Notes under the pieces: model-generated
The model's database searches: none
Told to the model about the DNA's origin: nothing
Seen by the model: the letters and a program-made list of their open reading frames with translations, nothing else
Shown here: piece by piece, positions 1-64,000 of the stretch
Layout: each line of letters opens with the position of its first letter
Position numbering within the stretch: position 1 is the stretch's first letter
Origin: Spiroplasma endosymbiont of Poecilobothrus nobilitatus
GTDB taxonomy: Bacteria > Bacillota_I > Bacilli_A > Mycoplasmatales > Mycoplasmataceae
Reading direction: 5' to 3'
Assembly: GCF_964030655.1 (NCBI RefSeq)
Contig: NZ_OZ034915.1
Location: forward strand, 310,001 to 374,000
DNA: 64,000 bases
Program-made: the position numbers and the translations under genes

Positions 1-19406: not shown

Positions 19407-20041
19407 ATCAACAACATAATGAAAAAATATAACTTAATTTCAAATTATACAAAAATCAAATACAAACATTCAAATACAACTGATGTTACATATAAATATA
19501 ACAATTTGTTAAATCAAGATTTTGATAGTTATAAACTACATGAAGTTGTTGTCAGTGATTTAACCTATGTTTTTATTAGTAACAAATGATATTATGTCTG
19601 TTTCTTAGTTGATTTATTTAATCGAGAAATTATTGGTTATGATGTTAGTTTACACAAAAATGCCAAATTAGTTGAAAGCAGTTTTAATAAACTTCAATTT
19701 TCATTAAGCAATATTAAAATATTTCACACTGATCAAGGCAGTGAATTCAATAATAATCTTATTTATAACCTGTTAGTTAAAAATTGGATTCAAAAATCTT
19801 ACAGTAAACCAGGTTGTCCTTATGACAATGCTGTTGCAGAATCAACATACAAAATTTTTAAAACTGAATTTATTAAAAATAATAAATTTAAAAACGTTGA
19901 GCAGTTTAAATTAGAATTATTTGATTACATTAATTGGTACAATAATATTCGAATTCATAGCAAACTAAATTATTTAACACCAGTGCAATACAGAAATTAT
20001 TATTCTACATAAAATTTGTCCAAAAAACCCTTGCCATTCCA
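19407..20041 (+). mobile_element. IS-B copy 2, 3' part, inserted in IS-D
   Basis: The element's 5' half is missing. What remains starts within orfB (NNIMKKYNLISNYTKIKY) and runs through VVVSDLTYVFIS, HTDQGSEF and AVAESTYKIFK to TAA at 20010-20012 and the right end TTGCCATTCCA at 20041. The next base is already inside IS-D copy 2, so IS-B had inserted into IS-D before IS-A replaced its left half. Confidence 0.85.
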
Positions 20042-20900
20042 GCATCAGGATTTGTACTAGTTTTAGTTGCTAATAAAATAGAATTTGTTTGTTTTGCTAC
20101 TAATAAATATAATGGTTGTTTGTCAGAAATAATAATTGAATTTTCTTTGATTAATTGTTTATTAATATTTTCAATAATTCACTGTTTTTGTAATCGTTTT
20201 GTGTTGGTTGATTTAACATAAATATTTTTATTGCTATCAACAGCCATTTGAATACAACATTTAGTGTTGGTTGAAAATGAATCAAGATGAATTTTTCTTT
20301 TATCAAATTTATCTTTAAAATTACCTTTGTGGATTTATTTAATAAATGTTTCATCGATTTGAATTTGGCCATTTAACGTTTTAAATTTTAATTGGGTGTT
20401 TTCTAATTGTTTTGATTTCATTATTTTTTAGCGATTATATCAAGCGGTTTTCGGTGATGTTTTAATAAAGTGGGAAATCATTTTACTAGATTAGCCTAAT
20501 AATTAAATTTGAATCAATAAATTTCACTGTTCATAATTTAAATGACTTCAATACGTAAAATGATTACGAAAAGCATCAAAACTAGCACGACATTTTTTGC
20601 ATAAATATTTTTGTTTTCCTTCAGGATTATGACCATTTTTAACACAATAAAAAGATTGACAATTAGGACATTTAATACCTTTATCCCTAAATTTTTGATC
20701 AATTTCATTTAAGCGTTTTTGTTTTTTAATTAATTCTGCTTCTTTTTTGACTTTTTCATGAAATTCTAAAAATTGATCATCTGTTAAACTATTTATTAAT
20801 TCTTCAATTATTTTTTCCATTAATTATTCACCTCTTATATTAAAAATATACCTAATTTTAGGTATATTTTATAAATATCAAGAGTTTTCTACAAAATTAA
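20042..20900 (-). mobile_element. IS-D copy 2, decayed and 3'-truncated
   Basis: The remaining part covers the left terminal repeat (CTACAAAATTAA end at 20900), the start of the transposase at 20820 and about 75 percent of the gene. At least four TAA stops are present: TCA to TAA and CAA to TAA in the QISLLGQSS segment (about 20475-20490), CAA to TAA in NRQKI (about 20428) and GAA to TAA in IKEIH (about 20336). This is an old copy. Confidence 0.85.
20151..20820 (-). pseudogene. IS-D copy 2 transposase, multiple stops
   Basis: The frame starts MEKIIEELINSLTDDQFLEF and keeps the zinc ribbon CPNCQSFYCVKNGHNP ... CKKCRASFD, but is interrupted by several TAA codons and cut by IS-B after the second catalytic region. 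It cannot give a functional transposase. Confidence 0.85.
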
Positions 20901-21103
20901 AGAAAATATTTAATAAGGTCCATAAATATTATTTACAATCTTTATTATATGCTCCTAGATTTTTCTGACAATAGTTTCATTTTTAATTATAAAAATATCA
21001 ACTTTTTTTCTAGTTTGTTTTTAGTTGGTAAATAATTTGTTAATTTTAACTTGCATTTTAAAAGTAAACTTTATATTATTATTTTAACAACTTTAAAAAG
21101 CAA
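20901..21103. other. Intergenic, AT-rich
   Basis: No gene or clear signal is seen in this 200-base stretch. The promoter of the riboswitch transcript should lie here, for example in the TATTATTATTTTAACA region near 21073-21088, but no -35/-10 pair is convincing. Confidence 0.4.
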
Positions 21104-21250
21104 TTTTGGATGTTACGGGAATTAGGTGTTAATCTTAGGATGTCCCAGCAACTGTAAAGTGGATGAAAGCTAACATCATTCCATTGAGAAAATATTTCTT
21201 GAGAAGGAATAGTGAGTAAAGTGAAACTAAGCCAGTAGACCGATCTAAAA
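21104..21250 (+). promoter_or_regulatory. Cobalamin (B12) riboswitch aptamer
   Basis: The conserved core of cobalamin riboswitches is present in order: GGGAA (21117-21121), GGTG (21125-21128), AATC, the B12-box-like CCCAGCAACTGTAA (21144-21157) and GCCAGTAGACC (21231-21241). A closing helix P1 is visible: TTTTGGAT (21104-21111) pairs over 8 bp, with one G-U, with ATCTAAAA (21243-21250). The family binds adenosyl- or other cobalamins and normally turns off downstream genes. Here the downstream genes are for deoxynucleoside salvage. The core resemblance is strong; ligand and direction of control are inferred. Confidence 0.82.
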
Positions 21251-21656
21251 AAACATTGGTAAAATATCAATGCTGCACTTATAGTTATTATCTCTGGGGT
21301 TAGATGATTAATTATTTATTAGTGAAAACTATTAAATAATAATTTGAAAGACGTCAAAAAGCGTTTTTTAGTTGTTAATTTAAAGCAGTAATCCTATCAA
21401 AAAGTATTATTTAAAAGAAAATAAATAATAAAATTAATTAATAATTAAGTTTAATAGCATTTGATTTAAAATGGTTTTATTTTTGCTATTGTATTAAACT
21501 ATTAATTAAAATAATCGTAGAAATTAAACATCATTTATGTGGATATGCAACAATATTCTTTTTCGTGTTGTTTAAATATCCTTACTTTTTAAATAAAAAT
21601 AGCATTGATAGGTATTTATTGGTAATTAAATTAAGCGGGAAAAAGAGGAATAAAAA
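21251..21656 (+). promoter_or_regulatory. Long leader between riboswitch and deoD
   Basis: About 400 non-coding bases. Hairpins visible: CATTG/CAATG at 21254-21272; a 12-bp stem with one mismatch at 21311-21346; AAAGACG/CGTTTTTT at 21347-21369, which resembles a weak intrinsic terminator and could be the expression platform; AGTTTAATAGCA with TGCTATTG-TATTAAACT near 21450-21505; and GGATAT/ATATCC with AACA/TGTT inside near 21541-21582. No reading frame is convincing. The leader is unusually long for a B12 riboswitch. Confidence 0.45.
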
Positions 21657-22367
21657 ATGACACCACATATTAATGCCAAAAAAGAAGAAATTGCAAAAGT
21701 TGTTTTAATGCCGGGAGACCCATTACGGGCAAAAACCGTTGCCGAAAAATATTTAACAAATTTAAAATTAGTAAATGAAGTTAGAAATATGTTAATGTAT
21801 ACTGGCAAATATAAAAACATTGAGGTAACAATTGCTGGAAGTGGAATGGGTTGTCCAAGCATTGGAATTTATTCATACGAATTATTTAAGTTTTATGATG
21901 TTGATTATATTATTAGAATTGGTTCAGCTGGAAGTTATAATCCAAATATTAAAGTTTATGATATCTTTAATGTTCGTGAAGCATTTGGCGAAAGTAATTA
22001 TGCAAAAATTGCAGCTAATATTGATAGTAATTTAATTGCTGCAAGTGAAAAATTATTTAATGAAATTGAAACTGTATCACAAGCCAAAGGAATTAAAACT
22101 CACACGGGAATTGCTCATTCAGCAGATGTTTTTTATCGTTATGATGATTCATTAGACTTTACTCATGCTAATAAGTTAGATGTTGTTGAAATGGAATCAT
22201 ATGCTTTGTTTACTAATGCAATTGTTACGCAAAAACATGCAGCAACATTATTAACAGTTTCTGACCATCTTGTAACTAAAGAAGTTACTACAGCATTGGA
22301 ACGCCAAAATAATTTTATGACAATGGTTGAATTATCATTAGATACTGCTGTTCAATTAATGGGTTAA
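21657..22367 (+). CDS. deoD: Purine nucleoside phosphorylase
   Basis: The 236-aa hexameric-type enzyme cleaves purine (deoxy)nucleosides with phosphate to free base and (deoxy)ribose 1-phosphate. The phosphate site VLMPGDPLRAKTVAE, the AGSGMGCPSIGIYSYEL loop, IRIGSAGSYN, VVEMESYALF (ribose-binding Glu-Met-Glu) and TVSDHL (catalytic Asp) are all present. Length is typical. The ribosome binding site is AGAGGA. It is the first gene behind the cobalamin riboswitch and is followed after 19 bases by a deoxynucleoside kinase. No defect is seen. Confidence 0.95.
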   Translation: MTPHINAKKEEIAKVVLMPGDPLRAKTVAEKYLTNLKLVNEVRNMLMYTGKYKNIEVTIAGSGMGCPSIGIYSYELFKFYDVDYIIRIGSAGSYNPNIKVYDIFNVREAFGESNYAKIAANIDSNLIAASEKLFNEIETVSQAKGIKTHTGIAHSADVFYRYDDSLDFTHANKLDVVEMESYALFTNAIVTQKHAATLLTVSDHLVTKEVTTALERQNNFMTMVELSLDTAVQLMG

Positions 22368-22386
22368 AAACGAAAGGAGCAATAAA

Positions 22387-23010
22387 ATGAAAATTGCAGT
22401 CTTTGGAACCGTTGGAGCAGGAAAAACAAAAGTTAGTGAAGAATTATGTAAACAATTAAACTATAATTTATTTAAAGAACCATTAGAAGAAAATCCATAT
22501 TTTAAGGATTTTTACCAAGATATGGAAGGATTTGCTTTTAAAATGCAAATTTATATGTTAACAACAAGAATTGAGAAATTTTTCAACATTGATAATTTAG
22601 AGAATACTGTTTTTGACCGCACAATTTTAGAAGACCCTGTTTTTGTGCGAGTTTCTCACTTATTAAAAATTATGAATGAAATTGATTTTAAAGTCTATAA
22701 TCGTTTTTTTCAAAATGTTATTGTTCCAATTTTGAAACAAAAGTTAGGCTTTGATGTCATTATTTATTTAAAAGTTTCAACTGAAAAAGCTGTTGAACGA
22801 ATTAAACAACGTGGGCGTCAATTAGAATTAGAAACCCCATATTATTACTGGGAAAAGTTAAATGAACAATATGAAATTTTATATCATGAATTAAAAAATG
22901 ATTATAAATTTATTGTTATTGATTCTGACAATGATGATTTTTCAGAAAAAATAAGCATTATTATGCAACATTTATTATCTCTTGATAATAAAGTTCCTTG
23001 TTTAATTTAA
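22387..23010 (+). CDS. Deoxynucleoside kinase (dAK/dGK type)
   Basis: The 207-aa cytosolic kinase phosphorylates deoxynucleosides to dNMPs. It has the P-loop GTVGAGKT at residues 7-14, the substrate Glu of KEPLEENPYF, DRTILEDPVF (the DRS-like catalytic motif), and the LID-type RIKQRGRQLE. Mycoplasma homologues act on deoxyadenosine or deoxyguanosine. Together with deoD and the deoxyribosyltransferase it builds dNTPs from scavenged material. A GAAAGGAG site precedes the ATG. Confidence 0.92.
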   Translation: MKIAVFGTVGAGKTKVSEELCKQLNYNLFKEPLEENPYFKDFYQDMEGFAFKMQIYMLTTRIEKFFNIDNLENTVFDRTILEDPVFVRVSHLLKIMNEIDFKVYNRFFQNVIVPILKQKLGFDVIIYLKVSTEKAVERIKQRGRQLELETPYYYWEKLNEQYEILYHELKNDYKFIVIDSDNDDFSEKISIIMQHLLSLDNKVPCLI

Positions 23011-23056
23011 AAAATAATTATTATTAATATTTTAATTTAATAAGGAGGAAATTAAA

Positions 23057-25048
23057 ATGAAAATCACAAATAATAATATAGAGACAAAAAGTTTAAGTAA
23101 TTTAAGAATTTTAGGACTAGATCCTATTATTTATAATAAAACTGGTCACCCAGGGATTGTATTAAGTGCAGCACCACTAATGCAAGCAATTTATTTAAAT
23201 AATTTAATTGCTAATCCGGCAGTACCTGATTGAATTAGCCGCGATCGTTTTGTATTATCCCCAGGACATGATTCAACTTTACAATATGCGATTTTACATT
23301 TAGCTGGTTATAATTTAACAATTTATGATTTAAAAAATTATCGTCATATTAATTCAAAAACGCCAGCCCATCCAGAATATGGTGTTACTCTTGGAGTTGA
23401 TAATTCTTCTGGCCCCCCAGGACAAGGAGTTAGCTATGGAGTTGGAATGGCATTAGCTGAACAACATTTAGCGGCTAAATTTAATAAACCAGATTATAAA
23501 ATCATTGACCATTATACTTATGTTTTATGTAGCGATGGTGATTTGCAAGAAGGGGGAGCAATTGAAGCAATCCAATTAGCTGGGGTATGAAAATTAAATA
23601 AATTAATTATGTTATATGATTTAAATGATTGCCAATTAGATACAAAATGTGATGCTGTTTTAAAAATTGATTATCAACGTTTTTTTGAAGCACAAAATTG
23701 AAATTATATTCGAATTGAAAACGCAGATGAAGATCTACCAGCAATTCAAAAAGCAATTGAACAAGCGCAAAAATCTGATAAACCAACATTAAATGAATGT
23801 AAAACAATTATTGGTTATGGGCATCCAAAGCAAGGTTCACCCATGCATTCTTCACCATTTACTCCCGAGGAGATGGAGCAAGTAAAAGCATTTTATGATT
23901 TTAATCATCCTCAATTTTATGTTGATAATGATGTTAAAAAACATTGACAAGATACTTTTGCTAAACGAGGAGCAATAAAATATGAAGAATGAAATAAAAA
24001 AATAACTGCTTACAAAGCAACATTTCCAAAGGAATATGAAGAATTATTTGTAATTACATCGGTTGATTTAAAAGATTTTGAAGCATTATTAGCAACTGAT
24101 AAAGATAAAAAAGCAGGAACACGAATTATTTTATGGGCGATGTTTTTAAATATTATCAACAAAAATGTTTAAATAATATGTTTGGAGGTAGTGCTGATTT
24201 AGGAACTGCAACCAAAATTATTGGTTATAATGGCTCATGAACAACATCAACACCACAAAATAATAATGTTCATTTTGGAGCGCGTGAATTTGCTGCCGGA
24301 ACAATTAGCATTGGTGTTGAATTACACCAAGGTTTGAAAGGTTTTAATTCAACATTTTTAATTTTTGCTGACTATATGAAGCCATGTATTCGAATAGCTT
24401 GTATTCAAAACTTACCCGTGATTTTTGCTTTTTCACATGATTCAATCGGTGTTGGTTTTGATGGAAAATCACATCAGCCAGTTGAACAATTAGCAATGCT
24501 ACGAAATTGCCCGAATTTAAATGTGTTTCGTCCAGCGGATATTAAAGAAGCAATTGGGTGTTTGAAAACAAGCGTGGAAGCAAAAAGGAACTCCATCAGC
24601 TTTAATCTTATCGCGACAAGATACCCCATATCAATTAGCAGAAACATGTTGAGAACAAACGTTAAAATGGGGATATATTATTGTTGCTGAAGATGAGGCA
24701 AAACCATTGAAGGCAATTATTATTGCAACAGGAACTGAAGTAGATCCAGCAATTGTTGTAGATAAGACAATTAAGAAAAACATTCGTGTTGTATCAATGC
24801 CCTGTGTTGAATTATTTGAACAACAGTCAAGAGCGTATCAAGAAAAAATTGTACCAAATAATATAACAAAAGTAATTGCAATTGAATTTTCAAATGATTA
24901 TGTTTGATATAAATTTGTTGGTAAAACTGGTTTAATGTTAGGCGTTGATGATTATGGTTTATCGGGAAGTGCTGATGCTGTTATTAAGTATAAGCAATTA
25001 GAACAAATTTCTATTATTAATAGAATTACAGCATATTTAGGAGAATAA
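23057..25048 (+). pseudogene. tkt: Transketolase with two frameshifts
   Basis: The coding region has normal transketolase length (about 664 codons): KTGHPGIVLSAAPLMQ, SPGHDSTLQYAILHL, thiamine diphosphate motif CSDGDLQEGGAIEA, HQPVEQLAMLRNCPN and the C-terminal domain. It is broken near 24130 (TRII then out of frame; GDVFKYYQQ resumes in another frame) and near 24585 (an extra base before VWKQAW). The original frame returns for KAIIIATGTEVD to AYLGE. A 370-aa N-terminal piece with the ThDP-binding domain could be produced alone. The stop overlaps the ATG of the next gene (TAATG). AAGGAGG precedes the start. Confidence 0.9.
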
Positions 25049-25659
25049 TGATTACATTAGAAAAACTATTAGAGTATAAAACTTTTTATGTAATTCGAAA
25101 TAATAATTATGTTATTGCTCAACAAATTTGTGAACAGTTAATTAATTTACAAGTTAAATGTTTAGAATTAACTTTCACAATTCCTAATGTTGCAAAATTA
25201 ATTAGTTTTTTTCGTAACAAGTATCCAACAATTTTAGTTGGGGTAGGAACAGTTTTAACATTAGAACAAGCAATACAAGCGGCAGAAGCCGGAGCTCAAT
25301 TTTTAGTAGGTCCAGTTTTTAACCAAGCAGTTAGTGAATATTGCCATCAAAATGATTTACTATATATTCCAGGGGCAATGACACTACAAGAAGTTAACAA
25401 TATTATTAATGCTAAATGAGAAATTATTAAAATTTTCCCAGCAACAGCATTTAAATTAAATTTTATTCAAACAATTAAAACATTTTTTCCAACAAAAGTT
25501 TATATGGCTTCGGGATGAATTAATTTAACAAATTACGAAGAAGCAAAAAACTTAGGATATGATTTAATTGCTGTCGGCGCTTTTATAACTGGTGATATTA
25601 ATAGTACAGGTCTTGATATGGAAAAATTTAAAACATTTGAAACAATAATTAATCAATAA
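25048..25659 (+). CDS. eda: KDPG/KHG-type aldolase
   Basis: The 203-aa class I aldolase resembles 2-dehydro-3-deoxyphosphogluconate aldolase: CLELTFTIPN, ILVGVGTVLT (the GAGTV motif), AGAQFLVGPVF, IPGAMTLQE and IKIFPATAF (Schiff-base Lys, KxFPA) are visible. It cleaves a keto-deoxy sugar phosphate to pyruvate and glyceraldehyde 3-phosphate; the true substrate is unclear as no Entner-Doudoroff partner is in view. Its ATG overlaps the tkt stop and the next gene follows after 15 bases, so it is translated within the operon. Confidence 0.88.
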
Positions 25660-25674
25660 AGGAGAAAAAATAAT

Positions 25675-26262
25675 ATGAGAGATAATAAAAAAATAATTTA
25701 TAATGCGGGTAGTATGTTTACTGAGGCCCAGTGAAACACAAGAAAACGTGAAGGAGATATGTTGCGTGAAATGTTTCCAAACTTTATTATTGGAAATCCA
25801 GTTGACTTTGAAACAAATCAAAAAGTACGTCCTACAAATAAAGCAATTTTTGAATTAGATTATTCTGGTTTAACTGAGGCAGATTATGTTATTTTTGAAT
25901 TAGATGGATGAGATTCAGGAACTCATATGGAATTTGGTTTAGTAGTTGAACAAGCAATTCATAATAAAAATAAATATTTGTTCCCAATTATTTCTGACTT
26001 TCGTTTACATCAAGGAATTTTAAAAGGAGAATATCCTGGTTTTGGTTTAAACGAAATGATTACAGGAGCATTATATTATGAACCATTAAATAATGGTGAT
26101 GTTCCTCAAATGACATTATGTAATTCGCATAAATTAGCTTGTGAAGCAATTAAAGCTATTGAAACGAGAAAAATTGAAGAGTATCGAAAAAAATATGATA
26201 TTAAAGATATTTTTAAAGAAAGAGAAGATACTTTATATCACGGTTTTGATTGTTTTATTTAA
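25675..26262 (+). CDS. Nucleoside 2-deoxyribosyltransferase
   Basis: The 195-aa enzyme exchanges bases between deoxynucleosides without free deoxyribose phosphate, a hallmark of organisms that live on scavenged deoxynucleosides. The fold markers are KIIYNAGSMFTEAQWN at the nucleotide pocket, ADYVIFELDGWDSGTHMEFG (DxxDSGT-MEFG, with the nucleophilic Glu) and a C-terminal FGLNEMITGALYY. GGAGAAAA precedes the ATG. It is the last gene of the riboswitch operon; IS-D copy 3 begins nine bases later, so the operon terminator may be lost. Confidence 0.93.
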
Positions 26263-26271
26263 GATAATTCT

Positions 26272-27400
26272 TTAATTTTGTAGAAAACTCTTGATATTTA
26301 TAAAATATACCTAAAATTAGGTATATTTTTAATATAAGAGGTGAATAATTAATGGAAAAAATAATTGAAGAATTAATAAATAGTTTAACAGATGATCAAT
26401 TTTTATAATTTCATGAAAAAGTCAAAAAAGAAGCAGAATTAATTAAAAAACAAAAACGCTTAAATGAAATTGATCAAAAATTTAGGGATAAAGGTATTAA
26501 ATGTCCTAATTGTCAATCTTTTTATTGTGTTAAAAATGGTCATAATCCTGAAGGAAAACAAAAATATTTATGCAAAAAATGTCGTGCTAGTTTTGATGCT
26601 TTTCGTGATAATTTTACGTATTGAAGTCATTTAAATTATGAACAGTGAAATTTATTGATTCAAATTTCATTATTAGGCCAATCTAGTAAAATTTTATTAA
26701 AACATCACCGAAAACCGCTTGATATAATCGCCAAAAAATAATGAAATCAAAACAATTAGAAAACACCCAATTAAAATTTAAAACGTTAAATGGCCAAATT
26801 CAAATCGATGAAACATTTATTAAAGAAATCCACAAAGGTAATTTTAAAGATAAATTTGATAAAAGAAAAATTCATCTTGATTCATTTTCAACCAACACTA
26901 AATGTTGTATTCAAATGGCTGTTGATAGCAATAATAATATTTATGTTAAATCAACTAACACAAAACGATTACAAAAACAGTGAATTATTGAAAATATTAA
27001 TAAACAATTAATCAAAGAAAATTCAATTATTATTTCTGACATGCAACCATTATATTTATTAGTAGAAAAACAAACAAATTCTATTTTATTAGCAACTAAA
27101 ACTAGTACAAATCCTGATGCTAGTTATCGGAAGTTAAATAAAATTAGTAAATTACAATCAAATATTAAAGAATCCTTAATTCATTATCATGGCTTAGGTT
27201 TCACGAACATTCAAAATTATTTAAATCTCTGAAAATGAAAATACCAGCATAAATGTTTAACGCCAAACCAACAATCATCGGTATTATATTTTAACGTATA
27301 AAAAAGTTAAATAACAATATTAAAAGTTTATATAATTTTCTTTTAAAGTTATCATATTGATGATTTTTTTTATTTCATCAAGAGTTTTATACAAAATTAA
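26272..27400 (+). mobile_element. IS-D copy 3, 10-bp deletion
   Basis: Both terminal repeats are present (TTAATTTTGTAGAAAACTC left, matching repeat right with one change). Length 1129 bp is exactly 10 less than the intact copy at 54251, because ten bases are missing near 26690. Confidence 0.9.
26352..27301 (+). pseudogene. IS-D copy 3 transposase, broken
   Basis: Starts MEKIIEELINSLTDDQFL, then TAA at about 26406 replaces the GAA of LEFHEK. Zinc ribbon and DDE regions are otherwise recognisable. The 10-bp deletion after LGQSSK shifts the frame before the catalytic domain. The TAA at codon 19 is shared with copy 5 (43649), so those copies have a common ancestor. Confidence 0.88.
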
Positions 27401-27526
27401 AAAAATAATTAATAAATTAATTAAGAGTTATATGATTTATAACTCTTTTTATTATTCTGTGAAATTAATAGAAAAGAATTATAAAGAAATTATTGGACAT
27501 AAAAAATAAATAGTTAAAGAATAATA

Positions 27527-27636
27527 GGTCGTATAAAGAAAATAAGGGTTTTAGACAAAAAAGAAAAAAATACCTTTTTAATTTATTGAACTAAATAACA
27601 TTTAAAAATAAAAACCCTTATTTTCTTTATACGACC
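27527..27636. mobile_element. MITE-1 copy a, 110 bp with 8-bp target duplication
   Basis: A non-coding element bounded by a perfect 26-bp inverted repeat beginning GGTCGTATAAAG. It is flanked by the direct repeat GAATAATA (27519-27526 and 27637-27644). A second copy lies at 43500. See findings. Confidence 0.88.
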
Positions 27637-27663
27637 GAATAATAACTATTTTATTATTTAATT

Positions 27664-27773
27664 ACTTGCATTTTTTTTATAATTTAACCGTGTTAAATTT
27701 TAAAACTTTAATGTTTGATTACAAATTTTATAATGAAAAAACTAATTTAATATTGTAAATTGTAAATGCAAGT
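27664..27773. repeat. Inverted repeat pair, 10 bp arms
   Basis: ACTTGCATTT (27664-27673) and AAATGCAAGT (27764-27773) are perfect inverted repeats bounding 90 bases without a gene. It could be another small element or a regulatory structure. No target duplication is evident. Confidence 0.4.
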
Positions 27774-27824
27774 GCAACAAATCTATTAATTTAATAATAA
27801 TGTATCATGTACGATGAAGCGACA

Positions 27825-27861
27825 AAAAACAACTCTTGTTAAATAAAAGGGTTGTTTTTTT
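27825..27861 (+). terminator. Rho-independent terminator
   Basis: AACAACTC pairs with GGGTTGTT across a 13-base loop, followed by a T-run. It ends some transcript coming from the left; only an 11-codon frame (MYDEATKNNSC) lies directly upstream. Confidence 0.7.
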
Positions 27862-27889
27862 ATTTATAAAACCAAATTATTTATTGTTT

Positions 27890-28047
27890 CAGAGAAAGGA
27901 CAGCATCTTAAATTATTAAAATAGAAACTTTTTATAACAACTTTTTGATACCCTCTTTAAGTTGTTTACAAATTTATTAAATATCTTAGAAATCTTTACA
28001 AAGTGTACCTGTTTTTTATCCAATTTTAAGGTGTTGTCCTTTCTCTG
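27890..28047. repeat. 158-bp element with 13-bp perfect terminal repeats
   Basis: CAGAGAAAGGACA at the left and TGTCCTTTCTCTG at the right, with imperfect extension inwards (CATCTTAAA versus TTTTAAGGTG). TTT flanks both sides. It holds no frame; an internal AACAACTT/AAGTTGTT hairpin is seen. It looks like a MITE or the remnant ends of an IS. Confidence 0.55.
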
Positions 28048-28098
28048 TTTCAGTTAATTAATTTGTTAATAAAAAAACTTAATAAAAGAAAAGAGTAA

Positions 28099-28341
28099 GT
28101 AATAGAAATTAATAAGCAACAAACAATATGTGATGTTAATGATTGTTATAAATTAATATCACTCATTACCGAAGAATTTTTATCAAATAAAATTTTATGA
28201 ACTTGTGAAAAACACAAAGATTTATTAAATCGGACAAAAGATAAAAAACAAAAGCGGTTTTATAAACGCTTAGAAAATTCAAAAATTATCTTTGATGATA
28301 AAACTTGTTATTTTAAACTTTGATTTTATAAAACAACTTAA
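28099..28341 (+). pseudogene. Possible phage gene remnant
   Basis: A frame without a normal start codon runs ICDVNDCYKLISLITEEFLS to CYFKLWFYKTT, ending at TAA 28339-28341. An in-frame TAA lies upstream at 28096, and the nearby ATG at 28128 is in another frame with early TAA. About 70 residues, Cys and Lys rich, not recognised. It may be the 3' part of a lost prophage gene, or not a gene; the putative promoter of the structured RNA lies inside its end. Confidence 0.35.
28305..28332 (+). promoter_or_regulatory. Candidate promoter of the structured RNA
   Basis: TTGTTA (28305-28310), 16 bases, TATAAA (28327-28332). Transcription would begin near 28340, just before the first hairpin of the structured region. 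Confidence 0.4.
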
Positions 28342-28540
28342 TGCAGTGTGGGACGGTTATTTTAAATAACTAAGTGCTTCCATAAGAACATGAGTTTAAA
28401 CTCATTCCCACAGCCATCCGAGGCAAGTACTGAAATAGTGTATGAGGAAAAATGTAAATCGGCGTTGGTTTATTAGAACTAAGCGATAGTCGTGATAAGT
28501 GCAAGGTCAACATCAAACGACAATAAAAAAAGAGATGAAT

Positions 28541-29767
28541 AGAGTGCACACATTTTAGTAAGTACTAATAAAAAGTATTTACTATTTTTTAATTATATCT
28601 TTTTCTTTACGATTTGAATATCATGTATTTCATTTTATAACATCTTGTATATATTATTCATGTGAATTATATATTTTATTATGGATTGTAGCTTTCTTAA
28701 GTAATGAATGAAAACTTTCTATAACAATATTATCTGCACAGTGGTATTTTTTCCCCATTTAAATTATAATGCCGTTAGATAAACATTTATCGTGATAAAT
28801 AGTGGATGTATATTGATATCCGTGATTTGAGTGAATTATTATTCCATTCAGATCTTTTTTTATTAATTTTATTTTATTAATTGCATCATTTAAATTATCC
28901 ATTACTAATTTATTGTCATTATATTTAGATCACTTTACATCAACTATTTTTTTAGTATATCCATCAATAATTGTTGATTGATAATATCTTTCTCATTTTC
29001 AAATTAAATATGTTACATCAGTATATAGTACTGAAAACTTTGTTTTTATATCATTGAATTTACGATTAATTAAATCAGGATATTGCAATAAGCTTTTTTC
29101 TTTATTCTGTTTATAATTTATTTTTCTTCTCATTTTTCTTACATATTCAGGTTGTATTTGATTATCACGCATAATTCTTAAAACTTTTTTTGAATTATAT
29201 TTTATACCATAATCTTCTTTTAAATATTTAGTAATTCTTCGATAACCAAATTGTTTTAAATTTTATTCATAGACTTTTACAATATCATTTATTGCTTTTT
29301 TATCTTTTTTGCTACTGTCATAATTTTTATATTTATCTCAATAACTACGTTTTAACCCTGTTACTTCTAGTAATAATTTTATTGAATATTCACGACAATT
29401 TTGTTTAATAAAAGAGACTATTCTTAGTTTGCTTAATTGTAAAAGTCATGGAGCTTTTTTAATAATTCATACCTTGTTTTATAATATTCTAAATTTCTTT
29501 TGGCAAAAGAAATTTTAGGTCCTTTAGGATTGTTTAATTTTCCTTTTTTATGATTTGTTCATCAAGATTCTACTGTATTTGCATTTATATTATATTGTTT
29601 TGCTACTATTCAACAACTTTTTTGTTTAATTTCCTCAATGATTTTTGTTCTAAATTCTGATGTATATTTGTTATATTTTTGTCCTTTTTTTGCCATATAA
29701 AAATGCACCCCCTATAAAAATTTAACAAAATCTTTTTTTATTTTACTTACTTTTTGGGGTGCAGTCT
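28541..29767 (-). mobile_element. IS-C copy 2 (IS3 family), decayed
   Basis: Ends are TAGAGTGCACACATTTTAG at the left and GGGTGCAGTCTT at the right, partially inverted (GTGCAC/GGTGCA, then AGTAAGTA in both). GAA is found just outside both ends, compatible with a 3-bp target duplication. It interrupts the structured RNA region. The same ends surround the tRNA-Trp nest at 14457. Confidence 0.85.
28600..29694 (-). pseudogene. IS-C copy 2 transposase, several stops
   Basis: OrfA starts at about 29694 (MAKKGQKYNKYTSEFRTK) with an HTH (IVAKQYNINANTVESWWTN) and reaches a stop after YELLKKLHDFYN. OrfB (LSKLRIVSFIKQNCREYSI) has the IS3 features GYRRITKYLKEDYGI, YTDVTYLIW and ADNIVIESFHSLLKK. It is broken by TAA after IVKVYE, after SNGIII and after YNSHE, and the second catalytic Asp is Asn (HSNHGYQYTS). 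Clearly inactive. Confidence 0.82.
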
Positions 29768-30113
29768 TGAACACTTTATAAATAAATTTGCGATAGATTT
29801 GTCCCATCGAGGATGGCGGCGGTTTTAAATAAACCACAAAGCCAGCACTATGATCTTCAAGGTGCAAGTGAATTTATTTTAAAAACTGAACGTTTTGACC
29901 TGAAATGGTGCGGAAGAAGAGAGAGAATTCTCTGGCTTTACCTTATAAAAACAACTGTCGATTATTAAACAAACAATATACCGCCATCGATCACCCCCAG
30001 TGAAACGGATGGCGTAGTAAATAAATAGATAAATACTTATATAACCAATCTTCGCTTTGGCACTTTCACTTGGGAGTGAGTGCCAGCGATTTAAAACTAG
30101 GAGGAATTAAAAA

Positions 30114-30296
30114 ATGATATGTAATAAAGCATTAAAAATTACCAATAAAGATATTATTTATGAACAAATTAATCGTGATTATTTAGATAATTGAGAATTA
30201 AAATTATATCTTAAATTTGGTAATGAAGAACGACATGTTGGTATTAGACGTAGACTTTGACTTAAATTGCAAATGATATGAAATTGATGAGATTAA
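30114..30296 (+). CDS. Small prophage protein, 60 aa
   Basis: Starts MICNKALKITNKDIIYEQ after a strong AGGAGG. Its C-terminus (VGIRRRLWLKLQMIWNWWD) uses four TGA Trp codons and looks like the wrong frame: the overlapping frame at 30235 gives a more natural acidic sequence. One base change may have split an original protein of about 80 aa. Function unknown; first gene of the RecT operon. Confidence 0.5.
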
Positions 30297-30360
30297 AGAT
30301 TTAATTAGTGATTATTTAGAAGATGAAGAAGCAGATTACGAGTTAATAAATTATGAATAA
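30235..30360 (+). CDS. Small acidic prophage protein (frame-shifted continuation?)
   Basis: MLVLDVDFDLNCKWYEIDEI and an acidic tail (DYLEDEEADYELINYE), 41 aa; an in-frame ATG at 30223 could add four residues. No ribosome binding site is seen, which supports this being the C-terminal part of the gene starting at 30114 after a frameshift. The next gene overlaps its end. Unknown function. Confidence 0.4.
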
Positions 30361-30517
30361 AAGATATTTATTAGTAATGAAAGATAAATATAGCTTAAAT
30401 ACTATATATTTTTATACATTTGATGAAGCGAGAATTTATTCTGAAAATTTAAATTATTGTAAAACAACTATTATTGATTTAGAAGACGAAAATATTAAAT
30501 GACAAGGATGTGAATAA
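30353..30517 (+). CDS. Small prophage protein, 54 aa
   Basis: MNKRYLLVMKDKYSLNTIYF to DENIKWQGCE, start overlapping the previous stop. A short single-domain protein with alternating strand-like segments. Not recognised. Tight packing with both neighbours is typical of phage early operons. Confidence 0.55.
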
Positions 30518-30518
30518 T

Positions 30519-30656
30519 ATGTGAAAAGATGAAGATGGCAATGTTTATACCGAAGAAGAATTATTTAATGAAGCACTTGAGGAATGTAATTCAGAAGATA
30601 GTGCTTATGAGTATATTGATACATTAATTATGGAAAAGAATTTGGAGGAAATTTAA
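30519..30656 (+). CDS. Small acidic prophage protein, 45 aa
   Basis: MWKDEDGNVYTEEELFNEAL to MEKNLEEI; strongly acidic and helical. The second codon is TGA (Trp), so it is invisible in the standard code. It starts one base after the previous stop. Function unknown; small acidic phage proteins are often DNA mimics or inhibitors, but there is no evidence for this here. Confidence 0.55.
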
Positions 30657-30658
30657 TT

Positions 30659-31360
30659 ATGGCAGATTTAAAGTTAAATAATGAAGTTAAAAATATTACT
30701 TATCCGTTTTATTTAAAAGGAAATGATTTTAAAGAATTAAGTTTAAAAGCATTAACAATTAAAAAATGAATTGATGAAAATGGGCAAGAATTAGCAGAAT
30801 TTATATATTGACAACAAGCTTGATTAATAAATGGAGAATATAAATCACAATCACTAAAAGATTTAAAATTAATAGTTTCAAAAATTGATTATGTTTTTAG
30901 AGAACCATTAGAATTAATAAAAATTTTTAAAGATGAATTAAATTTTATTAGAAAAGATATTTTAAATTTAGAAAATAATATTAAGAATAATCATGATTCT
31001 TTAAAAAATAGTGTAATTAATATTCAATTTCAAAAACAAAATGAAATTATTGAAACTCATAAAAAAGAACAATTTTTAGAAATTAAAAGTGTAGCAAAAC
31101 AAGAGCAAGAATTAAAAATTATTACTAGTAATTTTCGTAAAGATAAATTATTAATTAAAGATATTGAAGTTATTGGTATTAATGATGATTTTTTACAAAA
31201 TGCTGATAAATTAGAACTTATTAATATTATTAAAAACTATTTAATTGTTGATGAACAAATTGTTAAAAATGAAATTAAAGAACAATGAGATAGTAATAAA
31301 GATATTAATTTAATTGGTATTAAAGGTATTAATTTTAAAATAAATAAAGGAGAAAAATAA
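30659..31360 (+). CDS. Prophage protein upstream of RecT (DUF1351-like)
   Basis: The 233-aa protein starts MADLKLNNEVKNITYPFYLK and is largely charged helix (LIKIFKDELNFIRKDILNLEN; KKEQFLEIKSVAKQEQEL) with coiled-coil character. The position directly before recT, and size, match the DUF1351 family that accompanies RecT in Gram-positive phages; the family assignment is inferred from context more than from motif. GGAGGAAAT precedes the ATG. Several TGA Trp codons. Intact. Confidence 0.65.
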
Positions 31361-31361
31361 T

Positions 31362-32276
31362 ATGGCAAATATAGTAGAATTTTTAAGAACAGATAAGGCA
31401 AATGATTGAATAAAAAGTAAATTTTCAAATGAAAATGAAATTGCAAGATTTAAAAGTAATATTGTAGCAATATCAAATAGTAATGAATTATTACAAAAAG
31501 CAGACCCAAAAACTATAATGACTGCTTGTTATCAAGGTGTTTTATTAAACTTACCTATGGAAAGACAATTTGGTTATGCTTATGTTGTTCCATATAACAC
31601 TAAAATAACAAGAAATATTAATGGCCGCGAAATACAAGAATGAATTAATCAAGCTCAATTTCAAATGGGTTATAAAGGTTATATTCAATTAGCACAAAGA
31701 AGTGGTCAATATTTAGATATGTCAGTATCAGATGTTAGAACTGGTGAATTAGTAAATTATGATCGATTAAAAGGAACTAGTTTTAATTGAATACAAAATG
31801 AAGATGAAAGAGAAAAATTATCAATTATTGGTTATGTAGCATATTTTAAAATGGTTAATGGTTTTGAAAAAACATTATATATGACAAAAGAACAAATGGA
31901 AAATCATTTTATGAAATACTCTAAAACTTATGCTAAAAATAAATCATTTTATATTGCTAGTTTTGATGAAATGGCATTAAAAACTGTATTAACATCATTA
32001 TTAAGAAAATGAGGTATTATGTCTGTTGAATTACAACAAGCACATAAATCAGACCAAGCAGTTATTACAACTAATGATGAAAAGATTTATATTGATAATG
32101 ATGGCAATGTTGGTAAAAATAAGGGGCAAATGAGCGACAAAACCCTATCAAATAATATAAGTAATAATATCATATATAATGAAGAAATAGTAGAAACTAA
32201 TGACAATGTGGTTAAAGAAGAAGATATATCAAATGTAGTACCAGTTAATAGTGAAGATGCTTTTGAATGAGCATAA
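31362..32276 (+). CDS. recT: RecT-family single-strand annealing protein
   Basis: The 304-aa protein anneals complementary single strands during phage recombination. Family features are NPKTIMTACYQ-like ADPKTIMTACYQGVLLNLP, RQFGYAYVVPYN, QFQMGYKGYIQLAQRSGQY (the RecT core), YFKMVNGFEKTLYMTKEQM and FDEMALKTVLTSLLRKWGI. The C-terminal 70 residues are acidic and Asn-rich, a usual tail for binding partner proteins. Reading requires TGA as Trp at several points. It starts two bases after the upstream gene. No RecE-type exonuclease is visible nearby. It appears intact although the prophage is decayed. Confidence 0.93.
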
Positions 32277-32731
32277 AAATAGGTATTGGCCCATCAGGAA
32301 CTGGCACTACAGCTATTTCATTAATTAATGACAATAAATTAATTGATAAATATGAATATAAAAATAATAACTGAATTACGTAAACCGATATTATTTTAGA
32401 TGCTTTAAGATTAGATGCAATTATTAATATTGAAGATTGTTTATATACAGCTGCTAATGCTAGTAAAGATAGAGATGATTTATTAAAAGTAATTGGAGCA
32501 GTTAAATACAATACAAAGAAAGTAAGCAATATTAACTGATTATCACCAAAACATACTAAATCAGTTGTTAAGAATATTGAAAATTTAAGTAAATATAATG
32601 ATAGTTGTTTATGAGAATTTGAAAAAGATTTTAATTTAACTTATCAATATGGTAAAGGTTGAAAATATAATAATGAAAAAATAAGTAATCATTTACGAGA
32701 TGCAATTATTATTGCTAATTATGAGAGGTAA
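32267..32731 (+). pseudogene. Phage P-loop-like protein, in-frame TAA
   Basis: Starts MSIKIGIGPSGTGTTAISLI, overlapping the recT end. The GPSGTGTT stretch is a Walker A motif in which the invariant Lys is Thr. TAA at 32381-32383 interrupts it (NNNWIT then TDIILDAL); the frame then stays open for 116 codons to IIIANYER. Phage NTP-binding proteins of the Sak4 type sit beside recombinases, so this may be a relative; that is inference. Damaged in both motif and frame. Confidence 0.6.
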
Positions 32732-32735
32732 TATT

Positions 32736-32924
32736 ATGAAGCAATCATATAATCAAAAAACAGGAAAATATTATTCTTTTAAAATTCGGAATGTTAATAT
32801 TTACTTAAATGAAAATTAAGAACAAGTTTGAAATGAATTAAATTTTGATACTTATTCTCAAAAAATAGAATATCTTATTAATTATTATATTGTAAATAAT
32901 AAAGGAGATGACAAAAATGAGTAA
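32736..32924 (+). pseudogene. Small prophage protein with in-frame TAA
   Basis: MKQSYNQKTGKYYSFKIRN to YLNEN, then TAA at 32817-32819, then EQVWNELNFDTYSQKIEYLI to NKGDDKNE. About 62 codons in all. The end overlaps the start of the next gene. Not recognised; looks like a decayed phage gene. Confidence 0.5.
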
Positions 32925-33105
32925 TAATTATATTTTATGTTATCGTTCAGAACAAGGTAATCGGCCTTGTAAAACTCCGCTTGATGAATATATAACTGGT
33001 ATTGATCCCAAAGATGTAGATTTAAATTCACTATGAAATTGAGAGTATTTAATTAAAACATATGGCGAAAAGAATTTAATTATATTAAAAACAAATAAAA
33101 AATAA
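32917..33105 (+). CDS. Small prophage protein, 62 aa
   Basis: MSNNYILCYRSEQGNRPCKT to EKNLIILKTNKK, preceded by AAAGGAGATGA. Two Cys residues (LCYRS, RPCKT) and Gly/Asp-rich middle part. Intact. It is the last gene of the prophage operon and is followed at once by a terminator. Function unknown. Confidence 0.6.
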
Positions 33106-33128
33106 CCTTAATTCTGGTTATTTTTTTA
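33099..33128 (+). terminator. Terminator of the RecT operon
   Basis: AATAACC / GGTTATT stem with a TTAATTCT loop and a following T-run. It overlaps the stop of the last prophage gene. Confidence 0.8.
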
Positions 33129-33160
33129 AATACTATTTGTTAGTTTTCTAATAGCGTCTT

Positions 33161-34383
33161 TGGAATGGCAACACTTTTTAGGACACTTTTTATATAGACA
33201 TTTGTTTTCTAAAAGTAACTGGAGATAAATAATTTAAACTGCCATGAATTCTAATATTGTTATATCAATGCACAAAATCAAAAAGTTCGTATTTTAATTG
33301 TGTTAAATTTTTAAATTTTTTACCCTTAATAAATTCAGTTTTAAAAGTTTTGTAAGTTGTTTCAGCCACAGCATTATCATAAGGGCAGCCTTTATTGCTT
33401 AATGATCTTTTAATATTAAAAGTTATTAAAATTTCATCAATGATTTTATTTTTAAACTCATTACCACGATCAGTATGAAATAGAGTTATTTGATTTAATG
33501 GTCGTGTTATTTTATGAAAAGCTTGTTGGACCAGTTCGGCTGTTTTATTCGGCCCAGCACTATAAACAATTATTTCACGATTAAACAAGTCAATTAATAA
33601 ACAAATATAATGTCATTTAGCGCCAACTTGAACATATGTTAAATCACTAACAATAACTTCATTAGGTTTTTTGTTGTTAAATTGACGATTTAAAATATTA
33701 TTAATTTGGTCATTATTGACTGTTGTTTTATGATTATGATATTTTAATTTGGTGTATTTAGAAACCAAATTATTTTTGATCATAAAGAATCTGATTTTTC
33801 GCCGCGATAAGATGATATCTTTTCTGTTTAAAATAACTTTAATTTTGCGAGCCCCATAAATTTTGTGGCTTTTATTAAAGGCACTGATAATTTCTTGTTC
33901 ATAATTATTAACTTACTTGTTAATACATTTATTAGTTTGATAATAATACGTTGATTTTGATAAACCCAAAATCTTACATATTTTTCTTACTGAATATTTT
34001 GTTTTGTTGTTATTAATTATTGTTATTTTTTGGCCATTATCAGTGCGGCTTGCTTTAAAATGTCATTTTCCATTTTCAAGTCTTTAAGTTATTTTCGTAA
34101 AGTTATTATTTCATTTTCTTCTAGTGTGCGATTGTATTTTGCTTTAAATGAACCAGAATTATTATAATTTTTAACTCAACTATAAATAGTTGGTTTTGGT
34201 AAATTATATTCTTGCCCTAGATTAATAACACTTTTACCATTTTTATATAGCATGACAATTTGTTTTTTTAAATTCTTCATAGTATGAAGTTTTATTTCCC
34301 ATTTTTATATTCCTTCTTTCTTAATAATTTTATCTAATTTTGAAGTCTATATAATTATGGTCCTAATAATTGTAGCCTATCCA
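33161..34383 (-). mobile_element. IS-A copy 6, decayed
   Basis: Full-length by ends (TGGAATGGC left, GCCTATCCA right, 1223 bp) but with inactivating mutations. Flanking triplets differ (CTT and ATA). It joins the prophage end to a 5'-truncated IS30, so the junction is a rearrangement or deletion. Confidence 0.88.
33190..34297 (-). pseudogene. IS-A copy 6 OrfA/OrfB, both broken
   Basis: OrfA has an extra A in the KKQIV codons near 34265 (frameshift) and a TAA in place of GAA in LRKEL near 34090. OrfB (33190-33969) has TAA for CAA in NKQVNN near 33913, while the DDE part is open. This is an older copy than copies 3-5. Confidence 0.82.
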
Positions 34384-35362
34384 ATATAAACATGTAAAAT
34401 ATGATGAACGAAATTTATTTAAAGATTTATTATTATCTGATAATTGCAAAAAGAAGAATGGCACACTTAATTTATCTGAAATATCAAGACAAACGGGGGT
34501 CGTGCAGTTAATACTATTAAAAGAGAAATAAATCGATTTAAAAAGGTAGAAGATTATATGCCAGTTGAAGCACAAAAAGATTATAAACAAAAAAGAAAAA
34601 AATGTATTAAAAAACTGCCCACATTTACAGACGAACAACAAGAATTTTTAAATTTACGATTTAATATTCTTTACGATTCACCAGCAGAAATTATTCAACA
34701 ATTTTTAATAAAGTTTTGTGTCAAATTTCCTGCTTGTCTTAAAACATTTTATAAATGAATTTATTTAGGTCTTTTGGGTTTGTTAAATAAAAATTTATTA
34801 AATGGTGGTAGAAGAAATAGAACAAAGAAAAGACCTGATAATCGCGGAAAATTAGATGAAAGATTTAGATCAATTTGAGATATTGAAAATAAACAATCTA
34901 ATGTTGGTTGATTTGAAATGGATACGGTAGTTGGTAAAGACCATCAATCTAGTTGTTTAGTATTAGTTGAGCAATCAAGCAAAAAATAATTTGCTATGAA
35001 ATTAGAAGAACATACTGCTAATGAAGTTTTAGAAAAATTTGAACATATAGTTAGAATTAATGATTTAGTTGGAAAAATTAAAGGAATAATAACAGATAGA
35101 GGAAAAGAATTTAGTAAATTTGAAGAAATGGAAAAGATTGCTGGAGCTAATGTTTATTATTGTGACCCAGGTTCACCTAAACAAAAACCCTTAATTGAAA
35201 GAATAAACCGTGAATTTAGGAAAAGATACCTTAAGTGAACAGATTTTAACCTTGTTACTCAACAAAAAATAGATTGAGTAGTTGATGTTATAAATGAAAA
35301 ATTAAGGCCTTGTTTAAATTGAAGAACATCTAAAGAAGTATTTTTAGAGAATTTTAAATAAG
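34384..35362 (+). pseudogene. IS30-family transposase, truncated and broken
   Basis: The N-terminus is cut by IS-A. Remaining parts are the IS30 HTH (LNLSEISRQTG, then NTIKREINRFKK in another frame after one inserted G near 34497), the FEMDTVVGKDHQSS catalytic segment, TDRGKEFSKFEE, and the C-terminal SPKQKPLIERINREFRK. TAA replaces an aromatic codon at 34987-34989 (SSKK then FAMKLEEHT). The DDE residues are all recognisable. Not functional. Confidence 0.85.
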
Positions 35363-35552
35363 TTTATTTGAAGCAAAATTTAATAAATTATTTTTCAGTG
35401 TGCTTAAATATGTTTAAAATAGACTAAACTTACAAATATTTTATTTTTTTTAAAAAAATAGTTGCATTTATTTTAAATGATGTTATTATCATAATAACAA
35501 GAGACAGAATTTGCTGCTTGAATTTACATAATACATAACATAAAAAATAATT
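35363..35552. other. Intergenic, AT-rich
   Basis: The right end of the IS30 element presumably lies near 35400 (TCAGTGTGCTT), but its left repeat is gone and the end cannot be fixed. No gene is seen up to IS-D copy 4. Confidence 0.4.
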
Positions 35553-35651
35553 TTGATTTTGTAGAAAACTCTTGATGAAATAAAAAAAATCATCAATATG
35601 ATAACTTTAAAAGAAAATTATATAAACTTTTAATATTGTTATTTAACTTTT

Positions 35652-36791
35652 TTATACGTTAAAATATAATACCGATAATTGTTGGTTTGGCGTTAAACCT
35701 TTATGCTGGTATTTTAATTTTCAGAGATTTAAATAATTTTGAATGTTCGTGAAACCTAAGCCATGATAATGAATTAAGTATTCTTTAAGATTTGATTTTA
35801 ATTTACTAATTTTATTTAACTTCCGATAACTAGCATCAGGATTTGTGCTAGTTTTAGTTGCTAATAAAATAGAATTTGTTTGTTTTGCTACTAATAAATA
35901 TAATGGTTGCATGTCAGAAATAATAATTGAATTTTCTTTGATTAATTGTTTATTAATATTTTCGATAGTAATAAAAAAGTTGAGGTTTGTAAGTATAACA
36001 AACAAAATTAAATTTACTTATTAATTAAGTAATGCAAAAAAAATGCTTAATATTAGGTTTTTAGTAAATTTATTTAATTTGTTTAGTTGTTTTTATTTAT
36101 ATTTTTTGTAAAATCTCAACTTTTGTAATGCTATCATATTTTCAATAATTCACTGTTTTTGTAATCGTTTTGTGTTGGTTGATTTAACATAAATATTATT
36201 ATTGCTATCAACAGCCATTTGAATAGAACATTTAGTGTTGGTTGAAAATGAATCAAGATGAATTTTTCTTTTATCAAATTTATCTTTAAAATTACCTTTG
36301 TGGATTTCTTTAATAAATGTTTCATCGATTTGAATTTGGCCATTTAACATTTTAAATTTTAATTGGGTGTTTTCTAATTGTTTTAATTTCATTATTTTTT
36401 GGCGATTATATCAAGCGGTTTTCGGTGATGTTTTAATAAAGTGGGAAATCATTTTACTAGATTGGCCTAATAATGAAATTTGAATCAATAAATTTCACTG
36501 TTCATAATTTAAATGACTTCAATATGTAAAATGATCACGAAAAGCATCAAAACTAGAACGACATTTTTTGCATAAATATTTTTGTTTCCCTTCAGGATTA
36601 TGACCATTTTTAACACAATAAAAAGATTGACAATTAGGACATTTAATACCTTTATCCCTAAATTTTTGATCAATTTCATTTAAGCGTTTTTGTTTTTTAA
36701 TTAATTCTGCTTCTTTTTTGACTTTTTCATGAAATTCTAAAAATTGATCATCTGTTAAACTATTTATTAATTCTTCAATTATTTTTTCCAT
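35652..36791 (-). pseudogene. IS-D copy 4 transposase, split by MITE-2
   Basis: Start at 36791 (MEKIIEELINSLTDDQFLEF), zinc ribbon CPNCQ...CKKCRSSF, QIDETFI and ISDMQPLY are all in frame. Without the insertion (180 bases including duplication) the length is exactly 960 nt, as in the intact copy. No other stop is visible, so the MITE alone inactivated an otherwise normal copy. Confidence 0.85.
35964..36135. mobile_element. MITE-2, 172 bp with 8-bp target duplication
   Basis: Inserted in the IS-D transposase. Imperfect terminal repeats GATAGTAATAAAAAAGTTGA and, at the other end, GATAGCATTACAAAAGTTGA (complement). ATATTTTC is found on both sides (35956-35963 and 36136-36143). No coding capacity. 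Confidence 0.85.
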
Positions 36792-36846
36792 TAATTATTC
36801 ACCTCTTATATTAAAAATATACCTAATTTTAGGTATATTTTATAAA

Positions 36847-36905
36847 TATTGTAGTATACCACACACATTTTGGAGATTGCAAGAAAACAAGAAAAAATAA
36901 TAAAA
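36847..36905 (+). pseudogene. 3' tail of a paralogue of the 6556-7068 gene
   Basis: TTGTAGTATACCACACACATT and the following bases encode CSIPHTFWRLQ, as in the gene at 6556, then ENKKK and TAA. The next 40 bases (AATAATAAAATATATAATT) also match the 3' flank of that gene. The rest of the gene is lost at the IS-D junction. Confidence 0.65.
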
Positions 36906-36989
36906 TATATAATTTAAAATAAAAAAATATCATTAAAAATGATAAATATATAAATAAAAATTATAAAATTGACGCACTAAAAAATATTT

Positions 36990-37510
36990 TTTATTAAAAC
37001 TTTATAAATTTTAAATTATTTAGTTAAATTGTTTAAAAATTCAATTGGTGTCTGAAAGTTTAAAGATTTATGTACTATTTCAAAATTATAAAAATAATAG
37101 TAATTATTAAGTTTATTTTGTAAACAAACTGCATCCAATATTTTTTCTTCAAATACAAATAATTTACTATAATTTTGATGAAATCTTTTAATCTTACCAT
37201 TTGACTGTGGGGAACGAACCGGTGTTGTTTGATGAAAAATATTTTTATTTGTTAAAAATTGAGTAAAAGTAGTTTCTTTAACAGTACTTTTTTGATTATT
37301 ACGATGACTACTAATAAATTCAGAACCGTTATCAGTTCTAATTCGTGTTATTTTAATACCAAATATTTTTTAAAATCATTGATTGCTCTTTTAACAGAAT
37401 CAAATAGCATTCTCAGTGCTTAATTTATCATAAATATAACCCAATGCCCATCTTATTCTTTCATCAATAAAATCATAAACATAATATTTTTCTATAAAAT
37501 TAAAGCAAGT
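36990..37510 (-). pseudogene. rve-type transposase remnant (possibly plectrovirus-borne)
   Basis: Read in shifting frames: YVYDFIDERIRWALGYIYDK, then IRTDNGSEFISSHRNNQ, FTQFLTNKNIFHQTTP, RSPQSNGKIKRFHQNYSKLF and KSLNFQTPIEFLNNLTK to TAA near 37013. TDNGSEF and SPQSNGKIKRFHQ are the second Asp and the Glu/Lys region of an rve integrase. There are at least two frameshifts and the N-terminus is missing. Transposases of this type are associated with SpV1-like spiroplasma viruses; that link is from memory and unverified. Confidence 0.65.
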
Positions 37511-37596
37511 ATTGATATCAAAAGCAAGAAAAAAATGATATAATTTTAGAGAAAAAATTTATTGACTGTTATAATTTAAAAATTTGAGGTAAAATG

Positions 37597-39450
37597 ATGG
37601 CTAGTAAGAAATTGAATGAAACAAAACAATTACAAGAAGTTAATAATAATTTAAAAATAAATGTTAATGAAACAATGATTATTAAAATGCTAACTAAGTC
37701 TTGGAAAAAGTGAGAACCATATTTAAAGTTAATGGAAGAATATCAAAATTTGAATTCAAATAGTTGAATTGATTGAAATCAACGTTATAAAAAAGAATAT
37801 GAAAAATTTGTTAAATTATTATTAGGAGAAAATGCACAATTTAAAAAAATCTCAGGTAAAAAGTCATCATTATTTAAAAAAGAATTGGCAAAAAATGCAA
37901 CGAGTAGCAAGAAAACAATGGGATTAAATCCTAGCCAGTTAAGATTATTGTCAAAACGAAAATTATCGCGAGTTGAAGACTTATTTCCATCACGAGTTGT
38001 TCGTGGTTATCAAGCATCACAAGAAGCAATTGAATCAGAGATAAAACAACCACGTCAAGCTTTTTTAAATAATAATGAATCTGTTTTAGCAAGTTTGCCA
38101 ATCGAACAAGTTGTTAAGAATGAACTAGCCTTAGATGAGAATATAAAGCCTGATAAAGTAATCCCTTCATCAGAAGAAACTGAAAATATTATTAGTAAGT
38201 TAAATCCAAATCAACAACGATTAATTCGGCAACGGAATGAACATTATGGACGATTCCAAAGTCAAACACAAGGTTCAAAAAATGATAGTAAAAACGAAAA
38301 AACAATTGAATCATTAAAAGGATTTAATAAACAAGTGAAAGAGCATGCAAATAATTGAGGATTAAATCAAAATCAATTACAATTGTTATCACGTCGGAAT
38401 TCACATCCTTCAGAGCTAAAACAACATATGCATCAAATCACACATAAAAAAGATAAAAATGAGACACCAATTGTGATTAATCCGGAACATGTTATTAAAA
38501 AACGTGATCAAATGGTCAAAGAATCATTATCCCGTAGTTTAGGAAAAACTAAGAAACAAATTGGTGGCAAATATATTCGTAATTTTATAAAAGAAGAACC
38601 AAAACGAAAACCAATTTTTAAAACTGACCTTTATTTAGAACATGATATTACTAGACAAATTAATCCATTAATGGTAAAACAATTAAAGAAGATTAAACCA
38701 AAATTATCAGTAGGAAAAAATGAAGCAATTATGCCAAATTTAACTTTTACAAATGCAATTAGTAGTAAGCAAAAACAACCATTCTTGAATGGAGTTAGTC
38801 AAAATAGTGTGCCCGCCAAAACAACAGGGGCTAGAAATAATAAAACATTAATTGAGCAAACACAAAAAATTAAAAATGAATATATTTCAACTGTTGATCC
38901 TAAAAAATGTCCTAATTTAAAAAAGTTAAAATATGGTAATGATTATAAAAAAAATAATGATAAAGTTTCTAAGTTAAAAATGACAAAAAAACAATCTAAT
39001 TTGATAGCAGAAGTAAATAATCAAACATTTATTCCCACTAAAAGAAAAGACACAGGTTTAACTTTATATACACGGAAAGAATTAAAAGATTATCAAATTG
39101 ATTATGCTGATTCGACAAAAACACCTGATTTAACAGTTGATTTAACGGAAAATCAATACACTTATGCAGGATATCATCCTCGTAAAATTCGTGAAATTTA
39201 TCGGCGTCAATTAGAACAACTTCATCAACGTTTATTAAAAGAAAAATTAATTCAAAAAAATATGCGTAAAGAACGGCGTTATCAAAAAAAACTTAATAAT
39301 AAAAAAGTAAAACCTAAACCATTACCACAAATTTTAATTGAAAAATATCGTGCTGAAGGAAAAAAGGTTGTTGATGGCTTTTTAATTGAAAACTCTAATA
39401 ATGAAAAGAGTGAAACAATAAGTACTAACAATAAAGTGGTGAAGAATTAA
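37597..39450 (+). CDS. Large basic low-complexity protein with LNPxQ repeats
   Basis: The 617-aa protein (or 618 from the ATG at 37594) is very rich in Lys, Asn, Gln and Arg with no membrane segment. A motif recurs: MGLNPSQLRLLSKRK, SKLNPNQQRLIRQRN, WGLNQNQLQLLSRRN and a weaker INPLMVKQLKKIKP. The C-terminus is a basic helix (KIREIYRRQLEQLHQRLLK). Several TGA Trp codons join it into one frame; the gene is intact. GAGGT precedes the starts. It heads a run of genes towards nusB. The composition suggests RNA/DNA binding or a scaffold role; nothing more can be said. Confidence 0.8.
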
Positions 39451-39452
39451 CA

Positions 39453-40049
39453 ATGAGAAATAAAAAAATTTCAACAGCCGAATTAATTAGTAAATATTTT
39501 GATGAAGTTGTGACATCAAGTGGCATTGATCCTCATAAAAGACCTGATGTGGCTTTACAATGAGCGAGAGAGAAAGAATTATGAACGCAAGAGGCAGATG
39601 CTATTGTTCAAAAACAATTATTACAAGCATTAGCAAATAATAATAAAATTCAAATACACCAAGTACAACGTCAACAAGAGTTAGCACTTCGTGATTTACA
39701 ACAAATTAGATTAAATGAATTAAAAAAACGAGAAGAATATTTAGCTACATTATCAAAACCAGTTAAATTACCAAAGATAAATAAAAAAATATTAAATAGT
39801 GAAGTTGCTGGATTAGAATTACAAGCAAAGCCAGTGTTTAAAAATAGGAATGACATTAATAATGTTTCAACAGCAGAAGATAATTATGGCTCTATTTTTA
39901 TGCGAGAAATTTGTCGTGCATTGTTAGACGAATATAATATGTATCATCAACCACAAGAACAAGAATCTTCGCTGCTTTCAACTGAAAAATCAATAAAAAG
40001 TAAAAGGCAGCGTTATCTTCATAAAAAAGGCCCAAAATCACGCTGATAA
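39453..40049 (+). CDS. Basic 198-aa protein, unknown
   Basis: Starts MRNKKISTAELISKYFDEVV two bases after the previous stop, so translationally coupled. The middle is a long charged helix (HQVQRQQELALRDLQQIRLN) and the end is KSKRQRYLHKKGPKSRW. The GPKS motif with basic surroundings recurs in the next protein (KKTGPKSKPF), so the two are probably related in function. No known domain. Confidence 0.75.
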
Positions 40050-40199
40050 TCTTTAAATTAAAAAAAATGTATATTATTATAAATAATTTATTAAAAAAAG
40101 CAATGTTTTTAGTAAAAAAACTTTAAAAAAGTGCAAAAATTTTATATAATGTATGTAAGTATCAAAAAAACGAGAAAATAGATAAAAGAGGAATAGAAA

Positions 40200-41845
40200 A
40201 TGGCAAAAGAAAAAGACTCAGAATATGTCGTAACTTCTCGTGTCAATTATGGAAACATTATTGATTCTGATAGAGACACAACAGAACTAATGGATAAAAA
40301 ATTAACGCCAGCAACAATCAAGGTTTTATTGGGGCAATTAGATGAAAATAGTGCCGAATACCAAGCGTTAAAACAAAAAAATGTTAGCGAAGTTGTTGGA
40401 ACTAAAAAAACAGGTGTTATTCGTTTAAAGGATAAAAAAAGAAATACTTGAGAAGAGCAAAGAGCTAAAAGTAAATTTATTGATTATAGTTATCGGGTTG
40501 AAAAAGAAATTCCTGTTTTGCAAAGATTAAAGAATCATAAAGCAAAACAAGCAGTTAGTAAGAAAACAGGGCCAAAATCAAAGCCTTTCTTGCCACAATT
40601 TTCACCAGTAATGTCATTATCAGAAGAAATAACAACTATTACCGAGCAAACAAGTATGCCGAAGAAAATGTCTGTTAAAAATGCCAATTCTAAAACAGAA
40701 AATTTAATGAAACCGCCATCAAAAGATAGTGAGCACATTAATGACCAGTTTACTACTTTATCAACCTGAAATCATTTTGATGCTAATCAGGTTAAAAATA
40801 AATTAGAATTATCAAACTCTTTTGAAGACGAGCCTAAAACAATTATTCGTCGAAAAGAAACAGAAGAAGTAACAACAAATCGTCGTGATTTACGACCAAT
40901 CTTGGCACAACAAATTTCTCAAATTAGACGAAATGGTTTATCAATTGTTGATTTTGTTGTTGATCCAAATGATAAAATTGAAATTGAAAAAGGAGATGAA
41001 GAAATTATTGTTCGTTTAATTAAACAATCACCAGTTGAAATTAGTTTAAATGAATTTGTTGAAAAAGATATTACTCCACCAAAACCAAAGCCAGTTAAAA
41101 TAATTCGGACAGCAGAAGATCCATTATCAATTGAAGAACAATTAATTTTATGATTAGAAAATAAAAGTCGTTTTCAGAAATTGACTGATGCAGAGCAAAC
41201 GCAATTAGAACAATTAAAAGCAACTTTTGCAGCAAAACTAAACTATGAACAAAGAAAAAAAATCGAGAAACTGCAAAAGAAAAGAAAGCAATTAATAATC
41301 AATCAAACGAAGTAATAACTGATGGACAAGAATTATTGTTTGATGAAGATCTTTACAAAAAAACAAATTATAATCATCGTTATGTTGAAACAAAACTGCC
41401 AAATATTGAAGAACGATTAGTTTATGATCAAAAAATGACGGAATATTTATTTGAAGTTCGACATCAATATGAACAAGGATATAATCGTCAAATTTCTCAA
41501 GAATTATCTGATTTTAATCGAGATATTAACTTATCACGAGCAATTAAAACTAATTATGAAGAATTAAACGATGCAATTTTTAAAAACCGTAGTGAATCAA
41601 TTTCCCTTTTACGTAAGAATGTTATGCTATTAAACCAAAAGCAATATGCTGAAATTAAATTGCTAAATAAACAAGTGCTTAAATATAAAGATACAAAAGG
41701 AAACCTTGAAGAGTTTATTAAACTTCAAAAGGAATTCCGACGGTTATTAAGAATTCGCGATGAAGTTAAAGAAAATCGACAAGCTTTAATTGAATCATTA
41801 CGAGTGCAAGCAAAACTAATGCAAGACGCACGTAGTAGAAAATAG
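40200..41845 (+). pseudogene. Large charged protein, frameshift in an A8 tract
   Basis: Starts MAKEKDSEYVVTSRVNYGNI after AAAAGAGGA. The first frame runs 371 codons to 41315; the downstream 180 residues (LLFDEDLYKKTNYNHRYVET to LMQDARSRK) are in another frame. Both frames join at the eight A residues 41255-41262, where one base change restores a single protein of about 548 aa ending in a long coiled coil. It carries the KKTGPKSKPF motif. Either a recent mutation, a sequencing error in a homopolymer, or slippage-dependent expression. Function unknown. Confidence 0.75.
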
Positions 41846-41925
41846 TGTATTAATTATTAATTATCAACCTCATTAAGTATTAACCAAATATTTATAAACC
41901 TTAAGGAGAAAGGAGGCAACGAGAA

Positions 41926-42378
41926 ATGATAAGAGATATAAAAACAGGACATCTTTACTTTTTGCGCAATGGAAAAATCATTTGCATTGATCGGATGGGC
42001 CACAATGAAATGTTTTTTGCAGGTAATGCACAAGATAAAAATCATTTTCTTAGTTATAATGTTTATACTGAAGATAATGTTACAGAAGCATGTAATAAAA
42101 AGGAATATATCTTATTAAGAAATGCTAAATTACATGGGAAATTACTGTATTTACATGCAAAAGAAATTATATTTTTAAAGTTGGCAGAAATTAAAGCCCC
42201 ATTACTAGTAGATGGGATTCATGTTCGGGTACAAGAAAAAATCTTTGATTATCAAGAAACTTTAGCACGTCGATATAATGAAGAATTAGTTGAAAAATTA
42301 ACAGAAGAAGATGAAATTCAATATCTATATTCGCATCAAAAACGAACTAATCATTTTTTGCATAGTAAGAAACCATAG
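41926..42378 (+). CDS. Unknown 150-aa protein
   Basis: MIRDIKTGHLYFLRNGKIIC and onwards; mixed strand/helix globular composition, no TGA codons, intact. A strong AAAGGAGG lies nine bases before the ATG. The C-terminus is charged (VEKLTEEDEIQYLYSHQKR). Sits in the run between the basic proteins and nusB. Not recognised. Confidence 0.75.
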   Translation: MIRDIKTGHLYFLRNGKIICIDRMGHNEMFFAGNAQDKNHFLSYNVYTEDNVTEACNKKEYILLRNAKLHGKLLYLHAKEIIFLKLAEIKAPLLVDGIHVRVQEKIFDYQETLARRYNEELVEKLTEEDEIQYLYSHQKRTNHFLHSKKP

Positions 42379-42416
42379 GTTTCTTTTTTACTTAATTTAA
42401 AGAAGGAAAAAATAAC

Positions 42417-42560
42417 ATGTTAACATTTAAAAAACGACGTTATTTAATTAAAATTCGGCAGGAGCTTGGTTTACCACCGTTGAATTGAAAACAAGAGTTA
42501 TATTATGAGCAATATCATGGATTTGATAAGATTATTGAACGGATATGTTCGTACTGTTAA
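42417..42560 (+). CDS. Small basic protein, 47 aa
   Basis: MLTFKKRRYLIKIRQELGLP to IIERICSYC, preceded by AGAAGGA. The end overlaps the next gene in another frame. It could be a genuine small protein or the original N-terminus of the next gene separated by a frameshift; the next gene has no good ribosome binding site, which fits the second idea. Confidence 0.5.
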
Positions 42561-43083
42561 TTATATGTGATATTTTAAAAATGTTGCTTTTTATGATGAT
42601 TTTAGCCATATTACATATTATTTTCCACGCTTAATTTTAACGCGAAAAAATCTTTATTTTTTAAAAATCAGAACATTATCTGAACCAGTAACAACAACAT
42701 TAACAACTCCAGTGTGAGAGCAAAGGAAGGGTTTAATTACTTCGCCAATTGTAACACAACAATTTATGATTAATCGGATGGTCAAATTACTTGATGCAAA
42801 ACAATTTTTACGTACTGCTATAATTAATTTGATTGTTATTAATAGTAAAGAACCATTTATTGTTAGTGATTTAGTGCCTTATAATAATATTCAAATAATT
42901 AATCAGCAAGAAATGCATTGAAGTGATATAATAAAACATATTGAAAAAAACGATGATTTAACGATTGATCTTTTTGCCGATGAAACAATTTTAATGTTAC
43001 ATCATTTATTAAGCGAGCATAGTCATCATCATAATTATCGATTACAAAAAAGTAGTTTATTTTGTTTATATCATTATATTTAA
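42505..43083 (+). CDS. NERD-like domain protein, 192 aa
   Basis: From ATG at 42505: MSNIMDLIRLLNGYVRTVNY, then YFPRLILTRKNLYFLKIRTL, VWEQRKGLITSPIVTQQFMI and LIVINSKEPFIVSDLVPYNN. The order (strand, xxIKxR-like strand, W, SP-x-Q, strand) is that of NERD nuclease-related domains, but the usual EVK is LKI, so catalysis is doubtful. It ends with a His-rich stretch (EHSHHHNYR). The stop is 13 bases before nusB. TGA codons are Trp. No strong ribosome binding site. Confidence 0.6.
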
Positions 43084-43096
43084 AGGAGTATGTCAC

Positions 43097-43477
43097 GTGT
43101 CAAAACGCCAAGAACGCATTAATATTATTAATTTGTTATATCGTCACTTTGTTTTACAACATGATGTTTTAACAACAAAACAAGAAGCATATGATTTCTC
43201 GCAAATGGTAACAACTTCTGTGGAAACAATTCAAGTTGAGGAAATATTAGCAAATCTATCAGATATTATTGCGAAGATTAATCAACATTTAAAACCAGGA
43301 TGAAATTTTGCTCGCTTAAGTAATTATCATAAAGCTGTTTTAGTATATGGAGTTTATGAAATTTGTTATCAACAATTAGCAAAGGCAATTGTCATTAATG
43401 AAAGTTTAGAAATTTTAAAATTATATGGCGAAGATACTGATTTTAGTTATATTAATTCAGTCTTAGATCAAGTTTAA
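43097..43477 (+). CDS. nusB: Transcription antitermination factor NusB
   Basis: The 126-aa helical RNA-binding protein acts with NusE (S10) on rRNA operons. Family features are MSKRQERINIINLLYRHFVL at the start and WNFARLSNYHKAVLVYGVYEI with IVINESLEILKLYGEDTDFSYINSVL cut here as INESLEILKLYGED and SYINSVLD. It starts with GTG, eight bases after AAAGGAG. Slightly shorter than usual (about 135 aa). MITE-1 copy b inserted 22 bases after the stop. Confidence 0.9.
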
Positions 43478-43499
43478 TTTCTAAAATATAAGAATTAGT

Positions 43500-43610
43500 G
43501 GTCGTATAAATAAAATAAGGGTTTTAGACAAATAAGAAAAAAAATACCTTTTTAATTTATTGAACTAAATAACATTTAAAAATAAAAACCCTTATTTTCT
43601 TTATACGACC
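43500..43610. mobile_element. MITE-1 copy b, 111 bp with 8-bp target duplication
   Basis: About 97 percent identical to copy a. Flanked by GAATTAGT on both sides (43492-43499 and 43611-43618), a different sequence from the duplication at copy a. The left repeat has one mismatch. It may also serve as a terminator for nusB because of its long hairpin. Confidence 0.9.
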
Positions 43611-43648
43611 GAATTAGTTCTTACAAATAAAAATGGATGATATTTACT

Positions 43649-44787
43649 TTAATTTTGTAGAAAACTCTTGATGAAATAAAAAAAATCATCAATATGATAA
43701 CTTTAAAAGAAAATTATATAAACTTTTAATATTGTTATTTAACTTTTTTATACGTTAAAATATAATACCGATGATTGTTGGTTTGGTGTTAAACCTTTAT
43801 GCTGGTATTTTCATTTTCAGAGATTTAAATAATTTTGAATGTTCGTGAAACCTAAGCCATGATAATGAATTGAGGATTCTTTAAGATTTGATTGTAATTT
43901 ACTAATTTTATTTAACTTCCGATAACTAGCATCAGGATTTGTACTAGTTTTAGTTGCTAATAAAATAGAATTTGTTTGTTTTGCTACTAATAAATATAAT
44001 GGTTGCATGTCAGAAATAATAATTGAATTTTCTTTGATTAATTGTTTATTAATATTTTCAATAATTCACTGTTTTTGTAATCGTTTTGTGTTGGTTGATT
44101 TAACATAAATATTATTATTGCTATCAACAGCCATTTGAATACAACATTTAGTGTTGGTTGAAAATGAATCAAGATGAATTTTTCTTTTATCAAATTTATC
44201 TTTAAAATTACCTTTGTGGATTTCTTTAATAAATGTTTCATCGATTTGAATTTGGCCATTTAACGTTTTAAATTTTAATTGGGTGTTTTCTAATTGTTTT
44301 GATTTCATTATTTTTTAGCGATTATATCAAGCGGTTTTCGGTGATGTTTTAATAAAGTGGGAAATCATTTTACTAGATTGGCCTAATAATGAAATTTGAA
44401 TCAATAAATTTAACTGTTCATAATTTAAATGACTTCAATACGTAAAATGATCACGAAAAGCATCAAAACTAGCACGACATTTTTTGCATAAATATTTTTG
44501 TTTTCCTTCAGGATTATGACCATTTTTAACACAATAAAAAGATTGACAATTAGGACATTTAATACCTTTATCCCTAAATTTTTGATCAATTTCATTTAAG
44601 CGTTTTTGTTTTTTAATTAATTCTGCTTCTTTTTTGACTTTTTCATGAAATTATAAAAATTGATCATCTGTTAAACTATTTATTAATTCTTCAATTATTT
44701 TTTCCATTAATTATTCACCTCTTATATTAAAAATATACCTAATTTTAGGTATATTTTATAAATATCAATAGTTTTCTACAAAATTAA
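43649..44787 (-). mobile_element. IS-D copy 5, full length (1139 bp)
   Basis: Both terminal repeats present; length equal to the intact copy at 54251. The transposase has two stops, so it is non-autonomous. Confidence 0.9.
43748..44707 (-). pseudogene. IS-D copy 5 transposase, two TAA stops
   Basis: TAA at codon 19 (about 44651-44653, as in copy 3) and TAA for CAA in NRQKIMK (about 44316). The zinc ribbon, QIDETFI and ISDMQPLY remain. The shared codon-19 stop shows that inactive copies have been multiplied, presumably in trans by an intact copy. Confidence 0.88.
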
Positions 44788-44851
44788 AGAAATATTCTGA
44801 GCGTATTTATTAATTAAAACTGAATAAATATAGCTAGGAAAGGGGTAACCT

Positions 44852-46027
44852 ATGAAACAAGTAGTTATAAAGGAACACAAAGCAATTGATTCAACAAAAC
44901 CACTAGTAGAAGTAGTTGATGTTACAAAAAAATATAAAAATAAGGTTGCTTTGAATAACGTTAATTTAGTGATTAATTCAGGTGATCGCATTGGGGTAAT
45001 TGGAGCCAACGGAAGTGGCAAATCAACATTAAATGAAATTATTGGTGGAATTCGACAACCAACAAGTGGTAAAGTACATCGACAAGAAAATTTAACAATT
45101 GGTTTACAGTTCCAAGAATCAAAATATCCAATTAGGATTTCAGTAATGGATATGATTAAATACTATTTAAATACCTTTAATATTTCAAAGAAAGATGGGC
45201 ATTTACGTGAATTGTTACGAACATATCAATTAATTGGAATGGAAAATAAATTTGTTGAAGGTCTTTTTGGGGGCTAACAACAACGATTAAATATTTTATT
45301 GTCAGTAATCCATGATCCAGACTTAGTTATTTTAGATGAAATTTCAACTGGATTAGATATTGAAGTTCGATCATAAATTTTTCACTTTTTACAAGAAAAC
45401 ATTGTTGATAAAAGAAAAGCGATGTTTTTAGTAACACATATGATGAGTGAAGTTGAAGAGTTTTGTGAAAAATATATTTATGTTCAGAATGGTCAAATTA
45501 AAGAAGCTGGTCAAGTCAAAGACATTGTCGCAAAATATGGCTCAGTGCATAATTTTACGTGACAAATGTTTGAGAAAAATAAAAAAGCTGTTTTAGAACA
45601 ACAATATCAAGATGTAGTTAAAAAAACAAAAACAAATCCACGGGTTAATAAAGTTGATAAATGGATTTGTGATGGCCGTTTACGCGGTAAAAATAAACCA
45701 TTAATTGATTTAATGTTAAAATACTATTACAAAGGTTTTTTTGTGCCATTCTTTTTAATTGTTTATCCAATTTTATTATTATTTTTAAATAGATTTGCTT
45801 TTAAACAATTAAATAATAATCCAGGACAAAACATTCATACCTTAGTTGGCTCAATCGCAATGGTTCAAGCAATGTCAGTTGGAATTTTTATTATTCCGCA
45901 GACAATTTTAGAATTTAAGAATAGTGTCTTAATGAAACTAATTGGGGCTACAAATATTAAACCAGTCTTTTTTGTTTTTTCAGTAATGATTGTTGGAATG
46001 ATTTTTATTGTGTTATCATTCTTATGA
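44852..46027 (+). pseudogene. ABC-2 type transporter (ATPase fused to permease), broken
   Basis: An N-terminal ATPase of about 215 residues has Walker A GANGSGKST and Walker B LVILDEISTGLD; LFGG-stop-QQRL is the signature motif with TAA (45275-45277) replacing one codon, and another TAA follows at 45374-45376 (EVRS then IFHFLQ). From about residue 270 a membrane domain begins (FFVPFFLIVYPILLLFLN; VGSIAMVQAMSVGIFIIP; FVFSVMIVGMIFIVLSFL) and is cut by IS-A. Fused exporters of this kind are typical of mollicutes. The lost 3' end and two stops make it non-functional. Confidence 0.85.
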
Positions 46028-47060
46028 ACAACTATTTATAGTTGAGTTAAAAATTATAATAATTCTGGTTCATTTAAAGAAAAAGACAATCGCACACTAG
46101 AAGAAAATGAAATAATAACTTTACGAAAAGAACTTAAAGACTTGAAAATGGAAAATGACATTTTAAAGCAAGCCGCACTGATAATGGCCAAAAAATAACA
46201 ATAATTAATAACAACAAAACAAAATATTCAGTAAGAAAAATATGTAAGATTTTGGGTTTATCAAAATCAACGTATTATTATCAAACTAATAAATGTATTA
46301 ACAAGCAAGTTAATAATTATGAACAATAAATTATCAGTGCCTTTAATAAAAGTCGCAAAATTTATGGTGCTCGCAAAATTAAAGTTATTTTAAACAGAAA
46401 AGATATCATCTTATCGTGGATAAAAATCAGATTCTTTATGATCAAAAATAATTTGGTTTCTAAATACACCAAATTAAAATATCATAATCATAAAACAACA
46501 GTCAATAATGACCAAATTAATAATATTTTAAATCGTCAATTTAACAACAAAAAACCTAATGAAGTTATTGTTAGTGATTTAACATATGTTCAAGTTGGCG
46601 CTAAATGACATTATATTTGTTTATTAATTGACTTGTTTAATCGTGAAATAATTGGTTATAGTGCTGGGTCGAATAAAACAGCCGAACTGGCCCAACAAGC
46701 TTTTCATAAAATAACACGACCATTAAATCAAATAACTCTATTTCATACTGATCGTGGTAATGAGTTTAAAAATAAAATCATTGATGAAATTTTAATAACT
46801 TTTAATATTAAAAGATCATTAAGCAATAAAGGCTGCCCTTATGATAATGCTGTGGCTGAAACAACTTACAAAACTTTTAAAACTGAATTTATTAAGGGTA
46901 AAAAATTTAAAAATTTAACACAATTAAAATACGAACTTTTTGATTTTGTGCATTGATATAACAATATTCTAATTCATGGCAGTTTAAATTATTTATATCC
47001 AGTTACTTTTAGAAAACAAATGTCTATATAAAAAGTGTCCTAAAAAGTGTTGCCATTCCA
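46028..47060 (+). mobile_element. IS-A copy 7, 5'-truncated
   Basis: Begins inside orfA (at the ACTATTTATAG of the helix-turn-helix) and runs to a normal right end TTGCCATTCCA. The left 180 bases and the rest of the ABC transporter gene are gone, so a deletion extended from within the IS into the neighbouring gene. Confidence 0.88.
46252..47031 (+). pseudogene. IS-A copy 7 OrfB with TAA
   Basis: TAA replaces GAA in NNYEQEIIS (46327-46329). The later DDE region (HTDRGNEF, AVAETTYKTFK) is open. Also RRKIR has changed to WIKIR. Inactive. Confidence 0.85.
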
Positions 47061-47076
47061 TAAAATAAATTTAACA

Positions 47077-47129
47077 TTTATCAAATTATTTGTAATTTAT
47101 TATTATAATTTTACAAATAATTTGATAAA
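47077..47129. terminator. Perfect 19-bp stem-loop
   Basis: Two perfect 19-bp arms starting TTTATCAAATTATTTG and ending in its complement, with a 15-base loop. The following bases are AT-rich but not a clean T-run. It may be a bidirectional terminator left from the lost transporter, or a small element end. Confidence 0.5.
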
Positions 47130-47309
47130 GATAAAATTTTAGTTTTTAAAATTTAATACGGGCATCAATATATGAAAAAATAGCAAACCATTTTAATTTA
47201 TGCAATGCTACAATCAGGTCAGACTATGAGAAATGTTTTGTTTGTTTTTGCTTGTATTTTAAATTAACAAATTATTGTTTATTAATAAAGAAGGCGAGGT
47301 AAATATTAA

Positions 47310-48319
47310 ATGAAAAAAATATTAGCCTTATTAACTAGTTTATCAGTAAATAATATATTTGTTGCTTCTATTGTGAGTTGTACATTTTGTTCAAATAGTT
47401 CAGAATAAGCAAATTTACCAAATGAAAATATTGATGCTAAACCTAATGAGGATTCTCAAGATGTGAAAGTATCAATAGATGATGAAACAAAACAATATTA
47501 TGAATATACAATGTTATCAACTGGTAGTGGTTTATTTCAATTTATAAAAAAGGTGATACAGCAATTGTTTATGATACTGGGATTGGTGGGCCACCACGTG
47601 TATTAAATACTAAATTATATAATGTCAATATTTGACCAACTAAGGTTTTAAAAGAAAAGGGAATTAATAAGATTTCTGCTATTTTTTTCAGTCACTTTCA
47701 TACTGATCATTATTCAAATTTCAGAATTATTTTAAATAATTTCCAAGTTGATAATATTATTTTTAATAATGAAGCAAATTAATTTATGAAAAAATTTATT
47801 GATTCAATTAGCCTTAATACAAAAATTTATGATAAGTTGGAAGAATTTTATATTTTTGAGGGTATTAAATTTCATAATTGAAGTTATTATGCAAAAGATT
47901 TTCTTGATAAATAAAGTCATAAAAAACAAGTAAATCGAAATAATTTATCAAATGTATTATATTTTAAAATTGGACCAACAGATTTTTTATTTACTGGTGA
48001 TGCTGAAAAAAATTGGAGAAGCTATTGATAGCCAAAAACCTGATATTTTTAAAAATATTGATATTTATCAAGTGCCACATCATGGCGTAATTTTTTGGGA
48101 GCAGAAAGCCACAAATTTCCAGATGGCAATATTATTGATCGATTAAAAGAAAGTGTTTGTCAAGAAATTAGTATGACAGGAAAACCATATAATGGCTTAA
48201 CAACTAGTCAATTAGAAAAAATTGATAATACTGAAGTGACAATTACTATTTATTTAGATAAAAACGGAAAGATTATTGATAAAAAATATTTTAAAAATAT
48301 AATTTTAAATTCTCTTTAA
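47310..48319 (+). pseudogene. Metallo-beta-lactamase-fold lipoprotein, heavily broken
   Basis: Starts MKKILALLTSLSVNNIFVAS with lipobox IVSC, so it was a surface lipoprotein. The fold signature FFSHFHTDHYSNF (HxHxDH), then FLFTGDAEK and VPHHG, point to a ComEC-like/MBL hydrolase. Lesions: TAA at about 47406, frameshift near 47552, TAA near 47780 and 47912, frameshifts near 48008 and 48088. The end (NGKIIDKKYFKNIILNSL) is intact. Substrate unknown; relatives cleave phosphodiesters or nucleotides. Confidence 0.82.
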
Positions 48320-48335
48320 ATAAAAGTAATTAATT

Positions 48336-48374
48336 AAAAAAATAATACATTTAACCAAATGTATTATTTTTTTA
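48336..48374. terminator. Bidirectional terminator
   Basis: AATAATACATTT / AAATGTATTATT, 12-bp perfect stem with AACC loop, A-run before and T-run after. It separates two convergent genes. Confidence 0.85.
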
Positions 48375-48713
48375 ATTAGAAGAATCTTTTTTATTTAATT
48401 CTCCTTCATTTTTAGCTTTTTCATAAATTTCAACAATTGCTTTATGACGTAAATATTCTTCTTATGAAATATTCTGAATAATGCGTTCTTTAATTTCCTC
48501 TTCAATAAATAAAGAAAGATATTTATTTAAAGTATTAACTACGTGATTAATTTCATCATTTTCTGTAACAAAATCATTAATTAATTCAAATTTTTCTTCT
48601 CATGATAAGTTATTAACAAATTCTAAAATAAATCTTGGATTCTCTTTAATATATTCTGATAAGGGTTTATCAACATGTTCATCGATAAAAAGATCAATTT
48701 TTTCTGGCAACAT
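48372..48713 (-). pseudogene. Unknown small acidic protein with in-frame TAA
   Basis: MLPEKIDLFIDEHVDKPLSE and onward, all-helical and acidic. TAA at 48462-48464 (codon 84, after RIIQNIS) is followed by 30 more in-frame codons (EEYLRHKAIVEIYEKAKNEG). AGGAAG precedes the ATG. An 83-aa product is possible. Not recognised. Confidence 0.55.
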
Positions 48714-48819
48714 CGCTGTTTTTACTTCCTACTATATTTTTTAATAATATTAATAATTTTTAATTATTGATATTATTAAACTCACTTTAATTATAACATT
48801 TATTTTTAAAAAAACATTT

Positions 48820-48848
48820 TTGCATTTTTGACAATAAATCTATATAAT
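48820..48848 (+). promoter_or_regulatory. Promoter of the membrane protein gene
   Basis: TTGCAT (48820-48825), 17 bases, TATAAT (48843-48848), an almost consensus sigma-A promoter about 48 bases before the probable start codon. Confidence 0.6.
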
Positions 48849-48895
48849 ATTTGCAAATAAGGTAAAATAATTCTTTAAAGGTAAGGTGTAGTAAA

Positions 48896-49699
48896 ATTAA
48901 CAGGCTATTTGAAATTAATTATATTGATTGACCATTAATATTATTTATTGCTAAGATATTAGTCTTCTTTGCTGTTGTTTATTTTGTTTCATATCTTACA
49001 AATCTTACTGTTTTAAAGAAAAAAACAAAACAAAGTTTAACAATTATTTTTTTAGTTGGAATTCAAGCTAGTTTTTATTTTTTACTAATGGATACAACTA
49101 ATTTATTGGTTCTTCGTAATCTCCTTTCCTCAACAGTTTGCTTAATTAGTTTATGAATCTTAATTGGTAAACAATTGCTTCCTAATTATTATAATGATTC
49201 AATTATTTGTCTTTTTTCAATTATATTTAAAGTTAGTTTAATAACAATATTTGCAATTCATAAAGCTAGTACCAAAGGCTCAGACAATATGATTATTATT
49301 TTTCTATTTTTTATTTCGTTTATTGCAACAATATATTTTTTTAAACAATATTGAAAAAAATATTTAAAGATTGTCCTAATTAATAAAATTTTAGCTTATA
49401 TCAATACATTTAAGCCATTTCATCGTGCTTTAAATGAAAATAATATTTCTCTTGTATTATTTTCACAAAATGTTTTTGTTTTAATTTCCCTTGCTTTTTC
49501 TGTTAATAGTACAATTATATTTAAAAAACTTTCATTAATTTTAAAAAAACAAAATATTAGGGAAAATTTTAGTTTCATTAATTTATGTGAATTAGATAAT
49601 GCTATTAAGTCTTTACAAATGCATATGCTAGTAAATAAACGCAGTGAAAAAGAATTAAAAATTATTTTAAATGGTTATCAAAAAGAGTGTTTAAATTAG
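48896..49699 (+). CDS. Multi-pass membrane protein, unusual start codon
   Basis: The frame is open to TAG at 49697-49699 and gives about 267 residues with four to five hydrophobic segments (ILFIAKILVFFAVVYFVSYL; LTIIFLVGIQASFYFLL; MIIIFLFFISFIATIYFF) and a soluble helical C-terminus (CELDNAIKSLQMHMLVNKRS). No ATG, GTG or TTG fits at the 5' end; ATT at 48896 lies after AAAGGTAAGGTG and could act as start (MNRLFEINYIDWPLI). Alternatively the true start was lost. Not recognised. Confidence 0.6.
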
Positions 49700-49772
49700 C
49701 ATAGTCTTCTAAATGTTATTTTTAATTAAATAAAATTTTAAAAATTAAAAAATAAAAAAGGAGATATAAATA

Positions 49773-51389
49773 ATGAAAAAAATTTTGTTTATCTTAAGTA
49801 GTGTTATTTTAACAAGTTCACCTGTTTTTGGTTTGAGTGGATGTGCGCCTACCCCCGCTGGGCACCGTGATATTGATACAACGAGTGGGGGAGAAAATGA
49901 TAAAAATGGGGGAACTAGTGTTGATTATGAAAAAAATCGAATTATTAAACGATTAACTAGTTTTAGTGAATTGTCACCTCTTGTTGTTGACAGTAATGAA
50001 TACCAAACTGTTAATAATGCTGCTGCTTTCAGCATTTTAGAAAGTAAATTTAAAGAATTTAGTGATGATTTAATGCTAACACAAAAAAATTTTACGCCTA
50101 TTGAAATTGCAGAAGATGGAACTACTCATTATGGGGAATTAACAGTTGTTGTTGATTATAAAAATAAAGAATTAACTAATCCAAAAACAAATGATTCAAA
50201 TTTTTTAATTCCTGTTGCTACTAATAATTTAAAATTAACAAATGATACAGTTCAAAAATTAAATAAAAGCATGACAATGGTTTTATCTAAAATTAATCTT
50301 CCATTTCAAGGCAATAACTTAGCAATTGGCAAGATTTTATCGTTAATTACAACGTTTCATCTTTTTGATAATTTGCCAAAAGTTATTCCAACTTCATTTA
50401 ATGCGGATGATCAAAATTGAAAAAAATGAGAAGCCTTTGTTAATGATGAATTAATTAATTTACCACTTGCTGATGAAGTACTTAAAAATGGCGAAATTAA
50501 TGAAACAATAAAGAAAGATATCTTGTTTGGTACTACTTTAGAAATAAAAATTAAAGCAAAATATCTTAATATTTTAAATAGTTTAGCACCAGATATTATT
50601 CATTTCCGTAATTTTGTTCTTGAAAAACGTGAGCAACAAAAATCACAAAATTTAATCTTATTACTATTACAATATTTATTTGAAAAGCCACGAGAAATTA
50701 ACAATGATGGGTTTTTAGATGTTAATAAAAATATTAAAAGTACATTTAGTATTAATTTAGAACATATTTTACATAATTTGTTAGAAGGATGAAAAAGCAA
50801 AAGTGGTGAATGGTCAGCTAATAGAACTCCAATTTCAATTGTAGTAAAAGTTGATTTATTAATATCAAATAAAACGATTAATATTAAATATGAAAAAATT
50901 CCGGAAAGTTTTTGACAATTAACAACAACACACTGGACAGAGGGACTTATTGATATCCTTTCTATTGATGAAATTAAAGCGTTTATTAATCAATTATTTA
51001 ATTACGATTTAATAACTGATTTATCAATAAAATTAAAACTTATTAATTGAGATTTTAATTTTTCAATTCCACTTAATGGGCAAATTAAAAAACTTATACC
51101 ATCAATATTAAAAATTAGTGGACATAGTAGTGATGCAATTGATAATACTGCTATAGAATTGGTTAGTGGATTAGTTAAAATTGAATATCGGGATGAAAAA
51201 GAGGGGGCATGGAAAAAAGCTGCTAAAATTACTGATTTAGCATCAGCGCTAGAAATGCGAATTAATATTAATAATATTAAGTTTAAAGTTAAATCAATTA
51301 ATGATACGATGATTTTACTTGAAACAACTAATCCGGATTTACATCTAATCTTTATTCCAGATATTGATTCTAAAATTTTTGGGAAATAG
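49773..51389 (+). CDS. Lipoprotein, 538 aa, unknown
   Basis: Signal peptide MKKILFILSSVILTSSPVFG with lipobox LSGC predicts a membrane-anchored surface lipoprotein. A Gly/Asn/Thr-rich linker (residues 27-50) precedes repeating segments with NLxIxxIL-type patterns (NLAIGKILSLITTF; NILNSLAPDIIHF; LINWDFNFSIPLNG). No enzyme motif. A strong AAGGAG precedes the start and a terminator follows. It could belong to a spiroplasma adhesin- or spiralin-associated lipoprotein family, but nothing specific supports this. TGA codons are Trp; intact. Confidence 0.85.
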
Positions 51390-51412
51390 TTATTTTTAAA
51401 AATTAAAATAAG

Positions 51413-51455
51413 AAAAGAATACTTTAATTATTAATTAACAAAAGTATTCTTTTTA
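51413..51455 (+). terminator. Rho-independent terminator
   Basis: AAGAATACTTT / AAAGTATTCTT stem followed by TTTTATTTT, directly after the lipoprotein gene. Confidence 0.8.
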
Positions 51456-51568
51456 TTTTAAGAAATTATTGAATTAATTTAATGTAATAACATTTTATTG
51501 TTATGATTGCATTTTAAATTATAATCAGTATAATTTAAAAAGATTATAAGTAATAAATAGAAGTCTAA

Positions 51569-51853
51569 ATGATAAAAATTGCTTTAATTTATTCGGCAGG
51601 AATTAGTGCTAATCGAATTTTAGATAAAATTAATGATGTTATTGTTAAAAATAATTATGATATGAAATTTTTTGTGATAACACCAGAGCAATTAGATAAT
51701 AATTACAATATTATTTTATTAGCTCCCCAAGTTGAATATTTATCAGCAAAAGTAGTTGCTATTGCAAAGAATAGCAAAGTTGCTGTGTTACCATCAGAAT
51801 TATATATTAATAATGATTCAAAAGAGATTATTGATTTTGTTAATACGTTATAA
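51569..51853 (+). CDS. PTS IIB-like protein without the active cysteine
   Basis: The 94-aa protein has the fold pattern of lactose/cellobiose IIB subunits: a first strand and P-loop (IKIALIYSAGISANRILDKI), YDMKFFVITPEQL, YNIILLAPQVEYL (the LLAPQV motif) and VAVLPSELYINND. In active IIB proteins the loop after the first strand is CSAGMST, with a phosphorylated Cys; here it is YSAGISA, so it cannot carry the phosphoryl group. It stands alone without IIA or IIC. It may be regulatory or degenerate. Weak ribosome binding site (AGAAG). Confidence 0.72.
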   Translation: MIKIALIYSAGISANRILDKINDVIVKNNYDMKFFVITPEQLDNNYNIILLAPQVEYLSAKVVAIAKNSKVAVLPSELYINNDSKEIIDFVNTL

Positions 51854-51896
51854 GTTTAAATTTTTTGTTAAAAAATTTTTGTTTTATTCAATTTCT

Positions 51897-53039
51897 TTAA
51901 TTTTGTAGAAAACTCTTGATATTTATAAAATATACCTAAAATTAGGTATATTTTTAATATAAGAGGTGAATAATTAATGGAAAAAATAATTGAAGAATTA
52001 ATAAATAGTTTAACAGATGATCAATTTTTAGAATTTTATGAAAAAGTCAAAAAAGAAGCAGAATTAATTAAAAAACAAAAACGCTTAAATAAAATTGATC
52101 AAAAATTTAGGGATAAAGGTATTAAATGTCATAATTGTCAATCTTTTTATTGTGTTAAAAATGGTCATAATCCTGAAAGAAAACAAAAATATTTATGCAA
52201 AAAATGTCGTGCTAGTTTTGATGCTTTTCGTGATCATTTTACGTATTGAAGTCATTTAAATTATGAACAGTGAAATTTATTGATTCAAATTTCATTATTA
52301 GGCCAATCTAGTAAAATGATTTCCCACTTTATTAAAACATCACCGAAAACCGCTTGATATAATCGCCAAAAAATAATGAAATCAAAACAATTAGAAAACA
52401 CCCAATTAAAATTTAAAACAAACGTTAAATGGCCAAATTCAAATCGATGAAACATTTATTAAAGAAATCCACAAAGGTAATTTTAAAGATAAATTTGATA
52501 AAAGAAAAATTCATCTTGATTCATTTTCAACCAACACTAAATGTTGTATTCAAATGGCTGTTGATAGCAATAATAATATTTATGTTAAATCAACCAACAC
52601 AAAACGATTACAAAAACAGTGAATTATTGAAAATATTAATAAACAATTAATCAAAGAAAATTCAATTATTATTTCTGACATGCAACCATTATATTTATTA
52701 GTAGCAAAACAAACAAATTCTATTTTATTAGCAACTAAAACTAGTACAAATCCTGATGCTAGTTATCAGAAGTTAAATAAAATTAGTAAATTACAATCAA
52801 ATCTTAAAGAATCCTTAATTCATTATCATGGCTTAGGTTTCATGAACATTCAAAATTATTTAAATCTCTGAAAATGAAAATACCAGCATAAAGGTTTAAC
52901 GCCAAACCAACAAACATCGGTATTATATTTTAACGTATAAAAAAGTTAAATAACAATATTAAAAGTTTATATAATTTTCTTTTAAAGTTATCATATTGAT
53001 GATTTTTTTTATTTCATCAATAGTTTTCTACAAAATTAA
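51897..53039 (+). mobile_element. IS-D copy 6, 4-bp insertion
   Basis: Both ends present; 1143 bp, four more than the intact copy due to an extra ACAA-type tetranucleotide near 52418. Confidence 0.9.
51977..52936 (+). pseudogene. IS-D copy 6 transposase, frameshifted
   Basis: Zinc ribbon (CHNCQSF...CKKCRASF; the first Pro is His as in copy 7) and the next 55 residues are intact to TQLKFKT, then the 4-base insertion shifts the frame before QIDETFI. The downstream catalytic region is otherwise normal. Shared CHNCQ and Asn-to-Lys changes group copies 6 and 7 as a sub-lineage. Confidence 0.86.
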
Positions 53040-53195
53040 AATAAATAATTTATCTATAATTATAGCAAACAGAAAAAAATTACAAGTATAATGATGATAA
53101 CATATTGTAAATTACTGCCTTATTTTTGGAAAGAATTAATTGTGACAAAAATGGGATCATTACATAAATGATATTAAAAATATTAAAAGAATAAA

Positions 53196-53234
53196 TAAAA
53201 ATTTGGTAATACCTTGCAAAGTTCTTACCAAATT
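53196..53234 (-). terminator. Terminator of the efp-asp23 unit
   Basis: ATTTGGTAA / TTACCAAAT stem with a 15-base loop; on the minus strand it ends in TTTTTATTT, as needed for the genes at 53279-54173. Confidence 0.8.
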
Positions 53235-53278
53235 CATAATATTTTTCTTTTTTCTATAGTTACTTCGCTGTTAAATTA

Positions 53279-53584
53279 TTAATGATGATAAGCGATACTA
53301 ATATTTTTTGGTTTAATTTGTAACGAATAACTTAATTCTTTCATAATTGCTTCATTAATTTCAACTGTTAAATCATTTAAGTTTTCTTTTGCCATTACTT
53401 TTCCGCTAATATAAATGTGCAATAATGAATTATCAATCATGTGACATTCAACTTTATCTGCAAAATATTGGTGGGTCATATCACGGATTGCATATAAAAT
53501 AATCTTTTTAATTGTTAATAAACTAACAACAATTGTCCCACGATGATTATTTTTAATTGTTAATTTATTAAAATTATTATTCAT
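53279..53584 (-). CDS. Asp23/Gls24 family protein
   Basis: The 101-aa protein has the short Asp23/Gls24 fold: TIKNNHRGTIVVSLLTIKKI, VECHMIDNSLLHIYISGKV and IMKELSYSLQIKPKNISIAY. Members are envelope-stress-linked or of unknown role, and one usually sits near efp and nusB in Firmicutes; here it follows efp by 31 bases. The ATG at 53584 is eight bases from AAAGGAGA; a TTG six bases upstream is too close to that site. Confidence 0.85.
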   Translation of the reverse strand: MNNNFNKLTIKNNHRGTIVVSLLTIKKIILYAIRDMTHQYFADKVECHMIDNSLLHIYISGKVMAKENLNDLTVEINEAIMKELSYSLQIKPKNISIAYHH

Positions 53585-53615
53585 CTTCAATCTCTCCTTT
53601 TATGAATTGTTAAAA

Positions 53616-54173
53616 TTAAGCCCGTCCGTAATATTTTCCATCACTAGTTGAAACAGTAATAACTTCGCCTTCTTTAATAAACAACGGAACCTGTAATTCT
53701 CATCCAGTCTCTAGCACTGCTTTTTTCATTGTTACAGAACTAGTATCACCTTTTACTGCTGTTTCTGCCTCAGTAACTGTTAGATCTACCTTATCTGGTA
53801 AAATAATTCCCAATATTTCACCATCATATTTTGTAACAGAAGCCATCACTCCTTCTTTTAAAAAGTTTTTTTCTCAAACTAAATTAGTTGAGGGAATTTC
53901 TAATTGCTCATAAGTTTGCGTATCCATAAAGATGACATTAGTACCATCATCATATAAATATTGCATTTCAACCTTATCAATCATTGCTTTTTCAACTTTA
54001 TCACCACCAGTGAAAGTAATATTTGTTGTTGCATTGCTTCGCAAATTTTTAACTTTTGTTTTAACATGTGCTTGCCCACGACCAGATTTTGAATGTTGTG
54101 CTTCAATTACTACGTAAATATTACTATCATATTGAAACGTTAATCCTGGGCGGAAATCGTTTACACTAATCAT
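53616..54173 (-). CDS. efp: Translation elongation factor P
   Basis: The 185-aa protein relieves ribosome stalling at proline runs. Domain I has GLTFQYDSNIYVVIEAQHSK followed by SGRGQAHVKTKVKNL with the exposed loop residue in the SKSGRG segment (Lys usually modified), domain II FMDTQTYEQLEIP, and domain III KVDLTVTEAE, PLFIKEGEVITVSTSDGKY and GRA at the end. Length is standard. It is co-oriented with asp23 and flanked by two IS-D copies. One TGA Trp codon. Intact. Confidence 0.95.
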
Positions 54174-54250
54174 CTTTTTCTTCCTTTTCTATTTCTCGTA
54201 GTTTAATTAATTATATCGTAATTTTAAACAGAAAGTTATTAAAATTAACT

Positions 54251-55389
54251 TTAATTTTGTAGAAAACTCTTGATATTTATAAAATATACCTAAAATTAGG
54301 TATATTCTTAATATAATAGGTGAATAATTAATGGAAAAAATAATTGAAGAATTAATAAATAGTTTAACAGATGATCAATTTTTAGAATTTCATGAAAAAG
54401 TCAAAAAAGAAGCAGAATTAATTAAAAAACAAAAACGCTTAAATAAAATTGATCAAAAATTTAGGGATAAAGGTATTAAATGTCATAATTGTCAATCTTT
54501 TTATTGTGTTAAAAATGGTCATAATCCTGAAGGAAAACAAAAATATTTATGCAAAAAATGTCGTGCTAGTTTTGATGCTTTTCGTGATCATTTTACGTAT
54601 TGAAGTCATTTAAATTATGAACAGTGAAATTTATTGATTCAAATTTCATTATTAGGCCAATCTAGTAAAATGATTTCCCACTTTATTAAAACATCACCGA
54701 AAACCGCTTGATATAATCGCCAAAAAATAATGAAATCAAAACAATTAGAAAACACCCAATTAAAATTTAAAACGTTAAATGGCCAAATTCAAATCGATGA
54801 AACATTTATTAAAGAAATCCACAAAGGTAATTTTAAAGATAAATTTGATAAAAGAAAAATTCATCTTGATTCATTTTCAATCAACACTAAATGTTGTATT
54901 CAAATGGCTGTTGATAGCAATAATAATATTTATGTTAAATCAACCAACACAAAACGATTACAAAAACAGTGAATTATTGAAAATATTAATAAACAATTAA
55001 TCAAAGAAAATTCAATTATTATTTCTGACATGCAACCATTATATTTATTAGTAGCAAAACAAACAAATTCTATTTTATTAGCAACTAAAACTATTACAAA
55101 TCCTGATGCTAGTTATCGGAAGTTAAATAAAATTAGTAAATTACAATCAAATCTTAAAGAATCCTTAATTCATTATCATGGCTTAGGTTTCACGAACATT
55201 CAAAATTATTTAAATCTCTGAAAATGAAAATACCAGCATAAAGGTTTAACGCCAAACCAACAAACATCGGTATTATATTTTAACGTATAAAAAAGTTAAA
55301 TAACAATATTAAAAGTTTATATAATTTTCTTTTAAAGTTATCATATTGATGATTTTTTTTATTTAATCAAGAGTTTTCTACAAAATTAA
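54251..55389 (+). mobile_element. IS-D copy 7, apparently intact (1139 bp)
   Basis: Complete element with terminal inverted repeats TTAATTTTGTAGAAAACTC / complement and an uninterrupted transposase. The leader holds an inverted repeat (ATACCTAAAATTAGGTAT) before the ribosome binding site, perhaps a transposase-level regulator or a block to read-in transcription. No obvious target duplication could be fixed because the flanks are AT-rich. Confidence 0.9.
54331..55290 (+). CDS. IS-D transposase, intact 319 aa
   Basis: An N-terminal helical region (MEKIIEELINSLTDDQFLEF) leads to a zinc ribbon (CHNCQSFYCVKNGHNP ... KYLCKKCRASFD, about residues 50-85), an HTH-like part (QISLLGQSSKMISHFIK) and a DDE-type core: QIDETFIKEI (first Asp), IIISDMQPLYLL (second Asp) and a late acidic/His region (IHYHGLGFTNIQNYLNLWKW). 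This architecture fits the IS1595/ISXO2 group best. Three TGA codons are Trp. AGGTGA precedes the ATG. It is the only full IS-D copy here without a lesion and so the likely source of transposase for the others. Confidence 0.85.
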
Positions 55390-55469
55390 AAAAAATTAAT
55401 AAAAAGGAGAAAATTTCTTTTAAACAAATTTTCCCCAAATATTTTAATTTTATAAAATTGTAAGGTAAC

Positions 55470-56117
55470 CTAAACATTAATAAGATTTTCACCACGATAT
55501 CGATTTGAAGTTGACGACGCCTTAATAATAACATGATCAGTTGTTTTAGTAATTGTAAAATGACGGGGTGAGAAATAAAATGTTGGATTTAAGATAGCAA
55601 AATAAGACATCATATCCTCAATTGGTAAGGATTTTAACATTTTCGCTTCATAATTAAATGTAATGGTATCTAACACAAGTGGTTGGGTTTGATATAATGT
55701 TATCGAAATAATATCAGTTTTATATGCAAAATGGGTACTATTCTTATTAACGATAATTTGTACTCATAATAATGCTGTCTTTGCACCGCCACTTGCTAGT
55801 GGTTGTCATGTCAAATCAGTTCACAATTTTGAAATTCCGTCCTTGTCATAATAAATAAATTTTAATTCATCGCTTGGAATTTCGCCATGATATTCGTTTG
55901 TTTCTAATGAATCATAAATTACATTTTGAAATATCGTTTCAGTTACTTTTGTGGTTGGTTGTTGTGTTTCGAAAACAGGAATTAAAGCTAATTCACTTTT
56001 AAATAAAGATAAATAAATTTTACTACGATCACGAGTTTCAATTCCAGCACAACTGACAACAGTAGCAGAAACACTAATAACCATTAAAACCGTAAAAGAT
56101 GTTAACAACTTTTTCAT
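55470..56117 (-). CDS. Lipoprotein at the end of the opp operon
   Basis: The 215-aa product has a lipoprotein signal MKKLLTSFTVLMVISVSATV with lipobox VVSC. The first 80 residues after the Cys (SKIYLSLFKSELALIPVFET; TVTETIFQNVIYDSLETNEY-like) resemble the N-terminal region of OppA proteins, but it is much shorter, so it may be a truncated relative of the neighbouring oppA or a separate small lipoprotein. The ATG at 56117 follows GGGAGG and is one base after the oppA stop, i.e. coupled. No lesions are seen. Confidence 0.75.
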
Positions 56118-56118
56118 A

Positions 56119-58291
56119 TTAATAATCCTCCCTAAACGCCGCATAATCAGTTTGAATAATTGCTAATTGTTGTTGATAACGTTTTTCAATAATTTGCCGT
56201 TCTTGTGTCGTTAGTAAGTAAGGATTTAAAACCATTCCTCAATGTTTATATTTTGAACTACCATACCCAATTGTAACTTGTGTTCGTGGTGTTACATATG
56301 AAATTCGAATTTGATATGATCCATTTGGAACATAAACTGGAATAAACATAAAATTAGTATAAATAGCATTAAATTCAACTTCGGCAAAGCCTCGATAACG
56401 ATCAGATAAGCGAACGGGATCAGTAATTTCATCACTTGCCGCAACTTGGTTAGTATAATTTTTAAAAACATTATAAAAATTTTCAATTGCTGTTGTATTT
56501 TTTAAAAGATTTCAATATGGATTATTCAATTGATCCTTAATTGTTGTATAATCTGGTGCAAGGTTATTCGTTAATTTTAGGTCACTAAAAATCCGTGAAG
56601 TTCCAAAATAATATTGTAAATCACCACCTAAGGAAAAGGTATGCAAGTAAGTATATGGATCAGCATAATCTGGTGACCACCCTCCTGCTTGCATATCTCA
56701 ATCTGCTTTTTTACGACGGGTTTCATATTCCGTAGCGTCAACAGTAATATCTGAAATAATTTTAATTACATCATTTTCAGCGTTAAATGAGTCAATCATA
56801 TTCAATAAAAATTTATTAACTGTTAATGTGTATGCCCCATTCATTAAAAAGCGAAATTCAACTTGTGAAGAACCAATATTTGTTTGTAATCAAGTGCGAA
56901 TATCATTTAAAATATTATCATCATTTTTTAATAAATCTTTGTTACGATATAAAGCATCACTACCATCTTTTAATAGTTGGCTGGCAGCCATTGCATTACC
57001 ATCTAAAAAATGGTTTGCATATTCTTCTTAAACATATGACGCATAATCAACATCCCCATTATATATAAAATAACGTGCAGTATAAACATTTCGTAAAAAC
57101 TTGGAAGTTGGTGAATCATCTATGGCTTCGGAATAATATTTAACAAATTTACTACGGTCTAGCTGGGCTGAAAAATATTTTCGAACTTTATCATATTGTA
57201 ACGCCTTACTTGCATTTAATGCTTGATTAGCACGAACTGGATTTGAATTTAAAATATCACTATTAGCATAATTGTGAATAATTGTATACGTTGTTGGATC
57301 AGGATTAATAATACTTGATGCACCACTAAAAATTGGATTAGCAGGATTAGAGCCAACGTATTTCTTTCAGCCATTACTATCTGTTGGTTCAACTAGAAAA
57401 TCATTAACATCACCTGATTCAAATAAAACACGTTCACGCGAAACATCATTATTTGCTAAATAAGTATAATTTAATTTATCAATGTATGTTAATTTGGTAT
57501 GCCGATAAGCAGGATTTTTTCGCAATAAAATTTGTGAAGTTGAACTATATTTTTCAATTAAATATGCTCCTGAATACCAAATATTTTTATAATTGGTCCC
57601 ATAATTATAACCTTGTCGTAACGCCTTTTCTGGTAATGGTGCAAAAGCTAAATAAGTCATTAAAGTATCAAAATATTCTGCTGACTTTGTTAATTTAATG
57701 GTAATTTCATCATCAGCCTCATTAATTGTCATTCCTATTTTTTTCAAATTGGATCATTATAATAATCTGTTTGATAATTGCCTGCCTGAAAATGATCTCA
57801 AATTTCTTGTGCACCACTAATGAAAGTTTGTCATAATCCTGATGTTGCCGATAAGTTTTTTGGAAATAAAACAAATTTAGCAGCATTAATCATATCACTA
57901 GCTTTAACTTGCCGTTGAAAATTACCTTGATAATCAAATCATTTTGCTTGTGGTGAAATTTTATATTTTCATTCACTTTGATCAGCATTAGGAATTCCAA
58001 CATATTTTGATGTTTTATCTTTTTTTCAGTAAGATCACCGAAACTACGATTATATTTATCAGTTGCTACTAATGTTCCAAGAACATCAGCTAAAATTTTA
58101 TTATCATCAACTAACATTGTTGATGCACTTGACCATGATGTTAAGGGGAATTTAAAAATAGAACGAAAAACATTATCGGTAATTAAACGATTTGCTAACA
58201 ATTCTAAACTAATTCCACACGAAACGGCTAATGGTGTTGCTGTTGTTATTGCCGTAAAACTAGCAAAAAGTGCCAATTTCTTTTTAAACAT
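56119..58291 (-). pseudogene. oppA: Oligopeptide-binding lipoprotein OppA, broken
   Basis: The signal peptide (KKKLALFASFTAITTATPLA, lipobox AVSC) and an SBP_bac_5-type body of about 720 residues are visible: TSWSSASTMLVDDN, YNYGTNYKNIWYSGAYLIEK, VRANQALNASKALQYDKVRK and AGGWSPDYADPYTYLHTF. One frameshift lies in an A-run near 58020 and one TAA at 57028-57030 (DYASYV then EEYANHF). It would bind peptides outside the membrane for the OppBCDF importer. Both lesions lie early or central, so no full protein is made. Confidence 0.88.
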
Positions 58292-58353
58292 CATTACCCC
58301 CCCTTTCTGTCAACTGCCATAGCAAGTTTAGATTTTGCTGAAGCAATTTCACG

Positions 58354-60522
58354 TTAATTCCCAAATAAATAGTGCCCCGTTTTAATTTCAGTAAACTCTG
58401 GTAAATCAAATAAGTAATCTAAATGTTCTTTTTCTGGTTCATAGATAAAATGAACTTTTTCTTTTTCATAATTTGGATTAGGTAACGGGATTGCTGATAA
58501 TAATGCGAGCGTATATGGATGTAATGGATTAGTAAATAACTCCTCAGCGTTTGCTAATTCAACAAGTTGACCATGATAAATAACAGCAATTCGGTCAGCA
58601 ATAAACCGTACAACCGATAAATCATGGGCAACAAAAATATAAGTTAAATTATATTGTTGTTGAAATTTTTTCAATAAGTTTAAAACTTGGGCTCTAATTG
58701 AAACATCTAATGCTGAAATTGGTTCATCAGCAATAATAAATTGTGGTTTCATAATTAATGCGCGAGCAATACCAATTCGTTGTCGTTGTCCTCCTGAAAA
58801 TTAATGTTAATAACGTGATAAATGTTCTGGTAATAATCCAACTTCTTTTAAAATGTTTAAAATTAAGAAATCTTTAACATCACGATCTTTAATTTGATCT
58901 GACTTTAATGGTTTTTCATTTTTCCCTAAATTATTATTATAATAAGTTAAATACAACTGGCGAGCAGTATCATTTTGATATAATTCAGGAAAATTTGTTA
59001 ACCCTTCTCCAATAATTTCTTCAACCGAAATTCGATCGTTTAATGACGAAGATGGATCTTGAAAAATCATTTTAATTTTTTAATTTTGTAAACGATTTTC
59101 TTGCCTTGTTGGTAATTTAAACAATTCCGCATTTTTAACAATTTCATCAATTAATGGTAAATCTAATAAACGATTAGAAGCAATAATGTCCGATGTTGAA
59201 GATTTATACTTCTTGCCTACTCATTGATAATATAATTTAATTGTTGTTTGATCACGAAAAACCCCATGTCGTGCTAAATATGATAAATCAGCAAGCATAA
59301 TTTGTTGTTGTTCTGATGTTGCACTTTTCTTAATCAAAGTCATTAATCCTTCTTTTCATTCATTATCTGGTAATGCTGCTAAACTTGTTTTAAAATTAGA
59401 CTTGGTTGCTAATTCACTTAATGTTTTCGCCATATCTGCTGTTGCAATTTTTATCATTAAAGCACTCGTTTGATATGCTTGCTGTAATGCAATAATTGCT
59501 TGTGGATTTGTTTGCGATTCTAATTCCAATTTTTGTAATTCCTGTAAATATGCCTTTTCAAAATCACTTTTGAAAACATTAAAACGTTTATTATAACCTA
59601 AAATATATTTTTTTCGTTTTCCCTTCGGAACAAAAAGAATAAAAGCTGCACGTTGATTTTTATGTAAAAAATTAATCTCATTTAACAATTTAGTATGAAT
59701 TGATAATAATTTTGCTAATTGTTCAAAAGAAGCATCATAATATTTTTGTGCTTGTTCTAATACAAGGTTTTCTTTTAAAGTATTACGATTTTCTTCTAAT
59801 TTTAAAAGAACTTTATAAATTTTATGCCCTAATAAAATATTTCCTTCAATAATTTCAATATTTCCGCGGACACGGCCTTTGATTTCTTCTTCTAGGGCAA
59901 GGGATAATAATGATGGAATTTATTCATGCAAATTATCCATAAAACGAAAAATTCGTTGATAAGCTTTTAACATATCTTTTAATAAAATTAAATTATATTC
60001 ATACATTTCTTTTACTAACGTAAAATGATTATTACTATGATTAAAATTTAGTAAATCAACTTTCTTTAATTCAAGGTCAGTTGTTACTAAATATTGTTTA
60101 TTTGTATAAGAAATTAATTCTTTCGTACTAACAACATATTTTTTATTTTCAAAATAACGATAATAACTAATTTTTAAATTATTAATATAGTTACTTAAAT
60201 TTTTATTTAATAACATATTATTATTTCGCAATAATCGCAGTTTTTCATTAATATCTAAATTAATTTTATATAATTGTGGTGGTTTTCCCCGAATCAAATA
60301 CTTATCCATATAAATTGTTCCATCTTTAATTGTTTGCACACCAGCAATGGCACGACCGATGGTTGTTTTACCACTTCCCGACTCACCAACAATACTAAAA
60401 ATTTCTCCACGGTAAATATCAAAACTTGCTCTTTTAACTGCATTTACTTTTTTATTTTTTTGGCGAAATTGAATTAACAAATCGCGAACCATAATAAACT
60501 GTTATTGTTCCTTTTTGTTCAT
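58354..60522 (-). pseudogene. oppF: Peptide ABC transporter ATPase OppF, five in-frame TAA
   Basis: Walker A GESGSGKTT, Q-loop [13 protein letters not shown], signature [15 protein letters not shown], Walker [13 protein letters not shown] and the C-terminal [16 protein letters not shown] are all present, with a mollicute-type insertion of about 330 residues between Walker A and the Q-loop. In-frame TAA codons at 60502-60504, 59920-59922, 59080-59082, 58807-58809 and 58801-58803 interrupt it, with no frameshift. Start at 60522 is two bases after the oppD stop. It is the most decayed member of the operon. Confidence 0.9.
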
Positions 60523-60523
60523 C

Positions 60524-62225
60524 TTAATCACCTACCTTTGTATCATTTTTAATTTGTTCTAATTGTTGTAATTGCTTTGGTTTTGTTACTTTTGCAGCTC
60601 GTGGATCTAATAGTCAAGTTTTTGCATAATGTGTTTCACTTACTTTAAACATTGGTGGTTCTAATAAATAATCAATTTTCATCGCATGTTGATTACGAGG
60701 AGTAAATAGATCTCCATATACTTTTGCATATAATGATGGTGGTGAACCAGGAATTGAATAAAGGTCTTCCCCTTTTTGACCAAATTGTGGTAAAGAATAT
60801 AATGGCGCTCAAGTATAAGGGTGCTTTGGATCAAAAAAGATATCATTCACTGTTCCATGCTCAATAATCTGGCCAGCATACATTACAGCAACCCGATCAG
60901 CAATATTTGCTACAACACCTAAATCATGGGTAATAAAAATAACAGTAAATTTATATTCTTTTTGTAATGATTTAATTAAATCCAGAATTTGAGCTTGAAT
61001 TGTAACATCTAAGGCTGTCGTTGGTTCATCACAAATTAAAACTTTTGGTTGACAAGCTAAAGCAATTGCGATAACTACCCGTTGGCGCATTCCGCCCGAA
61101 TACATTCCCGGGATATCATGATAACGCTTTTTAGCCTTTGGAATTCCAACTTTTTCTAGTAATTCAATTGCTGTTTTTTGCCATTGCTCGTGACATTTTA
61201 CGATGTTTTCGTAATACTTCTGAAATTTGAAAACCAACTGATAATAATGGATTTAAAGATGTCATTGGATCTTGGAAAATTGTTGCTATTGTTGGACCAC
61301 GTAATTTACTAATTTGTTTTGCCGCTTTTAATTTATTAATAAATTCAAAATTTTTAATTAAATTTCATTCTTCATATACATTAGCAAAATTAGCAGCATC
61401 CATTGGTTTTCCACTAGCCATTAACTGATTTAATTTGTTAATACGATAACGAATCCCGTCGGTATAAGTTTTTTTACTAAAATAAGTTTGAATTTTACTA
61501 AATTCTGTTGGCGAAGGAATAATTTTTTGCTCAAAATATTTTTTTAAAAACTGGATATTTTTCCCTAATAATCGTTTTTCACTTCAAGTTAATTTTTTAA
61601 TTTTGTCAATTTCATTATTATAACCAACAATTCGATTTTGCAAAAATTTAATCTTTTTTTGTTTTAATTCAGGATTTAACAACATCTCTTGTTGATTTTT
61701 ATATTCCTTTAATTGTGCATTAAGTTTTCCTATTTTATTATTAATTCGGTTTGAATGACTAAAACTAATTTGTTTTTTTAACACTTCAATTTTATTTTGT
61801 AAATCAATAATTGCTGTTTGCAAATTAGTTAATTCCAAATTATTAATCATCTTTATTTTTTGTGTTGTTCTAATAATTCGTTTTTTATTATACTTAATAA
61901 TATTTTTTTGTAGGTTATTATCTAATAAAATTTTATGAAAATCAACTAAATGAACTGGTTTTCGAAAATACGCTAAATCATCCGCTAAAATATTTTTTGA
62001 AGGCGAATAAACAATTGAACCATTACTAATTCATCCATTACTTTCTAACATATTAGTAAATGTTTTGGTCATAACTGACTTACCACTTCCCGACTCACCA
62101 ACAATTGCCAATGTTTCACCATCATAAATATCAAAAGAAATATTTTGAATAGCAGTTAAAACATTGGCACGAGTTTTAAATTTTATTATTAATTTTTTAA
62201 TTGAAATAACAATTTCTTTTTCCAT
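60524..62225 (-). pseudogene. oppD: Peptide ABC transporter ATPase OppD, one frameshift
   Basis: Walker A GESGSGKSV, a 250-residue coiled-coil insertion (LQTAIIDLQNKIEVLKKQIS; LGKLNAQLKEYKNQQ-like), Q-loop [16 protein letters not shown], signature [16 protein letters not shown], Walker [13 protein letters not shown] and [19 protein letters not shown]. One extra A in a short A-run near 61215 (after VLRKHRK) shifts the frame before the signature motif; the second part is open to TAA at 60524. A single-base change would restore the gene, so it is either a recent mutation or a sequencing error. Confidence 0.88.
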
Positions 62226-62255
62226 AAAGCAATATCTCCTTTTAATACATTATTT

Positions 62256-63248
62256 TTATTTATAATAGTTTTTGGGGTCTAATGAGTCAGCAAATACTTT
62301 TCCGAATAAGAAAAATAAAACCGATGTTCCAGCAATAAAACAAATAGGAATAATTAATAAATGTGGATAATCTTGTCACTTACTAGATGCTAATACTTCA
62401 TTTAAAATAAATCCTAATGTTGTATTTTCATGTCCTTGGTCAAAACCAAAGTTAAAGTAATTTAATGTTGAATCAATTGCAATAGCCATTGGCACAGCAA
62501 AGGATGCTGTTTGAATAATTAATGGTAAAATTCGTGGCATAATATTTTTTGTCACAATTTTTGGTCTAGATGTTCCTAACATTTTTGAAGCAAGATTATA
62601 TTCGACATTTCGGACTAAAATAATTTGTACTCGAATAACCTCTGCCAAAGTAATTCAACTAGTAAGTGATACGACAAAAATGATAACAGGCATTGTTTTA
62701 CCTAAAGCAAAAATAATAATTAATCATAAAATTAGTGTTGGTACTAAATTTAAAAAGCGTGTAATTTCAATAAATAAAATATCAAATTTTTTATAAAATC
62801 CTCAAATTGAACCAACAATAACGCCAATTAAAATTTTAATTAAGGCAATTATTAATGTAAATAATAAAGTTGTTCGCATTCCAATTCAAATTTTATCTCA
62901 ATAATTCTCACCATTCATCCCCAGTCCAAATAAATAAGTTGCATTTGGATCTAAAGGTTGTTGATAATTGGAAATTGGTAAATCAGCAGGTAATGGGTTC
63001 GCAACTTTACCAATTGGGACAATCGCTGTTAATAAGATAATTGCAAGCAATAATAATAAACAAACAATAAATGTTTTTTTAGTAATTAAAATTTGACCAA
63101 CTACTTTTCAATAACGATATGATTTCGTTTAAATTCGTTCATTCTCTTCTAGTTGGGGGCCAACAATTTCAAATAAACTTGGATCTAAATTATTAATATC
63201 ATAACTTTGAAAATCAAGTAACTCTTCATCTGTAACTCTTCGCATCAT
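62256..63248 (-). pseudogene. oppC: Peptide ABC transporter permease OppC, early TAA
   Basis: Starts MMRRVTDEELLDFQSYDINN after AGAGGAG. TAA at 63129-63131 (codon 40, ENERI then TKSYRYW) lies before the first membrane helix (ILITKKTFIVCLLLLLAIIL). The rest is a complete BPD_transp_1 permease: MRTTLLFTLIIALIKILIGV, ILWLIIIFALGKTMPVIIFV, the EAA-type loop LASKMLGTSRPKIVTKNIMP and LNYFNFGFDQGHENTTLGFI. Restart after the stop could still give an almost complete membrane part, but no good start codon is seen. Confidence 0.86.
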
Positions 63249-63261
63249 CTTACTCCTCTCT

Positions 63262-64000
63262 TTATTTTGTTAATTTTACTCGTGGGTCTAATATCGCCAT
63301 CATAATATCGGCTATTAAACTAGTAACAATTCCAGCTGTTGCTGTTAATAAAATATATCCCATGACAACAAAGGAATCCTTGTTTCCAACGCCCGAGACA
63401 ATAAATTTACTCATCCCTGGAATTGCTCAATTTTGTTCAGCAAAGATACTCGCCCCAAAAATTGTTGTTACAAAAGCTGCTGGTAATAAACGAAAAATTC
63501 GAATCCCCGCATTACGGAAAATATGAATATAGAAAATATAACGATTAGTCATTCCTTTTGATAGGGCAAACTTAGTATAATCAGCCGTCATTTCATCAAT
63601 AACATATCGTCTTGTATTAATAACAATTGGTGGTGTTATCATTAAAAAAATTGCAAACACTGGTCAAAATTTAGTATGAAAAGTTCCCGAACTAAATAAA
63701 CCATGAGCATAAAAAACATTAATTGAAATTAAATAAATTCCTGCGACTAAAACAACCGGTGGAATTGCTAAAAAGATAATTGACCCAGCATTAATAGTAT
63801 TATCAACACCACGTTCTTTATTTTTTGCAGCAATGATTCCTAATGGCACACCAATTAAATAAGCTAATAACACCGCAACTGACCCAAAACCAAATAAATA
63901 CGGGATTGCTAGCGCAAAGATATCTGACACCAATTCTCCTGGTTGTGCTACTGCTGTTGAAAAAACAACTCCTAAGTAAAATCATGTTGTAAATTTTTCA
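63262..64000 (-). CDS. oppB: Peptide ABC transporter permease OppB (5' end outside window)
   Basis: The C-terminal 245 residues of a BPD_transp_1 permease: GFGSVAVLLAYLIGVPLGII, VVLVAGIYLISINVFYAHGL, VFAIFLMITPPIVINTRRYV, the EAA loop (DEMTADYTKFALSKGMTNRY) and a last helix VVMGYILLTATAGIVTSLIA. It ends at TAA 63262, fourteen bases before oppC. No lesion is visible in this part. It forms the trans-membrane pore with OppC. Confidence 0.9.

Follow-up and report, generated by a model that had tools for sequence, protein, structure and literature searches.

Identification of MITE-1 copies in the window

The window analysed here, a stretch of 64,000 nucleotides (bases 310001-374000 of the single-contig, 1,434,273-bp genome G000, read with genetic code 4), contains two copies of a short inverted-repeat element, MITE-1. 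The relevant features, in window positions, are as follows.

27527..27636, + strand: MITE-1 copy 1, 110 bp, with perfect 26-bp terminal inverted repeats, GGTCGTATAAAGAAAATAAGGGTTTT
27519..27526, + strand: left target duplication of copy 1, GAATAATA, present once in the empty site of the relative G001
27637..27644, + strand: right target duplication of copy 1, GAATAATA
43500..43610, + strand: MITE-1 copy 2, 111 bp, 26-bp repeat with 1 mismatch, 22 bp past the nusB stop codon
43492..43499, + strand: left target duplication of copy 2, GAATTAGT, also found at the copy at genome position 245245
43611..43618, + strand: right target duplication of copy 2, GAATTAGT
43097..43477, + strand: nusB (Pfam NusB, E 3e-14), upstream of copy 2, in a segment duplicated in the genome
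26271..27401, + strand: IS1595-like insertion sequence (IS) adjoining copy 1, with ends TTTAATTTTGTAGAAAACTCTTGAT unrelated to MITE-1; not the partner
43648..44788, - strand: second IS1595-like IS, adjoining copy 2; not the partner
27854..33161, + strand: broken left-part remnant of phage A (MaM-2019a type), 78-93% identical in pieces to the G000 prophage (BLASTN)

MITE-1 consists of two 26-bp ends flanking a short AT-rich core, measures 110-112 bp over its whole length and contains no ORF, as is characteristic of a MITE. The coordinates, the perfect 26-bp repeat of copy 1 and both 8-bp repeats reported in the initial annotation proved exact; its description of two near-identical copies with perfect 26-bp repeats fits copy 1, but copy 2 is 111 bp long with one mismatch. 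Its statement that the window has no complete element with these ends also holds, but a phage A remnant is present nearby. This remnant begins 218 bp to the right of copy 1 and contains a structured RNA-like region, ORF233 and RecT, while its first 75 bp are missing and, with them, the terminal repeat. Elsewhere in the window, a cobalamin riboswitch match (66.8 bits, 21091-21262) was detected upstream of an ORF (21657-22367) that resembles, as judged by eye, a purine nucleoside phosphorylase.

Insertion of MITE-1 in the genome

A search of the genome with the element yielded 12 copies of MITE-1 at 11 sites with unrelated flanks. Both ends were kept in 10 of the 12 copies (L019 lacks its first 2 bp and L020 its right end), and the copies differed from the consensus in 0-5 alignment columns, except for the truncated L020. 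The nusB segment is duplicated, with the copy at 43500 and that at genome position 245245, 108 kb away, being 99% identical over ~1.2 kb. Because the flank and the GAATTAGT duplication are common to both, these two copies are one insertion event that was duplicated afterwards.

The sister genome G001 demonstrates the insertion of copy 1 directly, since its corresponding locus is empty and reads ATAAATAGTTAAA, one GAATAATA, then ACCATTTTATTATTTAAT; the IS1595-like IS ending 126 bp to the left of copy 1 is likewise missing there. At L016, which lies inside an open reading frame, the relative G005 retains the empty site TTTAGGAACAATTAAG, giving the 8-bp target AACAATTA, of which the left copy in G000 is 2 nt short. 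For L015, a paralogous stretch in L014 provides the uninterrupted target CAACAATTATCTTC with the 8-bp target ACAATTAT, the left copy of the duplication being whole and the right copy lacking TAT. The sequences flanking L018 are separated by 2.46 kb in G003, by 2.5 kb in G005 and by 7.3 kb in G002. MITE-1 sits exactly at the joint of a ~2.5-kb deletion in G000, which has kept no more than the first part of a 913-codon gene that G003 and G005 still possess; this position accounts for the lack of a duplication at L018.

In the searched and fetched stretches of genome on which these statistics are based, perfect 8-bp duplications were found at 2 of the 9 independent two-ended sites, and at L015 and L016 the empty sites resolved 8-bp targets with one copy 2-3 nt short. 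The duplication at L012 measured 6 bp, and none was seen at L011, L014 and L017. The proposal that a non-autonomous element had transposed, as opposed to an ancestral terminator being shared, is right and has direct support from the empty sites that had been suggested as a check (G001 at copy 1, G005 at L016). With its dispersed copies, its target duplications and the uninterrupted sites seen in G001, in G005 and in a paralogue, MITE-1 is a genuine non-autonomous DNA transposon that carries no genes.

Two further observations concern the insertion sites. At L015, L016 and L079, one copy of the 8-bp duplication was 2-3 nt short while the elements themselves were nearly unmutated (L079 is phage A in G002, where the loss is deduced from similar host sequence elsewhere), which possibly reflects imprecise gap repair. 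An inversion between L012 and L014 was also considered, as 8 bp are common to the sequence left of L012 and that right of L014, and was dropped since the reciprocal pair has no such match.

Matching ends on phage A

Searching the relatives with MITE-1, as had been recommended, led to its likely partner. Seven matches in G002 turned out to mark the left termini of a large repetitive element, which encodes RecT, a terminase and further phage proteins; a 447-aa protein assigned to Pfam UPF0236 is encoded at its right end. Two prophages of G000 are pertinent here.

G000:143806-164074, 20,269 bp: intact prophage of phage A, with an open UPF0236 gene
G000:752298-784485, 32,188 bp: phage C, with duplication ATAATTTT and ends GGTCGTATAAATAAAAG..

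The transposase gene of phage A lies at the right end of the phage. Phage A belongs to the MaM-2019a type of temperate dsDNA phage. Its prophage in G000 is closely related to Spiroplasma phages, being 80-94% identical over most of its length to OL689226 and OL689227 (Spiroplasma phage MaM-2019a clones NSRO-P1 and NSRO-P2), and a passage of PMC12453411, citing Ramirez et al. 2023, describes MaM-2019a as a phage reported from phage-like particles of S. poulsonii.

The MITE-1 end matched the end of a phage A remnant at G000:180054 and the phage A end of G008 at 24/26 positions each, those of the G002 phages at 22/26, and those of both the intact G000 prophage and MaM-2019a at 21/26, the best match among 20,000 random 26-mers being 17/26. 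The MITE of G008 was identical (26/26) both to the G008 phage end and to the MaM-2019a ends. MITE-1 therefore has ends in common with a candidate autonomous partner, as expected of a MITE, although these are not identical within its own genome, where no intact phage carries the exact MITE-1 end (best 21/26) and the 24/26 match belongs to a remnant.

Evidence on phage A movement came from its joined ends and its duplications. In the particle-derived OL689226 and OL689227, both phage ends are joined by 5 bp (ATAAT or ATTTT), and a chromosome stretch of G002 (L132) contains the same kind of joint with the spacer TTTAT. Phage A DNA thus exists with joined ends, a form that we read as a circle by analogy with what is known for the transposase group. 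Insertions of phage A in G002 are flanked by the 8-bp duplications AAAAAATT and TAAATTTA, and a third pair of ends, 33 kb apart, by AAAAATTT, the duplication being partial or absent in the remaining G002 pairs.

The MITE core, sought in phage and IS sequence, gave weak AT-rich matches only and none that was clear. No match to the core was returned by an exact-pattern scan of a genome contig collection (from which the source genome was possibly left out), and a viral contig collection was scanned with the terminase without a hit. Because the core has no clear phage match, the data do not establish that MITE-1 arose from a phage by simple internal deletion.

Near the left terminus of phage A, a segment of ~450 nt (L135:732-1201) that folds strongly and is comparatively rich in G+C was noted, which is kept in the G000 prophage as well as in P1 and P2, and in window pieces 28481-28537 and 29772-30096, and which is possibly a structured phage RNA; Rfam had no match for the MITE or for this RNA-like region of the phage. 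Moreover, in another MaM-2019a clone (L136; OL689230, MSRO-P1), an IS30-like transposase is annotated where the UPF0236 gene would lie, so that the integration enzyme has apparently been exchanged among related phages.

Assignment of the transposase family

The transposases of phages A, B and C (phage B is described below) scored above the cut-off of the NCBIfam model ICE_Mbov_0401 (NF046004) and below that of the ISLre2 model, and the partner transposases exceeded the cut-off of Pfam UPF0236 (PF06782). Residues D190, D282 and E395 were invariant among 11 diverse members, a pattern that fits a DDE triad as predicted from the alignment. Among PHROGs, no family matched the phage A and B transposases. 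Several further, broken UPF0236 genes were found in G000.

Members of the p-MULT group, to which these models point, are described as having repeats of 18-39 bp with a terminal C, duplications of 8-9 bp and circles with spacers of 6-10 bp (PMC3942029). The elements studied here show 26-bp repeats ending in ...ATACGACC and 8-bp duplications in MITE-1, MITE-2 and phages A, B and C, and the spacer of the joint in phage A measures 5 bp (OL689226/7, L132).

MITE-2, phage B and the choice of target

A second family, MITE-2, is present in G000 in 8 copies with the ends GGGYGARTAAA... and has a core of ~60 bp in common with MITE-1 and also with the G008 family, while its ends differ from those of MITE-1. 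Perfect 8-bp duplications flank 6 of the 8 copies, compared with 0 of 56 mismatched flank pairs. The MITE-2 ends match those of phage B at 25/26 positions. Phage B is represented in G005 by two elements of 19 kb, which carry a UPF0236 gene, disrupted in one of the two copies (the second), and are flanked by the duplications ACCTGTTC and GTTAAAAC; its terminase match is weak (PF04466, below cut-off), and it is counted as a phage on the strength of this match together with its size and layout.

In ISLre2/TnGBS, insertion is promoter-proximal, 15-17 bp upstream of the sigma-A -35 (PMC3942029, Guerillot et al. 2014), and mycoplasma ICEs of the p-MULT group insert at random (PMC7466169). At 4 of 7 independent MITE-2 sites, a -35/-10 pair was found whose -35 begins at a distance of 15 bp (expected 0.12, p 3e-6), a p-value that is descriptive, as the promoter-spacing test was framed after the pattern had been seen in MITE-2 and in PMC3942029. 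For phage B, one of the two sites has TTGCAA-17-TATAAT at 15 bp, and the other has TTGACA at 15 bp with no -10. For MITE-1 and phage A, the corresponding test gave no convincing result: a -35 at 15 bp was seen at 2/9 MITE-1 sites (p 0.01, one site within a gene) and the phage A ends lacked the promoter spacing (1/32 left, 0/23 right).

As a separate observation, MITE-2 at L021 (G000:1426433) and L026 (G000:200765) occupies the same target within duplicated segments in opposite orientation, which suggests that the element was flipped via its inverted ends.

Proposed mechanism and alternative explanations

We consider a UPF0236/Mutator-like transposase of phage A to be the best explanation for the helper of MITE-1, and a likely one. 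The transposition of MITE-1 and the matches of its ends are established by the sequences, and mobilisation by the phage enzyme is what we infer. The reading of mobilisation in trans draws on the similarity of the ends, the length of the duplications, the co-residence of element and phage, and the parallel of MITE-2 with phage B. A DDE transposase of the UPF0236/Mutator-like (p-MULT) kind would recognise the MITE-1 ends, excise or copy the element, presumably via a circle, and insert it at an 8-bp staggered cut, yielding the 8-bp target duplications. The enzyme would most likely be supplied by phage A, from the right-end transposase gene with which the phage would integrate in the same way, and would act on MITE-1 in trans, this being favoured over a lost stand-alone relative. 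MITE-2 would relate to phage B as MITE-1 does to phage A, including the sites 15 bp upstream of the -35.

A variant with the same enzyme family, which we regard as unlikely though the strongest of the competitors, holds that the helper is a stand-alone UPF0236 IS or phage C, not phage A, and that MITEs and phages share an ancestral transposon end. Phage C does reside in G000 with a UPF0236 gene alongside terminase, portal, capsid/protease and tape-measure genes (the element also includes a long masked (N) stretch), further broken UPF0236 genes exist in the genome, and the MITE core is not phage sequence. Moreover, phage C, too, has the outermost GGTCGTATAAA in common with MITE-1, so that phage A is a probable and not a certain helper. 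However, the subterminal AAGGGTTTT of MITE-1 occurs in phage A (24/26) and not in phage C (20/26), and the matching of ends is separately true for G000 with phage A, G008 with phage A and MITE-2 with phage B. Pattern searches found no other small complete element with GGTCGTATAAAG ends.

Movement of MITE-1 by an IS1595- or ISL3-family transposase, with the adjoining IS1595-like IS (Pfam DDE_Tnp_IS1595) as parent, is very improbable. A transposase of these families had been proposed in the initial annotation, and the 8-bp duplications and GG ends do agree with IS1595/ISL3; furthermore, the IS1595-like IS has ~103 end matches in the genome and lies within ~300 bp of 7 of the 12 MITE-1 copies. 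Against this, its ends TTTAATTTTGTAGAAAACTCTTGAT match MITE-1 at 7/26 positions, its distance from MITE-1 varies between copies, and both IS and MITE-1 are absent from the G001 copy 1 site. The unrelated ends (7/26) contradict this resident IS1595-like IS as the parent, and the family proposal, examined on that IS, is not supported, the matching ends being those of phages with a UPF0236 transposase. The proximity at 7/12 loci compares with ~5% expected at random positions (uncorrected for intergenic preference), and the IS1595-like IS may favour the same intergenic sites as MITE-1. This IS apparently has a MITE of its own, a short palindrome made of two of its ends (TTTAATTTTGTAGAAAACTCTTGAT...) at L118, downstream of G000:752298.

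Finally, the view that the repeats are ancestral intergenic hairpins (terminators) spread by segmental duplication, to which the strong hairpin predicted for the MITE-1 transcript (-30.2 kcal/mol, z -7.2), the position of copy 2 directly past nusB and the one segmentally duplicated copy pair would be congenial, is scarcely credible in the face of 11 sites with unrelated flanks, of the 8-bp target duplications and of the exact empty sites that relatives and the paralogue retain, the last of which contradict a terminator-only reading. It is possible that the predicted MITE-1 hairpin could in addition end transcription past nusB.

Beyond the phage A transposase as helper of MITE-1, we lean modestly toward a more general model for the gene-less Spiroplasma elements, in which one ~60-bp core has been combined with the ends of differing phages, and each element owes both its mobility and its choice of target to the transposase of the phage whose ends it bears. 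For MITE-1 and the G008 MITE this would be phage A (no fixed target), and for MITE-2 phage B, with insertion 15 bp upstream of the -35. The elements would then be parasites of phage integration enzymes, and the phages Mu-like ones that run on a Mutator-type transposase.

Comparison with known systems

MITEs are normally traced to insertion sequences. The best partner of MITE-1 is instead a temperate phage that would integrate by a Mutator-type transposase. If this is true, phage infection would drive the spread of small elements, insertion close to promoters and gene loss in a genus of symbionts that evolves fast, an example of gene loss being the 2.5-kb deletion with its 913-codon gene at which MITE-1 sits, and the integration mode of Spiroplasma phages becomes testable. 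MITEs and the UPF0236 transposase group are already known as such, and in the literature searched, which included few subscription papers, no UPF0236 transposase was described as the integration enzyme of a temperate phage with matching miniature elements.

The closest known system is MaM-2019a, a phage of the kind represented by the G000 prophage, with matching transposase gene and terminal repeats; its public records annotate the transposase/UPF0236, but terminal repeats, joined ends, a target duplication and miniature derivatives all go unmarked in them. The p-MULT systems (IS256, ISLre2/TnGBS and mycoplasma ICEs; PMC3942029, PMC7466169) are alike in transposase family, repeats and duplications and, if the joined phage ends are indeed a circle, in a joined-end circular form; MITE-2 and phage B also resemble ISLre2/TnGBS in their insertion ~15 bp upstream of a -35. 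In contrast to these systems, the transposase is here carried by temperate phages and not by ISs or ICEs, the spacer is 5 bp and not 6-10 bp, and there are gene-less derivatives. The MCLas MITEs of Candidatus Liberibacter asiaticus (PMC12566600), likened here by description alone, were similarly studied together with the prophages of a bacterium restricted to its host, and both occupied and empty sites are known for them, but no phage UPF0236 transposase is named there as their helper. Phages of the Mu type are likewise temperate, use many integration sites and encode their own DDE transposase. The target duplication of Mu is 5 bp; the phages described here differ in their transposase family, in duplicating 8 bp and not 5 bp, and in having a joined-end form.
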